In this document: positions 1 to 64,000 of the stretch, in pieces | Numbering within the stretch: position 1 is the stretch's first letter | Layout of the letters: every line of letters begins with the position of its first letter | Source: Roseovarius nubinhibens ISM | Lineage (GTDB): Bacteria; Pseudomonadota; Alphaproteobacteria; Rhodobacterales; Rhodobacteraceae | Direction: 5' to 3' | Length of the DNA: 64,000 nt | Assembly: GCF_000152625.1 (NCBI RefSeq) | Contig: NZ_CH724156.1 | Location: forward strand, 1,903,778-1,967,777 | The notes under the pieces: model-generated | Databases searched by the model: none | What the model was told of the DNA's origin: nothing | Seen by the model: only the letters and a program-made list of their open reading frames with translations | Program-made: the position numbers and the translations under genes

Positions 1-56
1 TCATCGACGCCCTCTGCCAGGACGACCTGGTCGGCGGTTTCTTGTGCTTGTGTCAT
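1..56 (-). CDS. TRAP transporter permease, TAXI family (N-terminal fragment)
   Basis: Only the first 18 codons are in the window. The frame starts with ATG at 56 and reads MTQAQETADQVVL before running off the left edge. It lies 119 bp downstream of a TAXI substrate-binding protein gene on the same strand. In this family the next gene normally encodes the fused membrane permease, so the call rests on position, not on the residues. A purine-rich GGAGGGGAC just upstream of the ATG is a good ribosome binding site. A strong hairpin between the two genes would lower permease expression relative to the binding protein. Confidence 0.55.
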   Translation of the reverse strand, partial: MTQAQETADQVVLAEGVD

Positions 57-109
57 TGTCCCCTCCGCTCTGCGTCCCGCATCATAGCACGGGTGCAGCG
101 CCCACTTGG

Positions 110-143
110 AAAAATGCCGCGCCCGGGTCTCTGGGGGCGCGGC
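110..143 (-). terminator. Intrinsic terminator/attenuator between binding protein and permease genes
   Basis: On the minus strand GCCGCGCCC pairs perfectly with GGGCGCGGC across a 10-nt loop and is followed by ATTTTT. Between a binding-protein gene and its permease gene this would act as a partial terminator, giving excess binding protein. Confidence 0.8.
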
Positions 144-175
144 ACTACTGTCAGGCCATTCAGGCCGGTGACGGT

Positions 176-1168
176 TTACTTGCTGAAGATCTTGTCGGCG
201 GGGATATCCGCACCGGCATTCTCAACGAACCATTTTGCTGCACCGGGGTGCCACATCATGACTTTGTTCTTGTCCCAGTTCTCGGGCAGGGTCGATGCGG
301 CGGCACGGTGGATGCCCTGCATCCGCTCGTTGTCCGACATGACCGTGTCCACGACCGCATAGACAAAGCTCTCGGGCAGGTCGCAATTGGCGATGGTGAA
401 GTTCCACATCGACACCGACCGCGCCGGCGCTTCCAGCGTGGTGTAGGTATCCGCCTTGATTTCAAAGGCCGACACCGGGAAGGCCTCCATGATCTTGGCC
501 TGTTCCTCTTCGGTGAACTCGATGATGTTCACATCCGTCTGCACTTCGAGCTGGCTGACCGCGGGCACCGGCACACCGGCAGCAAAGGCGATCACGTCGA
601 GAAGACCGTCCTGAAGCTGCCCGCCAAGGTCGGACCAGCCGCCATTGCGGCGCTCGAACTTGACGCCCAGCTCTTCCATCATGCGCGGGAAATAGGTGTC
701 CGAGGTCGAGCCCGCCGGACCAAAGCCGATCCGCGCCCCATCCGGGATATCCGCGATGCTTTCGATGCCCGACGAGGCCAGCGCAGTCACGCTAAAGGGC
801 GTCTGATACATCGGGAACATGGCACAGGCATTGGTCATCTGCAGACCGGGGGCAATCGGGTTGGTCCCTGCCAGCGATTCCGCCGCCGGGCCCATGGTGG
901 TCATGCCGAACTGTGCCTCGCCGGTGTGCACCAGTGCCATGTTCTGCATCGGGCCGCCGGTGACTTCGCCGCCGCCAGTGATGCCGAGCTCATCCGCCAC
1001 AAGGTTGGCCCAGCCCGAACCATAGGCGAAATAGGTGCCGCCCTGGCTTGCCGTGCCCACGGTAAAGCTCTCGGGCCAGCCGGTGCGATCCTCGTCACCT
1101 GCCGCGAAAACGCTCGTCGTGCCCAGCGCCGTGGTCAGGGCAAACGCAGTAATTTTGCCGAGTTTCAT
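176..1168 (-). CDS. TAXI family TRAP transporter solute-binding protein
   Basis: 330 residues, the usual size for a TAXI (TRAP-associated extracytoplasmic immunogenic) binding protein. A signal peptide of about 22 residues ends near SVFA, and the mature protein begins with the family-typical VGTASQGGTYFAYG substrate-pocket strand. It should bind a small organic anion in the periplasm and deliver it to a sodium-driven permease; the substrate cannot be read from sequence. The start has a strong GGAGGAG ribosome binding site. The gene follows a dctBD-like two-component pair on the same strand and precedes the permease gene, so the cluster looks like a sensor-controlled uptake system. Confidence 0.9.
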   Translation of the reverse strand: MKLGKITAFALTTALGTTSVFAAGDEDRTGWPESFTVGTASQGGTYFAYGSGWANLVADELGITGGGEVTGGPMQNMALVHTGEAQFGMTTMGPAAESLAGTNPIAPGLQMTNACAMFPMYQTPFSVTALASSGIESIADIPDGARIGFGPAGSTSDTYFPRMMEELGVKFERRNGGWSDLGGQLQDGLLDVIAFAAGVPVPAVSQLEVQTDVNIIEFTEEEQAKIMEAFPVSAFEIKADTYTTLEAPARSVSMWNFTIANCDLPESFVYAVVDTVMSDNERMQGIHRAAASTLPENWDKNKVMMWHPGAAKWFVENAGADIPADKIFSK

Positions 1169-1191
1169 AATAGGTCTCCTCCAAATGTCTC

Positions 1192-1208
1192 ACCGGCATT
1201 GTGCCGGT
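1192..1208 (-). promoter_or_regulatory. Inverted repeat in the leader of the TAXI binding-protein gene
   Basis: ACCGGCA and TGCCGGT form a perfect 7-bp dyad with a 3-nt spacer, centred about 32 nt upstream of the start codon. It could be an operator for the adjacent response regulator or an mRNA hairpin near the ribosome binding site. No T-run follows it. Confidence 0.45.
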
Positions 1209-1455
1209 CTCCCATGTGGGGCCGTATTGTTAAGCCTCGCCGCGCCAATGCAACGCGGGCGCGCCCGCTTTTTGGCCGGAATGCTGATTTAATCGGCGTC
1301 ATGGGTGGGAAAGGGGACATGCGCCTCTGTGCCATGTCCCCCTGACGGTACATCGCAGCGGATTTGGGCCTGAAATCACGCAGAGTAGGCCCGCGATTGA
1401 TCCTGAAACTGCCCGAAAACTGACCGCAAACGGGACGCAAACGGGAGGCCGGGGC

Positions 1456-2796
1456 CTAGCCTTCGGCGATAAACGCCTCTCGCGACAGCCCGTATTTCTG
1501 CATCTTCTCATAGAGCGCCTTGCGCGACAGGCCGAGCGCCTCATAGGTCTCCTTGAGACTGCCGCCATGCGCCGTCAGGCTCGCCGCGATGAGCGCCTTT
1601 TCATGCGCCGCCACCCGCTCGGCCAGCGTCGCCTCCGGCTGATCCGCCGCCGGCCCGATGTCGAGATCAAGCCCAAGCGCAAACCGATCCGCCGCATTGC
1701 GCAGCTCGCGCACATTGCCGGGCCAGGGCCGCGCCGCCACCGCGTTGAGCACCGCGCCGGGAATATCGGGCACCGCAAGTTTATACCGCGCGGCGGCCTC
1801 AGCCACGAGCGTGGTAAAGAGCTTGGGCACATCCTCGCGCCGCTCGGTCAGATCGGGAATGCGCAGCGTCACCACATTGAGCCGATAGAGAAGATCGGGC
1901 CGAAACGTCCCCTCCGCCGCCGCCGCCCTGAGGTCTTGCTTGCTCGCCGCGACAAAGCGCACATCGAGCGTCACCGGCTCGTTCGAGCCGAGCCGCGTGA
2001 TCGTCCGGTTCTGGATCGCATGCAAAAGCTTGGCCTGCATCGGCTGCGCCATGCTCTCGATCTCGTCGAGAAACACGGTCCCGCCGCGCGCATGTTCAAA
2101 CCGGCCCGCCCGCGCCCGCATCGCGCCGGGAAAGGCCCCCGCCTCATGGCCGAACAGCTCGCGTTCGATCAGGTCGGCGGGCAGGGCGGCACAGTTGATA
2201 TGGACGAACGGCTTTTCCGACCGCGCCGAAGCCCGGTGCAGCGCCCGCGCCGCGACCTCCTTGCCGGTGCCGGTCGCGCCTTCGATGAGAACATCCGCCT
2301 CGGTCCCGGCAATGGCGCGGATATGCTGGCGCAGCCGCACCATCGCATCCGACCGACCCGTTAGCCGCGCCTCGATCACGTCGCGCCGCCCCACCTGCCG
2401 CCGCAGCGCCCGGTTCTCGAGCGTCAGCCGCCGCTGTTCCAGCGCCCGCCGCACCGAGGACACCAGCCGCGTCGGCGAATAGGGCTTCTCGAGAAAATCA
2501 TAGGCCCCGTCGCGCATCGACTGCACCGCCAGATCGACATCGCCATGACCGGTGACCAGGATCACCGGAATGGCGGAATCGATCTCCAGCGCCCGCGCCA
2601 TGAGCTCGAGCCCATCCATCCCCGGCATCCGGATATCGGTCACCAGAATGCCGGGAAAATCCCGCGCCACATGCGACAGCGCCTCGCTCGCATCCGCGAA
2701 ACAGGCCACATCGAGATCTTCGAGCTGCAGGCTCTGCGCCGCCGCCAGCCGCAGATGATCCTCGTCATCAACGAAAAGGATGGTTTCCGGTCTCAT
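1456..2796 (-). CDS. DctD-like sigma-54-family response regulator with GAFPGA loop
   Basis: 446 residues. A receiver domain occupies residues 1-120, with acidic pocket VDDE, phospho-acceptor Asp54 and Lys104. A central AAA+ domain follows, with Walker A GATGTGKE at 173-180 and Walker B VFLDE at 241-245. A Fis-type helix-turn-helix lies at about 405-440. The sigma-54 contact loop, normally GAFTGA, reads GAFPGA at 220-225. The gene overlaps the upstream histidine kinase gene by 4 nt and precedes TAXI transporter genes, so it probably activates transport genes in response to the substrate. Whether it works through sigma-54 is uncertain because the key Thr is Pro. Confidence 0.88.
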   Translation of the reverse strand: MRPETILFVDDEDHLRLAAAQSLQLEDLDVACFADASEALSHVARDFPGILVTDIRMPGMDGLELMARALEIDSAIPVILVTGHGDVDLAVQSMRDGAYDFLEKPYSPTRLVSSVRRALEQRRLTLENRALRRQVGRRDVIEARLTGRSDAMVRLRQHIRAIAGTEADVLIEGATGTGKEVAARALHRASARSEKPFVHINCAALPADLIERELFGHEAGAFPGAMRARAGRFEHARGGTVFLDEIESMAQPMQAKLLHAIQNRTITRLGSNEPVTLDVRFVAASKQDLRAAAAEGTFRPDLLYRLNVVTLRIPDLTERREDVPKLFTTLVAEAAARYKLAVPDIPGAVLNAVAARPWPGNVRELRNAADRFALGLDLDIGPAADQPEATLAERVAAHEKALIAASLTAHGGSLKETYEALGLSRKALYEKMQKYGLSREAFIAEG

Positions 2797-4664
2797 TGCG
2801 CCGCCACCTCGTCCTCGGCCACCCGATCCCGCGCATCATCAAGCTCGACGGCAAAGATTGCGCCGCCCTCGGGATGGTTGCGCGCGCTCAGCGTGCCGCC
2901 GAAATCGCGCACGATATTATAGGAAATCGACAGCCCAAGCCCGAGCCCCTTGCCCGGGCTCTTGGTGGTGAAAAACGGATCGAACAATTGCGCCATCGTG
3001 TCGTCGGTAAGCCCCTCGCCATGGTCGCGAACCTCGACGATCCAGCGCCCGCTGTCCAGCCCGGCCACCCGGATGCCGATCTCGGGGGCGGGCTGCGTCT
3101 CCATCGCGTCGAGCGCATTGGCCAGCAGATTGACCAGCACCTGTTGCAGCCGCACCTGCCCGCCCATCACGAAAATATCGCCCTCGGGCCGGTCGATGGT
3201 GATCCGCGCCTCGGCCGCCTTGATCCGGTTGTCCATCAGCGACAGCACATCCTCGAGCACCGGGATAAGCGGTACTGGTCCGATCTTTTCCTGCGGCCGC
3301 CGGGCGAAATTGCGCAGATGTCGCGAGATCGCCGCCATCCGGTCGGCCATCTGCAGGATCAGCCCCATGTTGCTGCGCGCCTCTTCCTGCCGCCCCCGCT
3401 CCATCAGGGTGAGCGCGTTCTCGGCATAGGCCTTCACCGCCGCCAGCGGCTGGTTGAACTCATGGCTGAGCCCCGCCGACATCTGGCCAAGCGCCGCCAG
3501 CTTCCCGGCCTGCACCAGCTCGCTCTGCGTCCGGCGCAGTTGATCCTCGGTGGCGCGCCGCTCGTCCACTTCCTGCAAGAGCTGCCGGTTCGCGGCGTTG
3601 AGATCGGCGGTCCGCTCCGCCACCCGGTCGATGAGCGTCTCCTGATAGATCCGCTGCTGCGCCTGCTGTTCGAGCGCCCGCGCCCGCCGCTGCAAGAACA
3701 GCGCCGCCACCAGCCCGGCAAAGAGGCTCAGAAGGATGAGCAGCGCCAGAACCTGCCGCGCCTGCGCAATCGCGGGCCCGGTGGGGGTGAGCACCCAGAC
3801 CCGCCAGCCCGCCGCCGCAATCAAGCCGACATTCGACAGATATTCCTCCGGCCCCTCCCGGGTCTGAATGCGCAGCAGATCGACCGAAGGCGCCACCGCC
3901 TCATGCGCCACATCGAGCGTGCGAATCCGTTCGAGCGGATATTGCCGCGTCGCATCAATCGCGGCGAGCACCCCATCGGCCACCGGCCCCAGCGTGTTGA
4001 AATGCCAATCCTCGCGGTCCGATAGAAAGATCACATTGTTCGGATCGGTGACGAGAATGGTGTTGTCGCCATTGCGCCAGGTTTCTTCGAACCCGTGCAA
4101 CAGGATCTTCACCGCCACCACCCCGAGGATCTCGGTCTCGTCGATGATCGGCGCCGCAAAGTAATAGCCCCGCTGCCCCGAGGTCAGGCCAAGCGCGTGA
4201 AACCGCCCACGCCCCTCGCGCATCGCATCGGTGAAATAGGGTCGAAAGGCAAAGCTGCGCCCGACAAAGGAATCCTCGCGCCGATAGTTACTGGCCGCGA
4301 TGGTAAGCCCCTTGGCATCCATCACATAGATATCCGCCAGATCGAGCGTCAGCGCCGTCTGCCGCAGCTGTTCATTCACGAAAGGCAAGAGCCCGACATT
4401 GGTCGGATCATGCAAAAGGTCCGTCAGGATCGGCCGCTCGGCCAACAGCGCCGGCAGCGCCTCGGACCGCGACAGCGCCCCGCGCAGCGATTCCGTGGCG
4501 ATCCGCAAAGTGGCGCTCTCGCGGTCGCTGGTCTTGGCCAGAAAGGATCGCTCGATCCGGGGCAGCGCCGCAAGGCTGAGCCCGATCGCCACCAGAACCA
4601 GCAACAGCAGGTTCCGCATGGCGCGGCGCATGTGATCGGATCGGGGCGGCGACGGGGCTTTCAT
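2793..4664 (-). CDS. DctB-like sensor histidine kinase
   Basis: 623 residues from the ATG at 4664; an alternative ATG lies at 4631 and the open frame extends further upstream. An N-terminal membrane helix is followed by a periplasmic Cache-type sensor region of about 250 residues and a second membrane helix (LALLILLSLFAGLVAALFL). A coiled-coil then leads to the kinase core. The H-box reads GLSHEFNQPLAAV with the phospho-His near residue 401; the N-box is NLLANALDAM and the G-boxes are DHGEGL and GLGLGLSI. This matches the C4-dicarboxylate sensor DctB in layout. It overlaps the response regulator gene by 4 nt, so the two are co-translated. The ligand is presumably the substrate of the downstream TAXI transporter (inference). 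Confidence 0.87.
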   Translation of the reverse strand: MKAPSPPRSDHMRRAMRNLLLLVLVAIGLSLAALPRIERSFLAKTSDRESATLRIATESLRGALSRSEALPALLAERPILTDLLHDPTNVGLLPFVNEQLRQTALTLDLADIYVMDAKGLTIAASNYRREDSFVGRSFAFRPYFTDAMREGRGRFHALGLTSGQRGYYFAAPIIDETEILGVVAVKILLHGFEETWRNGDNTILVTDPNNVIFLSDREDWHFNTLGPVADGVLAAIDATRQYPLERIRTLDVAHEAVAPSVDLLRIQTREGPEEYLSNVGLIAAAGWRVWVLTPTGPAIAQARQVLALLILLSLFAGLVAALFLQRRARALEQQAQQRIYQETLIDRVAERTADLNAANRQLLQEVDERRATEDQLRRTQSELVQAGKLAALGQMSAGLSHEFNQPLAAVKAYAENALTLMERGRQEEARSNMGLILQMADRMAAISRHLRNFARRPQEKIGPVPLIPVLEDVLSLMDNRIKAAEARITIDRPEGDIFVMGGQVRLQQVLVNLLANALDAMETQPAPEIGIRVAGLDSGRWIVEVRDHGEGLTDDTMAQLFDPFFTTKSPGKGLGLGLSISYNIVRDFGGTLSARNHPEGGAIFAVELDDARDRVAEDEVAAQ

Positions 4665-4838
4665 AGCCCCGATTATGCGGCGCGGCGGGGCAATTGCCCA
4701 GAGCCTCCGTGCCGCCTGCGCTTGCAGGCCGCAAGCCCTGCCCGGGGCGGGATTTTGCCGCGCCTCGCCCCTATTGAGGGTCATTTTCCCCATTGTTATA
4801 TGCTAGGGACCCCGATACCCCCGCCCACTGACCCCAAG

Positions 4839-5870
4839 ATGACCCAAGAAAGCAGCCCCGTGACCGAGCCGCGCCAGAAAAAAGTAGAACGGCACGCCCG
4901 CCTCTCCGTCGCCCCGATGATGGATTGGACCGACCGGCATTGCCGCTATCTGCACCGGCTCCTGTCGCGTGAGGCGCTGCTTTATACCGAGATGGTGACA
5001 GCCCCGGCGCTGGTGCGGGGCGGGGCGATGCATCTGCTCGATCACGCGCCCGAGGAACATCCCGTGGCGCTGCAGCTTGGCGGCTCGGACCCCGAGGAAC
5101 TGGCCGAGGCGGCTCGGCTTGGGGCCGAGGCGGGCTATGACGAGATCAATCTCAACTGCGGCTGCCCCTCGGACCGGGTGCAATCGGGCACCTTTGGCGC
5201 GGTGCTGATGACCGATCCGGGCCGGGTGGCCGACTGCTGCGCCGCGATGATCGCGGCCACCGATGTCGAGGTCACGGTGAAATGCCGCATTGGCGTCGAC
5301 GACCAGGACCCCGAAGAGGTGCTGCCCGAGTTTCTCGCGCGCGTCGGGGCCGCCGGGGTGGGGCGCTTTACCATCCACGCCCGCAAGGCCTGGCTCAAGG
5401 GGCTGAGCCCCAAGGAAAACCGCGACATCCCGCCGCTCGATTACGATCTGGCGCGGCGCATGATCGGGCTTTTCCCGTCGCTGCATCTGTCGATCAACGG
5501 CGGGATCGCGACGCTCGATCACGCGGTCGAGCTGCTCGATCAGGGCTTTGACGGGGTCATGCTCGGCCGGGCCGCCTATCATCAGCCCGCCGATATTCTC
5601 TGCGCCGCCGACCGCCGCATTTTCGGCCATGACGGGCCTGACAGCACGGCCGAAGACGCGGTGCAGGCGATGCTGCCCTATATCGAGGCGCATCTCGCCG
5701 CGGGCGGGCGGCTCAACCAGATCACCCGCCATATGCTCGGCCTCTTTGCCGGTCGTCCCGGCGCGCGGGCCTGGCGGCGGATGCTGTCCGAGGGCGCGTC
5801 GCGCCCCGGTGCCGGCCCCGAGCTGGTCGAAGAGGCGCTGACCCAGATCGCCCCCGATCTCGCCGCCTGA
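4839..5870 (+). CDS. dusA: tRNA-dihydrouridine(20/20a) synthase DusA
   Basis: 343 residues. It reduces uridine 20/20a in the tRNA D-loop using FMN and NADPH. The N-terminal SVAPMMDWTDRHCRY is a DusA signature, and NCGCPSD carries the catalytic cysteine near residue 109. The TIM-barrel phosphate-binding strand SINGGIATL and the HARKAWLKGLSPKENR loop also match DusA. The start at 4839 gives the usual length; an in-frame ATG at 4800 would add 13 residues and cannot be excluded. It is divergent from the histidine kinase gene, so its promoter lies in the 175 bp between them. It stands alone. Confidence 0.95.
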   Translation: MTQESSPVTEPRQKKVERHARLSVAPMMDWTDRHCRYLHRLLSREALLYTEMVTAPALVRGGAMHLLDHAPEEHPVALQLGGSDPEELAEAARLGAEAGYDEINLNCGCPSDRVQSGTFGAVLMTDPGRVADCCAAMIAATDVEVTVKCRIGVDDQDPEEVLPEFLARVGAAGVGRFTIHARKAWLKGLSPKENRDIPPLDYDLARRMIGLFPSLHLSINGGIATLDHAVELLDQGFDGVMLGRAAYHQPADILCAADRRIFGHDGPDSTAEDAVQAMLPYIEAHLAAGGRLNQITRHMLGLFAGRPGARAWRRMLSEGASRPGAGPELVEEALTQIAPDLAA

Positions 5871-5970
5871 TATCTCGCCGCCTGAGAGGATGGGCTGACC
5901 CAAGCATCACCGCTTTTCCCCGGCCCGAGCCGCGTGTACACCGGACGGGACACGAACCCCGGAGACCGCC

Positions 5971-6795
5971 ATGCCCGACACCACCCTCCTGTTGCAGATG
6001 CTTGCCCTTCTGATGGTCATCGGCGGCTTTGCCGGCGTGCTGGCCGGGCTTTTGGGCGTCGGCGGCGGCATCGTTCTGGTCCCGGCCTTCTACTATGCGT
6101 TTCAGACCCTTGGCTATGACGGCCCGCAGCTCATGCAGATGTGTCTCGCCACCTCGCTCGCCACGATCATCGTGACCTCGGTGCGCTCGGTCCTGAGCCA
6201 CAACAAGAAGGGCGCGGTCGATTGGGACATCCTGCGCGGCTGGGCGCCGGGCATCGTCATCGGCGCGCTGATCGGCGTCTGGGTGGCCTCGGGGCTGCGC
6301 TCGGCCACGCTCACCGGCATCTTTGGCATTCTCGGCATCACCGTCGGCCTCTACATGGGGCTGGGCCGCGCCCATTGGCGGCTCGCCCCGGAGATGCCGC
6401 AAGGTGTCACGCGCATGATCCTGTCGCCCATCCTCGGCTTTCTCTCGGTGCTCATGGGCATCGGCGGCGGCAGCTTTGGCGTCCCGCTGATGAGCCTCTA
6501 TGGCCGCCCCATTCACCGCGCCGTGGCCACCGCCGCGGGCTTTGGCATCCTGATCGCCGTGCCCTCGGTGCTGGGCTTTCTGCTGCTCGAGATCGACCCG
6601 GCGCATCGCCCGCCCTTCACCCTTGGCGCGGTCAATCTTGTGGCCTTTGTCGTGGTCATCGCCATGACGCTGATCACCGCGCCCTGGGGGGTCAAGCTCG
6701 CCCATGCCATGGACCCGAAACCGCTCAAACGGGTCTTTGCGGTCTTTCTCACCCTCGTGGCGCTCAACATGCTGCGCAAGTCGATGGGATGGTAG
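5971..6795 (+). CDS. TauE/SafE family sulfite/organosulfonate exporter
   Basis: 274 residues, almost entirely hydrophobic, with about 8 predicted membrane helices. The Gly-rich repeats AGLLGVGGGIVLVP near the N-terminus and LMGIGGGSFGVP in the second half are the two duplicated signature motifs of the TauE/SafE family. Members move sulfite, sulfoacetate or other C2 anions across the inner membrane; the substrate here is not known. The ATG is preceded by GGAG. Its stop codon lies inside the start of the next gene (ATGGTAG), so the two are translationally coupled. Confidence 0.9.
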   Translation: MPDTTLLLQMLALLMVIGGFAGVLAGLLGVGGGIVLVPAFYYAFQTLGYDGPQLMQMCLATSLATIIVTSVRSVLSHNKKGAVDWDILRGWAPGIVIGALIGVWVASGLRSATLTGIFGILGITVGLYMGLGRAHWRLAPEMPQGVTRMILSPILGFLSVLMGIGGGSFGVPLMSLYGRPIHRAVATAAGFGILIAVPSVLGFLLLEIDPAHRPPFTLGAVNLVAFVVVIAMTLITAPWGVKLAHAMDPKPLKRVFAVFLTLVALNMLRKSMGW

Positions 6796-7583
6796 AGGCA
6801 CTGGCCGAGACGGGCTGGGCGCTCTTCCCGGCCGAGGACGCGGTGAGCCGCTGGGCCCATCACGCCCGCGCCGCCGCCCTCGACCGCATTGTCACTGACG
6901 CCGCCCATCGCGAGGCCTGGCTCGATTGCGAAGGCACCTGGTTCGTGGGCGTCGATACGCTGCTGAATGACAGGGATGGCGCGCTGCCCGACGGCCCGCC
7001 GCTTTCGGGCACAGCCTATGAGGCGGCCCGCGCGACCTATGGCGCGCTGCCGCTCCATGCCGGGCAGGTGTCGATCACCTATCCCGGCTACCCCCGCCCC
7101 CGCGCGGGCGAGAGCGACGCCGCCCTGCGCTACCGCCGCGACCGCGACGCGGCCCATGTCGACGGGCTTCACGCCCAAGGCCCCGACCGCCGCCGTCATC
7201 TGCTCGAACGCCACGCCTATATTCTCGGCCTGCCGCTGAGCCACGCGGATCGCGGCGCAAGCCCGCTGGTCGTCTGGGAGGGCAGCCATCACATCCTGCG
7301 CCGCAGCCTGACCGAGGCGCTCTCAGGCACCGCGCCTGAGGATTGGGCCAGCGTCGATTTGACCGACATCTATCAGGCCGCCCGCCGCGAGGTATTCGAC
7401 CGTTGCACAAGGGTGGAACTGCCCGCCAGCCCCGGCATGGCGACCTTGGTGCACCGGCTGGCGCTGCACGGGGTCGCGCCCTGGTCAGAGGGCGCCGAGG
7501 CCGAAGAGACCGGGCGCATGATCGCCTATTTCCGTCCTGAATTCGAAGATGTGACCCAGGACAGCTGGCTCACCGCCCCCTAA
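6789..7583 (+). CDS. Putative Fe(II)/2-oxoglutarate dioxygenase, PhyH-like
   Basis: 264 residues from an ATG overlapping the stop of the exporter gene. The centre contains HVDG, a possible HxD iron-binding pair. About 100 residues later come a histidine in LVHRLALHGVAPW and an arginine in GRMIAYFRPEF, the layout expected for the distal His and 2-oxoglutarate-binding Arg of phytanoyl-CoA dioxygenase-like proteins. PLVVWEGSHHI also resembles the PhyH core. The substrate is unknown. Coupling to a TauE-type exporter suggests shared physiology, possibly handling of a sulfonate or a small acid, but this is inference. Confidence 0.55.
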   Translation: MVEALAETGWALFPAEDAVSRWAHHARAAALDRIVTDAAHREAWLDCEGTWFVGVDTLLNDRDGALPDGPPLSGTAYEAARATYGALPLHAGQVSITYPGYPRPRAGESDAALRYRRDRDAAHVDGLHAQGPDRRRHLLERHAYILGLPLSHADRGASPLVVWEGSHHILRRSLTEALSGTAPEDWASVDLTDIYQAARREVFDRCTRVELPASPGMATLVHRLALHGVAPWSEGAEAEETGRMIAYFRPEFEDVTQDSWLTAP

Positions 7584-7616
7584 GCCCGCCTCTTAAACCT
7601 CTGCGCCAAACCCGCC

Positions 7617-7856
7617 TCAGCCGTCGCGCTTGAGCCGCGCCGCCCGTCCGCCGCGCCGCTTGCGCAGCATCGTGCCCCGGTCCGGCAATTCCGCCATGAT
7701 CTCGCGCCGCTGATCCGGCGTCATCCGCGACCATTCGCGGATCTCGTCGATCGACCGGAGACAGCCGGTGCAAATCCGCGCCTCGGGATGCACGACACAG
7801 ACCCGCACACAGGGCGATTCGATCTCGTCTCGGGTCCAGACCTGATCCTTACTCAC
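7617..7856 (-). CDS. DUF1289 family Cys-rich protein
   Basis: 79 residues. The pattern SPCVRVCVVHPEARICTGCLRSIDEI, with four cysteines arranged CxxxC and CxGC, followed by W-x4-TPDQR, is diagnostic of DUF1289 (YdhL-like). The cysteines could bind zinc or an iron-sulfur cluster. The C-terminus is very basic (RKRRGGRAARLKR). Its start overlaps the ruvX stop by 4 nt, making it the last gene of a ccmI-ruvX-DUF1289 operon. Function unknown. Confidence 0.88.
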   Translation of the reverse strand: MSKDQVWTRDEIESPCVRVCVVHPEARICTGCLRSIDEIREWSRMTPDQRREIMAELPDRGTMLRKRRGGRAARLKRDG

Positions 7857-8329
7857 AATGACCTCCCGATATGGCGCAACCGATCGAGCGCCCCTTGCAG
7901 GATATAGGAGGCGGCGACATGGTCGATCACCTCTGCGCGACGCTTTCGCGACGTATCCGCCTCCAAAAGCGCCCTTTCCGCTGCCACGGTCGACAGACGC
8001 TCATCCCAGAACCCGATGGGCAGATCGGTGAGCTGCGCAAAATTCCGGGCAAAGGCGCGGGTGGACTGACAGCGCGGGCCTTCCGAGCCATCCATATTGC
8101 GCGGCAGGCCGAGCACCACGCCAACCACGCTGCGCGCCGCGATAAGCTCTTGCAGACGCGCCGCATCGAGGGTGAATTTCTGCCGCTTCACGGTCTCAAG
8201 AGGCGTCGCCACCCCGCGCATCCCGTCGGACACGGCGACCCCCACGGTCTTGGTCCCGAGATCGAGCCCCATCAGCGCGCCCATCGCGGGCAGGCCCTCG
8301 GCAAAGCTCTCAAATGCGTCATGGATCAT
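7853..8329 (-). CDS. ruvX: Putative pre-16S rRNA nuclease / Holliday junction resolvase RuvX (YqgF)
   Basis: 158 residues with an RNase H-like fold. MGLDLGTKTVGVAVSD carries the first catalytic Asp, VVLGLPRNMDGSEGPRC is the YqgF signature, and FWDERLSTVAAE and IDHVAASYIL complete the active-site set. The family matures the 5' end of 16S rRNA and has been proposed as a resolvase. It overlaps its neighbours by 4 nt on each side (ccmI upstream, DUF1289 downstream). The N-terminal 18 residues are an extension before the first strand; an internal Met at residue 16 is another possible start. Confidence 0.93.
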   Translation of the reverse strand: MIHDAFESFAEGLPAMGALMGLDLGTKTVGVAVSDGMRGVATPLETVKRQKFTLDAARLQELIAARSVVGVVLGLPRNMDGSEGPRCQSTRAFARNFAQLTDLPIGFWDERLSTVAAERALLEADTSRKRRAEVIDHVAASYILQGALDRLRHIGRSL

Positions 8330-9564
8330 TCTGCCACCCCGGCTTGGCTCGCGGCCCCGTCGATCAGGTCAATCGCCTGCGCATTGCCGGCAAAGACCTC
8401 GCGCGCCTCTTGCGCGATGGCGCGGGCGCGGTCGCTCTCGCCCAGAACGCCCAGCGCCGTGATGAGCCGTGCCCATTCCTGCGGCGTGCCGCCCCGTGAG
8501 GCCAGCCGCTCGGACAATTGCCCGACCATGCCGCGCACAAAGGCGGCGCGATCCTCGGCGCTCATGTCTTCTGCGGCGGCAATGTCATCGGCATTTGGCC
8601 CCGGCAGCGCCGGGCTCTCGGGCAGGTCATAGCGCACGCCGGCCCGCGCCGCGACCTCGGGGATCATCGCCCGGATCGGGGTCAGCCAGGGCGCATCCGG
8701 CGCGCTCGTCCGCAGCAGCCCGTCCCAGATCCGCAACGTCGCATCGGCCCGGTCCACCTGCAGATAATAAAGTCCAAGGTAATAGAGCGCGGTCTCCTCG
8801 CCCGGCTCCCGCCGCAGCGCCGCCCGCAGCGCCGCCTCGGCCTCACCCGACACCGTGCCGCCCGCCGCCGAAATCATCAGATCGGCCAGGAGCGCATGAT
8901 CGCGCCCCGTCGCCGCTTCGCCCTTGATTTCGACAATCCGCGCCTGCGCCTTCCGCGCCGCCGCAAAATTGCCAAGCCGCGCCTCGTTGCGCGCCAAGAG
9001 GCCAAGCCCCTGCAAATCATCGGGATTGCCCGCCACCGCTTCGCGCAGCTTCTCCATCAGCGCCAGAAAATCGCCCGCCACCTGCGGATCGGTCTGCGGC
9101 GTCTCGGCCTGCGCCGCCTCAAGCTCGGCCTGAGTCGGCAGGTTGGCCCGCATCCGCTCGGACGCGGCCAGCCGGTCCGACAGCGGCAGATCGCCATAGC
9201 CCGGCGCGCCAAGCAGCATGTAGAGCGCCGCAGCACCCCCCACCAGCCCGAGCACCAAGACCCCGGCCAACACCCGGCTCGGCCCCTTGGGCTGATCGCC
9301 CGCCGGGCCTTGCGCCTGCAGTTGCGCATCGGCGGTCAGAATGCGGCGCGACACTTCGGTGCGCAGCCGGGCCGCCTCGGTCTCGGTCAGCACCCCGCGT
9401 TCGAGATCGCGGTCAACGCCCCGCAACTGATCGCGATAGACCCGCAGATCATAGGCCGCCGGGGCCTCGTCACCGATCCGCCCGCGCAGGAGCGCCCGCA
9501 TCAGCACAAGTGCCGCCAGCGCCGCCAGCCCGACCGAGATGATCCAGAACGCCCAAAAGCCCAT
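8326..9564 (-). CDS. ccmI: c-type cytochrome biogenesis protein CcmI
   Basis: 412 residues. A membrane helix sits at the N-terminus (FWAFWIISVGLAALAALVLM), then the cytoplasmic segment with YRDQLRGVDRDLERGVLTETEAARLRTE typical of CcmI/CycH. A second membrane helix lies near residue 95, followed by a periplasmic TPR-rich region that holds apocytochrome c for haem ligation. It is the first gene of the operon with ruvX and DUF1289. The other ccm genes are not in this window. Cytochrome c maturation is needed for the membrane-anchored cytochrome encoded at 40199-40720. Confidence 0.93.
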   Translation of the reverse strand: MGFWAFWIISVGLAALAALVLMRALLRGRIGDEAPAAYDLRVYRDQLRGVDRDLERGVLTETEAARLRTEVSRRILTADAQLQAQGPAGDQPKGPSRVLAGVLVLGLVGGAAALYMLLGAPGYGDLPLSDRLAASERMRANLPTQAELEAAQAETPQTDPQVAGDFLALMEKLREAVAGNPDDLQGLGLLARNEARLGNFAAARKAQARIVEIKGEAATGRDHALLADLMISAAGGTVSGEAEAALRAALRREPGEETALYYLGLYYLQVDRADATLRIWDGLLRTSAPDAPWLTPIRAMIPEVAARAGVRYDLPESPALPGPNADDIAAAEDMSAEDRAAFVRGMVGQLSERLASRGGTPQEWARLITALGVLGESDRARAIAQEAREVFAGNAQAIDLIDGAASQAGVAE

Positions 9565-9730
9565 AAACCTGCCACTCTCCTTAGCTCTCTGTGCATCTAA
9601 CCTCTGTCACGGCGCGGCGAAAGGGGTTTGACCGCGCCGCGCCGCTTGGCCGCAGCGGGACAGCCGCATCTTCGCGGCGCGAGGGCAGGGGCGGGCAAGC
9701 GCCCGGAAAATGCACCCACGTCGGAAATTG

Positions 9731-9751
9731 GGCATTGCATGTCGCACTGCC
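9731..9751 (+). promoter_or_regulatory. Imperfect dyad upstream of soxB
   Basis: GGCATTGC-N5-GCACTGCC matches its reverse complement at 7 of 8 positions per arm, about 80 nt before the soxB start. Size and spacing fit a regulator operator, but no regulator gene is adjacent. Identity unknown. Confidence 0.4.
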
Positions 9752-9764
9752 GATGTGGTCCTCG

Positions 9765-9813
9765 GGCAGAATGCCGCACAAGGGCCCATGCCGCCTTGCG
9801 GCCCGATTCTGCC
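9765..9813 (+). promoter_or_regulatory. Long stem-loop in the soxB leader
   Basis: GGCAGAAT pairs with ATTCTGCC, enclosing a second stem in which GCCGC(AC)AAGG pairs with CCTTGCGGC around a 10-nt loop. The structure ends 18 nt before the soxB ATG and has no T-run, so it is a leader structure and not a terminator. It could control translation or mRNA stability of the sarcosine oxidase operon. I do not recognise it as a known riboswitch. Confidence 0.55.
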
Positions 9814-9831
9814 ACAACCCCGGAAGTGATC

Positions 9832-11076
9832 ATGAAACGTTATTCCGCCTTTGCCGTCGCCCGTGAAGCGCTGAACTATCACATGGGCTGGGAACGCGCC
9901 TGGGCCTCGCCCGAGCCCAAGAAGAAATACGACGTGATCATCATCGGCGCGGGCGGTCATGGCCTCGCCACCGCCTATTACCTTGGCAAGAATTTCGGCA
10001 TCACCAATGTGGCGGTGATCGAAAAGGGCTGGCTCGGCGGCGGCAACACCGGCCGCAACACGACGATCATCCGCTCCAACTACCTGCAGGACGCCTCGGC
10101 GGCGATCTATGAAAAGGCCCGCTCGCTCTACGAGACGATGAGCCAGGACCTGAACTACAACGTGATGTTCTCCCCGCGCGGCGTGATCATGCTGGCCCAG
10201 ACCGAACATGAGGTGCGCGGCTATCAGCGCACGGCGCATGCCAACGCGCTGCAAGGGGTCAAGACCGAGTTCATCAGCCCCGCCCGCGTCAAGGAAATCG
10301 TGCCGATCATCAATCTCAGCGGGCCGCGCTACCCGGTGCTTGGCGGGCTGTGGCAGGCCCGCGGCGGCACCGCGCGTCACGATGCGGTGGCCTGGGGCTA
10401 TGCCCGCGCCTGTTCCGACATGGGCATGCATATCATCCAGAAATGCGAAGTCACCGGCGTCCGCCAAGAAGGCGGCAAGGTGGTCGGCGTCGACACCTCG
10501 CGCGGCCCCATCGACTGTGACAAGCTGGGCATGGTGGTCGCGGGCAACGCGGGCCATGTGGCGGGCATGGCGGGCTTCCGTCTGCCGGTCGAATCCGTGG
10601 CGCTGCAGGCGCTGGTGTCCGAGCCGATCAAGCCCTGCATGGATTGCGTCGTCATGGCCAACACCGTGCATGGCTACATGTCGCAATCCGACAAGGGCGA
10701 AATGGTCATCGGCGGCGGCACCGACGGGTTCAACAACTACACCCAACGCGGCAGCTTCCACCACGCCGAGGAAACCGTGCGCGCGCTGATCGAAACCTTC
10801 CCGATGATCGCCCGGCTCAAGATGCTGCGGCAATGGGGCGGCATCGTCGATGTCACCGGCGACCGCTCGCCGATCATCGGCAAGGCCCCGGTCGAGGGCA
10901 TCTTCATCAACTGCGGCTGGGGCACCGGCGGCTTCAAGGCGATCCCCGGCTCGGGCTGGGGCTTTGCCGAACTGATGGCCAAGGGCTATTCGCCGCTCAC
11001 CGCCGAATTCGGTCTCGACCGCTTCCACCAGGGCCGCTTTATCGACGAAAGCGTGGCCGCCGGGGTGGCGCACTGA
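9832..11076 (+). CDS. soxB: Sarcosine oxidase subunit beta
   Basis: 414 residues. This is the flavin subunit of heterotetrameric sarcosine oxidase, which demethylates sarcosine to glycine and passes the one-carbon unit to tetrahydrofolate. IIIGAGGHGLATAYYL is the FAD-binding fold. GGTARHDAVAW contains the His expected to carry covalent FMN, and the C-terminal NCGWGTGGFKAIPGSG is typical of the subunit. The ATG at 9832 follows a weak GGAAGTGATC ribosome binding site just after a long leader stem-loop. It starts the soxB-D-A-G operon, which is interrupted after soxB by a small membrane-protein gene. Confidence 0.96.
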   Translation: MKRYSAFAVAREALNYHMGWERAWASPEPKKKYDVIIIGAGGHGLATAYYLGKNFGITNVAVIEKGWLGGGNTGRNTTIIRSNYLQDASAAIYEKARSLYETMSQDLNYNVMFSPRGVIMLAQTEHEVRGYQRTAHANALQGVKTEFISPARVKEIVPIINLSGPRYPVLGGLWQARGGTARHDAVAWGYARACSDMGMHIIQKCEVTGVRQEGGKVVGVDTSRGPIDCDKLGMVVAGNAGHVAGMAGFRLPVESVALQALVSEPIKPCMDCVVMANTVHGYMSQSDKGEMVIGGGTDGFNNYTQRGSFHHAEETVRALIETFPMIARLKMLRQWGGIVDVTGDRSPIIGKAPVEGIFINCGWGTGGFKAIPGSGWGFAELMAKGYSPLTAEFGLDRFHQGRFIDESVAAGVAH

Positions 11077-11097
11077 TGCAGGCCCTGATCCGGCATA

Positions 11098-11114
11098 GGC
11101 GGCAGGCTGCCGCC
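11098..11114 (+). other. Perfect hairpin after soxB
   Basis: GGCGGCA-GGC-TGCCGCC is a perfect 7-bp stem with a 3-nt loop, 22 nt after the soxB stop. No T-run follows. It could protect the soxB message end or slow polymerase between soxB and the small membrane-protein gene. Confidence 0.5.
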
Positions 11115-11191
11115 GGGCTGTCAGGCCCATGGAACCAGAAGCGGGGGGATGGCGTTGAGGCGCTGAATACACCCACTTCTGGAGGCGCATC

Positions 11192-11467
11192 ATGTCTGAC
11201 CATACCGACCACACGGAACACAACCACACCACGACCAGCAACAATGGCTTCATTGCCTTCGTCGTCGGCGGCCTCGTCGTCGCAGTGCTCGTCGTTGTCT
11301 GGCTCTTCTACGGTGGCTCTGACCTCGATGGGGCGCAAGACGTCAACATCTCGGTCGAAGGCGCTGGCGAAGCCGCGCAATCCGTCGGCGACGCGGCAAG
11401 CGACGCTGCCGAATCCACCGGCGAAGCTGCCGAATCCGCGGGCGAAGCTGTCACGCCCAGCGAATAA
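11192..11467 (+). CDS. Small single-pass membrane protein with Ala/Glu repeats
   Basis: 91 residues. A polar N-terminus rich in His and Thr (residues 1-18) is followed by one strong membrane helix (about 20-42). The C-terminal tail is low-complexity acidic, built from repeats of the type GEAAESAGEA / GDAASDAAES, and is likely helical and exposed. A TGGAGG ribosome binding site precedes the ATG. It sits between soxB and soxD on the same strand and is followed by its own intrinsic terminator. I recognise no family. Whether it belongs to sarcosine metabolism or is an inserted stress-type gene is open. Confidence 0.7.
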   Translation: MSDHTDHTEHNHTTTSNNGFIAFVVGGLVVAVLVVVWLFYGGSDLDGAQDVNISVEGAGEAAQSVGDAASDAAESTGEAAESAGEAVTPSE

Positions 11468-11498
11468 CAACCTATCTACAGTACCGTCTTTGCGATCA

Positions 11499-11527
11499 GG
11501 GCGGCGCCTTCCGGCGTCCGCCCTTTT
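11499..11527 (+). terminator. Intrinsic terminator inside the sox cluster
   Basis: GGGCGGCGCC pairs with GGCG(T)CCGCCC around a TTCC tetraloop, with one bulged T, followed by TTTT. It lies after the small membrane-protein gene and 34 nt before soxD, so it would separate or attenuate soxB from soxDAG. Confidence 0.75.
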
Positions 11528-11560
11528 CGCGTGCGGTGCCCCCCTGAAGGAGAGTGTCAC

Positions 11561-11890
11561 ATGCTGATCCTGGACTGTCCGTGCTGCGGCGTGTCGGGCG
11601 AGGAAACCGAATTTCACGCCGGCGGCGAGGCGCATCTCAAGCGTTTCGGCCCCGGCTCGTCGGATGCCGAATTCCACGATTACCTCTTCACCAAGGAAAA
11701 CCCCAAGGGCGTGCATCTCGAACGCTGGCGCCATGCCAATGGCTGCGGCAAATGGTTTCTCGCCGCCCGCGATACGATGACACTCGAGGTCTATGGCACC
11801 TATAGCGCCCAGACCACCGAACCCCCGCAAGACATCAAAGACAAGATCTCGGCAAAACGGCCGGGTTGGAGCTGGAGAGAGTTCTCATGA
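11561..11890 (+). CDS. soxD: Sarcosine oxidase subunit delta
   Basis: 109 residues from the ATG at 11561, which has a GAAGGAGAG ribosome binding site. The N-terminal MLILDCPCCG and the later NGCGKWF supply cysteines that, with a histidine, bind zinc in known delta subunits. DYLFTKENPKGVHLERW is the conserved core. The protein is structural in the alpha-beta-gamma-delta complex. Its stop overlaps the soxA start (ATGA), so the two are coupled. Confidence 0.95.
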   Translation: MLILDCPCCGVSGEETEFHAGGEAHLKRFGPGSSDAEFHDYLFTKENPKGVHLERWRHANGCGKWFLAARDTMTLEVYGTYSAQTTEPPQDIKDKISAKRPGWSWREFS

Positions 11891-14800
11891 GCACACGTCT
11901 GGCACAGGGCGGCCGCCTCCTGAACAAGGGCCGCGCGATGGAATTCACCTTCAACGGCAAGCGTCTGCGCGGCTTTGAAGGCGACACGCTGGCCTCGGCA
12001 CTGCTGGCCAATGATCAGATGCTGATCGGCCGTTCGTTCAAATATCACCGGCCGCGCGGCATCGTCGCCAGCGGCGGCGAAGAGCCCAACGCCCTCGTCG
12101 GCCTCGGCACCGGCAACAAGTTCGAACCGAACCAGCGCGCCACCACGACCGAGCTCTTCAACGGGCTGAGCTGCACCAGCCAGAACCACTGGCCGAGCCT
12201 CGAGTTTGACATCGGCGCGGTGAACTCGAAACTGGGCCGCTTCCTGCCGGCGGGCTTCTATTACAAGATGTTCATCCATCCCCGGCCGCTCTGGAAACAT
12301 GTGTACGAGCCCTTCATCCGCCGCTCGGCGGGTCTCGGCAAGGCACCGACCGAGCGCGACGAAGACCGTTACGAACATCTCTACGCCTTCTTTGACGTGG
12401 TGGTGATCGGCGGCGGCGTCGCCGGTCTGCAGGCCGCGCGCAGCGCCGCCGAGGCGGGCGCAAAGGTGCTGGTGATGGAACAGACCGCCCATTGGGGCGG
12501 CCGCGCGCCGGTCGATGGCGGCACCGTCAACGGCCAGCCTGTGGATAACTTCGTGGACGAAACTCTGGCGGCCCTGCGCGACATGCCGAATGTCACCCTG
12601 CGCAACCGCATGATGGGCGCCGGCGTTTACGATCATGGCTATGTTCTGGGCTACGAACGGGTCACCGATCATCAGCCCTCGGCCCCCGGTCCGCGCCACC
12701 GTCTCTGGCGCATCCGCGCCGGTCAGATCATCACCGCCACCGGCGCCATCGAACGCCCGCTGAGCTTTGCCGGAAACGACATTCCCGGCGTCATGCTGGC
12801 CTCTGCCGTGCGTGATTATGCTGTGAATTACGGGGTTTCCGCCGGTGACCGCACCGTTGTCGTGACCAATAATGACGACGCCTACCTGACGGCCATCACC
12901 CTTAAGAAACTGGGCCTCGACGTGCCCGCCATCATCGACGCCCGGAGCGCGGGCGGCGGTGCGCTCGCCGATGAGGCGCGCGGCCTCGGCATCCGGGTCG
13001 AGACCGGCAAGGGCGTGGCCAAGGTCAAGGGCGGCAAACGCGTCACCGGCGTCAGCCTCTGCAACCAGGCCGGCGAAGGCGCCGAGATCGAAGAGATCGC
13101 CTGCGACGCGGTCGCCATGTCCGGCGGCTGGTCGCCGGTGGTGCACCTCTGGTCCCATTGCGGCGGCAAGCTGGTGTGGGATACCGCACAGGCGCATTTC
13201 CGCCCTGATGTGGATAACGCCCCCACCGGCGCCAAGGGCGAGGCTTTCGTCATCGCCGCAGGCACCGCCAATGGCGAATTGTCCCTCGCCGGGGCGCTCG
13301 CCGATGGCCATGAGGCCGGGCGCGAAGCGGCCCGCCGTCTGGGCCTCAAAGCCTCTGCCTCCGACGCCCCCAAAGGCGACAGCCCCGCTGAGGCCGCGAT
13401 CGAACCGGTCTGGATGATGCCGCAAGGCGCGCCGATCAAGCTGCGGATGAAATCCTGGCTCGATTACCAGAACGACGTAAAGGTCTCGGACGTGCAGCTC
13501 GCCGCCCGCGAAGGCTTTGAATCCGTCGAACACGCCAAGCGTTACACCACGCTCGGCATGGCCACCGATCAGGGCAAGCTCAGCAATATCAACGGGCTCG
13601 CCATCCTGTCGGACGCGCTCAATCAGCCGATCCCGCAGACCGGCACCACCACCTTCCGCCCGCCCTATACGCCGATCTCGCTCTCGGCCATCGCGGGCGA
13701 GGCGCGTGACGAGCTGTTCCAGCCGATCCGCCGCACGCCCATTCAGGGCTGGCATGATGACAATGGCGCGGTCTATGAACCCGTCGGCCAATGGCGTCGC
13801 CCCTATTGCTTCACCCGGTCGGGCGAAGACAATCACGCCGCCGTCAGCCGCGAGATCCGCCAGACCCGCGCGCGTCTCGGCCTGCTCGACGCCTCGACAC
13901 TGGGCAAGATCATCGTCAAGGGCCCGGATGCCGGGAAATTCCTCGACATGCTCTACACCAACATGATGTCGACGCTGAAACCGGGCAAATGCCGCTATGG
14001 TCTGATGTGCAACGAGAACGGCTTTCTCATGGATGACGGCGTTGTCGCCCGCATCGACGAGGACACGTTCCTGTGCCACACCACCACCGGCGGCGCAGAG
14101 TCGATCCATGGCCATATGGAAGACTGGCTGCAATGCGAATGGTGGGACTGGAAGGTCTATACCGCCAACGTGACCGAGCAATATGCCCAGATCGCCGTCG
14201 TCGGCCCCGAGGCCCGCAATGTGCTGGCCGAACTGACCGAGGAGGACATCAGCGCCGAAACCCTGCCCTTCATGGGCTGGTCCGACATCACGCTCGACGG
14301 CATCCCGGCGCGCGCCTACCGGATCTCCTTCTCGGGCGAGCTGAGCTATGAGATCGCGGTCGCCGCAGGCCATGGCCGGGCGCTCTGGGATCGTCTGATG
14401 GAGGTCGGCGCCAAGCATGACGTCATGCCCTACGGCACCGAAGGGCTGCATGTGATGCGGGCCGAAAAGGGCTTTATCATGATCGGCGACGAGACCGACG
14501 GCACGGTGATCCCGCAGGATCTCAACATGCAATGGGCGATCTCGAAGAAGAAAGAGGACTATCTCGGCAAGCGCGCCCAGGAGCGGAGCCATATGGCCGA
14601 TCCGACCCGCTGGAAACTTGTGGGTCTGGAAACGCTCGACGGCTCGGTGCTGCCCGATGGCGCCTATGCCACCGAGGAGGGCGTCAACGAGAACGGCCAG
14701 CGCAAGGTGCAGGGCCGCGTCACCTCGACCTATTATTCGCCGACGCTCGACCGCGGCATCGCCATGGGCCTCCTGCGCCACGGCCCCGACCGCATGGGCG

Positions 14801-14898
14801 AAGTGATCGACTTCCCCAAGGTCGATGGCACGGTGGTTCAGGCCCGGGTCGTCGACCCGGTCTTCTACGACAAGGACGGAGAAAAGCAGAATGTCTGA
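11887..14898 (+). CDS. soxA: Sarcosine oxidase subunit alpha
   Basis: 1003 residues, normal for the alpha subunit. The N-terminal ferredoxin-like part has FNGKRLRGFEGDTLASALLAN. A pyridine-nucleotide-binding fold follows with VVIGGGVAGLQAARSAAEAG (NAD site), and the C-terminal 400 residues form the GcvT-like tetrahydrofolate domain (VVGPEARNVLAEL, SFSGELSYEIAVAAGHG). It takes up sarcosine-derived formaldehyde as methylene-tetrahydrofolate. The start overlaps soxD and the end overlaps soxG, so soxDAG is tightly coupled. In the cell it would work with GlyA, encoded at 58529-59812. Confidence 0.96.
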   Translation: MSTRLAQGGRLLNKGRAMEFTFNGKRLRGFEGDTLASALLANDQMLIGRSFKYHRPRGIVASGGEEPNALVGLGTGNKFEPNQRATTTELFNGLSCTSQNHWPSLEFDIGAVNSKLGRFLPAGFYYKMFIHPRPLWKHVYEPFIRRSAGLGKAPTERDEDRYEHLYAFFDVVVIGGGVAGLQAARSAAEAGAKVLVMEQTAHWGGRAPVDGGTVNGQPVDNFVDETLAALRDMPNVTLRNRMMGAGVYDHGYVLGYERVTDHQPSAPGPRHRLWRIRAGQIITATGAIERPLSFAGNDIPGVMLASAVRDYAVNYGVSAGDRTVVVTNNDDAYLTAITLKKLGLDVPAIIDARSAGGGALADEARGLGIRVETGKGVAKVKGGKRVTGVSLCNQAGEGAEIEEIACDAVAMSGGWSPVVHLWSHCGGKLVWDTAQAHFRPDVDNAPTGAKGEAFVIAAGTANGELSLAGALADGHEAGREAARRLGLKASASDAPKGDSPAEAAIEPVWMMPQGAPIKLRMKSWLDYQNDVKVSDVQLAAREGFESVEHAKRYTTLGMATDQGKLSNINGLAILSDALNQPIPQTGTTTFRPPYTPISLSAIAGEARDELFQPIRRTPIQGWHDDNGAVYEPVGQWRRPYCFTRSGEDNHAAVSREIRQTRARLGLLDASTLGKIIVKGPDAGKFLDMLYTNMMSTLKPGKCRYGLMCNENGFLMDDGVVARIDEDTFLCHTTTGGAESIHGHMEDWLQCEWWDWKVYTANVTEQYAQIAVVGPEARNVLAELTEEDISAETLPFMGWSDITLDGIPARAYRISFSGELSYEIAVAAGHGRALWDRLMEVGAKHDVMPYGTEGLHVMRAEKGFIMIGDETDGTVIPQDLNMQWAISKKKEDYLGKRAQERSHMADPTRWKLVGLETLDGSVLPDGAYATEEGVNENGQRKVQGRVTSTYYSPTLDRGIAMGLLRHGPDRMGEVIDFPKVDGTVVQARVVDPVFYDKDGEKQNV

Positions 14899-15460
14899 TG
14901 CCAAAAGCGCCCTCCCCGGCGCCCGCTACGAGGGCTTCGTCAAGCTTCGTGAAATGGGCCTGCAAGGCATGATCACCCTGCGCGGCGATCTCGCTTCGGC
15001 CAAGCTGGCGGCGGCGGTGCAAACCGCCACCGGCACCGCCGTGCCCGGCCAGCGCCAGATCGTCACCGAAGGCGACCGCGCCGCCGCCTGGATGTCGCCG
15101 GACGAGCTGTTGCTGCTGGTACCCTATGCCGAGGTGGCCGACATCATCGCCGCGATCGAGACCGCGCTGGCGGGCGAGCATTTCCTCGCCGTCAACGTCT
15201 CGGACGCCCGCGCCATGTTCCGCCTCGAAGGCGCGCTCTGCCGCGATGCCATGGCCAAGCTCAGCCCGGTCGATTTCAGTGAAGCCGCCTTCTGCCCCGG
15301 CGATTTCCGCCGCTCGCGCATGGCCCAGATCGCCGCCGCCATGTGGATGCCCGATGGGCAATCGCTGCAGGTGATCTGCTTCCGCTCGGTGGCGCAATAT
15401 GCCTTCGATCTGCTGAGCGCCGCCGCCGCCCCCGGCAGCGAACCGCGCCTCTACGGCTGA
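14891..15460 (+). CDS. soxG: Sarcosine oxidase subunit gamma
   Basis: 189 residues from an ATG overlapping the soxA stop by 8 nt. GMITLRGDLASAKLAAAV and WMSPDELLLLVP are typical of the gamma subunit, a GcvT-related folding domain. The C-terminal part has FRSVAQYAFDLL, as in other SoxG proteins. It is the last gene of the operon and is followed by a long gene-free repeat region. Confidence 0.93.
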   Translation: MSDAKSALPGARYEGFVKLREMGLQGMITLRGDLASAKLAAAVQTATGTAVPGQRQIVTEGDRAAAWMSPDELLLLVPYAEVADIIAAIETALAGEHFLAVNVSDARAMFRLEGALCRDAMAKLSPVDFSEAAFCPGDFRRSRMAQIAAAMWMPDGQSLQVICFRSVAQYAFDLLSAAAAPGSEPRLYG

Positions 15461-15483
15461 TCCGGCACAAGACAGGGTATCTG

Positions 15484-15547
15484 GCCCGGAACAAGGCCGA
15501 AGGCCGCCGGGTCAGCGCCTGCCCGTCCCATCGGGCTGGCGCTTTGG
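15484..15547 (+). repeat. REP-like palindromic repeat, copy 1
   Basis: A 64-bp unit beginning GCCCGGAACAAGGCCGAAGG and ending CTGGCGCTTTGG. The left half can pair through GCCCGG/CCGGGT, and the right half through AGCGCC/GGCGCT, giving two adjacent hairpins. It is almost identical to copy 2, 247 bp downstream. Confidence 0.8.
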
Positions 15548-15730
15548 ACAGGGGCGCGCGATATGGCACTGCACGGTGACGTGGCCCGATAAACCGTCAG
15601 GCCCACAAGCGATCAGCGCCACCCCACGGGCATCCGCCGTTCCCCGCAAGCGCTACGACCTCAAGCGAGGCGAAACCGCCACTCGCCCCACCTAATAGCG
15701 TTCCAGCGAGATCAGTGAGAAGACCGCCCA

Positions 15731-15793
15731 GCCCGGAACAAGGCCGAAGGCCGCCGGGCCAGCGCCTGCCCGTCCCGGCGGGCTGGCGCTTCT
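15731..15793 (+). repeat. REP-like palindromic repeat, copy 2
   Basis: Same unit as copy 1 with only a few substitutions. The right half shows the clearest stem (AGCGCCTGCCCG against CGGGCTGGCGCT). It is preceded by TCAGTGAGAAGACCGCCCA, also found with small changes before copy 3. Confidence 0.85.
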
Positions 15794-15947
15794 GCGGGCT
15801 CCCCGTGCGATGGGCAGGGCAGAGGCAGGAGGCGCGATAAAGCGCCTTTCACCAGCCTATGGCGCGCCACCCCACGGGCAGGCCCCAGCCCCACGCGCCT
15901 CTTGATAGATTTCCCGCAAATAAACAGGTCAGTGAGAGGACCGCCCT

Positions 15948-16024
15948 GCCCGGAACAAACCCGCAGGCCGCCGGGCCCCCGACACCACATCAGACGGGCC
16001 AGAGCTTGCCCGGGGGATGGCGCT
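15948..16024 (+). repeat. REP-like palindromic repeat, copy 3 (interrupted)
   Basis: The left half (GCCCGGAACAAACCCGCAGG to GCCGCCGGGCC) is well kept. The right half (GGGCCAGAGCTTGCCCGGGG) is degenerate and separated from the left by an extra block of about 19 bp. Confidence 0.65.
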
Positions 16025-16095
16025 GCCCGGCCTGTGACTTGACGCTTTATAGTCCCACGCCCTCGGACACTCGCCTCCCGCGCGCCCGTGGCCAG

Positions 16096-16156
16096 AGCGC
16101 CAGCCCGCCGGAACGGGCAGGCGCTGGCCCGGCGGCCCTGCGGGTTTGCCCCGGGC
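16096..16156 (-). repeat. REP-like palindromic repeat, copy 4 (inverted)
   Basis: The reverse complement reads as the same unit as copies 1-3, including AACCCGCAGG as in copy 3 and the complete right-hand stem as in copy 2. An inverted copy beside direct ones is the arrangement seen in BIME-type REP clusters. Confidence 0.8.
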
Positions 16157-16200
16157 CCGAGCTTTTCCCCGGCATATCCGGCAAATCCCCGCCGCGCCCC

Positions 16201-16229
16201 TTGACCTCTGGCCCGTTCGGCCTCAATCA
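16201..16229 (+). promoter_or_regulatory. Possible sodB promoter
   Basis: TTGACC is followed after 17 bp by CAATCA, about 47 nt before the sodB start. The -35 is good and the -10 poor, so this is only a candidate. Confidence 0.3.
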
Positions 16230-16275
16230 GGTGCATGAAGACCGATTTTCATAACCGATGAAGGGAGCCCAAGAC

Positions 16276-16875
16276 ATGGCATTCGAACTTCCCGATCTTC
16301 CCTACGCACATGACGCCCTCGCCTCCAAGGGCATGTCCGCAGAGACGCTGGAATATCACCACGACCTGCACCACAACGCCTATGTGACCAATGGCAACGC
16401 CGCCATCAAGGGCACCGAGTGGGAGGGCAAGAGCCTCGAAGAGATCATCAAAGGCACCTACGACCCCAAGGCCGTCGCCCAGAATGGCATCTTCAACAAC
16501 ATCAGCCAACTCTGGAACCACAACCAGTTCTGGGAGATGATGGGCCCCGGCGAGAGCAAAATGCCCAGCGAGCTTGAAAAAGCCCTGACCGACAGCTTTG
16601 GCTCGGTCGACGAGTTCAAGAAACAATTCTCCGCCGCCGGCGCCGGTCAGTTCGGCTCGGGCTGGGCCTGGCTCGTCAAGGACAGCGATGGCAGCCTCAA
16701 GGTCACCAAGACCGAAAACGGCGTCAACCCGCTCTGCTTCAACCAGACCGCGCTTCTGGGCTGCGACGTGTGGGAGCACAGCTACTACATCGACTTCCGC
16801 AACAAACGCCCCGCCTATCTCGAGAACTTCCTCGAGAAGCTGGTGAACTGGGAAAACGTCGCGAGCCGCATGTAA
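16276..16875 (+). CDS. sodB: Superoxide dismutase, iron type
   Basis: 199 residues. It converts superoxide to oxygen and peroxide. Metal ligands are visible in LEYHHDLHHNAYV, the Asp/His pair in CDVWEHSYYIDF and the His in NHNQFW. The Gln in GAGQFGSGW is in the position typical of iron enzymes. AAGGGA lies about 10 nt before the ATG at 16276; an in-frame ATG six codons upstream (16258) overlaps that ribosome binding site and was not chosen. There is no signal peptide, so the enzyme is cytoplasmic. A good intrinsic terminator follows. Confidence 0.96.
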   Translation: MAFELPDLPYAHDALASKGMSAETLEYHHDLHHNAYVTNGNAAIKGTEWEGKSLEEIIKGTYDPKAVAQNGIFNNISQLWNHNQFWEMMGPGESKMPSELEKALTDSFGSVDEFKKQFSAAGAGQFGSGWAWLVKDSDGSLKVTKTENGVNPLCFNQTALLGCDVWEHSYYIDFRNKRPAYLENFLEKLVNWENVASRM

Positions 16876-16918
16876 GCGCCGCGACCGCCGGGCGACCCAC
16901 CGCCCCGCACCAGATCAG

Positions 16919-16953
16919 CCGCCCGATGCCCCCTCGGCCTCGGGCGGTTTTTT
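16919..16953 (+). terminator. Intrinsic terminator of sodB
   Basis: CCGCCCGA pairs with TCGGGCGG around a 13-nt loop and is followed by six T residues. Confidence 0.88.
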
Positions 16954-17001
16954 CATGGGGTAGGGGGGGATATCGGGGCGGCCACACCCCCTCAAAACCC
17001 C

Positions 17002-17041
17002 CACTGTCGCTTTGCTGTCGTTTTACCGACGCAATACCGAC
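17002..17041 (+). repeat. Helically phased heptamer element, copy A
   Basis: Four heptamers start exactly 11 bp apart: CACTGTC (17002), TGCTGTC (17013), TACCGAC (17024) and TACCGAC (17035). The same 40-bp architecture occurs at four other places in this window. Copy A lies between the sodB terminator and the 3' end of the convergent LOG gene. Confidence 0.8.
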
Positions 17042-17060
17042 GTGGCATTTTCGGGAGGTT

Positions 17061-17624
17061 TCAACCCTTGAGCTCCGCCGCCAGCGGCCGCAGCGCCTCG
17101 GTCAGCGCGGCGATGTCTGGCACCGTCTGAAACAGATCGCGGACGCTCTCATGGGCAAAGCCCTCGGCCACCACATGATCGATCAACCCGAGCAGCGGCG
17201 TCCAGTAGCCGTCGGTGTTCACCACGAAAATCGGCCGCCCATGCAGCCCGATCTGCGCCCAGGTCAGCACCTCGAAAAACTCGTCGAGCGACCCCGCCCC
17301 ACCGGGCAGCAAGACGATCGCATGCGAGTTCGAAAACATCACCTTCTTGCGCTCATGCATCGTCTCGGTGATGACCAGCGCATTGAGGTCGCGCTTGCCC
17401 GCCTCGAGGTCCATAAGGTGTTGGGGGATAACGCCAAAATTATTACCGCCCGCCTGCTGATTGGCCCGCGCGACAAGCCCCATGAGCCCGATATCCCCGG
17501 CCCCGTAGACCAACCGCCAGCCCTCAGCCGCAAGCGTCCGGCCCAGCGTTTCTGCGGCCTCCGCATAGGCCGGGTTTCCCCCGGTTTTCGAGCCGCAAAA
17601 GACACAGACGGACAAAGGGGTCAT
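17061..17624 (-). CDS. LOG family protein (cytokinin riboside 5'-monophosphate phosphoribohydrolase-like)
   Basis: 187 residues from the ATG at 17624; the frame is open further upstream but homologues start at SVCVFCGS. The Rossmann-fold nucleotide site is visible as GAGDIGLMGLVA, and the family signature as LLPGGAGSLDEFFEVLTW. Some members release the base from cytokinin nucleotides, while bacterial ones often act on AMP or have other roles. It is convergent with sodB and divergent from the LysM gene. No lysine-decarboxylase activity is implied, despite older annotations of this family. Confidence 0.92.
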   Translation of the reverse strand: MTPLSVCVFCGSKTGGNPAYAEAAETLGRTLAAEGWRLVYGAGDIGLMGLVARANQQAGGNNFGVIPQHLMDLEAGKRDLNALVITETMHERKKVMFSNSHAIVLLPGGAGSLDEFFEVLTWAQIGLHGRPIFVVNTDGYWTPLLGLIDHVVAEGFAHESVRDLFQTVPDIAALTEALRPLAAELKG

Positions 17625-17728
17625 ACCGGGGGCCTCGCTTGGATAAACTGTTGTTTTGACCCGTGATAGCGCCGTTGCTATGCTCCGGCAACTGCGCAGG
17701 ACAAGCGCGGGACGACGGAAGGGTCGAG

Positions 17729-18907
17729 ATGAAAAAGACACTGGGGATGGGAGACAGCCCGGCCATGATGGCTCTGGGCGGTCTGGTGGCGGCAGGCTTG
17801 GTGGCCGTGCTGCTCTTTCTGGCCGGGGTGATCCCCGATCGCTGGGCAGTGACGGACGCCCCGCCGACACCGGTTCAGACCGTCGCCCAGCCGGTCGAAA
17901 CCTCGCCCGCCGAACAGGCGCCGCAATTGCCGCCCGCCCCGGAAATCAGCCTCTTCCGCCTCGATCCCGACGGCAGCGCCGTGGTGGCGGGCAAGGGCAC
18001 GCTGGGCTGGCAGGTGATCATCACGCTCGAGGGCGAAGACCTGCATCAGGCGACCCTCGACGGCAAGGGCCAATTCGCTGAATTCGTGACGATTTCTGCC
18101 CATGATCAGCCGCGCATCCTGTCGCTCAAGATGACCCAAGGCGCCGACGGCCCGATGATCCGCGCCCCGCAAGAGGTGATCATCGCGCCGAGCATGACCG
18201 TGACCTCCGCCCCGCTCGAGACGCCGGAAACCCCGTCGATCGCCGCGCTCGATCTGCCCGAGGTCACCCTCCCTGAAACGCTGCCCGACACCGACACTGG
18301 CAGCCCCCAGACAGCGGCCCCGGCAGAGCCTGAGACGGCCCAGCCCGAAGCGACAGAGCCCGCGCCCCAGACCGTGCTCATGGCCGATGCCGAGGGGGTC
18401 AGCGTCCTGCAAGGCGGCGATCCCGCCCCCGAGGTGCAAAGCCGCGTCGCGCTCGATGCGATCACCTATGACGACACCGGCGATGTGGCACTTTCGGGCC
18501 GCGCGGCGGGCGATGGCTTCGTGCGGGTCTATCTCGACAATCAGCCCATCACCACCTCGCGGATCACCGAGGCCGGCCGCTGGCGCAGCGCGCTGCCGCA
18601 GGTCGACACCGGGCTCTATACGCTGCGCGTCGACGAGGTGAACGCCGATGGCACCGTCACCTCGCGGGTCGAAACCCCGTTCCGCCGCGAAGATGACGAG
18701 GTGCTCGCCGCCCGCGAGGCGCTGGCCGCCGATCCCACCGCCCGCGCCCGCATCGTCACCGTGCAACCCGGGGCGAGCCTCTGGGCCATCTCGCGCGAAA
18801 CCTATGGCGAGGGCATCCTCTATGTCCGCGTCTTCGAAGCCAATCGCGACCGCATCCGCAACCCTGATCTGATCTACCCCGGTCAGGTCTTTTCCCTGCC
18901 AGAATAA
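17729..18907 (+). CDS. LysM domain membrane-anchored protein
   Basis: 392 residues. An N-terminal membrane anchor (LGGLVAAGLVAVLLFLAGV) is followed by a Pro/Thr/Glu/Ala-rich linker interrupted by two Ig-like segments, such as DAITYDDTGDVALSGRA and YLDNQPITTSRI. A C-terminal LysM domain (about 340-392) reads VTVQPGASLWAISRETYG and ends RNPDLIYPGQVFSLPE. It should sit in the periplasm and bind peptidoglycan. The start at 17729 has GGAAGGGTCGAG upstream. This matches a common Rhodobacteraceae LysM protein of unknown precise role. Confidence 0.9.
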   Translation: MKKTLGMGDSPAMMALGGLVAAGLVAVLLFLAGVIPDRWAVTDAPPTPVQTVAQPVETSPAEQAPQLPPAPEISLFRLDPDGSAVVAGKGTLGWQVIITLEGEDLHQATLDGKGQFAEFVTISAHDQPRILSLKMTQGADGPMIRAPQEVIIAPSMTVTSAPLETPETPSIAALDLPEVTLPETLPDTDTGSPQTAAPAEPETAQPEATEPAPQTVLMADAEGVSVLQGGDPAPEVQSRVALDAITYDDTGDVALSGRAAGDGFVRVYLDNQPITTSRITEAGRWRSALPQVDTGLYTLRVDEVNADGTVTSRVETPFRREDDEVLAAREALAADPTARARIVTVQPGASLWAISRETYGEGILYVRVFEANRDRIRNPDLIYPGQVFSLPE

Positions 18908-19032
18908 CCCTTTGCCGCCACGCCTCGCGCCGAGCACAGCCCATGTGCGGGGCGCAGACCGGCTTTCTCGCCCGGACTTCTGGAAAACCGGCAGGGGCCG
19001 GGTTAGGTGTGGGGCAATGAAAGGTCCCGCCC

Positions 19033-20847
19033 ATGCCGCCCTCTGATCCCACGCAACCCACCACGCCAATGCCCGCCGATGGCTGGGGGGTGATCCGCCG
19101 CGTCGCGCCCTATCTCTGGCCCGAGGGCGAGGCCTGGGTCAAACGCCGGGTGATCGTCGCCCTGCTGCTCTTGCTGGTGGCCAAGCTCATCGCCGTCGCC
19201 ACGCCGCCGCTCTACAAGGCCGCCGTCGACAGCCTCGCGGGCGACGCGCCGAACGAGACCTGGCTGCTCGCCATCGGGGCCATCGGGCTCACCATCGCCT
19301 ATGGCATGGCGCGGCTGATGACCGTGGGCTTTCAGCAATTGCGCGATGCGGTCTTTGCCCGCGTGGCCCAGCGCGCCCTGCGCAAGCTGGCGCTCGAGAC
19401 CTTCACCCATATCCACCGCATGTCGATGCGCTATCACATCACCCGCAAGACCGGCGGGCTGAGCCGGATCATCGAACGCGGGGTCAAGGGCGTCGATTTC
19501 CTGCTGCGGTTCCTGATCTTCTCGATCGGGCCGCTGATCCTCGAACTGACGCTGGTGGCGCTGGTGCTCTGGGCGGTGTTCGACGTCTGGTATCTGGTGG
19601 TGGTGGTCGGGGTCATCGCCGCCTATGTCACCTTCACCTTCAAGGTCACCGAATGGCGCGTGAAACTGCGCCGCCAGATGAATGACCAAGACACCGATGC
19701 CAACCAAAAGGCCATCGACAGCCTGCTCAATTTCGAGACGGTCAAATATTTCGGCGCCGAAGGCCGCGAGGCCGCGCGCTATGACAAATCCATGGAAGGC
19801 TATGAGGCGGCAGCCCTCAAAACCGCCTATTCCTTGGCCATTCTCAACTTTGGTCAGAGTTTCCTGATCACCGGTGGGCTGGTCATCGTGATGGTCATGG
19901 CGGCGATGGGCGTACAGTCCGGCGATCTCACCGTGGGCGATTTCGTCATGGTCAACGCCTATATGATCCAGATCACCATGCCTCTGAATTTCCTCGGCAC
20001 GGTCTACCGCGAAATCCGGCAGGCGCTGGTCGATATGGGCGAGATGTTCGGCCTGCTCGATCAGGCCCCCGATGTGACCGACCGCCCCGGGGCCAAGCCG
20101 CTGGCGGTGAGCGAAGGCGCGCTGCGGTTTGAAAATGTGCGCTTTGGCTACGAGGCCGAGAGACCCATTCTCAAGGGCATCAGCTTTGACGTGCCGGCTG
20201 GGCAAACCGTGGCGGTGGTCGGCTCTTCGGGCTCGGGGAAATCGACCATCGGGCGGCTGCTCTTTCGCTTCTACGATGTGCAGGGCGGGGCGATACGCAT
20301 CGACGGGCAGGATCTGCGCGACGTGACCCAGCAGAGCCTGCATGAGGCCATCGGCGTCGTGCCGCAGGACACCGTGCTCTTCAATGACACGATCCGCTAC
20401 AACATCGCCTATGGCCGCGCCGGGGCCACCGAGGAGGAGATCATCGAGGCCGCCCGCGCCGCCCAGATCCATGACTTTATCCTGACCCTGCCCGATGGCT
20501 ATGACACCGCCGTCGGCGAACGCGGGCTCAAGCTCTCGGGCGGCGAGAAACAGCGCGTCGGCATCGCCCGCACCCTGCTCAAGAACCCGCCGGTGCTGCT
20601 TCTGGACGAGGCGACGAGCGCGCTCGACAGTGAGACAGAGCGCGGCATTCAGGCGGCGCTGGCCCGCGCCACTCAGGGACGCACGGCGATCACCATCGCG
20701 CACCGCCTCTCGACCATCGCCGATGCCGATCTCATCATCGTGCTCGAGGCGGGCGAGATCGTCGAAAGCGGCTCGCATGATGCGCTCTTGGCGCAGGACG
20801 GGCGCTATGCCGCGCTCTGGCGCACGCAACAGGCGGAACGCGTTTAG
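19033..20847 (+). CDS. ABC exporter, Atm1/HMT1-type half transporter
   Basis: 604 residues with a fused six-helix membrane domain and ATPase. The ATPase shows Walker A GSSGSGKST, signature LSGGEKQR, Walker B LLLDEATSALD and the switch His in IAHRLST. The membrane part contains MNDQDTDANQKAIDSLLNFETVKYF and YRKT-like segments characteristic of the Atm1/ABCB7/HMT1 group, which exports glutathione-linked compounds for iron-sulfur or metal homeostasis. Nothing in the context narrows the substrate. It stands alone, with about 125 bp separating it from the LysM gene. Confidence 0.93.
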   Translation: MPPSDPTQPTTPMPADGWGVIRRVAPYLWPEGEAWVKRRVIVALLLLLVAKLIAVATPPLYKAAVDSLAGDAPNETWLLAIGAIGLTIAYGMARLMTVGFQQLRDAVFARVAQRALRKLALETFTHIHRMSMRYHITRKTGGLSRIIERGVKGVDFLLRFLIFSIGPLILELTLVALVLWAVFDVWYLVVVVGVIAAYVTFTFKVTEWRVKLRRQMNDQDTDANQKAIDSLLNFETVKYFGAEGREAARYDKSMEGYEAAALKTAYSLAILNFGQSFLITGGLVIVMVMAAMGVQSGDLTVGDFVMVNAYMIQITMPLNFLGTVYREIRQALVDMGEMFGLLDQAPDVTDRPGAKPLAVSEGALRFENVRFGYEAERPILKGISFDVPAGQTVAVVGSSGSGKSTIGRLLFRFYDVQGGAIRIDGQDLRDVTQQSLHEAIGVVPQDTVLFNDTIRYNIAYGRAGATEEEIIEAARAAQIHDFILTLPDGYDTAVGERGLKLSGGEKQRVGIARTLLKNPPVLLLDEATSALDSETERGIQAALARATQGRTAITIAHRLSTIADADLIIVLEAGEIVESGSHDALLAQDGRYAALWRTQQAERV

Positions 20848-20941
20848 CGCATAGCGCCGATGGGCTGATGATGGGCCGGGTTTCCGAAACTCGCCCATCG
20901 GCGGTCATCTTCTGTCCATCTTTGCCCCGCATACCGCGCGC

Positions 20942-22555
20942 ATGATCGACACGTTGCATTCTGCCCTGCCGCGCGCCCTGCGTCTGACCCTGCTGTTCGC
21001 GGCAGAGCTGGTGCTCGTCATGCTCGCGTTTCAGCTCTTTGCCTCCTTGGAATGCCGCGCCACCTCGGTCGAGGGCGCCTGCCGCGCGCTGCGCGGCGTC
21101 GGGCTGCGCGGTGTGTCGCTCCTGGTGCTGCTGGCGGTCTATTTCTGGGCGGTGCGGGCGGCCTGGCAGGCGTTCCTCCGGCTGGCCGCGGCGCGCAATG
21201 GCGGCACCCGCTGGGTGGCGCTGCATGTCGCGGGGCTCATGCTCATCATCCTGCCCATGGCGCTTGTGCCCGATCACGCGCTCAACCCGCTCTTTCACCG
21301 CATCCTGCCGCTGATGGTGCTGGGCGGCGGCATGGCGGCGGTGGGCGGTCTCTTCTGGCTGGCAGGGCCCCGTGACTGGCAGCAATGGCTGCGGCCCCGG
21401 CTGGTGCCGGTTCTGGCGCTCGTCCTCCTCGCCGCCCTCCTGCCAAATCTGGCCGAGGCCATCGGCCCGATCTGGTATTGGGAGACCCTGACCCAGATCA
21501 CCTTTGCCGGGGTCGCCCTGATGCTCGCGCTGGTGGCCGATGTGCCGGTGGTCGACCCGGCGGCGCAGATCATCGGCACCAATGGCTTTCTGGTCGCAGT
21601 CGCCGATAGCTGTTCTGGCGTCGAAGGCTTTGTTCTGGTGAGCGCCTTTCTCGCGCTCTACGCCGTGCTCTTTCGCGACCGGCTGCGGCTCACGCGGTTC
21701 TGGCTCTGCGTCTGGCCCGTGGCGCTCTTGCTGAGCTGGCTCTTCAACGTCATCCGCATCACCGTGCTGATCATGATCGGGGCCTATGCCTCGCCCGACC
21801 TCGCGGTGAACGGCTTCCACAGCTTCGCGGGCTGGCTCTTCTTCATGCTGCTCGCCATGGCGGTGCTTTTGGTGGTCGACCGCATCGCAGGGCTGCGCCG
21901 CGTCCCCGGCCGCGACGCCCCGGCGATCCCGCTGGCCGAAGATGCGCTGGCCGCGCGCATTCTGCCCTTTGTCCTTTTCATGGTGGCGGGCGTGCTGGCC
22001 CAGAGCTTTTGGGCCGATCCGATCCTCGCCTACCCGTGGCAGGCGCTGATCATGGCGCTGTCGCTTTGGTGCTTTCGCGTGCCCCTGCGCGCCTACCTCT
22101 GCCGCCCCTCGGCGCTGGCCTTGGGGGCCGGGGTTTTGGTGGGTCTTCTATGGGTCAAATCCGCACCGTCGTCTTACAGCCCAAATACCGACGCGTTACA
22201 GACCCTGTCTCAGGCCGGTCTCCTCCTCTGGATCGCGGCGCGCTGTCTCGGCACCACGCTGCTCGTCCCGGTGATCGAAGAGCTCTTCTTTCGCAGCTAT
22301 CTTCAGGCCCGCCTGACCCAAGGACTGACCGGCCCGCTGGGCCGCCCATTTGCTGTTTTACTGGCGATTGCCGTCTCCGTCGGCTGCTTTGCCCTGCTGC
22401 ATGATCGCTGGATCATGGCCGCCGTGGCCGGCGTCATCTTTGCCGCGCTCTATCACCGTCGTGGGCGTCTCGCGGACGCCGTCGCGGCCCATATGGTGGC
22501 CAATCTGATCATCGCCATCGCCGCCGCCTCGACCGGCGACTGGGCCCTGATCTAG
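20942..22555 (+). CDS. xrtE: Exosortase E / CPBP protease fusion (VPEID-CTERM system)
   Basis: 537 residues, many membrane helices. The N-terminal exosortase half has its Cys-Arg-His triad: Cys224 in ADSCSGVEGF, Arg272 in NVIRITVL and His293 in NGFHSFAGW. The C-terminal half is a CPBP-type (CAAX-like) intramembrane protease with IEELFFRSYLQ (Glu446-Glu447) and later His/Asn motifs (FALLHDRW, AHMVANLI). This fusion is the hallmark of exosortase E, which processes proteins with a VPEID-CTERM tail, and exactly such a protein is encoded convergently 70 bp away. A phased heptamer element lies within the coding sequence, in the linker joining the two halves (22164-22203). Confidence 0.95.
   Translation: MIDTLHSALPRALRLTLLFAAELVLVMLAFQLFASLECRATSVEGACRALRGVGLRGVSLLVLLAVYFWAVRAAWQAFLRLAAARNGGTRWVALHVAGLMLIILPMALVPDHALNPLFHRILPLMVLGGGMAAVGGLFWLAGPRDWQQWLRPRLVPVLALVLLAALLPNLAEAIGPIWYWETLTQITFAGVALMLALVADVPVVDPAAQIIGTNGFLVAVADSCSGVEGFVLVSAFLALYAVLFRDRLRLTRFWLCVWPVALLLSWLFNVIRITVLIMIGAYASPDLAVNGFHSFAGWLFFMLLAMAVLLVVDRIAGLRRVPGRDAPAIPLAEDALAARILPFVLFMVAGVLAQSFWADPILAYPWQALIMALSLWCFRVPLRAYLCRPSALALGAGVLVGLLWVKSAPSSYSPNTDALQTLSQAGLLLWIAARCLGTTLLVPVIEELFFRSYLQARLTQGLTGPLGRPFAVLLAIAVSVGCFALLHDRWIMAAVAGVIFAALYHRRGRLADAVAAHMVANLIIAIAAASTGDWALI
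22164..22203 (+). repeat. Helically phased heptamer element, copy E (inside xrtE)
   Basis: Heptamers CACCGTC (22164), TACAGCC (22175), TACCGAC (22186) and TACAGAC (22197) keep the exact 11-bp spacing of the other copies. It encodes the loop SAPSSYSPNTDALQTL between the exosortase and protease halves of XrtE. Confidence 0.7.
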
Positions 22556-22571
22556 GCGGCGCATATGAAAA

Positions 22572-22601
22572 GACCGGCGGACCCAAAAGGGCGCGCCGGT
22601 C
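22572..22601 (-). terminator. Terminator between convergent xrtE and VPEID genes
   Basis: GACCGGCG pairs with CGCCGGTC across 14 nt. On the minus strand it is followed by TTTT; on the plus strand by the weaker CTTGTTTCC. It probably ends the VPEID-CTERM gene and may also stop xrtE transcripts. Confidence 0.7.
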
Positions 22602-22625
22602 CTTGTTTCCTTGACCGATCCGGGC

Positions 22626-22877
22626 TTAACCGCGGCGGCGCTTGAGCTCCCAAGCCAGTGCCAGCATCGCCATCACAGCCGCCAGCGCCAGCAGGCCAGA
22701 GCTTGCATCGATTTCCGGCACCGAGCTCACATTGCCCGACCCGCCGGTCGACCCGTGACCCCAGCGTTCATAATACCAGTCCCAGAACCACCAGCCCCGA
22801 GATTGTGCCGAAGCCGCCCCGGCCGTGGTCAGCACGGCGAGCGTCGAAAGAAATGCCGTTTGAGTAATACGCAGCAT
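22626..22877 (-). CDS. VPEID-CTERM sorting domain protein (tiny exosortase substrate)
   Basis: 83 residues. A signal peptide (about 1-24, ending ASA) leads to a mature part that begins QSRGWWFWDWYYERWG and continues with a Gly/Ser stretch. The sorting signal is VPEID at 53-57, then a membrane helix (about 60-76) and a basic tail, KRRRG. Exosortase E should recognise VPEID and cut near it. After both cuts only about 28 residues would remain, unusually rich in Trp and Tyr. The ATG has a GGGGAGATATC ribosome binding site. It converges on xrtE, and nothing in the window tells what the small product does. Confidence 0.92.
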   Translation of the reverse strand: MLRITQTAFLSTLAVLTTAGAASAQSRGWWFWDWYYERWGHGSTGGSGNVSSVPEIDASSGLLALAAVMAMLALAWELKRRRG

Positions 22878-23080
22878 GATATCTCCCCAAGAAATGACCT
22901 GCAGATAGCTTAGCTAATGCCTTCGAAAAAAAGCAAAGTTTAACCACAGTTTTGCCAGATTTCACCAAAATCGGGAAACAGATTCCCCTTATTTCAAAGA
23001 CTGTTCTCGCTTCATGGTCAATTCTGGCCGCAGACCCCCTCAGAGCCATCCTGCCTCAGAGTCGCGTCGAATCACGGGCC

Positions 23081-26000
23081 CTATTCTGCCGCGTTGAGCG
23101 GTGTCTTGGCCGCGCTGACCAAAGGGGTCGGAGGCGTGCCAACCGTCACATTCTCCGACCACAGGATTTCCGGCGGCGGTGTCCGCCGCGCCGCCCGGTC
23201 GAGCGCCAGATCCCGCGCCGCCCGGCTCGCCCGGCCCAGTGAAAGTGCCGCCAGAAGCCGCGACAGCCAGATCAGATAGGTCGTCGCCCAGACCCTTAGC
23301 GCCAGCATCGACGGCGTGAAAATCAACGTCAGAACGGTCGCGATCCCAAGGCCAAAGACCACCGCCGTCGCCAGCTGTTTCCACCAGAGCGCCGTCGGGC
23401 TGTCGAAGGAATAGCCGCCATTGACGAAATCGAGGCTGAGCCCGAACATCATCGGCGTGAGCCCGGCCATGGTGGTGATCGTGGTGAGCAGCACTGGACG
23501 AATACGCGCCTCGGCGGTCCGGGTGATCGCCTCGATCCGGGGCATATAGCGCGAATATTCCTGATAGGTGTCGATCAGAACAATGTTGTTGTTCACCACG
23601 ATCCCCGCCAGCGCGACGATGCCGGTGCCGGTCATGATGATCGAAAATGGCTGGTTCATCACCATCATCCCGATCAGCACACCAGTTGTCGAGAGCACCA
23701 CCGCCAAGAGCACCAGAACGGCATTATAGACGCTGTTGAACTGCGCCAGCAGGATGATGAACATGAGGCCCAGCGCCCCCAGAAAGGCCTTTTGCAGGAA
23801 GGCGCCGCTCTCGGCCTGATCTTCCTGATCGCCGGTCCATTCATAGGCGATCCCAGCGGGCAGCACCCCGCTGTCGAGCCACTCGGTCAGATGGGCGATC
23901 CTCTCGTTGGCATTGATCGGAACCGTTGTTTCATTGCCCTTTTCATCGCGATCTATGCGGGTGAGCCCGGTCTCGACGGCGGCCTTGATGTCGAAAAACC
24001 GGGTCTGGTCAATCCGGTCGATCTGGGCGAGACCCTGCACGGGTTTGCGGGTGATGAAATTCGACAGCGGCACGAGGCCTTCGTTGGTGCGGACCTTGAG
24101 CGTGTCGAGGGTGGAGAGGACGCGGTCTTTTTCGGGGAGGCGGACGCGGATGTCGATTTCTTCGTCGCTGGTCTCGACCGGCATGGTGTCCAGAAGGATC
24201 CCGCGGGTGACGAGCTGAACCATGGCGCCGACGGTGGCGACATCGGCACCAAACCGGCCAGCCTTTTCGACGTCCACATCGATCTGCCAGTCGATAGAGG
24301 GCAGGGGCAGCGTGTCCTCGATGAGCGTAAGCCCCCGAGTTTCTTCGAATTTCTCGCGTGCGGTCTCGGTGAAATCGCGCAGGAGCTGCCAATTGTCGCC
24401 CTTGATCCGCAGGTGAACGGGCTTGGCGGAGGCGGGGCCGCGTTCGAGGGCGAGGATCTCGATCTTGATGCCGGGGATCTGCGAAAGGCGGGCTGTGAGC
24501 TCGTCGATCGTGCGGTCGCCATCGGCCTCAGGGTCGGAGATTTGTCGTGTGAAATCAAGGCCAAAGAGGCTGAACCAGGTCTCGCGGCGGGTCGGGCGGT
24601 CCTCCCAGGCGATGAGCTCGATCTGGACCTGGCCGATGGTGTCGCGGGGCGGTTGCGCGCCGCCGGTGTTGTTGTTGAGCCCGCCGTCGCCGGCAAAGGC
24701 GAAGGCGCTTTTGACATTGGGGTGTTCGAGCACGATCTCCTCGGCCTGACGCACGAGGCTATCTTGTTGTTCCAGCGAGAGATTTCCGCGCGCGCGCACA
24801 TAGACGATGGCGTTTTCCGGCTCGGATTCCACAAAGAATTCAACGCCGCGATTGTTGCCCATGTAGAAGATCAGCACCGAGCCGACGAGCACGAAAATCG
24901 CCGCAAAGGCCAAGAGCGGCGCGACCGGATTGGCGGCGATGAGGTGGATGAAACGGCCAAAAACGCTACGTCGGTGTTGCGTCGGTATCTCGTCGGCATC
25001 GCGACTGTGGCGATTTCGGACCATTCCAGCGGCCAATCGGCGGATCCGGGCAAAGCCCGCGCCGAGCCCGACAAAGAGCGCCACCACCGAGGCGAGCCCC
25101 AGAGCCGCCAGCGCCACCACCCCCAGCATGAGGACAAAGGCCCCGATGAGCGTCGGGATGACCGAGACCACAATCGCCCCCATATTCATCGCGCCAAAGA
25201 GCAGACCCACCAGCGCCATCAGCGCCGGGATCAGCGCCGCCGCAAGCATCAGCGCCGCAATCGCCACCGGGAAGAGCAGCAGATGCCAGAGCAGCCGGCC
25301 CTGGCTCAGCGTGTCGATGCGCATCGACAGCCAGCGCTCGATCCGGCCCGTCACCCCGCCGACCACCGGCAGGTAAACCAGCGCCACCAGCAGCGAGGCC
25401 GAGAGCACAAAGATCAGCGTGACCGGCAACATGCCCATGAACTGCCCCGGAATGCCGGGCCAGAAGAGCATCGGCAAAAAGGCACAGAGCGTCGTCGCGG
25501 TCGAGCTCACCACCGGCCAGAACATCCGCTTGGCCGCCTCGACATAGGCGTGCATCGGGCCGGAGCCCTCAGAGATCCGCTTGTCCGCATATTCGACCAC
25601 CACGATGGCCCCATCGACGAGCATCCCCACCGCGAGGATCAGCCCGAACATCACCATGTTGGAGACGGTCACGCCCATCACGGCGAGCAGCGCGAAACAC
25701 AACAGGAAGGAGGTCGGGATCGCAAACCCCACCAGAAGCGCCGGGCGGATGCCGAGGGCGGCGAGCATGACGATCATCACCAGCGCGATGGCGGTGAGCA
25801 CCGAGCCTTCGAGCTGTTTCACCATGGAGGCCACGGTGCGCGACTGATCGCCGGAGGTGCCGACAGAGACCGTGGCGCGCAGCTCGTCCGGCCAGGAGGC
25901 GCGGGCGGCGTCGACGGTTTCGCGGACCAGCGCGGCAGTGTCGATGATGTTGAAGCCTTTGCGTTTGACCACCTGCAGCGCGACGGTGGTCTCGCCATTG

Positions 26001-26818
26001 AAGCGCGCGGTGCCGAGCCGGTCCTCGAAGGTGAGGTTGATCTGGGCCAGATCGCCGAGCGTGATCACCCGGTCGCCATTGGTCTTGATCGGCAGTTCGT
26101 AAATGTCGCGCGGCTCGTTGAAGGAGGCGGGGATTTTCACCGCGAAACTGCCCGTCTCGCTGCGGATCTCGCCCGCCGCGATGAGCTGATTGTTGTTGCG
26201 CACCACGTTGATCAGCTCGCCCGCGGTGACGTTATAGGCCTCGAGCCGGAGCGGATCGATCACCACCTCGACCATCTCGTCGCGATTGCCCGCGATCCCA
26301 GCCTCGAGCACCGGATCGAGCGCCTCGATCTGATCCTGCAGCGTCTTGGCAATCTGCGCCATGGTGCGTTCGGGCACATCGCCCGAGAGGGTCACGACGA
26401 GAATGGGAAATTCCGAGAAATTGATCTCGTTGATCGTGTATTTCTCGTAACCTTCGGGGAATTTCGCCTCGGCCGCGCTCATCGCGTCGCGGACATCGGC
26501 CATGATCTTGGTCTTGTCCCAGCCAAATTCGAACTCGAGCGCCACGCCGGCATAGTTTTCCGCCGCGGTGCCGGTCATCTTGTCGAGCCCGTCGAGATCG
26601 GAAAGCTCGGTCTCCATCACCTTGACCAGAAGGGTTTCGCTATCCTCGGCCGAGATGCCGGGGAAGGGGACAGAGACGAAGAGCGCCGGGATTTCGATGT
26701 CGGGCTCGCCCTCTTTGGGCAGGCTCAGATAGGCCATCGTGCCGGCGAGCACCGACAGCACGATAAAGGCCAGCACCATGCGGGCGCGTTCAGAGGCCCA
26801 GTCGACCAGCCCGGTCAT
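23081..26818 (-). CDS. RND family efflux transporter permease, with central membrane insertion
   Basis: 1245 residues, about 200 longer than typical AcrB-like pumps. The two halves are recognisable: an N-terminal membrane helix and porter domain, TM4 with AVGMLVDGAIVVVEYADKR, and near the C-terminus TGTGIVALAGIVVNNNIVLIDTY. Between TM6 (near residue 495) and TM7 (near 631) lies an extra segment of about 100 residues containing three or four hydrophobic helices. The gene overlaps the adaptor-protein stop by 4 nt. No outer-membrane channel gene is adjacent. Substrate unknown. A heptamer element lies within the linker just after the insertion. Confidence 0.92.
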   Translation of the reverse strand: MTGLVDWASERARMVLAFIVLSVLAGTMAYLSLPKEGEPDIEIPALFVSVPFPGISAEDSETLLVKVMETELSDLDGLDKMTGTAAENYAGVALEFEFGWDKTKIMADVRDAMSAAEAKFPEGYEKYTINEINFSEFPILVVTLSGDVPERTMAQIAKTLQDQIEALDPVLEAGIAGNRDEMVEVVIDPLRLEAYNVTAGELINVVRNNNQLIAAGEIRSETGSFAVKIPASFNEPRDIYELPIKTNGDRVITLGDLAQINLTFEDRLGTARFNGETTVALQVVKRKGFNIIDTAALVRETVDAARASWPDELRATVSVGTSGDQSRTVASMVKQLEGSVLTAIALVMIVMLAALGIRPALLVGFAIPTSFLLCFALLAVMGVTVSNMVMFGLILAVGMLVDGAIVVVEYADKRISEGSGPMHAYVEAAKRMFWPVVSSTATTLCAFLPMLFWPGIPGQFMGMLPVTLIFVLSASLLVALVYLPVVGGVTGRIERWLSMRIDTLSQGRLLWHLLLFPVAIAALMLAAALIPALMALVGLLFGAMNMGAIVVSVIPTLIGAFVLMLGVVALAALGLASVVALFVGLGAGFARIRRLAAGMVRNRHSRDADEIPTQHRRSVFGRFIHLIAANPVAPLLAFAAIFVLVGSVLIFYMGNNRGVEFFVESEPENAIVYVRARGNLSLEQQDSLVRQAEEIVLEHPNVKSAFAFAGDGGLNNNTGGAQPPRDTIGQVQIELIAWEDRPTRRETWFSLFGLDFTRQISDPEADGDRTIDELTARLSQIPGIKIEILALERGPASAKPVHLRIKGDNWQLLRDFTETAREKFEETRGLTLIEDTLPLPSIDWQIDVDVEKAGRFGADVATVGAMVQLVTRGILLDTMPVETSDEEIDIRVRLPEKDRVLSTLDTLKVRTNEGLVPLSNFITRKPVQGLAQIDRIDQTRFFDIKAAVETGLTRIDRDEKGNETTVPINANERIAHLTEWLDSGVLPAGIAYEWTGDQEDQAESGAFLQKAFLGALGLMFIILLAQFNSVYNAVLVLLAVVLSTTGVLIGMMVMNQPFSIIMTGTGIVALAGIVVNNNIVLIDTYQEYSRYMPRIEAITRTAEARIRPVLLTTITTMAGLTPMMFGLSLDFVNGGYSFDSPTALWWKQLATAVVFGLGIATVLTLIFTPSMLALRVWATTYLIWLSRLLAALSLGRASRAARDLALDRAARRTPPPEILWSENVTVGTPPTPLVSAAKTPLNAAE
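24970..25009 (-). repeat. Helically phased heptamer element, copy D (inside the RND gene)
   Basis: On the minus strand the heptamers are CACAGTC, TGCCGAC, TACCGAC and CACCGAC, 11 bp apart. It encodes HSRDADEIPTQHRRS of the RND protein, just before TM7. The reading frame relative to the element differs from that used in xrtE. Confidence 0.7.
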
Positions 26819-28149
26819 TGCGCATCTGCCTGATAGCTTGGCCGAACCCGGACCCCGTCGGTGACATATTCCTGACCGATGACGATGACATCGGCGTTGT
26901 CGGGCAGACCGGCGAGCCAGACGCCCTCGGGCGTGTCGCGCAAGAGCTGCACCGGGCGGAAGGCGGCGGTGTCCTCTTCCGTGACGAGGCGCACGCCCAT
27001 GTCGCCCTGATCGTTCAGGGTGAGCACCGATTGCGGCAAGAGATGCGCCGAAGCGCCATCGGCGGCGATCAGGATCTCGGCGGTCTGGCCGTCGCGGATC
27101 GCCAGATCGTCATTCTCGACGGTGACTTCGACCCGGAAGGTGCGGGTGACTTCGTCGGCGGAGCGCGACAGAAAGCTCACCTTGCCCGCGACCTGTTTGC
27201 CGGAGGCGAGCGTCGCGGTGGCGGGTGCGTCGAGCGTCACGCGGTCGACCTCGGTTTCCGGCACGAAACCCACGAGGATGATCGGATCGAGCTGCAGCAC
27301 CGTGGCGCAAAGCGCGCCGGGTTGCAGCAGGCTGCCGCGTTCGGCGGTGTCGGTTTCCAACAGCCCGGCGAAGGGCGCGGTGATGGTGAGCCGGTCGATT
27401 TCCTTTTGCGCGGCGGCGATCCCGGCCTGGGCGCTTTCGATCCCGGCGCGGGCGGCTTCGATCCCGGCGGCGGCGCTTTCCAGCCCGGATTGCGCGGATT
27501 TGAGCCCGGCCTCGGCGCTGCTCAGCGTGGCTTCGGCACCGCGCACGGTGGCCTCGGTCGCGGCGACGCGGGTGTCGGAGGCATAGCCGCCCTGGCTCAG
27601 CCGTTTGGCGGCGTTGTCGTTGATCTGTGCCTCGCTCAGCCGGGCCTTGGCCTCTTCGACGCGGGCGCGGCTCTCGGCGACGCGGGCCTCGGCCTCGGGG
27701 ACTTTGGCGCGGGCCTCGGGCAGGCGGGCGCGGGCCTCGGCGAGCCGCGCCTCGGCCTCGGCCAGCGTCGCCTCGCGGGTGCCGGGATCGAGCGCGCAGA
27801 GCGGCTCGCCCGCCTCGACAAAGCTGCCCTTGCGGCGCGGCTCGGAGGTCACGAGACCGGAGGTTTCGGCGCGCACCTCGACCTGGGCGTCGGCCTCGGT
27901 CCGGCCACGCAGCACCACGGCGCTGTCGATCTGGCGCGCGACGGAACGGGTGACGATCACCCCGGGCAGGGCGGCGCCCGTCTCGGCATCCGGCTCGGCA
28001 CTCGTGTCGGGCGTCGCGGCGGCGGCGGTGTCGGGCGCGCCGAACCGGTCGCGTTCGAAGACGAAGAGATAGATCAGCACCATGACGACGATGGCGGCCA
28101 GGATCGGAAACAGACGCATCAAGCACCCAATGGTTTGGCTTTTCATCAT
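26815..28149 (-). CDS. RND efflux periplasmic adaptor (membrane fusion protein)
   Basis: 444 residues. An N-terminal membrane anchor (LFPILAAIVVMVLIYLFVF) is followed by a biotinyl-lipoyl half (GLVTSEPRRKGSFVEAGEPLCALD). A long Ala/Glu/Arg coiled-coil with several heptad-like repeats comes next (AEARLAEARARLPEARAK, ESAAAGIEAARAGIESAQAG), then the second lipoyl half (TITAPFAGLLETDTAERGSLL) and beta-barrel domains. The coiled-coil is longer than in many adaptors. It precedes and overlaps the pump gene. An internal ATG at 28119 just before the anchor is an alternative start; neither has a clear ribosome binding site. Confidence 0.92.
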   Translation of the reverse strand: MMKSQTIGCLMRLFPILAAIVVMVLIYLFVFERDRFGAPDTAAAATPDTSAEPDAETGAALPGVIVTRSVARQIDSAVVLRGRTEADAQVEVRAETSGLVTSEPRRKGSFVEAGEPLCALDPGTREATLAEAEARLAEARARLPEARAKVPEAEARVAESRARVEEAKARLSEAQINDNAAKRLSQGGYASDTRVAATEATVRGAEATLSSAEAGLKSAQSGLESAAAGIEAARAGIESAQAGIAAAQKEIDRLTITAPFAGLLETDTAERGSLLQPGALCATVLQLDPIILVGFVPETEVDRVTLDAPATATLASGKQVAGKVSFLSRSADEVTRTFRVEVTVENDDLAIRDGQTAEILIAADGASAHLLPQSVLTLNDQGDMGVRLVTEEDTAAFRPVQLLRDTPEGVWLAGLPDNADVIVIGQEYVTDGVRVRPSYQADAQ

Positions 28150-28349
28150 CGGCCGGGCGGCGGGGCTGGGGCGAGGCTCTGAAAAGCGGGTTGTAACGAA
28201 AATAGCTGATTTGATCTAAACGGGCCAGTTTAGGGTACGTCTTTGCGCTTTGGCTTGCAATATGACGGATTGGCGCAACAGTTGCGGCCCTTGGCAGCGG
28301 CAAGGCGACAGGTTAAGACGGGGCAAATCGACCAAGGGGCCAGGCCAAC

Positions 28350-29039
28350 GTGAGCGATACAGACAGCTTTATTAACGAGGTGAGCGAAGAGGTTCGCCGG
28401 GATCGGCTCTTCGGATTGATGCGGCGCTATGGCTGGATTGCCGTGCTGGCGGTTCTGCTGCTGGTGGGCGGCGCGGCCTATAATGAGTGGCGCAAGGCGA
28501 ATGAGCGCGCGGCGGCAGAGGCGCTGGGCGACGGTATTCTCGCAGCCTTGGAACAGGATGAGGCCGAGGCCCGCGTGACGGCGCTGCAGGCGATTGACGC
28601 GCCGGACCCGTCGGCGGATGCGGTTGTGACGCTGCTCGCGGCGGGGGAATCGCTCGGCTCCGATCCCAAGGCCACGGCAGAGGCGCTGGTGGCGCTGGCC
28701 GAGCGCGGCGATGTGCCGATGGTTTACCGCCAGATTGCCACGCTCAAGGCGGCGGCGATCGGCGCAGAGGGGCTGGCGGCCGAGACGCGGCGCGAGCTGC
28801 TCGATGGGCTGGCGCTGGGCACTGGCACGATCCGGGTGCTGGCCGAGGAACAGCTTGCCTATCTCGACATCGAGACCGGCAACCAAGAGGCGGCCTTGAC
28901 CCGGCTTGAGGCGCTCTATGTGGATGCCGAAGCGAGCGAAGGCCTGCGGCAGCGGGTCGGTCAGATCGTTCTGGCGCTTGGCGGCGAGCTGAGCGGCGAG
29001 GCCGCCAGCGATGTTGCACGGCAGGCGGACGGCGGTTAA
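28350..29039 (+). CDS. YfgM-like TPR protein of the BAM/periplasmic chaperone network
   Basis: 229 residues from a GTG with AAGGGG upstream. A cytoplasmic N-terminus (FINEVSEEVRRDRLFGLMRRYGW) leads into one membrane helix (IAVLAVLLLVGGAAY) and then NEWRKANERAAAEALGDG, the standard entry of the YfgM/TPR_21 family. The rest forms alpha-helical repeats in the periplasm. In Escherichia coli YfgM also sits directly upstream of bamB and der and associates with the SecYEG translocon. Here it is 33 bp upstream of bamB, the same order. The C-terminal third is divergent and contains few clear TPR consensus residues. Confidence 0.85.
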   Translation: MSDTDSFINEVSEEVRRDRLFGLMRRYGWIAVLAVLLLVGGAAYNEWRKANERAAAEALGDGILAALEQDEAEARVTALQAIDAPDPSADAVVTLLAAGESLGSDPKATAEALVALAERGDVPMVYRQIATLKAAAIGAEGLAAETRRELLDGLALGTGTIRVLAEEQLAYLDIETGNQEAALTRLEALYVDAEASEGLRQRVGQIVLALGGELSGEAASDVARQADGG

Positions 29040-29072
29040 CGTCGCAAACGACAGCCAATTAGGGGGCGCAGA

Positions 29073-30401
29073 GTGGTGACCAGACAGATTGCGATCGCGG
29101 GGTTGATTGCCCTTGGTGCGCTGGCCGCATGTGCCAAGCGTGAGCCGATCCTGCCGGGCGTGCGCGAAGAGATTCGCGAGGACGCTGGCGAAGAATTCGG
29201 CATCGTCACCAACGCACAGCGGACCAATCAGGCGCTGCCGATCCGGCTCGCTCCGGTGACGGCCAATGCCAATTGGGTGCAGCGCAGCGGCTCGCCGATG
29301 ACCCGGGTGGCGCATCCGGCGCTGTCGGCAGCACCGCAGCGGATCTGGTCGGCCTCGATCGGGTCGGGCGACGGGCGCAAGGCGCGGATCACCGCCGATC
29401 CGGTGGTCGCAGGCGGCCGTGTCTTCACCCTCGACAGCGCGGCCACGGTGGCCGCGACCTCGACCGGCGGGCAGGTTCTCTGGACGCAGAATCTCGTGCC
29501 GCCCAATGATTCCGGCAATGACGCGAGCGGCGGCGGGCTGGCCTTTGGCGATGGCAAGCTCTTCGTCACCTCGGGCTTTGGCATGATCAGCGCGCTCGAC
29601 CCGGCCACCGGGCGGGTGATCTGGGAGCAAAAGCTGCGCGGCACCGGGTCGGGCAGCCCGACGGTCTATGACGGGCTGGTCTATCTGGTCTCGGCCGATG
29701 ACGAGGCCTGGGCGCTCGACACTGACAATGGCCGCATCAAATGGCAGCTCAGCGCCGCCCCCGATGCCAACAATATCCTCGGTGGCCCGGCCCCGGCCGT
29801 CTCCGAGAAATACGCCGTCTTTGCCTTTGGCGCGGGCGAATTGCAGGGCGCGTTCCGCAAGGGCGGTCTGCGGCTCTGGGATGCGCAGGTGGCCGGTCGC
29901 CGCAGCGGTCTGTCGCAATCGCTGGTGGCCGATGTCACGGGCGATCCCCTGATCATTGGCGACCGGGTCTATGTCGGCACCCATTCCGGCCGTCTGGTGG
30001 CGCTCAAGCTGGGCAATGGCGAGCGGATCTGGACCGCGACCGAAGGCCCGCTGAGCCCGGTCTGGCCGGCTGGCGATGCGCTCTTCCTGATTTCGGACCG
30101 CAACGAGCTCATCCGGCTCAACGCCGAGGATGGCACCCGCGTCTGGTCGCAGAAACTGCCCTTCTTCGTGAAGGAAAAGCCGCGCAAGAAGGCACGCATC
30201 TATGCCCATTACGGCCCGGTTCTCGCTGGTGGTCAGCTTGTCGTGGCCTCGAGCGATGGCAATCTGCGCTTTTACGATCCGGTGTCCGGCGCGCTGCGCC
30301 GCACGGTCGAAATCCCCGGCGGTGCAACCAGCAACCCGGTGGTGGCGGGCCGCACGCTCTATGTCGTGTCGACCAACGGGCAATTGCACGCTTTCCGTTA
30401 G
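29073..30401 (+). CDS. bamB: Outer membrane protein assembly factor BamB
   Basis: 442 residues. The N-terminus is a lipoprotein signal with lipobox LAAC (Cys20), so the protein is anchored in the outer membrane facing the periplasm. The body has PQQ-like beta-propeller repeats: LDSAATVAATSTGGQVLWTQ, LDPATGRVIWEQKL, LDTDNGRIKWQL and VALKLGNGERIW. BamB supports BamA in folding of outer-membrane proteins. Two GTG codons in a row (29073, 29076) can serve as start. It lies between the yfgM-like gene and der. Confidence 0.93.
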   Translation: MVTRQIAIAGLIALGALAACAKREPILPGVREEIREDAGEEFGIVTNAQRTNQALPIRLAPVTANANWVQRSGSPMTRVAHPALSAAPQRIWSASIGSGDGRKARITADPVVAGGRVFTLDSAATVAATSTGGQVLWTQNLVPPNDSGNDASGGGLAFGDGKLFVTSGFGMISALDPATGRVIWEQKLRGTGSGSPTVYDGLVYLVSADDEAWALDTDNGRIKWQLSAAPDANNILGGPAPAVSEKYAVFAFGAGELQGAFRKGGLRLWDAQVAGRRSGLSQSLVADVTGDPLIIGDRVYVGTHSGRLVALKLGNGERIWTATEGPLSPVWPAGDALFLISDRNELIRLNAEDGTRVWSQKLPFFVKEKPRKKARIYAHYGPVLAGGQLVVASSDGNLRFYDPVSGALRRTVEIPGGATSNPVVAGRTLYVVSTNGQLHAFR

Positions 30402-30462
30402 GCCCGCGATAGGGTAAGGGGGCAGCTTGATTGCTGCCCCACCTCTGCCCGGAGCCGAGAGA

Positions 30463-31938
30463 ATGAGTTTTACACTGGCCATCGTTGGACGCCCGAATGT
30501 GGGCAAGTCCACCCTGTTCAACCGTCTGGTTGGCAAGCGTCTGGCCTTGGTCGACGACCAGCCGGGCGTGACCCGCGACCTGCGCGAGGGCGAAGCACGG
30601 TTGGGCGATCTGCGCTTTACCGTGATCGACACCGCCGGTCTCGAAGATGCCACCGACGATTCGCTTCAGGGCCGGATGCGGCGCCTGACCGAACGGGCGG
30701 TCGATATGGCCGATATCTGCCTCTTCGTGATCGACGCCCGCACCGGGGTCACCCCGATTGACGAGGTGTTTGCCGAGATCCTGCGCAAACGGTCCGAACA
30801 TGTGATCCTGGCCGCCAACAAGGCCGAGGGCGCGGCGGCGGATGCCGGTGTGATCGAGGCCTATGGCCTTGGCCTTGGCGAGCCGATCCGCCTGTCGGCG
30901 GAACATGGCGAAGGGCTCAACGATCTCTATTCGCAGCTGATGCCGCTGGCCGATGGCTATGCCGAGCGCGCCCGTCAGGATGCGCCGGAAACCGATGTCA
31001 CCCTGACCGAGGAAGAGGCCGAGGCCGGTGCGCCCGACGACCCGCACAAGCCCACCGAGGCGCGGCCGCTGCAGGTGGCCGTTGTGGGCCGTCCCAATGC
31101 CGGGAAATCGACCCTGATCAACAAGATCCTCGGCGAAGAGCGTCTGCTCACCGGGCCGGAGGCGGGGATCACCCGCGACGCGATCTCTCTCAAGATGAAT
31201 TGGGACGGGGTGCCGATGCGTGTCTTTGACACGGCGGGCATGCGCAAAAAGGCTAAGGTGCAGGAAAAGCTCGAGAAACTGTCGGTGAGCGACGGTCTCA
31301 GAGCGGTGAAATTCGCCGAGGTCGTCGTCGTTCTTCTCGACGCGGCGATCCCGTTTGAACAGCAGGATCTGCGCATTGCCGACCTCGCCGAACGCGAGGG
31401 GCGGGCGGTCGTGGTGGCGGTCAATAAATGGGATATCGAGGACGAGAAGCAAGAGAAGCTCCGCGCCCTCAAAGAGGCGTTTGAGCGGCTCTTGCCGCAG
31501 CTGCGCGGCGCGCCCCTGGTCACCGTTTCGGCCAAGACCGGACGGGGGCTCGACCGGCTGCATGCGGCCATCGTCAAAGCGCATGATGTGTGGAACCGGC
31601 GGGTCAGCACGGCGCAGCTCAACCGTTGGCTCACGGGGATGCTCGAGCAGCATCCGCCCCCCGCGCCGAGCGGTCGCCGGATCAAGCTGCGCTATATGAC
31701 ACAGGCGAAAACGCGTCCGCCGGGGTTCGTTGTGATGTGCAGCAACACCGAGAAAATGCCGGAAAGCTATACCCGCTATCTGGTCAATGGCTTGCGCGAG
31801 GATTTCGACATGCCGGGGACGCCGATCCGGCTGCATATGCGCAGCCAGTCGGACAAGAACCCCTATAAGTCGAAGAAGAAATCGACGCCGTCGCGGCTGC
31901 GCAAACACCTGGGCAAAGGGCCTGCCGACAAAAAGTAA
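30463..31938 (+). CDS. der: GTPase Der (EngA), ribosome biogenesis
   Basis: 491 residues with two tandem G domains. The P-loops are GRPNVGKST near residue 9 and GRPNAGKST near 213, the G3 motifs are DTAGLED and DTAGMRKK, and the G4 motifs are NKAE and NKWD. A C-terminal KH-like domain follows ([20 protein letters not shown]). Der assists 50S subunit assembly. The first G4, NKAE, departs from the NKxD consensus; Der proteins from this group often do. The start at 30463 follows GGAGCCGAGAG. Confidence 0.95.
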
Positions 31939-31947
31939 ACGGGGCGC

Positions 31948-31969
31948 GACGGGCCGGGAATGGCCCGTC
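31948..31969 (+). terminator. Hairpin after der, abutting heptamer element B
   Basis: GACGGGCC pairs perfectly with GGCCCGTC around GGGAAT, starting 10 nt after the der stop codon. Its last three bases are the start of the first heptamer of element B. No T-run follows, so termination activity is uncertain. Confidence 0.5.
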
Positions 31970-32006
31970 GGTATCCAGTCGGTATTGCGTCGGTAAAACG
32001 ACAGTG
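31967..32006 (-). repeat. Helically phased heptamer element, copy B
   Basis: On the minus strand CACTGTC, TACCGAC, TACCGAC and TACCGAC start 11 bp apart, the most regular of the five copies. It lies between the 3' ends of der and the convergent TspO-like gene. Confidence 0.85.
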
Positions 32007-32031
32007 GCGGTTTTGCCGCTCGCGGTCGCCG

Positions 32032-32742
32032 TTAACCGATGCGGCGCGGGCCGTCGGCGAGTTGCTTGATCGCCAGCACCGCGAGGATGAGCACGCCGCC
32101 GGCTGCCAGTGCCAGCACCACGGCGGGGCCGTCGGGGAGGTTGGACACGGCAATCGCCACCAGCGCCCAGATCACCGCCACCGGCAGGCCCAGAGCGCCC
32201 GGGCGGCTCAGCATCAGACCGATGGAGAGCATCAGGGCCAGGATGAGCGCGATCACCGCCGCGAGAATGCCGGTGCCGACGCCAAAGCCGCCGAGCAACA
32301 GCCCGATCGAGACGGAAGACGCGGCGGTGAGCCAGCCCGCATAGAGCCCGACGGGCACCAGCGCCCACCAGGCGTCGCGGGCAGGCGCGCGCAGCCAGGC
32401 CAGGACCGCGCCGAACCACATCAGCCAGATCATCAGCGTGGCGACCACCGGGCTTTGCTGGGCGACCCAGAGCCAGCCCACGCCCAGCGCCAGCGAGAAG
32501 AAGAGCGGCGCGCGCATCGGCGCCCAATCGGGCGCGTCGCGCCGTGCCCAGACGCCATAGGCGCCATGGGCGATGAGCCAGAGGTAGAGCAGCCCCCAGA
32601 TCGCGAAGGCATAGCCTGCGGGCTGCACCGGCGGATCGACCTGCGGCACCGGGAATTGATCGGGCGCGTAGCCGCCAAATCCCGGTGTGGCGAGCGGGGC
32701 TGCGGCAAAGAGCAGGGCGGCGAGGAGGACGAGATAGGGCAT
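32032..32742 (-). CDS. TspO/MBR-like Trp-rich membrane protein
   Basis: 236 residues from the ATG at 32742, with about 8 hydrophobic helices. The first helix is followed by DPPVQPAGYAFAIWGLLYLWL, and WVAQQSPVVATLMIWLMWFGAVLAW follows, a pattern resembling the Trp-rich TspO/MBR tryptophan-rich sensory group, although these proteins are longer. Function is not established; porphyrin or small-molecule sensing would be inference. A TTG start at 32811 would add 23 residues but would leave only 26 bp to the divergent DUF2235 gene, so the ATG is preferred. Confidence 0.6.
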   Translation of the reverse strand: MPYLVLLAALLFAAAPLATPGFGGYAPDQFPVPQVDPPVQPAGYAFAIWGLLYLWLIAHGAYGVWARRDAPDWAPMRAPLFFSLALGVGWLWVAQQSPVVATLMIWLMWFGAVLAWLRAPARDAWWALVPVGLYAGWLTAASSVSIGLLLGGFGVGTGILAAVIALILALMLSIGLMLSRPGALGLPVAVIWALVAIAVSNLPDGPAVVLALAAGGVLILAVLAIKQLADGPRRIG

Positions 32743-32837
32743 GGTATACCGGTATTTGAGGCGTGGGATCTTTGGCGTAGCCTCAAGGTAGCTCTGTTTG
32801 GCGTCAGTCAAGGCGCGGTGTTTTTGGGAGGTTGGGT

Positions 32838-33923
32838 ATGACCCGCATCATCATCCTGTGCGACGGCACGTGGAATTCGCCCGATATCGTGATGCCCACC
32901 CATCTCGTAGAGCTGAGCCGCCTGTTGGTGAATGACCCGCGGCAGGGGCAGGTGGTGGCCTATTTCGCGGGCGTTGGCACCGACCGGCGGTTCGACGGGG
33001 CGGTGGGGCGGTTTTTGAACAAATGGGGCGGCGGGGCCTTTGGCTGGGGCCTCGATGACAAGGTGAAACAGGCCTATCAATTCATCGCCAAAGCCTATCG
33101 GCGGGGCGATGAAATACAGGTCTTTGGCTTTTCGCGCGGTGCCTATACGGCGCGGTCGGTGGTCGGGATGATCCGCAAGTGCGGGCTGATCGAGGACACC
33201 AGCCCGGCGGCGGTGAACCGGGCCTTTGCGCTCTATCGCAAGCGCGGCGCGCGCAATGCGCCGGATGCGCCGCATATCCGCGAAGCGCGGCGGCGGATGT
33301 CGCCGGGGTTTGCGACGTCGCAGGAGGATCTCGATTGGCGCGGCGATGGCTCGGAGCTCGTCCGGGTCGGATTTGTCGGTGTCTGGGACACGGTGGGCGC
33401 GCGGGGCATTCCCCTCTCGCTCTTTGGGCCGGTGGCGAGCCTGTGGAACCGGCAGTACAGGTTTCATGACATGCAGCTGTCGCGGCTGGTCGAACGGGCG
33501 CGCCATGCCGTGGCGCTCGACGAGCAGCGGCTGTTCTACCGCCCGGCGCTTTGGGACAATCTTGAGCGGCAGGGCAGCAGGCTCGGGCTCAACGGCGGGG
33601 TGCGGGGCGCGGCGCGGCCCTATCAGCAGCTCTGGTTCATCGGCACCCATGGCATTCTGGGCGGCAGTGCGGGCAATCGCGGGCTGAGCGCGCTGCCGTT
33701 GCAATGGGTGGTGGAGGGGGCGCCGGGGATCATGTTGCGGCCCGGGGCGCGGTTGCCGGGGGTGCCGGGCGATCCGCTGGCGGAAACGACGCTCTTGCCG
33801 CGCGACGAGGGGCTCTTGCGGCGTTGGCGCGAGGGGCCGGAGCGGATGGAGGATATCCATCCGTCGGTGTCGATCCGGGTGCAGACCCGGGCCAAGTATC
33901 GGCCCGGGTCGTTGCGCCTGTGA
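32838..33923 (+). CDS. DUF2235 family predicted alpha/beta hydrolase
   Basis: 361 residues. IIILCDGTWN at the N-terminus and QVFGFSRGAYTARSVVGMI, with the nucleophile Ser in GFSRG, are the defining motifs of DUF2235. This family includes phospholipase effectors of type VI secretion (Tle1) but also many stand-alone housekeeping hydrolases. FVGVWDTVGARG and LWFIGTHGILGG complete the catalytic core. No secretion genes are nearby and no signal peptide is present, so I do not call it an effector. The ATG is preceded by GGGAGGTTGGGT. Confidence 0.88.
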   Translation: MTRIIILCDGTWNSPDIVMPTHLVELSRLLVNDPRQGQVVAYFAGVGTDRRFDGAVGRFLNKWGGGAFGWGLDDKVKQAYQFIAKAYRRGDEIQVFGFSRGAYTARSVVGMIRKCGLIEDTSPAAVNRAFALYRKRGARNAPDAPHIREARRRMSPGFATSQEDLDWRGDGSELVRVGFVGVWDTVGARGIPLSLFGPVASLWNRQYRFHDMQLSRLVERARHAVALDEQRLFYRPALWDNLERQGSRLGLNGGVRGAARPYQQLWFIGTHGILGGSAGNRGLSALPLQWVVEGAPGIMLRPGARLPGVPGDPLAETTLLPRDEGLLRRWREGPERMEDIHPSVSIRVQTRAKYRPGSLRL

Positions 33924-33935
33924 CGGAGGGCTGGT

Positions 33936-35228
33936 TCAGACCAGCGTGCCGTCGGCGGCGAGGATCGTCTTGCCGCCGAGATAGGGGTGAAGCGCCTCGG
34001 GCAGGGCGACCGAGCCATCGGCCTGCTGGCCGTTTTCCAGCACCGCGATGAGGCAGCGGCCCACGGCGAGGCCCGAGCCGTTCAGCGTGTGCAGGAATTG
34101 CGGCTTGCCGCCATCGGCGGGTTTGAACCGGGCGTTCATGCGGCGCGCCTGAAAGTCACCGCAGACCGAGACCGAAGAAATCTCGCGATAGCTGTCCTGA
34201 CCGGGCAGCCAGACCTCGATGTCATGGGTGCGGCGCGCGCCAAAGCCCATGTCGCCGGTGCAGAGCACCACGGTGCGATAGGGCAGGCCGAGCCGTTCGA
34301 GAATGCCCTGGGCGCAGGCGGTCATGCGGTCAAGCTCGGCGCGGCTCTCATCCGGGTGGGTGACCGAGACCATTTCGACCTTTTCGAACTGGTGCTGGCG
34401 CAGCATCCCGGCGGTGTCGCGCCCGGCGCTGCCCGCTTCCGAGCGGAAACATTGGGTATGGGCGACATAGCGGCGCGGCAGGTAATCGGCCTCGACGGTG
34501 AGCCCGTTGACGATATTGGTGAGCGTCACCTCGGCGGTGGGCACCAGCCACCAGCCATTGGTCGTCTCGTAGCTGTCTTCGCCGAATTTCGGCAATTGCC
34601 CGGTGCCATACATCATTTCCGGGCGCACCAGCACCGGTGTCCAGGTCTCGGTCAGCCCGTTTTCGTCGATATGGGTGTTGATCATGAACTGCGCCAGCGC
34701 CCGGTGGATGCGCGCCACCGCGCCCGACAGCACCACAAAGCGGCTGCCCGACAGTTTCGCGGCGGTCTCGAAATCCATCCCCGGCAGCACGCCGTCGAGC
34801 TCGTAATGCTCTTTCGGGGTGAAGTCGAAGACGCGCGGCGTGCCCCAGCGGTGGATTTCCACATTGTCGGCCTCATCCGCGCCCTGCGGCACGTCGTCGA
34901 AGGGCAGGTTGGGCAGGCCCATCAGCAGATCGGTGAGCTGTTGATCGAGCTCCTTGGCCTCGGCCTGCATGGCGGCGACTTCGGATTTCTTTTCGCCGAC
35001 CAGCGCGCGCAGGCGTTCGAACTCGGCCTCGTCGCCCTTGGCCTTGGCGGCACCGACCTCTTTGGAGGCGCGATTCTGTTCGGCCTGGGCGGTTTCGGCG
35101 GCATGGATCAGCGCGCGGCGTTTTTCGTCCAGCGCGAGGATTTGCGACGATGCGCCATCAAGCCCCCTCAGCGCCAGGGCGGCGTCGAATGCGGCGGGGT
35201 TGTCGCGGATGGCACGGATATCATGCAT
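33936..35228 (-). CDS. serS: Seryl-tRNA synthetase
   Basis: 430 residues, a standard class II synthetase charging tRNA-Ser and tRNA-Sec. The N-terminal half has the long antiparallel coiled-coil that grips the tRNA long arm (about 30-100). The catalytic core shows motif 2 ([20 protein letters not shown]), [13 protein letters not shown] and motif 3 ([20 protein letters not shown]). It reads toward the DUF2235 gene, converging with 12 bp between the stop codons. Confidence 0.97.
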
Positions 35229-35350
35229 GTCTTTGGTCCTTGCGGCGGATGATTCACTGAATTTCCCGCGTTATGCACCAGTTTTCGCGCCACGGGTAGG
35301 GGCGAGGCGCCTGTGCGGCACTGTGGCGGGTTTTGGGATGAAGGGGTGTA

Positions 35351-35450
35351 GGTGAGAGGCTGGACAACGACCCAAGCGGGGCTCGTTACGGCTGCTTCCT
35401 TCCGGACCTGACCGGGTTGGCGAGGTGCCTGCCCGCGCCAACCTCTCACC
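35351..35450 (-). ncRNA. ffs: Signal recognition particle RNA (4.5S, small bacterial type)
   Basis: On the minus strand the conserved hexaloop and symmetric-loop region GGTCAGGTCCGGAAGGAAGC, followed by AGCCGTAACGAG, is present. The ends pair perfectly: GGTGAGAGG at the 5' end against CCTCTCACC at the 3' end. The length of 100 nt fits the short Alu-less SRP RNA of proteobacteria. It binds Ffh and targets membrane proteins to the translocon. A good promoter lies immediately upstream. Confidence 0.97.
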
Positions 35451-35454
35451 GGGC

Positions 35455-35483
35455 TATGTAGTGGCAACGGGTCCCGAGTGCAA
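35455..35483 (-). promoter_or_regulatory. Promoter of the SRP RNA gene
   Basis: On the minus strand TTGCAC, a 17-bp spacer and TACATA lie such that transcription would start about 5 nt downstream, at the first paired base of the RNA. Confidence 0.7.
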
Positions 35484-35505
35484 GACGGGAGTGGGGGGAC
35501 GGGGG

Positions 35506-37419
35506 TCAGAGCGCGAGGCGGAATTTCTGGAACCCGTCGTCGTCGAGGTCGAGGAATTCGATGCCTGCGAACCGTGGCGGCAGCGGCACATGGCGCAGCC
35601 CCGGCCCGCTGCGGCAGACCACGGTGGTGCCTGGCATCGGGCGAAAGCGCCAGACAGGGTCTTCGGGCGGGGTGATCTGGCCGGTCTCTGCCAGGTCCGC
35701 GATGATCAGGTCGCGCAAGAGCGCGCGGCTCGGCATGATCCAGCGGTCGGGCGCGATCGCGGGGAACGGCCCGCTGCCGGCGGCGCGGTAATGGTTGGTC
35801 GCGAGCAGGAAGCGGTCGTCCTCCTGAACCGGTTTGCCCTGATAGCAGAGCGCGTGGATGCGGCTCGTGCCCGGCGCGATCTCTTCGCCGGTGAGGCTGA
35901 AACGCGGCGGCTGGGCGAGGTCGATCTCATAGGTGAGCCCGTCGATCACCTCAAAGATATGGCCGGGGGCCTCGAGATTGCAGAGCTTGGCGTCGCGCGC
36001 GCCGGGGGCCACCTGCAGATAGACCAGCGCCGCGCAATCGAGCCAGTGGCGCAGCTCGCGCCCGGTGACCACCGCGCCGATGAGCGTGTTGGGGAAGGCG
36101 TAGAGATCAGCGCCGTGGCGCAGCGCCAGCGGGCCGGCGGGGATGTCGGTGAAATACTCCGGGCCGCCGCGGCCGCCGGTCTTGAACGGGGCGACGGAGG
36201 AGAGGATCGGCAGATCGGCGAGCGGGCCGCCTTCGACGGCGCGGGCCAGGGCGCGGCGCTGGGCCCCGGCGACCAGCCGTTCGGCGGGGTTGTGCCCCAG
36301 GAGCGACAGGTAGCTATGGAGCGGCGCCGAGGTGGTGCCGATGCTGCGCCGGGTCTGGGCAAGCGTCGCGTGATGGGCCGGGGTGAGCCGCGCGTCGAGC
36401 GCCGGATCGGGGGGCAGCGTCTCGGCATGATGCGGCGCGACGGGCAAGGCCCGGGCGGTGGCCGCGCAGAGCCGCCAGCGATCGTCACGGCGCAGCAGGT
36501 CAAACTCGATCACCCCGAGATGCGAGCCGCGAAACCCGGGCATCACCGTGGCGGTGCCGTTGATCCGGCCCCGGCTTTCATCGATCTCTGTGCCGGGGGC
36601 GGCCAGAGCCTTGCCGCCGGGAAAGACGTCATGGATGTGACCGGTCACCAGCCCGTCGATCCCGGGGATGCGCGACAGCGGCAGGGCGGCGTTTTCCAAC
36701 CCGGGGAGCGAGGCCTCGGGGCCAAAGCCGGTATGGGCCAGCACGATCACCAGATCGGCCCCCTCGGCGCGCAGCGCCGGGACCAGCCGTTCGGCGATGT
36801 CGGTCATATCGGTGCAGGTGATATGGCCGTCGAGATGATGCCTGTCCCAGGTCAGGATCTGCGGCGGCACCAGGCTCAGCAGTCCGATGGTCAGCGGATA
36901 GGTCGCGCCCGAGGCGCAGGTGACATCGCGGTGCAGCAGCAGTTGCGAGGCCCAAAACCGGTCCTCTTCGCGCGCCGGGGTCAGATTGCTCGCCACATAG
37001 GGAAAGCGGGCCTGACCCGTGGCGCGTTGCAGCCAGGCGAGGCCGAAGTTGAATTCATGATTGCCGAGACCCGCCGCGTCATAGCCAAGCGCATTCATCG
37101 CGTCGATGATCGGGTTGAGCGTGTCCTCGGAGGGGGTGTCGGGGGCGGTGTCGGGGGCCGGGGTCCGCGAGAAATCCGACAGCGGCGTGCCCTGCAGCAT
37201 GTCGCCATTGTCGACGAGCAGCGTGTTCGCGGTCTCGGTCCGGAGCCGTTTGATCAGCGTCGCGAGCCGCGACAGCCCATAGGGCTGATCCGCCTGATCG
37301 GTGAAGTAATCATAGGGGAGCAAATTGGCGTGCACATCGGATGTGGCCATCAGACGAAACAGGGCGCGATCCTGCACCTCGGTGTCTGTGGTCGGTGTGA
37401 TACACGATGCAATCATCAA
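35506..37419 (-). CDS. CpdB-like 2',3'-cyclic-nucleotide phosphodiesterase/3'-nucleotidase
   Basis: 637 residues. The metallophosphatase domain shows MATSDVHANLLPYDY, VDNGDMLQGTPLSD, GLGNHEFNFGL and VTGHIHDVFPG. The C-terminal 5'-nucleotidase domain ends with LATNHYRAAGSGPFPAI. The family hydrolyses 2',3'-cyclic nucleotides and 3'-nucleotides to nucleosides, usually in the periplasm for nucleotide scavenging. Here the N-terminus (MMIASCITPTTDTEVQDR) does not look like a signal peptide, so export is doubtful or the true start differs. Upstream is an AT-rich spacer shared with the divergent nudC. Confidence 0.88.
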   Translation of the reverse strand: MMIASCITPTTDTEVQDRALFRLMATSDVHANLLPYDYFTDQADQPYGLSRLATLIKRLRTETANTLLVDNGDMLQGTPLSDFSRTPAPDTAPDTPSEDTLNPIIDAMNALGYDAAGLGNHEFNFGLAWLQRATGQARFPYVASNLTPAREEDRFWASQLLLHRDVTCASGATYPLTIGLLSLVPPQILTWDRHHLDGHITCTDMTDIAERLVPALRAEGADLVIVLAHTGFGPEASLPGLENAALPLSRIPGIDGLVTGHIHDVFPGGKALAAPGTEIDESRGRINGTATVMPGFRGSHLGVIEFDLLRRDDRWRLCAATARALPVAPHHAETLPPDPALDARLTPAHHATLAQTRRSIGTTSAPLHSYLSLLGHNPAERLVAGAQRRALARAVEGGPLADLPILSSVAPFKTGGRGGPEYFTDIPAGPLALRHGADLYAFPNTLIGAVVTGRELRHWLDCAALVYLQVAPGARDAKLCNLEAPGHIFEVIDGLTYEIDLAQPPRFSLTGEEIAPGTSRIHALCYQGKPVQEDDRFLLATNHYRAAGSGPFPAIAPDRWIMPSRALLRDLIIADLAETGQITPPEDPVWRFRPMPGTTVVCRSGPGLRHVPLPPRFAGIEFLDLDDDGFQKFRLAL

Positions 37420-37595
37420 GGTAGTGGCTCGCAGTCAAACAAATTGTGACAAAATCGGAACGTAAGCTATCCTGAAGCTATCATCTATTTAGTATCAATC
37501 AATCGAAAGTTGTAGGCGTTTATTCTGGTATAAATTTTATTCCATAAATGTTTAGGTCGTAGAACGAAGACGCCGAAAACCGGTGCGGGGGCAGG
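37420..37595. other. AT-rich divergent spacer between cpdB-like gene and nudC
   Basis: Most of these 176 bp are far more AT-rich than the surroundings (for example ATCATCTATTTAGTATCAAT). It must hold the promoters for both genes. I see no convincing operator or small gene. Confidence 0.5.
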
Positions 37596-38579
37596 ATGAA
37601 ACATGCGGAAGAGGTGACATTTGGCGGCGCCGGTCTCGACCGGTTGGCGCTGTTGCGTGAGGATGCCGAGGCCCTCGCGGAGGCGATTGCGCAGCGCGGC
37701 GCGGAGGTCATCCTTCTGTGGCGGGGCAAGCCTCTGGTGGAGGATGACAGCCTGTCGCGGCTGTGCCGTTTGCCGGTGGATCACCCGGTGGTGACGGCGG
37801 CCGGGGCGGTGGGCGCGGCGCGCTATCTGCTCGGGGCCGAGACGGCGGAGGGGCCGGTGATTCTGGCGCAGGATATCTCGGACTGGGAGCCGGCCGGGCA
37901 GGACGCGATCCTGCCGGATGTGTTTCTCGACGAGACCTTGCAGCATCATCCCGAACTGCCGCGTGCCAGCGGTTTTGCCGAGCTGCGGCGGCTGATGGCG
38001 CGGCTGAGCCGGGTCGATGCCGAGCTGGTGGCGATGGCCAAGGCGCTGCATAGCTGGCACGAGAGCCACGGGTTCTGTGCCGCCTGCGGCGCGCGCAGCG
38101 TGATGAGCAAGGGCGGCTGGCAACGCGATTGCCCGGCCTGCAAGAAGCCGCATTTCCCGCGCACCGATCCGGTGGTGATCATGCTGATCACCCGGGGCAA
38201 TTCGGTGCTGATGGGGCGGTCGCCGGGCTGGCCCGAGCGGATGTATTCGCTGCTCGCGGGGTTTGTCGAGCCGGGCGAGACGATCGAGGCGGCGGTGCGC
38301 CGCGAGGTCTATGAAGAGACGCAGATCGAGGTCGGCGCGGTCGGCTATCTGGCGAGCCAGCCTTGGCCCTTTCCGACCTCGCTGATGATCGGCTGTCGCG
38401 GTGAGGCGCTCAGCGAAGAGATCACCATCGACCCGAAAGAGATCGAGGATGCGCTCTGGGTGCCGCGCGAGGAGATCATGCAGGCGATGGCGGGGGATCA
38501 CCCCCGGATTGCCGCCGCGAGAAAAGGCGCAATTGCGCATTTTCTGCTGCGCAACTGGCTTGCGGACCGGCTGGAATGA
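37596..38579 (+). CDS. nudC: NAD(+)/NADH diphosphatase NudC (RNA deNADding)
   Basis: 327 residues. A Zn-ribbon (CAACGARS then CPACKKPHFPR) precedes the Nudix box GFVEPGETIEAAVRREVYEETQIEVG, and the NADH-specific SQPWPFPTSLM motif follows. The enzyme cleaves NAD(H) to NMN(H) and AMP and can remove NAD caps from RNA. The ATG at 37596 has GGGGCAGG upstream. The N-terminal region is divergent, as usual for the family. Confidence 0.95.
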   Translation: MKHAEEVTFGGAGLDRLALLREDAEALAEAIAQRGAEVILLWRGKPLVEDDSLSRLCRLPVDHPVVTAAGAVGAARYLLGAETAEGPVILAQDISDWEPAGQDAILPDVFLDETLQHHPELPRASGFAELRRLMARLSRVDAELVAMAKALHSWHESHGFCAACGARSVMSKGGWQRDCPACKKPHFPRTDPVVIMLITRGNSVLMGRSPGWPERMYSLLAGFVEPGETIEAAVRREVYEETQIEVGAVGYLASQPWPFPTSLMIGCRGEALSEEITIDPKEIEDALWVPREEIMQAMAGDHPRIAAARKGAIAHFLLRNWLADRLE

Positions 38580-38622
38580 AGCGAAAATACCGACATAACA
38601 GTATTTGGGGCATGACCGATCC

Positions 38623-39090
38623 ATGAAATTTTCGTCAAAGGAAGATGTCGAGGCGCCGATTGATTTCGTCTTCGCGCAAGTGTCGGATTTCGCCTCTCTT
38701 GAACGGTCGGCCCTGCGGCGCGGCGCCGAGGTGCAGCGGGTCGATGACCTGACGTCGGCAGGGGCCGGGATGGCCTGGGACGCGGCGTTCGAATTTCGCG
38801 GCAAGCGGCGGCAGACGCGGCTCGAGCTGGTGGAGTATGACGCGCCCAACGCGATGAATTTCCTATCGACCTCGCAGGCGCTGACGGCGGATGTGGCGGT
38901 CGAGCTGGTGGCGCTGTCGCGCAAACGGACCCGGCTGCAGATGACCATCGACCTGAAGCCGCAGAACCTGTCGGCGCGGCTCTTGGTGCAATCGCTGAAA
39001 CTGGCGCGCGGGTCGATCAAGCGCAAGTTCGACAAGCGCATGGTGGGCTTTGCCCGCGACATCGAACAGCGCCACGCGCGCTCTGCCTGA
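38623..39090 (+). CDS. SRPBCC family protein
   Basis: 155 residues from the ATG at 38623; a TTG six codons upstream is less likely. It opens MKFSSKEDVEAPIDFVFAQVSDFASLERSALRRG, typical of START/Bet v 1-like ligand-binding domains in this group, and ends with a basic helical segment (SIKRKFDKRMVGFARDIEQRH). The ligand is unknown. It follows nudC on the same strand with 43 bp between, so co-transcription is possible. Confidence 0.8.
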   Translation: MKFSSKEDVEAPIDFVFAQVSDFASLERSALRRGAEVQRVDDLTSAGAGMAWDAAFEFRGKRRQTRLELVEYDAPNAMNFLSTSQALTADVAVELVALSRKRTRLQMTIDLKPQNLSARLLVQSLKLARGSIKRKFDKRMVGFARDIEQRHARSA

Positions 39091-39204
39091 GCGGGGCGCG
39101 GGGCGGTCTTTGTGGGGCTGCCCGTGCGGGTTCATGACGACGTGCTTTAGGCCGGCCAAACACATCCAACAGAACAAACCGGGCGCTTGCATCAGCCAAA
39201 TCGC

Positions 39205-39223
39205 CAGCCCAAGGGAGGGGCTG
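39205..39223 (-). terminator. Hairpin downstream of pheA
   Basis: CAGCCC pairs with GGGCTG around 7 nt, about 22 nt after the pheA stop on the minus strand. The following sequence has only a short T stretch, so it is a weak candidate. Confidence 0.4.
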
Positions 39224-39245
39224 ACGATGGCTCAGCCGCGTTGGG

Positions 39246-40079
39246 TCAGCCGCGTCGGGGGTCGGCGGGGTAGACGCCGAGGATTTTCACTTCGGTGGTG
39301 AAATAATCCAGCTCGTCCAGCGCGCGGGCCACGGCGGCGTCTTCGGGGTGGCCTTCGATATCGGCATAGAACTGGGTCGCGGTGAAGGTGTCGCCGACCA
39401 TGTAGCTTTCCAGCTTGGTCATGTTGATGCCATTGGTCGCAAAGCCGCCCATCGCCTTGTAGAGCGCGGCGGGGATGTTGCGGACCTGGAACACAAAGCT
39501 GGTGATCATGCCGTGATCGCCGCGCTCGCTGTGATCGGGATCGCGGGACATGACGACGAAACGGGTGGTGTTGTTGCCCTCGTCCTCGATGTCGCGGGCG
39601 AGCACCTCGAGACCGTAGATCTCGCCGGCCAGCTCGCTCGCCAGAGCGGCGCGGTGGGGCAGCGCATCCTCGGCCACCTGACGCGCCGAGCCGGCGGTGT
39701 CGGCGCCGGTGACGCGGCGGATGTTGTGCTTGGCGAGGAAGTTGCGGCATTGGCCCAAGAGCATCGTGTGGCTCATCGCCTCGCGCACCTCTGAGAGCGG
39801 CACGCCGGGCAGCGCCATCAGCGCGATGCGCACCCGCACGAAGGCCTCGTTGATGATATGGAGACCGGATTCGGGCAGCAGATGGTGAATATCGGCGACC
39901 CGACCGAAGGTCGAGTTTTCCACCGGCAGCATCGCCAGCTCGGCCTCGCCCGAGCGCACGGCCTCGATCGCATCCTCAAAGGTGCGGCAGGGCAGCGGCG
40001 TCATATCGGGGTAGGTGTCGCGGCAGGCCTGGTGCGAATAGGCACCCAGTTCGCCCTGAAAGGCTATGGTTCCGGTCAT
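39246..40079 (-). CDS. pheA: Prephenate dehydratase
   Basis: 277 residues, the monofunctional form. It converts prephenate to phenylpyruvate in phenylalanine synthesis. IAFQGELGAYSHQA and VENSTFGRVADIHHLL form the active-site cleft, and NNTTRFVVMSR contains the catalytic TRF. The C-terminal ACT domain (SFVFQVRNIPAALYKAMGGF) binds phenylalanine for feedback control; its usual ESRP motif reads ESYM here. The start at 40079 matches homologues. It is divergent from the cytochrome c gene, with 119 bp between. Confidence 0.95.
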   Translation of the reverse strand: MTGTIAFQGELGAYSHQACRDTYPDMTPLPCRTFEDAIEAVRSGEAELAMLPVENSTFGRVADIHHLLPESGLHIINEAFVRVRIALMALPGVPLSEVREAMSHTMLLGQCRNFLAKHNIRRVTGADTAGSARQVAEDALPHRAALASELAGEIYGLEVLARDIEDEGNNTTRFVVMSRDPDHSERGDHGMITSFVFQVRNIPAALYKAMGGFATNGINMTKLESYMVGDTFTATQFYADIEGHPEDAAVARALDELDYFTTEVKILGVYPADPRRG

Positions 40080-40198
40080 GGCGGTCTCTTGATTGTTGCA
40101 GCCCGGGGTCGGGCAATTCGTCGCGCAAACTATACCTTGCACCCGGCTAGGGGAAGCGGATAGATACCCCGCAACAGATATGCAATGGAAGCGGGCCA

Positions 40199-40720
40199 AT
40201 GTTCGATACTATGACATTCACCAAGATCCTCGGCGGGTTTTGCGGAGCTTTCCTGATTTTCCTGCTGGGGAAATGGGCGGCCGAGACGATCTATCACACC
40301 GGCGGTGGCCATGGTGAGGGCGAGCACGCCCAAGGCTATGCCATCGAAGTGGCGAGCGCCGAAGACGCAGGTGGCGGCGAAGACGGCCCCTCTTTCGAAG
40401 AGCTGATGGCCTCGGCCGATGCCAGCAAGGGCGCGAAAGTCTTTGGCAAGTGCAAAGCCTGTCACAAGCTCGAAGATGGTGCGAATGCGACCGGTCCTTA
40501 TCTCTACGGTGTTGTGGGCCGTGCCGTGGCCTCGGCCGATGGCTTTGGCTATTCCGGGTCGCTCAAGCCGGTGGCCGACACCTGGACGCCTGAGAACCTG
40601 AACCATTTCCTCGAGAGCCCCAAAGGCTTTGCCCCGGGCACGACGATGAGCTTTTCCGGTCTGAAAAAGGCCGAGGATCGCGCCAACCTGATCGCCTATC
40701 TCGAAAGCGTCGGTGGCTGA
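40199..40720 (+). CDS. Membrane-anchored c-type cytochrome (CycM / cytochrome c-y type)
   Basis: 173 residues. An uncleaved N-terminal membrane helix (GFCGAFLIFLLGKW) is followed by a Gly/His/Ala linker of about 35 residues and a class I cytochrome c domain. The haem site is CKACHK, and the likely methionine ligand is in GTTMSFSGL. It resembles cytochrome c-y/CycM, which carries electrons from the bc1 complex to terminal oxidases without leaving the membrane. A clear terminator follows, so it is monocistronic. Confidence 0.92.
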   Translation: MFDTMTFTKILGGFCGAFLIFLLGKWAAETIYHTGGGHGEGEHAQGYAIEVASAEDAGGGEDGPSFEELMASADASKGAKVFGKCKACHKLEDGANATGPYLYGVVGRAVASADGFGYSGSLKPVADTWTPENLNHFLESPKGFAPGTTMSFSGLKKAEDRANLIAYLESVGG

Positions 40721-40750
40721 TCGGTCGCCTCGGAGACCTGAGTGTTTGAG

Positions 40751-40782
40751 AACCGCCCGGCCTGCACGCCGGGCGGTTTTTT
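40751..40782 (+). terminator. Intrinsic terminator of the cytochrome c gene
   Basis: AACCGCCCGGC pairs perfectly with GCCGGGCGGTT around a 6-nt loop, followed by a T-run. Confidence 0.92.
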
Positions 40783-40916
40783 CTTGGGCCAATAGGGTGA
40801 TACTTGCCGATCGGGGCGGTGACAGGGGGAATGTCGCTTGATTGTCCCTAGGTCACGGATTTAGCTTGCAAAGACAGTGACTGAGGCCAAATCAATCCCC
40901 AAAGGGAGGAAAGTTC

Positions 40917-42908
40917 ATGACGGCATCGACAAACGCGCTCACAGGGGCCCGGAGTATGGGGCGGACTTGGGTGGCGAGGGGGCTTGGCGCCGCGATGCTG
41001 GGGATTGGGGTCTTCCTTGCCGGGGGTCATGCGGGGAGCATGGCGCAGGCGCAGAGCGCGGATGCCGCCGCCGAGACATCAGAGGCCTCTGAGGTCGAGA
41101 TCATCAAGACCCATGGCTATTCCTATTTCGGCAATCTGAGCTATCCGGCGGATTATCCGCATTTCAACTACGTCAATCCCGACGCGCCCAAGGGCGGCGA
41201 GATTTCCCTCGCCCTGAGCGGCACGTTTGATTCGATGAACCCCTATACGCGGCTGGGCCGGGCCGGGGCGCTGTCGACGGTGATGTATGAGAGCCTGCTG
41301 GGTCAGGTGCTGGCCGGCAGCGGTGCCTTGCCCGCCGATCAGGAAGACGAGATGTACGGGCTCTTGGCCGAGAGCCTCGAATATCCGGTGACCAAGGATT
41401 GGGTGATCTTTCACATGCGCCCCGAGGCGCGGTTTTCCGACGGCACGCCGGTCACCGCCCATGATGTGGCCTTCAGCCACAATCTGCTGCTCGATCAGGG
41501 GCTCAAATCCTATGCGGAGGCGGTGCGCAAACGCATCCCCAAGGTCGAGGTTCTCGACGATCACACGATCAAGTTCTACTTTGCCGAAGGCATCTCGCGG
41601 CGCAGCCTGATCGATCAGGTCGGCACGGTGCCGGTCTGGTCCAAGGCCTGGTACGAGGAGACCGGCGCGCGGCTCGACGAATCGCGGATGGAGATTTCGC
41701 CGGGCTCGGGGCCCTATATGCTCGAAGAGGCCGATCCGCCGCGGCGCATCACCTACAAGCGCAACCCGGACTATTGGGGCTGGGACCTGCCGATCAACAA
41801 GGGCCGGCATAATTTCGACCGTATCCGGCTCGATTATTTCGGCAATTCCGACAGCGCCTTTGCCGCGTTCCGGGCGGGCGAGGTGACCTTCCGCACCGAG
41901 AGCGACGCCAAGCAATGGGCGAGCTTTTACGATTTCCCGGCGATCGAGAAGGGCTGGGTCAAGCGCGAGGAGCTGGCCAATGGGCAGCCGCCGGCGATGA
42001 CGGGCATCGTGTTCAACCTCGGGTCGGACGTGTTCAAAGACCGTCGGGTGCGCGAGGCGGTGGCGCTGGGGTTCAATTTCGAATGGACCAATAAATCGCT
42101 CAACTTCGGTCTCTATGAACAGCAGCGGTCCTTTGCGACCGGCACCCATCTCGAGGCGCAGGGCGTGCCCGAGGGCGAGGAAAAGGCGTTTCTCGAAGGG
42201 TTAGCGGCCGAACTGCCCGAGACGGTGCTGACCGAGGCGCCCTGGGAGCCGCATGTGTCGGACCCGGATCGGCTCGTCACCCGCAAGACCCTGCGGCAGG
42301 CGATGAAGCTCTTGGATGAGGCGGGCTGGCCCGTGGGGGCGGATGGCAAGCGTCAGAACGCCAAGGGCGAGCCGCTGCGCATTGATTTCCTGGCCTCGGC
42401 CAATGCCGATGCGAGCGACCGGGCGCTGGCGGAAAACTATATCTCGAACCTCGAGAAGATGGGGATCGATGCGCGGCTCGAGATTGTCGATGCGGCGCAA
42501 TACACCAAACGCGAGCGGGACCGGGATTATGATCTGGTCTTTGACGGCTATCCGGCGCTCACCGGCACTGGCACCGGGCTGGCCCAGCGCTTTGGCTCGG
42601 AGGCGGCGGAATATTCGCTCTTTAACCCGGCGGGGCTTGCCAGTCCGGTGGTCGATGAGATCATCGAGAAATCGCTGCTCACTGAGAGTCAGGAAGAAGA
42701 AGACATGACCGTGCGCGCCCTCGACCGGGTGCTGCGGCATGAGTTCTTTGTCCTGCCCACCGGCTATGCGCCCGATTACTGGGTCGCCTATTGGGATATG
42801 TATGGCCATCCCGAGCCGCAGCCGCCCTATGCGCTGGGGGCGCTCGATTTCTGGTGGTATGATGCGGAGAAGGCCGCGGCGCTCAAGTCCGCTGGCGCAG
42901 TGAGGTAA
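40917..42908 (+). CDS. yejA: Peptide ABC transporter substrate-binding protein, YejA-like
   Basis: 663 residues of the SBP_bac_5 family. A signal peptide with a hydrophobic core ([14 protein letters not shown]) ends near AQAQS. The mature part starts with [29 protein letters not shown], characteristic of YejA-like proteins. The yejABEF system of enteric bacteria imports microcin C and peptides. AAAGGGAGGAAAGTTC precedes the ATG. It heads a four-gene operon with yejB, yejE and yejF. Confidence 0.93.
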
Positions 42909-42915
42909 GCCGCCA

Positions 42916-44004
42916 ATGGGGGCCTATATTCTTCGCAGGCTGTTGCTGATCATTCCGACGCTTCTCGGGATCATGGTCATCAACTTTGCCTTGGTGCAAT
43001 TCGTCCCCGGCGGGCCGGTGGAGCAGATCATCGCCAATATGCAGGGCGAGGGTGACGCGTTTTCGAGCATCTCCGGCGGGGCGGGGGACACCACCACCAC
43101 GGCGGGCGAGTTCGAGAACGAAGGCTATCTCGGTGCACGCGGTCTGCCGCCCGAGTTCATCAAGGAGCTCGAGGCGCAGTTCGGTCTCGACAAACCGCCG
43201 CTCGAGCGGTTCCTCAATATGATGTGGAACTACATGCGGTTCGATTTCGGCGAGAGCTATTTCCGCAAAGTGTCGGTGACCGATCTGGTGCTGGAAAAGC
43301 TGCCGGTGTCGATCACGCTCGGCCTGTGGTCGACGCTTTTGGCCTATCTCATTTCGATCCCTCTCGGCATTCGCAAGGCGGTGCATGATGGATCGCGCTT
43401 TGACACCTGGACGAGCGGCGTGATCATCGCGGCCTATGCCATCCCGTCCTTTCTGTTCGCGGTGCTGTTGCTGGTGCTCTTTGCCGGGGGCAGTCATTGG
43501 CAGATATTCCCGCTGCGTGGGCTGACTTCGGACAATTTCGAAGAGCTGACCCTCCTGGGCAAGGTGGGCGATTACCTGTGGCATATCGTGCTGCCGGTGA
43601 CCGCCATGCTGATCGGCAGTTTCGCGACGCTGACCCTGCTCACCAAGAACAGCTTTCTCGACGAGATCAAGAAACACTATGTGATGACGGCGCGGGCCAA
43701 GGGGCTTAGCGAGAGCCGGGTCATGTATGGCCATGTCTTTCGCAATGCGATGCTCATTGTGATCGCGGGCTTTCCGGCGGTGTTCATCGGCGTGTTTTTT
43801 GGCGGCAGCCTTCTCATCGAGACGATCTTCACGCTCGATGGGCTGGGGCGGCTTGGCTATGAGGCGGCGGTGGGGCGTGACTATCCGGTGATGTTCGGCA
43901 CGCTGTTCATCTTTGGCCTGATCAGCCTCGTGGTCGGCATTCTCAGCGACCTGATGTATGTGCTGGTCGATCCGCGCATCGATTTCGACCGGCGGGAGGG
44001 ATGA
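42916..44004 (+). CDS. yejB: Peptide ABC transporter permease, YejB-like
   Basis: 362 residues with about six membrane helices. The N-terminus ([34 protein letters not shown]) and the coupling loop near [23 protein letters not shown] are typical of DppB/YejB permeases. The first periplasmic loop carries a YejB-type insertion ([20 protein letters not shown]). It starts 7 nt after yejA and overlaps yejE by 4 nt. Confidence 0.94.
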
Positions 44005-45116
44005 GCATGTTCAACCCGTCCCCCCTGACCCGCAGGCGCTGGCGCAATTTCTGCCGCAACCGGCGCGCCTATTGGTCGCTCATCCTGTTCAGCGTGATTT
44101 TCTCGATCACGCTGATGGCCGAGTTCGTCGCCAATGACAAACCGATCCTCGTGCAATATCGCGGCGAGTACCGGATGCCGATTTTCAAATTCTACCCTGA
44201 GACCGCCTTTGGCGGGGATTTCCAGACCGAGGCGATCTATCGTGATCCCGAGGTGGAATGTCTCATCGTCTCGGGCGGGCTTGATGCCTGTTTCGACGAC
44301 CCGGAAGGGGTGATCGAGGACGCGCAGGATGGCGAGGTCGCGGGCGAGGCGATCGAGAAGGGCTGGACGCTCTGGCCGATCATTCCCTATTCCTACGATA
44401 CGGCGGTGGACCGGCCCGGCGCGGCGCCTTTGCCGCGCAATAGCGAAAATTGGCTCGGCACCGATGACACCAAGCGCGATGTCATGGCGCGGGTGATCTA
44501 TGGCTTTCGCCTGTCGGTGCTGTTCGCGCTGATCGTCACCGCGCTGTCGACGGTGATTGGCGTGCTGGCCGGGGCGGTGCAGGGCTATTTCGGCGGGTGG
44601 GTCGATCTGGTGTTTCAGCGGGCGATCGAAATCTGGAGCTCGACCCCGCAGCTCTATGTGATCATCATCCTGTTTTCGATCCTGCCGCGAAGTTTCTGGC
44701 TCTTGGTGGGGATCACCGTGCTCTTTGGCTGGATGGCGCTGGTGGGGGTGGTGCGGGCCGAGTTCCTGCGCGCCCGCAACCTCGAATATGTGCGCGCGGC
44801 CAAGGCGCTCGGTGTTGGGAACCTGCGCATCATGATGCGCCATATGCTGCCCAATGCGATGGTGGCGACGCTCACCATGCTGCCCTTTATCATCACCGGC
44901 ACGATTGCCCTTTTGGCAATGCTCGATTTCCTTGGCTTCGGTCTGCCGAGCTCGGCCCCGAGCCTCGGCGAGTTGACCCGCCAGGCGCAGTTTAACCTGC
45001 AGGCGCCCTGGCTCGCCTTTACCGCCTTTTTCACCTTTGCCATCATGCTGTCGCTTCTGGTCTTCATCTTTGAAGGCGTGCGGGATGCGTTTGACCCGAG
45101 GAAGACATTCGAATGA
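44001..45116 (+). CDS. yejE: Peptide ABC transporter permease, YejE-like
   Basis: 371 residues. An N-terminal helix ([17 protein letters not shown]) is followed by a large periplasmic insertion of about 100 residues (including [21 protein letters not shown]). The remaining five helices hold the EAA-type loop [26 protein letters not shown]. The long loop distinguishes YejE from DppC. The start overlaps the yejB stop (ATGA); a second ATG follows two codons later. The end overlaps yejF. Confidence 0.94.
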
Positions 45117-46702
45117 GCCTTCTGAAGGTCCGCGATCTCTGCATCAGCTTTTCTCAGGATGGGCAGCGCAAGGCCTGTGTGCATGGCGTGTCCTTCGATG
45201 TCGACCGGGGCGAGACCGTGGCGCTGGTTGGCGAAAGCGGCTCGGGCAAGTCGGTGACGGCGCTGAGCACCGTGTCGCTGCTCGGCGGGTCGGCCCATGT
45301 CGGTGGCTCGGTCACCTATGACGGGCAGGAGATGATCGGCGCCAGCGAGAAGCTCTTGCGGCAGGTGCGCGGCAACGACATCAGCTTTATCTTCCAAGAG
45401 CCGATGACCTCGCTCAACCCGCTGCACACGCTGGAAAAGCAATTGGCGGAGAGCCTTGAGCTGCATCAGGGGATCACGGGCGCAGCGGCGCGGGCGCGGA
45501 TTGTCGAGCTGCTCACCCGGGTTGGCATTCGCGACCCGGAAACGCGGCTCTCGGCCTATCCCCATCAACTCTCGGGGGGTCAGCGGCAGCGGGTGATGAT
45601 CGCCATGGCGCTCGCCAACAAGCCCGATATCCTTATCGCGGACGAGCCGACCACGGCGCTCGATGTGACCATTCAGGCGCAGATTCTCGAGCTGCTGGCC
45701 GAGCTCAAGCGCGAAGAGAACATGGGACTTTTGTTCATCACCCATGATCTGGGCATTGTCAGCCGCATCGCCGACCGGGTTTGCGTGATGAAGGATGGCC
45801 GCATCGTCGAGCATGGGCCGACGCGCGAGGTGTTCGACGCGCCGCAGCATCCCTATACGCAAAAGCTATTGGCGGCGCGGGCGGCGGGGCGGCCCGAGCC
45901 GGTGGCCGAGAACGCGCCCGAGATCGTGCGGGCCGACAATCTGCGGGTCTGGTTCCCGATCCAGAAGGGCCTGCTCAAACGCACGGTGGGCCATGTGAAG
46001 GCGGTCAATGACGCGTCTCTTTCGGTGCGGGCGGGCGAGACGCTGGGTGTCGTGGGCGAGAGCGGGTCCGGCAAGACCACGCTCGCCATGGCGATCATGC
46101 GGTTGATCAGCTCGGAGGGCGGGTTGCGCTTTCTCGGGGAGGATATGCGAAAATGGTCGACGCGGGCGCTGCGGCGGCATCGCAAGGATATGCAGATCGT
46201 GTTTCAGGACCCGTTCGGCAGCCTCAGCCCGCGGATGACCTGTGCCCAGATCATCGCCGAGGGGCTCGGCGTGCATGGCAATCCGGATGGCCGTCCCGAG
46301 CGCGAGCTGGTGGCCGAGGTGCTGCGCGAGGTCGAACTGCCCGAGGACAGCATGGACCGGTTTCCGCATGAGTTTTCCGGCGGGCAGCGGCAGCGGATCG
46401 CGATCGCGCGGGCGATGATCCTGCGGCCCAAGCTGGTGGTGCTGGACGAGCCGACCTCGGCGCTCGATATGACGGTGCAGGTGCAGATTGTCGATCTGCT
46501 GCGCCGGTTGCAGCAGAAATACGGGCTGGCCTATCTGTTCATCAGTCACGACCTTAATGTGGTGCGTGCCATGAGCCACAAGATCATGGTGATGAAACAG
46601 GGCGATGTGATTGAGGCGGGGTCGGCTGAGGAGCTGTTCGAGCGTCCCCAGACCGACTATGCCAAGAGCCTGTTGCAGGCGGCGATGGAGCGTGACGGCT
46701 GA
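45113..46702 (+). CDS. yejF: Peptide ABC transporter ATP-binding protein, YejF-like (two ATPase domains)
   Basis: 529 residues, a fused pair of ATPase domains. First domain: Walker A GESGSGKS, signature LSGGQRQR, Walker B ILIADEPTTALD. Second domain: GESGSGKT, FSGGQRQR and LVVLDEPTSALD. Fused ATPases of this kind drive dipeptide and microcin C importers. It overlaps yejE by 4 nt, closing the yejABEF operon. No microcin or immunity gene is next to it. Confidence 0.95.
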   Translation: MSLLKVRDLCISFSQDGQRKACVHGVSFDVDRGETVALVGESGSGKSVTALSTVSLLGGSAHVGGSVTYDGQEMIGASEKLLRQVRGNDISFIFQEPMTSLNPLHTLEKQLAESLELHQGITGAAARARIVELLTRVGIRDPETRLSAYPHQLSGGQRQRVMIAMALANKPDILIADEPTTALDVTIQAQILELLAELKREENMGLLFITHDLGIVSRIADRVCVMKDGRIVEHGPTREVFDAPQHPYTQKLLAARAAGRPEPVAENAPEIVRADNLRVWFPIQKGLLKRTVGHVKAVNDASLSVRAGETLGVVGESGSGKTTLAMAIMRLISSEGGLRFLGEDMRKWSTRALRRHRKDMQIVFQDPFGSLSPRMTCAQIIAEGLGVHGNPDGRPERELVAEVLREVELPEDSMDRFPHEFSGGQRQRIAIARAMILRPKLVVLDEPTSALDMTVQVQIVDLLRRLQQKYGLAYLFISHDLNVVRAMSHKIMVMKQGDVIEAGSAEELFERPQTDYAKSLLQAAMERDG

Positions 46703-46846
46703 TCAGTCGCGACGGCGGCCTTCGGTATGCGCGACCAGTTCAGCCTCGCGGCGGTCGTCAAAGCGGGTGCGCCGGCCCCAGTGGTTGTAGCTTTGCGGCT
46801 GCATGCGGGCGGCGGTTCTGAAGCTCTGTGCAAGAATTCCCAACAT
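46703..46846 (-). CDS. Small basic protein divergent from a LysR gene
   Basis: 47 residues, starting MLGILAQSFRTAARMQPQSY and ending VAHTEGRRRD; rich in Arg, predicted charged and partly helical. The ATG at 46846 has an AAAGGA ribosome binding site 8 nt upstream. It is divergent from the LysR gene at 46946, and the stop lies next to the yejF stop. Its upstream region shares the word AGGCGCATATT, at almost the same distance, with another small gene (52913-53023) that is also divergent from a LysR gene. Function unknown. Confidence 0.6.
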   Translation of the reverse strand: MLGILAQSFRTAARMQPQSYNHWGRRTRFDDRREAELVAHTEGRRRD

Positions 46847-46881
46847 GGTTTCGATCCTTTTTCTGTGGTTTCCATGGTTGG

Positions 46882-46917
46882 AATATGCGCCTATCATGGC
46901 TATTCTGCTAATCAGCA
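46882..46917 (-). promoter_or_regulatory. Divergent promoter/operator of small gene and LysR gene, unit 1
   Basis: CATATT on the minus strand is a likely -10, preceded by AGGCG and, 17 bp further up, the hexamer TAGCAG. That hexamer lies in the dyad TGCTAATCAGCA (46906-46917), a candidate LysR site overlapping the -35. The word AGGCGCATATT recurs at 53062-53072. Confidence 0.5.
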
Positions 46918-46945
46918 ATAAATCCGATATGTAAGGTTTAATTAC

Positions 46946-47842
46946 ATGATAGATTGGCTGACCCTGCCGCCGCTGACCGCGCTGCGTGCCTTTGCGGCCT
47001 TTGCGGAGACCGGGTCGGTGATCTCGGCGGGCACCGCGCTCAACGTCAGTCACGCGGCGATCAGCCAGCAGTTGCGGGCGCTCGAGACCCATATGGGCGT
47101 GGCGCTGGTGGACCGGAGCGGGCGGGCGATGGCGCTCACTGTCGAGGGGCGACAGCTCGCCTCGGCGCTGCGCACCGGGTTTGGCGCGATTGCGGCTTCG
47201 GTCGAGGCGCTCACCGGGGCGGATGCGGCGCGGCCCTTGCATATCGCCACGACGCCGATGTTCGCGGCGGGTTGGCTCATGCCGCAGATGCCGCAGTTTC
47301 ACGAGGCCCATCCCGGCACCCACCTGATCCTCAGCGCCTCGGCCGAGCTGCAAACGCTCGACCCCGGCGGCATCGACGTGGCGCTGCGCTATGGGGCGGG
47401 GGATTGGCCGGGGGTGGAGACGCAGCTTTTGCTGCGCTCGCCCATGTTGCTGGTGGGGGCGCCCAGCCTAGTGGGCGAGGACCCGATCTGCAACCTGTCG
47501 GTTCTGGCGCGCTATCCCGTGCTGCAGGATATGGGGCGGTCAGAGGCCAATCTTCTCTTGGAAGAGATGGGGGTGATCGGCCCCTCGGAGGGACCGCCGG
47601 CGCGGCGGGTGCAGCTTCCGGGGAATTTGCTTTTGGATGCGGCGCGGGACGGGCAGGGGGTGGCCGTGGTGACGCGCGCCTTTGTCGAGAAGGACCTCGA
47701 GGCGGGGCGGCTGCGGCTGCTCTATGAGCATCAGAGCGACAATGGGTATTACATCGTGACGCGGCCGGGCGTGCAGCGCCCGGTGACCAAGACCTTCATC
47801 CGTTGGCTGATGGGGCGGGGCGCGGCAGCGGGGGCCGCCTGA
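46946..47842 (+). CDS. LysR family transcriptional regulator, GcvA-like
   Basis: 298 residues. The N-terminal winged helix-turn-helix reads PPLTALRAFAAFAETGSVISAGTALNVSHAAISQQLRALE, followed by a substrate-binding domain with LHIATTPMFAAGWLMP and GIDVALRYGAGDWPG, close to the GcvA/AmpR subgroup. It should control the divergent small gene and itself; the effector is unknown. It does not appear to belong to the yej operon. The context resembles a second LysR/small-gene pair 6 kb downstream. Confidence 0.88.
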   Translation: MIDWLTLPPLTALRAFAAFAETGSVISAGTALNVSHAAISQQLRALETHMGVALVDRSGRAMALTVEGRQLASALRTGFGAIAASVEALTGADAARPLHIATTPMFAAGWLMPQMPQFHEAHPGTHLILSASAELQTLDPGGIDVALRYGAGDWPGVETQLLLRSPMLLVGAPSLVGEDPICNLSVLARYPVLQDMGRSEANLLLEEMGVIGPSEGPPARRVQLPGNLLLDAARDGQGVAVVTRAFVEKDLEAGRLRLLYEHQSDNGYYIVTRPGVQRPVTKTFIRWLMGRGAAAGAA

Positions 47843-47848
47843 GGCCCC

Positions 47849-49384
47849 TTAGCTGCCGGGATCGACCATGAAGCAGGTGACCTGCTTGGCCTGCAGGCGG
47901 CGGCAGGCGAGATCGGCGGTTTCCCGGGTCAGCCCCATGAAATTCGCATCATAGCCGCCGCGCCGTTCCACCACCTTGCGCAGCGCGTCATCCAGCGTGC
48001 CAACCTCGCTCAGCGCGGTTTTCAAGAGCACCTTGCGGGCCTTGTACTCGCTCGGATAGCGGCCGACGTTGATGCCCCAGTTGCGCCCGCCGGAGGTCGA
48101 GACGCGGGTCACCACCTGCGGTTCCGGCGCGGTTTCGGGCAGCGCCGCGAGCACCAGATCCTTGGGCCGGGCGGCGGGTTTCACGCTCACCAGAACGGGG
48201 TCGGGCAGCTCGATATCAGTGACCGGGGTGGCGGCTGCAACGACGGTATCCTCTTGCGGGGCGACCTCGGGCGTTTCGGGCTTGAGCTCGATCGCCTGGG
48301 CCAGCGCCTGCTGAATGTCGTCCTGAACCACTGTGGGCAGGGTCGGTGTCGCGGCGACATCGGCCTCGGCCACAAGGGTGGCAGTGTCGGGGGTGTCTGG
48401 GACCGGGCGGGCGCTTGGCCGCAGGCTCTTCTTCACAGCGGCGGCAGCGGCGAGGCGCACGGTTTTCGAAGTGCCGCCCGGGGTGCCGTCCGGCGCATCA
48501 TCCGAGCCGCCGATCTTGCCATAATAGGGCGGGCGTGCGGGTTTGTTGACCGCCACACGGCGCGGCGCGCGCGCGAAGCCCAGATCGAGAAGCTCGGCCA
48601 CTTCGGCGTTGCGGCTGTGCGAGGAGCGGCCGCCAAAGACGGTGGCGATGATCCGTTCATTGCCACGCTCGGCGCTGGCGACGAGGTTGAACCCGGCGGC
48701 GCGGGTGTAGCCCGTCTTGATGCCATCGGCGCCCTTGTAGGCGCTCAGCAGGCGGCGGTTGGTGTTCGACACGCTGCGCACGCCCGCGTCGGTTTCGACC
48801 CGCGAGAAGAGATTGTAATATTCGGGGAAGTCATAGAACAGGTGCCGCCCGAGCGTCGTCATGTCCCGCGCGGTCGACAGATGGCCGTCCTCGGTCAGGC
48901 CATGGGCGTTCTTGAAGGTGGTGCGCGTCATGCCCAGCGCCTTGGCGGTGCGGGTCATGCGGCGGGCAAACCGGGCCTCGGAGCCCTCGATCGCCTCGCC
49001 CAGCGCGGTGGCCGCGTCATTGGCGGATTTGACCGCAGCGGCGCGGATCAGGTAGCGCAGCTTGATCTTCTGGCCGGCCCGGAGCCCCAGTTTCGAAGGC
49101 GGTTCGCTCGCCGCGTGGCGCGAGATGGTGATCGTGTCGTCGAGGCTGATCTCGCCGTTTTCCACCGCCTCGAAGACGACATAGAGTGTCATCATCTTGG
49201 TCAGGGAGGCCGGGTGAAGCCGGCTGTCAGCGTTTCGTGAATGCAGCACCTCGCCAGACCTTGCGTCGATGACCATGGCTGCATAGGGGGCCGCTGCGGC
49301 GCTCAGGGGGACGATCACGACCATCCATAGCGTGGCCAATGCCAGCAATACCCAGCGGAGCGGCTGCCGTTTCCGCGTTTTCAT
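47849..49384 (-). CDS. D-alanyl-D-alanine carboxypeptidase with C-terminal SPOR-like domain
   Basis: 511 residues. A signal peptide (LALATLWMVVIVPLSAAAAPYAA) precedes the penicillin-binding domain with SLTK (nucleophile Ser), SAN and KTGYTRAAGFN, the three motifs of PBP5/6-like DD-carboxypeptidases. They trim the terminal D-Ala of peptidoglycan. A Pro/Ala/Glu-rich linker follows, and the last 85 residues (NWGINVGRYPSEYKARKVLLKTAL to CFMVDPGS) look like a SPOR domain that binds denuded glycan at the division site. Combining both is known in alphaproteobacteria. It converges with the LysR gene. Confidence 0.92.
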   Translation of the reverse strand: MKTRKRQPLRWVLLALATLWMVVIVPLSAAAAPYAAMVIDARSGEVLHSRNADSRLHPASLTKMMTLYVVFEAVENGEISLDDTITISRHAASEPPSKLGLRAGQKIKLRYLIRAAAVKSANDAATALGEAIEGSEARFARRMTRTAKALGMTRTTFKNAHGLTEDGHLSTARDMTTLGRHLFYDFPEYYNLFSRVETDAGVRSVSNTNRRLLSAYKGADGIKTGYTRAAGFNLVASAERGNERIIATVFGGRSSHSRNAEVAELLDLGFARAPRRVAVNKPARPPYYGKIGGSDDAPDGTPGGTSKTVRLAAAAAVKKSLRPSARPVPDTPDTATLVAEADVAATPTLPTVVQDDIQQALAQAIELKPETPEVAPQEDTVVAAATPVTDIELPDPVLVSVKPAARPKDLVLAALPETAPEPQVVTRVSTSGGRNWGINVGRYPSEYKARKVLLKTALSEVGTLDDALRKVVERRGGYDANFMGLTRETADLACRRLQAKQVTCFMVDPGS

Positions 49385-49750
49385 GACTCTGCTCTTCTAC
49401 TGCCTCGTGCCGCCGATTTTTCGGCTGACTTGTTTTATTGAAATGACGTTAGCACAGGTGGCTCTTCATTTAAAGTATTCATTTTCAACGGTTTTATGGT
49501 GAGTTTCGAGCGTTTCCTTCTACATGTAGGGGGTCTGGCGTTGGGCTCTCACCACACCTGCCAATGTGGCGAAAAAGTGTCGGCAGAGATTTGCCGGGCG
49601 GCCTGGGCCATCGGCGTGGCGCGTCGCGGGGTAAGCGGGCGTTAACCACAGTCTCAGAAAGCCCCCGGTCGCCGGGGATTGGAGCGAAATTCTTAAACCT
49701 TCTTTAGGCGGGCCGCGTCATCCTGATCGCCGGGTAACGCGGAGACTGAC
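49385..49750. other. Divergent intergenic region of 366 bp
   Basis: I find no gene here. It holds the promoters of the carboxypeptidase (minus) and the EAL gene (plus). A short AT-rich part (about 49420-49500) lies next to the carboxypeptidase. A perfect hairpin CCCCGG-TCG-CCGGGG (49663-49677) precedes the EAL gene, followed by the AT-rich AAATTCTTAAACCTTCTTTA, where the EAL promoter most likely lies. Confidence 0.6.
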
Positions 49751-50593
49751 ATGGTTGCGAAGGGTAGGGCGAAATGGGCGGATATACCGCCGGATCATCA
49801 AGATCCTCTGTCATATGCGGTGTCGGCGCGGGACCGGTCGGTGATCGAAATGGTCGATGCGGCGGTGCGCCACAAGCAGGTCATGCTGGCCTATCAGCCG
49901 GTGGTGCCGGCGCAGAATGTGGATCACGTGGCCTTTTACGAGGGGTTGGTGCGGATCCTGGATGAAACCGGCCGGATTATCCCCGCGCGCGAGTTCATTG
50001 ATGCGATCGAGACCACGGAAACCGGGCGGATCGTGGATTGTCTGGCGCTGGAAAAGGGCATGCTGACCCTGGCCGAACACTCGGATCTGCGGCTGTCGAT
50101 CAATATGTCGGCGCGGTCCATCGGCTATCCGCGCTGGATGCAGGCGCTCGAACGCGGGATGCGCCGCGATCCGACGGTGGCGGAGCGTCTTATCCTCGAG
50201 ATCACCGAAAGTTCGGCCATGGTGGTGCCCGAGCTGGTGACCGGATTCATGGAGAAGCTGCAGCATAAAGGGGTGAGCTTTGCGCTCGATAATTTCGGCG
50301 CGGGCTATACCTCCTTTCGCTATCTCAAGCAGTTCTATTTCGACATTCTCAAGATCGACGGTCAGTTCATTCGCGGCATCGCCCGCGACCCGGACAATCA
50401 GGTGCTCACCTCGGCGCTCGCCACGATTGCCAAGCAATTCGACATGTTCACCGTTGCCGAAAGCGTCGAGCGGGCAGAGGATGCGGCCTATCTTCAGGCC
50501 ATCGGGATCGACTGTCTTCAGGGGTATTTCTATGGGGCGCCGTCGGTGCGCCCGGCCTGGCTCGTCAGGGATGACAGGCGGGTGCGCGCCTGA
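49751..50593 (+). CDS. EAL domain protein (c-di-GMP phosphodiesterase-like, variant motif)
   Basis: 280 residues, a stand-alone EAL domain with a short N-terminus and no sensor or membrane segment. The signature EAL is EGL (FYEGLVRILD) with its catalytic Glu kept. Asn in LSINMSARS, Glu in ILEITESS, Lys in LKIDGQFI and Gln in CLQGYF are present. The metal-binding loop, normally DDFGTGYSS, reads DNFGAGYTSF, so the second Asp is Asn. Activity is therefore possible but not assured; it could also be a c-di-GMP or protein-binding regulator. No GGDEF partner is in the window. Confidence 0.88.
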   Translation: MVAKGRAKWADIPPDHQDPLSYAVSARDRSVIEMVDAAVRHKQVMLAYQPVVPAQNVDHVAFYEGLVRILDETGRIIPAREFIDAIETTETGRIVDCLALEKGMLTLAEHSDLRLSINMSARSIGYPRWMQALERGMRRDPTVAERLILEITESSAMVVPELVTGFMEKLQHKGVSFALDNFGAGYTSFRYLKQFYFDILKIDGQFIRGIARDPDNQVLTSALATIAKQFDMFTVAESVERAEDAAYLQAIGIDCLQGYFYGAPSVRPAWLVRDDRRVRA

Positions 50594-50727
50594 GCCGCGC
50601 CAGCGTGACGTTGCTGCGTTGCAATGGCTGGGCTACATTTCCCGAGAACCGGGGGGGAATCATGCCTGGGCGCGTCTCTGCGCCCGGATCCTGTCCGGCC
50701 AGAACTTTTTAGGTGGGGACATACTCT

Positions 50728-51903
50728 ATGACTAATGTTGTGATCGCTTCGGCTGCGCGGACGGCCGTGGGTTCGTTCGGCGGATCTTTTGCCAATACTC
50801 CTGCGCATGATCTCGGCGCAGCCGTGCTGAGTGCCGTGTGCGAACGTGCGGGCGTCGATAAGGGCGACGTGTCGGAAACGATCCTCGGTCAGGTGCTGAC
50901 CGCAGGCCAAGGCCAGAACCCGGCGCGTCAGGCGCATGTGAATGCAGGTCTGCCCATCGAGAGCGCCGCCTGGGGCATCAACCAGGTCTGTGGCTCGGGT
51001 CTGCGGGCCGTGGCGCTGGGCGCACAGCATATCATGCTCGGCGATGCCAAGATCGTGGCGGCCGGTGGTCAGGAAAACATGACGCTCAGCCCCCATGTCG
51101 CGCATCTGCGCGCGGGCCATAAGATGGGCGATGTGAAATATATCGACTCGATGATCCGTGACGGTCTTTGGGATGCGTTCAACGGCTATCACATGGGTCA
51201 AACCGCCGAAAACGTTGCCGAGAAATGGCAGATTAGCCGCGAGCAGCAGGATGAATTCGCGCTCGCCAGCCAGAACAAGGCCGAAGCGGCGCAGAAGGCC
51301 GGCAAGTTCGACGATGAGATCGTGCCCTTTACCGTATCGACCCGCAAAGGCGACATCGTGGTGGATAAGGACGAATATATCCGCCATGGCGCGACGCTCG
51401 AGGCGATGCAGAAGATGCGCCCCGCCTTTACCAAGGACGGCTCGGTCACCGCGGCCAATGCCAGCGGCCTCAACGATGGGGCGGCAGCGACCCTGCTGAT
51501 GAGCGCGGAAGAGGCCGAGAAACGCGGCATCACCCCGCTGGCGCGGATCGTGTCCTATGCGACCGCCGGTCTCGACCCGGCGATCATGGGCGTGGGCCCG
51601 GTCAACGCCTCGCGCAAGGCGCTCGAGAAAGCCGGCTGGAAAGCCAGCGACCTCGATCTGGTGGAGGCGAACGAAGCCTTTGCCGCCCAGGCCTGCGCGG
51701 TCAACAAAGAGATGGGCTGGGACCCTGAGGTGGTGAACGTCAATGGTGGCGCCATCGCCATCGGTCACCCGATCGGGGCCTCGGGCTGTCGCGTGCTCAA
51801 CACGCTGCTGTTTGAAATGCAGCGCCGCGACGCCAAGAAGGGCCTTGCCACGCTTTGCATCGGTGGCGGCATGGGCGTCGCCCTCTGCGTCGAGCGGGGC
51901 TAA
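50728..51903 (+). CDS. phaA: Acetyl-CoA acetyltransferase (beta-ketothiolase)
   Basis: 391 residues. It condenses two acetyl-CoA to acetoacetyl-CoA, the first step of polyhydroxybutyrate synthesis. The acyl-accepting Cys88 lies in [10 protein letters not shown], the general-base His in GHPIGASG, and the second Cys in CIGGGMG. The ATG at 50728 matches homologues; GTG five codons upstream is an unlikely alternative. It is followed by its own terminator and then phaB. The PHB synthase gene is not in this window. Confidence 0.96.
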
Positions 51904-51926
51904 GCCCGCGCGGTCTGAACGACAGA

Positions 51927-51953
51927 AAGGCGCCTCGCAAGGGCGCCTTTTTT
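51927..51953 (+). terminator. Intrinsic terminator after phaA
   Basis: AAGGCGCC pairs with GGCGCCTT around 7 nt, followed by a T-run. It would separate phaA from phaB transcription, at least in part. Confidence 0.88.
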
Positions 51954-52057
51954 ATAGGCATTTATCATTCTGTCACAAAAAGATGCCAAAAATAGCTGCG
52001 CTGCGGCAATTTTATTTCGGTAATAATATTGCGCATTCGGAGCGGTAAGGATAACCA

Positions 52058-52073
52058 AGTTACAAAGGTAACT
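52058..52073 (+). promoter_or_regulatory. Inverted repeat before phaB
   Basis: AGTTAC-AAAG-GTAACT is a perfect 6-bp dyad ending about 20 nt before the phaB start, just upstream of the AGGAGAG ribosome binding site. An AT-rich stretch before it (TAATAATATT) probably contains a separate phaB promoter. Confidence 0.4.
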
Positions 52074-52092
52074 GAGTCTACAGGAGAGTAAC

Positions 52093-52815
52093 ATGACCAG
52101 AACAGCCCTCGTCACCGGTGGCAGCCGCGGTATTGGTGCCGCCATTTCCAAGGCTCTGAAGGCCGAAGGCCACACAGTGGCCGCCACCTATGCAGGCAAT
52201 GACGAGGCCGCCGCTGCCTTTACCAAGGAAACCGGCATCCAGACCTACAAATGGAATGTCGCGGATTACGAGGAGAGCGCCGCGGGCATCGCCAAGGTCG
52301 AAGCCGATCTCGGCCCGATCGACATCGTCGTGGCAAACGCCGGCATCACCCGCGATGCGCCGTTCCACAAGATGACCCCCGATCAGTGGAAAGAGGTGAT
52401 CGACACCAACCTGACCGGCGTCTTCAACACCGTGCACCCGGTCTGGCCCGGCATGCGCGAGCGCAAGTTCGGGCGGGTCATCGTCATCAGCTCGATCAAC
52501 GGGCAGAAGGGGCAGTTCGCGCAGGTGAACTATGCCGCGACCAAGGCGGGCGATCTGGGCATCGTGAAATCGCTGGCGCAGGAAGGCGCGCGCGCGGGCA
52601 TCACCGCCAACGCCATCTGCCCCGGCTATATCGCCACCGAAATGGTCATGGCGGTGCCAGAGAAGGTGCGCGAGTCGATCATCGCACAGATCCCGGCGGG
52701 CCGTCTTGGCGAGCCGGAAGAGATCGCACGCTGTGTGGCCTTCCTCGCCTCGGACGATTCGCAATTCATCAACGGGTCGACGATTTCGGCCAACGGGGCG
52801 CAGTTCTTCGTCTGA
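52093..52815 (+). CDS. phaB: Acetoacetyl-CoA reductase
   Basis: 240 residues, a short-chain dehydrogenase using NADPH to make (R)-3-hydroxybutyryl-CoA for PHB. The nucleotide site is TGGSRGIGAAI, the catalytic Ser is in VISSINGQKGQ, and the Tyr/Lys pair is in NYAATKAG. NAGITRDAPFHKM and CPGYIATEMV are typical PhaB segments. AGGAGAGTAAC precedes the ATG. A strong terminator follows. Confidence 0.96.
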   Translation: MTRTALVTGGSRGIGAAISKALKAEGHTVAATYAGNDEAAAAFTKETGIQTYKWNVADYEESAAGIAKVEADLGPIDIVVANAGITRDAPFHKMTPDQWKEVIDTNLTGVFNTVHPVWPGMRERKFGRVIVISSINGQKGQFAQVNYAATKAGDLGIVKSLAQEGARAGITANAICPGYIATEMVMAVPEKVRESIIAQIPAGRLGEPEEIARCVAFLASDDSQFINGSTISANGAQFFV

Positions 52816-52840
52816 GCCTGCGCAGAGGCAGGAATGGCAA

Positions 52841-52870
52841 GGGCCGGTCGTGGAGGCGACCGGCCCTTTT
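52841..52870 (+). terminator. Intrinsic terminator of phaB
   Basis: GGGCCGGTCG pairs perfectly with CGACCGGCCC around a 6-nt loop, followed by TTTT. Confidence 0.9.
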
Positions 52871-52912
52871 CCCTTGTGGCGGCGTGTAACGGTCGCGGAA
52901 GGGGTTGGGTGT

Positions 52913-53023
52913 TCAGCGACGCCCGAAGAGGCGCTGCCAGAGGTCCCGGATCAGATCGCCGCGGGCATCATGGGCGCGGGTATAGGCGCTACGGGTTTTG
53001 CGATCGGATGCAATTTCAAACAT
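52913..53023 (-). CDS. Very small basic protein divergent from a LysR gene
   Basis: 36 residues, opening MFEIASDRKTRSAYTRAHD and ending LWQRLFGRR. The ATG at 53023 has a strong GAGGAGAG ribosome binding site and, upstream, a good promoter (TTGTCG, 17 bp, CATATT on the minus strand), which together argue that this short frame is real. The C-terminus looks like an amphipathic, Arg-rich helix. It is divergent from the GcvA-like gene at 53133 and shares the promoter word AGGCGCATATT with the small gene at 46703-46846. Function unknown. Confidence 0.65.
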   Translation of the reverse strand: MFEIASDRKTRSAYTRAHDARGDLIRDLWQRLFGRR

Positions 53024-53061
53024 CTAAACTCTCCTCAGATTGGTAAACTTGAACTGTAGCA

Positions 53062-53090
53062 AATATGCGCCTTATGAACCTTGGCGACAA
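53062..53090 (-). promoter_or_regulatory. Promoter of the small gene, unit 2
   Basis: On the minus strand TTGTCG, 17 bp, CATATT, ending 38 nt before the small-gene start. The word AGGCGCATATT is shared with unit 1 at 46882-46892. Confidence 0.6.
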
Positions 53091-53107
53091 ACGAGAGTTT
53101 CTATTTG

Positions 53108-53132
53108 TTCAGTTAAGCTGTATTTAACTGAA
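53108..53132 (+). promoter_or_regulatory. Palindrome directly before the LysR start codon
   Basis: TTCAGTTAA-N7-TTAACTGAA is a perfect 9-bp dyad ending at the base before the ATG at 53133. Such a site could serve LysR autoregulation or fold as an mRNA hairpin over the ribosome binding site; no normal ribosome binding site is visible. Confidence 0.55.
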
Positions 53133-54074
53133 ATGGCTGACCGTCTTCCTCCCCTGACCGCCCTGCGTGCCTTTGAGGCCGCCGCCCGGCATATGTCCTT
53201 TCAACGCGCGGCAGGGGAATTGCACGTGACCCCGGCGGCGCTTTCCTTTCAGATCAAATCGCTCGAAGAGCATCTTGGCGCGCCGCTGTTTCATCGGCTC
53301 AATCGGGCGGTAGAGCTGACCGAGGCGGGGCGGGCGCTGGCCCCCGGGGCGCGGGACGGGTTCGAAATGCTGGAGGTGGCGTGGCGGGCGGCGCGGCGGA
53401 TCACCGATCATATGTCGCTGACGGTGACGGCGGGCCCGGCCTTTACCGCGATCCTGCTGGCGCCGCGGCTCTATAGCTTTGCGCAGGCGCATCCCGAGAT
53501 CGAGCTGCGGCTGAGCGCCGGGCTGTCGCTGGTCGAGTTGACCCATAGCGATGTGGATGTGGCGATCCGCTTTGGCTATGGGCCGGATGGGCCGGAGCTC
53601 TTTTCAGAGCCGTTCCTGCAGGAATGGGCGACGCCGATGATGTCGCCTGCGCTGGCGGCGGAGTTTGGCACAGGTGAGGGGATGGCGGAGGTGCCGCTCA
53701 TCCATCAAGACGACATCCGGTTCCTGAGCCCGGCGGTCGATTGGCCTGCGTGGTTCGCACAGGCCGGCCTGCCCGAGCGGAACTGGACCGGGCAGCGGTT
53801 TTCGCAGGCGGATCATGCGCTTGATGCGGCGCTGTCGGGGGCGGGGGCGGTGCTTGGCCGGGGCAGCCTGACCAATCGGATGCTGCGCGAAGGGCGGCTT
53901 GTTGCGCCGTTTCGCATGGCGCTGGCCACCGGGGCGCATTATCGGTTCATCTGCGCAAAAGGGGCCGAGAGCCGGCCCCAGATTGCTGCGTTTCGCGAGT
54001 GGATCATGGCCGAGACCGCAATGATTTCGGCGCATGATCGCGATTTCGACATTGTCGAACCGCCCCGGTCCTAA
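53133..54074 (+). CDS. LysR family transcriptional regulator, GcvA-like
   Basis: 313 residues from the ATG at 53133, chosen because homologues begin close to RLPPLTALRAFEAAARHMSFQRAAGELHVTPAALS, the DNA-binding helix-turn-helix. The effector domain has VTAGPAFTAILLAPRL, SHRDVDVAIRFG-like text (HSDVDVAIRFGYG) and LIHQDD, typical of the GcvA subgroup. It is divergent from a 36-residue protein gene. The stop codon lies in the loop of a hairpin shared with the convergent DUF465 gene. Confidence 0.88.
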   Translation: MADRLPPLTALRAFEAAARHMSFQRAAGELHVTPAALSFQIKSLEEHLGAPLFHRLNRAVELTEAGRALAPGARDGFEMLEVAWRAARRITDHMSLTVTAGPAFTAILLAPRLYSFAQAHPEIELRLSAGLSLVELTHSDVDVAIRFGYGPDGPELFSEPFLQEWATPMMSPALAAEFGTGEGMAEVPLIHQDDIRFLSPAVDWPAWFAQAGLPERNWTGQRFSQADHALDAALSGAGAVLGRGSLTNRMLREGRLVAPFRMALATGAHYRFICAKGAESRPQIAAFREWIMAETAMISAHDRDFDIVEPPRS

Positions 54075-54080
54075 CGGGGC
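54062..54080. terminator. Hairpin at the convergent ends of lysR and DUF465 genes
   Basis: GCCCCG pairs with CGGGGC around GTCCTAA, which contains the lysR stop codon. No T-run in either direction, so termination is uncertain. Confidence 0.45.
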
Positions 54081-54091
54081 AGGCTAGGCCG

Positions 54092-54262
54092 TCAGGCGGA
54101 GATGGACAGACGTTCGATCTCTTCCTTGAGCTTCAGCTTTTGTTTTTTGAGAGAGGCGATTTCCAGATCGTTCGATCCAGGCGCTCGCTGCGCTTCTTCA
54201 ACTTTCACCGAGAGGTTTTGGTGTTTTTTCTTCAATTCCTCGACATGCGAACTCAGGCTCAT
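54092..54262 (-). CDS. DUF465 (YdcH-like) coiled-coil protein
   Basis: 56 residues: MSLSSHVEELKKKHQNLSVK, then an Ala/Pro turn, then NDLEIASLKKQKLKLKEEIERL. This helix-turn-helix coiled-coil with paired Lys/Glu heptads is the YdcH/DUF465 pattern. The ATG at 54262 has GGAGACC upstream. These small proteins are common in alphaproteobacteria and their function is unknown. Confidence 0.85.
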   Translation of the reverse strand: MSLSSHVEELKKKHQNLSVKVEEAQRAPGSNDLEIASLKKQKLKLKEEIERLSISA

Positions 54263-54370
54263 TCATGGTCTCCTCTCATCTGAACAACGTGAACGGGATG
54301 AGTGCAGCACAGTTTCATATATTTGTCACGCTGCGCGCGCAGCATCTTGCCGCAGGAAACGGTAAGGATT

Positions 54371-55132
54371 TTAGCGAGCCAGCCCGTCAAACCCGAGGGA
54401 CGCGCCAGAGCGCAGCACGCAAGCCGTTGCATCCGTGTAATTTTCCCGGTCGCCGGGATGTTCATCCCCAGCGTGCAAAATCCATGGCGCATGCAAGCGA
54501 AAATTTGCACGTCCCTCCTTGCGGCCCCGCAACAGGCAGAGCCGGGCCTCGCGTCCGCGCCGTGGCGCGAGGGGGAGAAGTTCGAGGCTGCCGAGATGCG
54601 CGGCCATGTGACCGAGCAGATCGGGCAGGCGTTCGGCGCGATGGATGAAGGTGACGCTGCCCCCCGGCGCGGCGCGGCGCGCGGCCATCTCGACCCAGAG
54701 CGCGAGCGGCGTGGCCTCGCCCATGGCGGTCTCGCGGCCCTTGTGCTGGGCGGGGCGGCTGGCCTTGCGGTCGAAATAGGGCGGGTTGACCAAAACGTGA
54801 TCGAAACGGCGCGATTTGATCGCCTCGGGCATGGTGGCGAGATCGCCTTCGATCACCTCGAAGGGCAGACCGTTGGCCGTGGCATTGGCGCGGGCCAGCG
54901 CGGCATAATCGGGCTGTAGCTCGAGCCCGGTCACGGCGACACCCGGCACGCGCGCGGCGAGGCAGAGCCCTGCGACCCCGACACCGCAGCCCAGATCAAG
55001 CGCTGTTTCACCTTCCCGAGCCGGAACAGAGGCCGCGAGCAGCACCGGATCGACCCCGGCGCGATAGCCCTGAACGGGCTGCGTGATGGTCAGTCGGCCG
55101 CCCAGAAACGCGTTCTGGGTGGTCTCAGCCAT
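54371..55132 (-). CDS. TrmN6-like tRNA1(Val) A37 N6-methyltransferase
   Basis: 253 residues from the ATG at 55132. The SAM-binding motif I is ALDLGCGVGVAGLCLA, the acidic motif is VTGLELQP, and the catalytic NPPY is in VLVNPPYFD, which marks N6-adenine or related amino methylation. GGRLTITQPVQGYRAGVDPVLLAA at the N-terminus is characteristic of the YfiC/TrmN6 group. It overlaps the upstream DUF2007 gene by 8 nt, so the two form an operon. Confidence 0.88.
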   Translation of the reverse strand: MAETTQNAFLGGRLTITQPVQGYRAGVDPVLLAASVPAREGETALDLGCGVGVAGLCLAARVPGVAVTGLELQPDYAALARANATANGLPFEVIEGDLATMPEAIKSRRFDHVLVNPPYFDRKASRPAQHKGRETAMGEATPLALWVEMAARRAAPGGSVTFIHRAERLPDLLGHMAAHLGSLELLPLAPRRGREARLCLLRGRKEGRANFRLHAPWILHAGDEHPGDRENYTDATACVLRSGASLGFDGLAR

Positions 55133-55340
55133 CGGTGGCAATCCCGTTGTCCTGCAGCGCGCGCTCGGCCCTTGCGTGATCTCGTTCGCGCACCATCAAC
55201 CGGCGCGGGAATATGCCTATTCCGCCCTCGAGGACGCTCATATTTACGTCCATTTCAAAGCAGTCTATACCCTCGCCCTGAAGCAATGCTTGGGCAAAGG
55301 CAATGGTCGCGGGATCGGTGCTACGGAGCAGAAGTTTCAT
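55125..55340 (-). CDS. DUF2007 domain protein
   Basis: 71 residues from the ATG at 55340. MKLLLRSTDPATIAFAQALL, followed by GEGIDCFEMDVNMSVLEGGIGIFPRRLMV, is the DUF2007 pattern (a small alpha-beta fold related to GlnB-like regulators). The open frame extends 19 codons upstream but homologues start here. It overlaps the methyltransferase gene and is divergent from the polyprenyl synthase gene. Function unknown. Confidence 0.87.
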   Translation of the reverse strand: MKLLLRSTDPATIAFAQALLQGEGIDCFEMDVNMSVLEGGIGIFPRRLMVRERDHARAERALQDNGIATDG

Positions 55341-55395
55341 GGGATGACATAAAGGGAGCCATCGGCGAATGTCGAGTGGCGAGACGGATTTACGC

Positions 55396-56397
55396 ATGAG
55401 CCTCGATGACGCAGCGACGAAACCGCATGACCGTTTGGCACGTCAATTTGCCCCGAAAATGGAGGCGGTCAACGCGCTGATCCGGGCGCGGATGGCGTCG
55501 GAACACGCGCCGCGCATCCCCGAAGTCACGGCGCATCTGGTTGAGGCGGGCGGAAAGCGCCTGCGCCCGATGCTCACCCTCGCGGCGGCGGCGATCTGTG
55601 GCTATGAGGGCGACCACGACGAGCGGCTCGCGGCGACGGTCGAATTCATCCACACCGCCACGCTTTTGCATGATGATGTGGTGGATGAGAGCGGTCAGCG
55701 CCGGGGGCGGCCGACGGCGAACCTGCTGTGGGACAATAAATCGAGCGTTCTGGTCGGCGATTACCTCTTTTCGCGGTCCTTTCAGCTCATGGTCGAGACC
55801 GGATCGCTTCGGGTGCTCGATATTCTCGCCAATGCCTCGGCGACCATCGCGGAGGGCGAGGTGCTGCAGCTGACCGCGTCGCGCGATATTGCGACGACGG
55901 AGGCCACCTATCTCCAGGTGGTGCGTGGCAAGACGGCGGCGTTGTTTTCGGCGGCGACCGAAGTGGGTGGGGTGATTGCCGGGGCCTCGGACGAGGTGAC
56001 CGGGGCGCTTTATGATTATGGGGATGCGCTCGGCATTGCGTTCCAGATTGCCGATGATCTCTTGGATTTCCAAGGCGATAGCGCCAAGACCGGCAAGAAT
56101 GTCGGGGATGATTTCCGCGAGCGCAAGCTGACCCTGCCGTTGATCAAGGCGATTGCCAAGGCGGATGAGACCGAGCGCGCCTTCTGGCGGCGGACGATTG
56201 AGAAGGGCGCGCAGGGCGAGGGTGATCTCGACCATGCGATTGCGCTGTTGCACAAGCATCGCGCGCTCGAAGAGACGCTTGCCGATGCGCAGGGCTGGGC
56301 GGCGCGGGCGCAGGCGGCGCTGGCCAAGCTGCCGGCGCATCCGGTGCGCGATATGCTCGGCGATCTGTCGGATTACGTGGTGGCGCGGGTCAGCTAG
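55396..56397 (+). CDS. ispB: Polyprenyl diphosphate synthase (ubiquinone side chain)
   Basis: 333 residues from the ATG at 55396; an in-frame ATG at 55369 with AAGGGAG upstream is also possible. The first Asp-rich motif is LLHDDVVDES, the second DDLLDFQGD, and GGKRLRPML binds isopentenyl diphosphate. It makes the long isoprenoid tail of ubiquinone, probably C50 in this group. Membership of the octaprenyl/decaprenyl class is clear; the chain length cannot be read from the sequence by eye. Confidence 0.94.
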   Translation: MSLDDAATKPHDRLARQFAPKMEAVNALIRARMASEHAPRIPEVTAHLVEAGGKRLRPMLTLAAAAICGYEGDHDERLAATVEFIHTATLLHDDVVDESGQRRGRPTANLLWDNKSSVLVGDYLFSRSFQLMVETGSLRVLDILANASATIAEGEVLQLTASRDIATTEATYLQVVRGKTAALFSAATEVGGVIAGASDEVTGALYDYGDALGIAFQIADDLLDFQGDSAKTGKNVGDDFRERKLTLPLIKAIAKADETERAFWRRTIEKGAQGEGDLDHAIALLHKHRALEETLADAQGWAARAQAALAKLPAHPVRDMLGDLSDYVVARVS

Positions 56398-56406
56398 GCC
56401 GGTGGG

Positions 56407-57180
56407 TTAGCTGGCCTTGTCCTGACGGTCGAGCCAGGCGCGCATCGCGGCCTCGAACTCGCGCGGTTTGTCGGCGTGGAGCCAATGGCCGGCTTCGGGG
56501 ATTTTCACGAAACGCGCCTGCGGGAAGAGCGCGGTGATGCGCGGCCGATCTTCGCGGCTGACATAGTCGGAGGCGGCCCCGGTGAGGAAAAGCGTCGGAC
56601 CGGAGAAGCTGCCGCTCATCTCGGGAAACTCCATGATCTTGGGCATTTCACGGGCCAGCGTGTCGAGGTTGAGCACCCAGGATTTCGTTTTCACATCCAC
56701 CGATTGCAGAAAGAACGGCACCAGCGCCGGATCGTCGATGACCGGCTCGAGGAGCGCCTGCACGTCCGAGCGGCGTTCGATCCCCGACAGGTCAATCCCG
56801 CGCATCGCCTCGGCATATTTGAGCTGCGAATGGCCATAGGCCACCGGCGCGATATCGGCGACCGTGAGGCTCGCGATCAGCTCGGGCCGGGTCAGGGCCA
56901 GTACCATCGCCGCCTTGCCGCCCATGGAATGGCCCATCACATGCATCGGCGCGCCATGGGCCTCGATCACCTCGGCGAGATCGGCCGCCATGTCCGGATA
57001 GCTGTGGCTCTCGGTGCGGGGGCTGGCGCCGTGGTTGCGCTGATCCACCGCCACCACCTGTCGGGCATCCGACAGCCGTTTGGCGATCACGCCCCAATTG
57101 CGGGCGGAACCGTAGAGCCCGTGAACGATTAGGAGGGGGCGGGCGGCGGTCGGGGTGCCATGTGTGATCTGGTTCAACAT
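56407..57180 (-). CDS. Alpha/beta hydrolase, YbfF-like esterase
   Basis: 257 residues. The nucleophile elbow is GHSMGGKAAM, the oxyanion strand is LLIVHGLYGSARNWG, the acid lies near GAASDYVSREDR, and the His is in EAGHWLHADKP. These match the YbfF acyl-CoA esterase-like group, but the substrate is unknown. It converges with the polyprenyl synthase gene, with 9 bp between the stop codons. Confidence 0.9.
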   Translation of the reverse strand: MLNQITHGTPTAARPLLIVHGLYGSARNWGVIAKRLSDARQVVAVDQRNHGASPRTESHSYPDMAADLAEVIEAHGAPMHVMGHSMGGKAAMVLALTRPELIASLTVADIAPVAYGHSQLKYAEAMRGIDLSGIERRSDVQALLEPVIDDPALVPFFLQSVDVKTKSWVLNLDTLAREMPKIMEFPEMSGSFSGPTLFLTGAASDYVSREDRPRITALFPQARFVKIPEAGHWLHADKPREFEAAMRAWLDRQDKAS

Positions 57181-57245
57181 GGGCCCAGCTTTACCGTGTG
57201 TCGCAAATCGCGTAAATCGCGGAATATGCGTGGAAGGGATGCAAG

Positions 57246-57620
57246 ATGATCGATCAGGCCGTGTTTGATGCCAGGGTGTCGCGCCTCGAAGACGCGCTGC
57301 ATAAGAAATGCGGCGTGGGCGGGCGTGATCTGCGGGCCAAGCTGCGGCGGGCGGGTCGGCGGCTGCCGAAACGGGTGCAAAAGGCGGGGCGGATGCTCAC
57401 CGAGGCGCAGGCGCGGCGCGGCATCCCCAAGCTCTGGCTGCAGGTCGATGGCGAGGAGACGGACCGCGCCTTTGACACGTTTGACCGCCATCTTGAGACG
57501 GTGAACCCGGTGGAGCGGCGCAAGGGGCTGGCCCTCGCGCTCACCGGGACGATCGTGTTCAACCTGTTGCTGGTGCTCGGCTTTCTGATCTTTGTTCTGA
57601 AGTGGCAAGATCTGATCTGA
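57246..57620 (+). CDS. Small single-pass membrane protein, unknown function
   Basis: 124 residues. A basic, helical N-terminal part (VSRLEDALHKKCGVGGRDLRAKLRRAGRRLPKRV) leads to a C-terminal membrane helix (GTIVFNLLLVLGFLIFVL) ending WQDLI. The Arg/Lys-rich part should face the cytoplasm. AAGGGATGCAAG precedes the ATG. Its last 62 bp overlap the 3' end of the convergent DUF817 gene. I recognise the type as common in Rhodobacteraceae but not its role. Confidence 0.75.
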   Translation: MIDQAVFDARVSRLEDALHKKCGVGGRDLRAKLRRAGRRLPKRVQKAGRMLTEAQARRGIPKLWLQVDGEETDRAFDTFDRHLETVNPVERRKGLALALTGTIVFNLLLVLGFLIFVLKWQDLI

Positions 57621-58449
57621 GCAGCGGCTGGCGGCTCAGCGGGCGGCGGACGACGAAGGTCACCGTGACGAAGGCCACATAGAGCAGCAGATACCACGAG
57701 CCGAGTTTGCCCAGGCTCACCAGTTCGAGCCGCGCCTGACCGGAATAGACCCAAGTGCCGGTCATCGTGCCGATATTCTCGGCGATCCAGAGGAAGATGG
57801 CCGAGAGAAACGCGGCGAGCGGCAGCGGCATCCAGTAGAGATTGTCGCCGATCCGGTACCAGATCCGCGTCCGCAGAAAGAGCAGCACCGTGGCGGCAAA
57901 CAGCCCCAACCGGATGTCGGGCAGGAAATGGTGCGAGAAGAAATTCACATAGATCGCCACCGCGAGGACGAGCGTTGTCCAGAACGGCGGGAAGGGGGCG
58001 AAGCGCATGTCGAAGACGCGGATCGTCCGGGCCATGAAGCTGCCGACGCTGGCGTACATGAAGCCCGAGAAGAGCGGCACGCCATAGAGCTTCAAAAGCC
58101 CCGGTTCGGGATAGGACCAGGACCCGGCATGGACCTTGAAGATTTCCATTGCAGTTCCGGTGAGGTGAAAGAGCAAGATCACCCGCGCCTCTTCCCAGGT
58201 TTCGAGCCCGAGCCAGAGAAAGGCCGCCTGAAGCCCGACCGCCACGACGACGAGTAGGTCGTAGCGATAGACCGGCATCGCATCGGACCAGATCGCGCGG
58301 GTGCCGATGATGGCGAGCAGCAGGCATATCCCGAAGATCGCCGACCAGCCCATCTTGAGCGCAAACATCACAAGTTCTGCGGCCCAGCCGGGAAGCCGGG
58401 CGCGCATCCAGTCGCCGAGCTGGCGTTCTATCCGGCGTGTCGTACTCAT
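57559..58449 (-). CDS. DUF817 family membrane protein
   Basis: 296 residues with about eight membrane helices. FHLTGTAMEIFKVHAGSWSYPEPGLLKLYGVPLFSGFMYASVGSFMAR and NFFSHHFLPDIR are the DUF817 core. The conserved His, Glu and Asp residues within helices suggest enzyme or metal-binding activity, but nothing is proven. Its 3' end overlaps the convergent gene by 62 bp. The last 25 residues are a charged tail. Confidence 0.88.
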   Translation of the reverse strand: MSTTRRIERQLGDWMRARLPGWAAELVMFALKMGWSAIFGICLLLAIIGTRAIWSDAMPVYRYDLLVVVAVGLQAAFLWLGLETWEEARVILLFHLTGTAMEIFKVHAGSWSYPEPGLLKLYGVPLFSGFMYASVGSFMARTIRVFDMRFAPFPPFWTTLVLAVAIYVNFFSHHFLPDIRLGLFAATVLLFLRTRIWYRIGDNLYWMPLPLAAFLSAIFLWIAENIGTMTGTWVYSGQARLELVSLGKLGSWYLLLYVAFVTVTFVVRRPLSRQPLLRSDLATSEQRSESRAPATG

Positions 58450-58528
58450 GTTCCGGATATGACAAGGGCGGCGCCGGTCTGTCCAGCGCCGCCCTCAAGA
58501 TCAGGTCGATCTGTGGCCTAACTGTGGC

Positions 58529-59812
58529 TTAGTGGTTCGGGTAGAGCGGGAAGCGGGCGCACAATTCGGCCACTTCCGCACGGACCTTGGCCTCGACCTC
58601 GTCATTGCCATCGGGACCGTTGGCGGCAAGCCCGTCCACCACTTCGACGATCCAGTCGGCGATCTGGCGGAACTCGGCCTCTTTGAAGCCACGGGTGGTG
58701 CCGGCGGGGGTGCCGAGACGGATGCCCGAGGTCACCGTGGGCTTTTCCGGGTCGAACGGGATACCGTTCTTGTTGGTGGTGATATGGGCGCGACCGAGGG
58801 CCGCGTCGGTGATGTTGCCGGTCACCTTCTTGGGGCGCAGGTCGACGAGCATGACATGGGTGTCTGTGCCGCCGGTGACGATGTCGAGACCGCCCTTGAT
58901 CAGCTGATCGGCGAGCGCGTCGGCATTGGCGCGCACCTGTTTCATGTATTGTTTGAACTCGGGGCGCAGCGCCTCGCCAAAGGCCACGGCCTTGGCGGCG
59001 ATCACATGCATCAGGGGGCCGCCCTGGATGCCCGGGAAAATGGCCGAGTTGACCTTTTTGGCGATTGCCTCGTCATTGGTGAGGATCATGCCGCCACGGG
59101 GGCCGCGCAGCGTCTTGTGCGTGGTGGTGGTGGCCACATGGGCATGCGGGAAGGGCGAGGGATGTTCGCCTGCCGCGACGAGACCGGCGAAATGCGCCAT
59201 GTCGACATGCAACAGCGCGCCGACGCTGTCGGCGATCTCGCGCATCTTGGCAAAGTCGATGACGCGCGGGATGGCAGAGCCGCCGGCGATGATCAGCTTG
59301 GGCTGGTGTTCTTTGGCCAGCGCTTCGACCTCGTCATAGTCGATCAGATTGTCCTGTTTGCGCACGCCATATTGCACGGCGTTGAACCATTTGCCCGACT
59401 GGTTGGGGGCCGCGCCATGGGTCAGGTGACCGCCCGAGGCGAGGTTCATGCCGAGGATCGTGTCGCCGGGCTGCAGCAGCGCCTGGAACACGCCCTGGTT
59501 GGCCTGGCTGCCCGAGTTGGGTTGCACGTTGGCAAATTCGCAGCCGAAGAGCTGTTTGGCGCGGTCGATGGCGAGGTTCTCGGCCACGTCGACATATTGG
59601 CAGCCACCATAGTAGCGGCGGCCCGGATAGCCTTCGGCGTATTTGTTGGTCATGACAGAGCCCTGGGCCTCCATCACGGCGGCCGAGACGATGTTCTCGC
59701 TCGCGATCAGCTCGATCTCGTCGCGCTGACGGCCCAGTTCTTGGGTGATGGCGTCATGCAGCTCGGGGTCGCGCTGGCTCAGGGATTCGGTGAAGAAACC
59801 GGAATCGGACAT
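58529..59812 (-). CDS. glyA: Serine hydroxymethyltransferase
   Basis: 427 residues. A PLP enzyme interconverting serine and glycine with tetrahydrofolate. The PLP lysine lies in [14 protein letters not shown], the N-terminal [13 protein letters not shown] and the [12 protein letters not shown] segments are invariant, and [15 protein letters not shown] is near the C-terminus. It provides the one-carbon units that sarcosine oxidase also produces. It is not part of the sox operon here, unlike in some bacteria. Confidence 0.97.
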
Positions 59813-59848
59813 CTGTTATTGCTCCGTCTAACAAGTGCAGTCAGGCGA

Positions 59849-59862
59849 TTTCCTATCGGAAA
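59849..59862. promoter_or_regulatory. Small dyad in the glyA leader
   Basis: TTTCC-TATC-GGAAA, about 37 nt upstream of glyA. It could be an operator or leader hairpin. I do not recognise a riboswitch. Confidence 0.3.
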
Positions 59863-59989
59863 CCACCCGGCCTGTAAGCCTTTATTTCGACAATTGTGCT
59901 TGCGACAACGACACTGATGGTGCAGGTCGAGGGGAAGTGGCGCTAATCCGCCCCGGATTGTGCCTATGGGAAACAGGAGCCATGGCCCA

Positions 59990-60751
59990 ATGACCGATCG
60001 GATCGCCTTTGTTGCCAGCGATGTCACGAGCGCCAAGCGCGCCCGCACGGTGCTGGCCAAGCGCTATGGCGATGTGCCCGAGGCAGAGGCGGATGTGATC
60101 GTGGCGCTGGGGGGCGATGGGTTCATGCTGGCGACGCTGCATCGGACCCAGAGCCTCGATGTGCCGGTCTATGGGATGAACCGGGGCACCGTTGGTTTCC
60201 TGATGAATGAATATGGCGCCGAGGACCTTCCGGCGCGGCTCGCGGTGGCGGGGGAAGAGGTCATCAACCCGTTGCGGATGCGGGCGCGGACGACCGATGG
60301 GCGCGACTATGAGGCCTTGGCGATCAACGAGGTGTCGCTGTTGCGGGGCGGGCCGCAGGCGGCCAAGCTCAGGATCACCGTGGATGGGCACACGCGGCTC
60401 GATGAGCTTGTCTGTGACGGGGCGCTTTTGGCCACGCCCGCAGGCTCAACCGCCTATAATTACAGTGCCCACGGGCCTATCCTGCCTATCGGGTCGGATG
60501 TGCTGGCGCTGACCGCGGTGGCGGCGTTTCGGCCGCGGCGGTGGCGGGGGGCTTTGCTGCCGAAAGCGGCCAAGGTGCGGTTCGATGTGATCGAGCCCGA
60601 CAAGCGCCCGGTGATGGCCGATGCCGACAGCCGGCATGTGGAAAACGTGCTCTGGGTCGAGGTGGCGTCAGAGCCGAAAATCGCCCATCGCATTCTCTTT
60701 GATCCCGGTCATGGGCTCGAAGAGCGGCTGCTGCGCGAGCAGTTCGTCTGA
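59990..60751 (+). CDS. nadK: NAD kinase
   Basis: 253 residues. It phosphorylates NAD to NADP. GGDG (residues 41-44) is the catalytic motif, NRGTVGFLMN follows, and CDGALLATPAGSTAYNYSAHGPI is the conserved NAD-binding region. The start at 59990 is preceded by ACAGGAG. The length is on the short side but normal for alphaproteobacterial NadK. It is divergent from glyA. Confidence 0.95.
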   Translation: MTDRIAFVASDVTSAKRARTVLAKRYGDVPEAEADVIVALGGDGFMLATLHRTQSLDVPVYGMNRGTVGFLMNEYGAEDLPARLAVAGEEVINPLRMRARTTDGRDYEALAINEVSLLRGGPQAAKLRITVDGHTRLDELVCDGALLATPAGSTAYNYSAHGPILPIGSDVLALTAVAAFRPRRWRGALLPKAAKVRFDVIEPDKRPVMADADSRHVENVLWVEVASEPKIAHRILFDPGHGLEERLLREQFV

Positions 60752-60786
60752 GGCATAACCCCCTCGAAAACAGCGCAAAACGGCCT

Positions 60787-60826
60787 GTCGGTAATGCGTC
60801 GGTATTTCGACGGTAAAGCGACAGTG
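60787..60826 (-). repeat. Helically phased heptamer element, copy C
   Basis: On the minus strand CACTGTC, TACCGTC, TACCGAC and TACCGAC start exactly 11 bp apart. It lies 35 bp after the nadK stop. The outer parts are also complementary (CTGTCG against CGACAG), so the whole element could form a hairpin here. Confidence 0.85.
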
Positions 60827-61014
60827 CGCAAAATGGCGCTAATTTAGCCTGAAATCGCGCCATCGGGCCGTGCAGTCCCGCCAATCATCGACGCAGCTTT
60901 TCGCCGATCCCCTGCCAAGCCCGGAACTTGCCGAGGGGCTCCGGGTTGATCCCCCGAGAGCATGACGGCTCTCGCGACAAAGTATGATTTTGGAAACGTG
61001 TGAAGGAGAGCACC

Positions 61015-61212
61015 ATGAATTGGGATCAAGTCAAAGGCAACTGGAAGCAGATGACCGGTCAGGCCCGTGAACAATGGGGCAAGCTGACCGATGACGACCT
61101 GCAAGAGGCCGCGGGCGAGCGCGAGCAGCTCATCGGCAAGCTGCAGGAGAAATACGGCATGGCCAAGGAAGAGGCCGAGCGCGAGGTCGATGACTTCGCA
61201 TCGCGGATGTAA
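61015..61212 (+). CDS. CsbD family stress protein
   Basis: 65 residues from the ATG at 61015, with AAGGAGAG upstream. MNWDQVKGNWKQMTGQAREQWG and LTDDDLQEAAGEREQLIGKLQEKYG are the CsbD signature. These hydrophilic proteins are induced by general or envelope stress; the biochemical role is unknown. A terminator-like hairpin follows. Confidence 0.93.
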   Translation: MNWDQVKGNWKQMTGQAREQWGKLTDDDLQEAAGEREQLIGKLQEKYGMAKEEAEREVDDFASRM

Positions 61213-61269
61213 GTCAAGCCGACCGGCCAAGCCGAGCTGTCCCGCCGAGTGACGCCGTTTTGACACGCA

Positions 61270-61293
61270 GGCCCGCCCTTTTCGGGGCGGGCC
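61270..61293 (+). terminator. Terminator-like hairpin after csbD
   Basis: GGCCCGCCC pairs perfectly with GGGCGGGCC around a 6-nt loop; the following GTTGAATTTCTTT is only partly T-rich. Confidence 0.6.
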
Positions 61294-61300
61294 GTTGAAT

Positions 61301-61312
61301 TTCTTTAAAGAA
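61301..61312. promoter_or_regulatory. Perfect 12-bp palindrome upstream of the Hint cluster
   Basis: TTCTTTAAAGAA sits about 160 bp before the first Hint gene, in a local AT-rich stretch. It could be an operator or simply the tail of the hairpin region. Confidence 0.35.
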
Positions 61313-61471
61313 GTGCTAACATCCCTAAAGCCGAGGTGAGGCGCGGCTGTGTATTTTATGAGTGTCGAGCAGCGGAAAAATCCGCCCGTTAAAATCAAAA
61401 ACAAAAGAACATGCCCGGCCCCGGCGCGCGGAAGATGTGCGAGGGACGTGCTGCAAGGGTAAGAGGCAGAG

Positions 61472-62533
61472 ATGCCGGCATATTTTAGCTACGACAACAC
61501 GATCCGGGGCACGCAGAGCACCGTGAACGGCAATTCCTTTGCCTATAACGTGGCGCCTGCCAACGGGTCGACATGGCAATGGTCGGGCTCGAGCTTTACC
61601 CATACGGTCTACGAACAAGACCCCAACGCCAGCTATTACAACGGCGACCCGACCAACGAAGAGACCCAATCCACCATGCGCGTCGGGCAATCCGGCGAGC
61701 AATCGGTCGAGATCGATGGCACGGCGCGGGCGGTCATCTATGATTATACCTTCCGGGTGCGCGATGCGTCCGGCAACACCTATGACGTCGCGGTGATCGA
61801 CGTCGATCTCAACAATGATGGCGATCTGAATGATACGGGCGAGGACGGGTATTATCTCTTGTTCCTCGGCACGCCGCCGCCGGCCAACACGCCGCTGACC
61901 TCGCAGGGCATTGTCGACAACAGCGACAACCGCACCCATGCCAGCATGGGCGGGCAGGCGGTCTGTTTCGCGGCGGGCACGCTGATCCAGACCATCGACG
62001 GGCCACGGGCCATCGAGACGCTGCAACCGGGCGACATGATCTTTACCCGCGACGAGGGCTATCAGCCGCTGCGCTGGCTCGGGCAGCGCACGGTGGTCGG
62101 CCACGGCAATTTTGCGCCGGTGCTGATCCGCGAAGGCGCGCTGGGCAACAGCCGCGATCTCTGGGTGTCGCCGCAGCACCGGATGCTCATTGCCGACTGG
62201 CGGGCCGAGCTCTGGTCCGGCGAGCCGGAGGTTCTGGTGGCGGCCAAGCGATTGGTCAATGACCGCACGATCCTGCGCCAGCCGGTGGCACGGGTCACCT
62301 ATTGTCACATGCTTTTCGACAAGCATCAGATCGTCATGGCCGAAGGCTGTGCCTCGGAGAGCCTGCACCCGGGGCGTCAGGCGATCCTTGGCCTCTCGGA
62401 CGAAAGCCGGGCCGAGCTCTTGGCGCTGTTTCCCGAGCTTGATCCAGAGCGCATGGGGCAGGGCGAGCGCGAGACTGCGCGGCCGGTGATCCGTGGGGCG
62501 CTGGCCGAGATGATGGGCCAACAGGCGGCCTGA
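61472..62533 (+). CDS. Hint-domain protein, paralogue 1
   Basis: 353 residues. Residues 1-160 form a conserved domain starting YFSYDNTIRGTQSTVNG and ending GEDGYYLLFLGTPPPANT. It includes an Asp-rich loop (DVDLNNDGDLND, about 111-121) that looks able to bind calcium. Then VCFAAGTLIQT (Cys165) opens a Hint domain (hedgehog/intein type) with SPQHRML and a closing CHMLFDKHQIVMAEG and ESLHPG. Hint domains cut the peptide chain at their N-terminal Cys, which here would release the N-terminal domain. No terminal Asn-Cys extein is seen. It has no signal peptide; the start has AGGCAGAG upstream. Confidence 0.88.
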   Translation: MPAYFSYDNTIRGTQSTVNGNSFAYNVAPANGSTWQWSGSSFTHTVYEQDPNASYYNGDPTNEETQSTMRVGQSGEQSVEIDGTARAVIYDYTFRVRDASGNTYDVAVIDVDLNNDGDLNDTGEDGYYLLFLGTPPPANTPLTSQGIVDNSDNRTHASMGGQAVCFAAGTLIQTIDGPRAIETLQPGDMIFTRDEGYQPLRWLGQRTVVGHGNFAPVLIREGALGNSRDLWVSPQHRMLIADWRAELWSGEPEVLVAAKRLVNDRTILRQPVARVTYCHMLFDKHQIVMAEGCASESLHPGRQAILGLSDESRAELLALFPELDPERMGQGERETARPVIRGALAEMMGQQAA

Positions 62534-62726
62534 GCGGCGGCGCAAACGGCCAAGACGCGCCCATTGCCGCCGTTTGTAGAAGAACGAGCAGACCGTTCGT
62601 GGGGAAACGAGCGGGCGATCTGCGGTGCCTGAGTGCGCCATTTTCACCTTATTTCCGACATTTTTTTGGGCTAGTCAGCTCTGGTAGGCGCTGCTGTTTC
62701 CGGCGCTAGGTAACGTGTGAGTGACG

Positions 62727-63794
62727 ATGGCAATCTTTTTTTCCTATTCCCAGGTGATCCGGGGAACCCAATCGACCGTAAACGGGTCGTCGTTTAACTA
62801 TAGCAACGCTCCGCCAAGCGGCGGGACATGGTCCTATAGCGGCAGCATGTTTCAGACCAATGTCCGCGAGGAGCGCAATGACGCGACTCAGTTCAACGGC
62901 GACGCCGACAATGATAACGAAGGCTTTAGCGCCCAGCATAATATCGGCGGCAACAGCCAGCAGACGATGAACATCAACGGTGTCGACCGCGCCGCTATCT
63001 ATGATTTCAGCTTCACCGTCAGCGATGGCACGACCAGCTATGAGGTGGCGGTCATCGACATCGACCTCGATGGGGATAGCCGATCTGACAGCGCGGGCGA
63101 GGATGGCTATTACCTCATTTTCATCGGCACCCCGCCGCCGCCCAATACCAATCTGAACGTGACGCAGTCGATCACGGACAACACCAGCACCCGGGCGCAT
63201 AGCAATATGGGCGGGCAGGTTGTCTGTTTCCTCAGCGGCACCTTGATCCACACGGCCAAAGGGCCGCGCCCGATTGAAACGCTGCGGCCCGGTGATCTCG
63301 TCCAGACCTATGACAATGGCTATCAGCCGCTGATGATGATGGCGATGCGTCGGGTGCCGGGGCGCGGTGCCTTTGCGCCGGTGCGCATCCGCGAAGGCGC
63401 TTTGGGCAACAGTCGCGATCTCTGGGTCTCGCCGCAGCACCGCATGCTCTTGTCCGATTGGCAGGTCGAGCTGGCCTTTGGCGAAAGGGAGGTGATCCTG
63501 CCCGCGACCTCGCTCGTCGGGCGCAACGGGATCACCCGGCAACCGATGCCCGAGGTTCTCTATTGTCACATGCTGTTCGAGGCGCATCAGATCGTCTTTG
63601 CCGAAGGCGCCCCGTCGGAGAGCCTGCATCCCGGGCCGCAGGCGATGGCCGGCATGGCCAAGGAGAGCGTCGCCGAGCTGCGCCGCTTGTTTCAGGATCT
63701 CGATCCCAATGATCCGCTCTGTGGCGAACGCTATGGGCCCTTGGCCCGGATGGCGCCGCGAGCGCATGAGGCGCGGGTTTTGCGCTTCAGCTAA
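62727..63794 (+). CDS. Hint-domain protein, paralogue 2
   Basis: 355 residues from the ATG at 62727; a GTG two codons upstream is less likely. It is colinear with paralogue 1: FFSYSQVIRGTQSTVNG, the loop DIDLDGDSRSDSAGEDGYY, Cys167 in VCFLSGTLIHT, SPQHRMLL, and CHMLFEAHQIVFAEG with ESLHPG. The most similar stretch is EGALGNSRDLWVSPQHRML, identical in both. The N-terminal domain diverges in the middle (residues 40-80). 193 bp separate it from paralogue 1 and 56 bp from paralogue 3. Confidence 0.88.
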   Translation: MAIFFSYSQVIRGTQSTVNGSSFNYSNAPPSGGTWSYSGSMFQTNVREERNDATQFNGDADNDNEGFSAQHNIGGNSQQTMNINGVDRAAIYDFSFTVSDGTTSYEVAVIDIDLDGDSRSDSAGEDGYYLIFIGTPPPPNTNLNVTQSITDNTSTRAHSNMGGQVVCFLSGTLIHTAKGPRPIETLRPGDLVQTYDNGYQPLMMMAMRRVPGRGAFAPVRIREGALGNSRDLWVSPQHRMLLSDWQVELAFGEREVILPATSLVGRNGITRQPMPEVLYCHMLFEAHQIVFAEGAPSESLHPGPQAMAGMAKESVAELRRLFQDLDPNDPLCGERYGPLARMAPRAHEARVLRFS

Positions 63795-63850
63795 TCGAAT
63801 TTTAAGCTAAACATGGTGACCTGTCCCCGATCAGTCGGAGGCAGGCCACC

Positions 63851-64000
63851 ATGCCCATCTATTTCAGCTATGCGCAGACGATTCGCGGCACCCAGACCAC
63901 CTTGAACGGTGGGTCGGCCAATTATGGGCTCTTTGCGAATGTCGGGGATACCTGGTCCTGGACCGGGAGCATGACCCGAACCAATGTCCGCGAAGAGCGC
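63851..64000 (+). CDS. Hint-domain protein, paralogue 3 (cut by window end)
   Basis: 50 codons are present. It opens MPIYFSYAQTIRGTQTTLNG and continues with WTGSMTRTNVREER, clearly the same N-terminal domain as the two upstream paralogues and closest to paralogue 2 (TNVREER shared). AGTCGGAGGCAGG lies just upstream of the ATG. The expected Hint domain lies outside the window. Confidence 0.85.
   Translation, partial: MPIYFSYAQTIRGTQTTLNGGSANYGLFANVGDTWSWTGSMTRTNVREER

Follow-up and report, generated by a model that had tools for sequence, protein, structure and literature searches.

To our knowledge, few oriented chromosome landmarks are described in bacteria besides KOPS and Chi. KOPS, the 8-mer GGGNAGGG recognized by the gamma domain of FtsK, is distributed genome-wide and oriented from origin to terminus, with a switch at dif. 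Phased DNA is found in systems of other kinds, including Pho boxes, which are 7+4 direct repeats at an 11-bp pitch, strong gyrase sites, which are helically phased over ~140 bp and cleaved by gyrase, and plasmid parC, which is made up of 11-bp direct repeats. AIMS are replichore-biased chromosomal sequences, defined as 8-bp sequences (PMC5993296), and the CtrA site is given, in the passages on it, as TTAA-N7-TTAA, that is, as direct half-sites at an 11-bp pitch (PMC4287350). The staphylococcal STAR elements are presented in the corresponding passages as interspersed intergenic direct repeats of 14 bp, T(G/A/T)TGTTG(G/T)GGCCC(C/A), at least 40 bp apart, with conserved repeats, species-dependent abundance and a function that is not known (PMC3532100); the word 'orientation' is absent from the text, and its passages make no mention of helical phase or replication polarity.

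The element analyzed here resembles KOPS and AIMS in polarity, phased operators and wrapping sites in architecture, and STAR-type repeats in dispersal, and as far as tested it falls under none of the definitions of these systems. Like KOPS it occurs genome-wide in an origin-to-terminus orientation, here with a switch near a dif-like site, but it is a 40-bp phased array within ~140 bp of structured DNA, present in ~100 mostly intergenic copies. Identity with the KOPS of FtsK was rejected, since the consensus does not contain GGGNAGGG, which is present and polar by itself in the same genome (85 leading versus 11 lagging in 320 kb). The bias of AIMS is seen in the element, but its composite 40-bp array of multiple phased units does not match their 8-bp definition. 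With STAR it has dispersed intergenic direct repeats in common, the unit here being TACCGAC at an 11-bp pitch and not the STAR repeat. Pho-box and CtrA operators likewise consist of direct half-sites at an 11-bp pitch, whereas the element lies off promoters, is oriented with replication and has another half-site sequence. The likeness to gyrase sites and plasmid parC is one of DNA form alone, the element being dispersed over the chromosome with replication polarity. REP, ERIC and MITE repeats are marked by a palindrome, or by terminal inverted repeats with target duplication; of three copies that were folded here, two gave z −2.3 to −2.9 and one gave −0.0 and +1.0, and no termini were seen by eye in the relative G016. 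In agreement with the preliminary description, no described element of this form was recognized among the papers listed by text searches of the literature, a body of text in which subscription papers were mostly out of reach.

The window, by which we mean the whole stretch of 64,000 nucleotides, corresponds to C2:1903778-1967777 of the host genome, which was searched over 3,676,244 bases in 4 contigs. All five copies reported from the window were re-read in the sequence at the same coordinates and on the same strands; the 7+4 spacing is exact in all five, without an indel, and the spacers vary. Mismatches were scored over the 28 heptamer positions of the reference consensus CACTGTC-N4-TACCGAC-N4-TACCGAC-N4-TACCGAC, which reads GTCGGTA-N4-GTCGGTA-N4-GTCGGTA-N4-GACAGTG on the G-rich strand. 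The copies, and three flank features of the reference copy, are:

31967-32006, minus strand: reference copy, four heptamers at 11-bp pitch, 0 mismatches; between der (plus) and ORF 32032-32811 (minus)
17002-17041, plus strand: copy with 3 mismatches, in the gap between the convergent sodB and LOG-family gene
22164-22203, plus strand: weak copy with 4 mismatches, within the exosortase E/protease ORF and on the ORF strand; matrix score 37.6, the lowest of the five
24970-25009, minus strand: copy with 3 mismatches, within the RND-permease ORF and on the ORF strand
60787-60826, minus strand: copy with 1 mismatch, past nadK
32011-32014, minus strand: AAAA tract at −8 to −5 of the reference copy, a conserved flank position in the column table of 49 oriented copies
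32031-32036, no strand: GTTAAC flank site, −30 from the array start of the reference copy, from the clustering of GTTAAC in 49 loci
31959-31961, minus strand: ATT at +45 to +47 of the reference copy, the conserved downstream A/T tract of the column table, weak here

To call the departures from the consensus single-base was slightly optimistic, as the second unit at 17002 reads TGCTGTC. The gene contexts proved to be as first described, with three copies just past gene ends (sodB/LOG, der and nadK) and two inside genes. ORF 20942-22555 of the window matches exosortase E/VPEID protease, and ORF 32832-33923 matches a Tle1-like phospholipase domain.

A genome-wide search had been named as the check on the element, and it placed the 11-bp-phased copies far above the control: at up to 3 mismatches, we identified 102 copies in the host genome (49 plus, 53 minus) versus 0 for a reversed-pattern control. 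A degenerate pattern gave 188 matches versus 2 in the control, a total that includes some 11-bp-shifted duplicates of one array. All listed own-genome copies are on C2, the remaining contigs totaling only ~100 kb. The gaps between copies are more even than random, with a CV of 0.68 over 99 gaps (100 listed of the 102 copies), in a test made conservative by shuffles that used a wider statistic than the observed value. In a genome whose window is 86% coding, 49 of the 52 own-genome copies examined are intergenic, the 52 being made up of 49 that were fetched from the top matches and 3 from the window, with genes assigned by a home-made gene caller. The genes flanking the 49 intergenic copies are convergent in 17 cases, codirectional in 24, divergent in seven and not assigned in one, with no link to gene direction. 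The position after gene ends thus holds for three copies in the window and not as a general rule, which is instead that copies are intergenic and oriented with replication. Paired copies 95-96 bp apart, or about nine helical turns, were observed in G000 at C2:637955/638050, 2296985/2297081 and 2741988/2742083.

Three parS sites were located at C2:1.380-1.383 Mb, with 0 control matches, and one dif-like site with 1 mismatch at C2:3,227,990; the dif pattern, with up to 3 mismatches allowed, also matched the control twice. Relative to the arms defined by parS and dif, 76 of the 100 listed copies (of 102) point with the arm (p=1.8e-7). The listed copies switch from minus to plus across the dif-like region, one plus copy at 3164003 lying before the dif-like site. 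Seven of the 24 exceptions form one plus block at 1.535-1.762 Mb, and skew, too, is reversed in the part of this block that was sampled, at 1.68 Mb. Agreement with local GC skew was found for 46 of 49 fetched copies in the own genome and 25 of 26 in G016, and in the sister species for 25 of 32 (G008), 23 of 30 (G032) and 21 of 30 (G079). When the arms were balanced, polarity was clear in G016 (76% of the 66 copies used from its 88; 0 of 500 permutations) and was not significant in G032 (71%; 145 of 500) or G079 (67%; 314 of 500), where only local skew shows polarity. For 7-mers of the same composition, 61% polarity is expected from composition alone. If the element arose de novo, a naive composition model would give 78-87%, a value that counts against the explanation favored below. 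Within the window, GC skew changes sign at ~22500-24500 and the polarity of the element flips between 22203 and 24970. This switch at ~24 kb was considered as an origin or terminus, but parS at 1.38 Mb and the dif-like site at 3.228 Mb speak against either; because these lie elsewhere, the switch more likely marks where an inversion ends.

The element reaches beyond what was first noted, phased A/T tracts and GTTAAC sites bringing it to roughly 140 bp. Across the 49 own-genome copies placed in one orientation, G is invariably the base after units 1 and 2, and the column table has AAAA at −8 to −5 and TTT(T) at +46 to +49. The A/T peaks of the own genome follow helical steps at about −62, −48, −38, −27, −16 and −6 and, past the array, at 47, 57 and 68, the outer tracts being weak (z about 2-3). 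In at least 110 copies from named genomes the peaks lie at 47, 57, 67 and 78, with the phase mainly downstream, as opposed to both sides in the own genome. GTTAAC is scarce (16 in 384 kb versus 35 in a mononucleotide shuffle) and clusters on either side of the array, with 20 of 27 sites within 100 bp in 49 loci of 3 kb, some of them overlapping.

The flanks are better preserved in relatives, and the G016 copies are homologous over about −80 to +100, the 40 longest of the listed pairs being 73-87% identical. The box TTAACC-N-Y-GATTCG, which was chosen from array-bearing G016 copies, was found 84 times in seven of 30 genomes searched, namely in seven of 15 array-positive and none of 15 array-negative genomes; eight array carriers, the own genome among them, are without it. 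At all 30 fetched sites in relatives the box lies 66 bp (20 sites) or 67 bp (10 sites) past the array start, and the arrays upstream have at most 3 heptamer mismatches in 29 cases and 6 in one. Of four copy sets, three have a peak of matches to the IHF consensus (≤1 mismatch) at +56/57 (6 of 26, 9 of 92 and 10 of 110 copies, versus 0.01-0.04 expected), and the own-genome set is the one where this peak is absent. Seven G016 copies (L230, L232, L233, L236, L237, L239 and L244) form a subfamily in which a further stretch upstream, with GTTGCGC in it, is conserved, which suggests a more recent duplication.

The genomes of G008, G032 and G079 are alignable and gave 75 orthologous pairs, 84 of 92 loci having at least one partner. 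Substitutions in these pairs amount to 50 of 2100 positions in the heptamers versus 101 of 900 in the spacers, a contrast that is inflated because the copies were found by their heptamers (≤3 mismatches) and the pairs are not independent. The corresponding flank values are 401 of 2906 for 40 bp upstream, 115 of 739 for 10 bp downstream and 1363 of 17941 for +110 to +350 (sections 8-16%). An indel inside the array was observed in one of the 75 pairs (L419/L426) and is exactly 11 bp. One-unit array differences are present at two orthologous sites, G032 C1:1286070 (L368) and L426, each compared with its G079 counterpart, and unit number can therefore vary; comparisons with sister sites revealed changes in the number of units and, in one case, a break in synteny.

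Sister species keep the element at stable positions, which nevertheless turn over within the genus. No copy was found at the der loci of 29 congeners. For smc, 50 of the 57 genomes with a match were examined, and a copy after this gene is present only in G000 and G016. We considered L238/L023 at smc as one inherited copy that had been flipped and rejected this, as both distance and strand relative to smc differ. When 26 G016 copies were compared with the 49 own-genome copies, neighbor and orientation were both kept in L248/L032 and L245/L014, and L249/L046, L249/L016, L269/L006 and L233/L019 have a gene in common with a different relation to it. Of the 49 own-genome copies, 34 have CACTGTC as unit 1, in a search partly biased toward this form, as do eight of the 19 that came from the degenerate search. 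In named genomes unit 1 is CACCGAC-like, with C at position 4 in 77 and A at position 6 in 77 of 79 copies found by a pattern allowing both forms. Such a shift fits a putative trans-acting reader protein whose preference has drifted.

The own-genome form (≤3 mismatches) was identified in 15 of 60 relatives including the own genome, all of one genus; 14 of 35 congeners have it, 21 lack it, and none of 25 genomes from elsewhere in the class carries it. A triple heptamer with one mismatch allowed was found in 26 of 395 genomes of the same family (completeness filter 90), the own genome included, and 369 are without it; two others had control matches only. The largest count, 254 in G331, includes overlapping arrays counted twice. 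A strict scan of named genomes gave at least 110 matches, and all of the 80 records listed are labeled Rhodobacterales; the genera among the matches listed are Roseovarius, Shimia, Pseudooceanicola, Boseongicola, Silicimonas and Salinihabitans. The element occurs in related genera, and its distribution is patchy. In 200 kb each of the array-negative G003 and G022, we detected no 11-bp-phased triple repeat of diverged heptamers; the own-genome control gave 10 overlapping windows in 320 kb at lag 11, in a search where other lags were also positive and in part more so, with 22 windows for the own genome at lag 12 and 31 for G003 at lag 15, many clustered within a single tandem repeat. The system is dispensable, as seen from the 21 congeners without the own-genome form and the 369 family genomes without the triple heptamer.

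Readings of the element as RNA or as phage DNA were considered and set aside. Seven element loci had no Rfam match at E≤0.1, and an Rfam scan of the window returned SRP RNA alone at gathering score; yet two of the three copies folded are, on both strands, more stable than their mononucleotide shuffles, with the z values given above. An element acting at the transcript level is disfavored because the direction of the neighboring genes does not matter. As for phages, the own-genome form had no exact match in a viral collection, and blastn with one 40-nt form of the CACCGAC type had no hit at E≤0.01 among plasmids or phages. The triple heptamer matched 36 stretches of the viral collection, nearly all of them, as judged by eye, 11-bp tandem repeats in phages of other composition, with L451 alone looking genuine; several of the 15 stretches that underwent an ORF check lie inside ORFs of unrelated kinds. 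The viral contig L451 carries its roseobacter-like form at 7490-7518 and may be a prophage with host flank. Several phages of the viral collection (L440-L475) have 11-bp tandem repeats TACCGACCAAG, often within unrelated ORFs, and the heptamer in common is striking.

The best explanation, to which we give about an even chance, is a dispersed, direction-bearing site of the chromosome on which a putative protein docks. The main rival is a spreading intergenic repeat of the REP/MITE kind, single-strand or replication-linked, whose polarity would come from insertion into the lagging- or leading-strand template and whose heptamers would be bound by the mobilizing enzyme. Replication-biased insertion is known for some single-strand transposons, and such a repeat would account for the polarity together with the patchiness across species and the turnover of positions between species; the extended homology of the G016 copies also speaks for it. 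It leaves unexplained, however, why heptamers change less than spacers at orthologous sites. In addition, neither terminal inverted repeats nor target duplications were seen by eye in the G016 copies, and array differences of exactly one 11-bp unit at two sister sites point to slippage and not to transposition. We consider a repeat of this kind unlikely. Operators of an OmpR/PhoB-type factor or of the CtrA/SciP cell-cycle circuit, with tandem 7-bp half-sites, 4-bp spacers and TTAA and GANTC boxes nearby, would have the same geometry as all five window copies and the same pitch as Pho boxes. Among alphaproteobacteria, CtrA and SciP are regarded as general, which sits poorly with a patchy element. 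The available passages on the Caulobacter ctrA promoter place the CtrA half site TTAA, the SciP half motif GCGNC and GANTC together (PMC4287350), and the G016-type element has TTAACC and GATTC, but its heptamer core is CCGAC and not GCGAC. Replication polarity is not expected of operators, nor is a location away from promoters, with only seven of the 49 intergenic copies between divergent genes and 17 between convergent ones, and operators are a quite improbable reading.

Strong DNA gyrase sites, as phased anisotropic DNA wrapped over ~140 bp and handling supercoils ahead of forks, would fit the length and the 10-11-bp phase of the A/T tracts and the even gaps between copies. The phased flexible arms of strong gyrase sites span about 130-150 bp, a form matched here by the phased A/T tracts, of which the outer ones are weak. 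Gyrase sites need no exact heptamers, however, and gyrase is universal whereas the element is patchy, which makes gyrase sites very improbable. Still more so, to the point of being hardly credible, are pac-like packaging-start sites for gene transfer agents, where a small-terminase ring would wrap the array for one-way packaging. The phased array, bend and polarity would fit a pac site in principle, and the agent of Rhodobacter capsulatus is described as having well-conserved homologues across the Rhodobacterales (PMC9836097). Against this, the gene transfer agent is described as packaging DNA indiscriminately (PMC9638019), and only one of the 36 viral-collection stretches, by eye, has the genuine form.

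To return to the docking site, the preliminary reading of a same-face DNA array, and not an RNA or protein sequence, is still the best one in view of the near-invariant spacing, the variable spacers, the lower change of heptamers than of spacers and the phased A/T tracts. From this form we infer that a protein may bind the array. The data speak, from the most to the least certain point, for a DNA element that is conserved and non-random, a protein-bound one-face array, a bent or wrapped complex of ~140 bp, and a role linked to the direction of replication and not to transcription. Monomers of one sequence-specific protein could line up head to tail along a single face of the DNA, and the phased tracts, together with the IHF-like site of several species, could make the complex compact by bending or wrapping its flanks. 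This complex would serve chromosome handling, i.e., organization, segregation or fork passage, and not transcription, and its polarity would tell a moving machine (replisome, SMC or other translocase) its direction. A further reading, a bacterial analogue of oriented boundary sites, is possible but rather doubtful: a putative protein on the polar 140-bp array every few tens of kb would direct or bound SMC loops, forks or segregation in part of one family, its preference and its sites co-evolving per lineage.

The element is large, easily recognized, strongly polar and conserved, and it is found in some species of a genus and absent from others. Because it is present or absent within one genus, its function can be tested by comparison of sister species and by DNA pull-down. 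Even if it proves to be a repeat that is mobilized in the course of replication, it would be unusual among domesticated repeats for how well it is conserved. As the element is apparently kept by natural selection, it is probably a docking site for a putative protein that organizes or guides the chromosome, and tests of its function could bring to light a new protein of chromosome handling in a marine group that is abundant.
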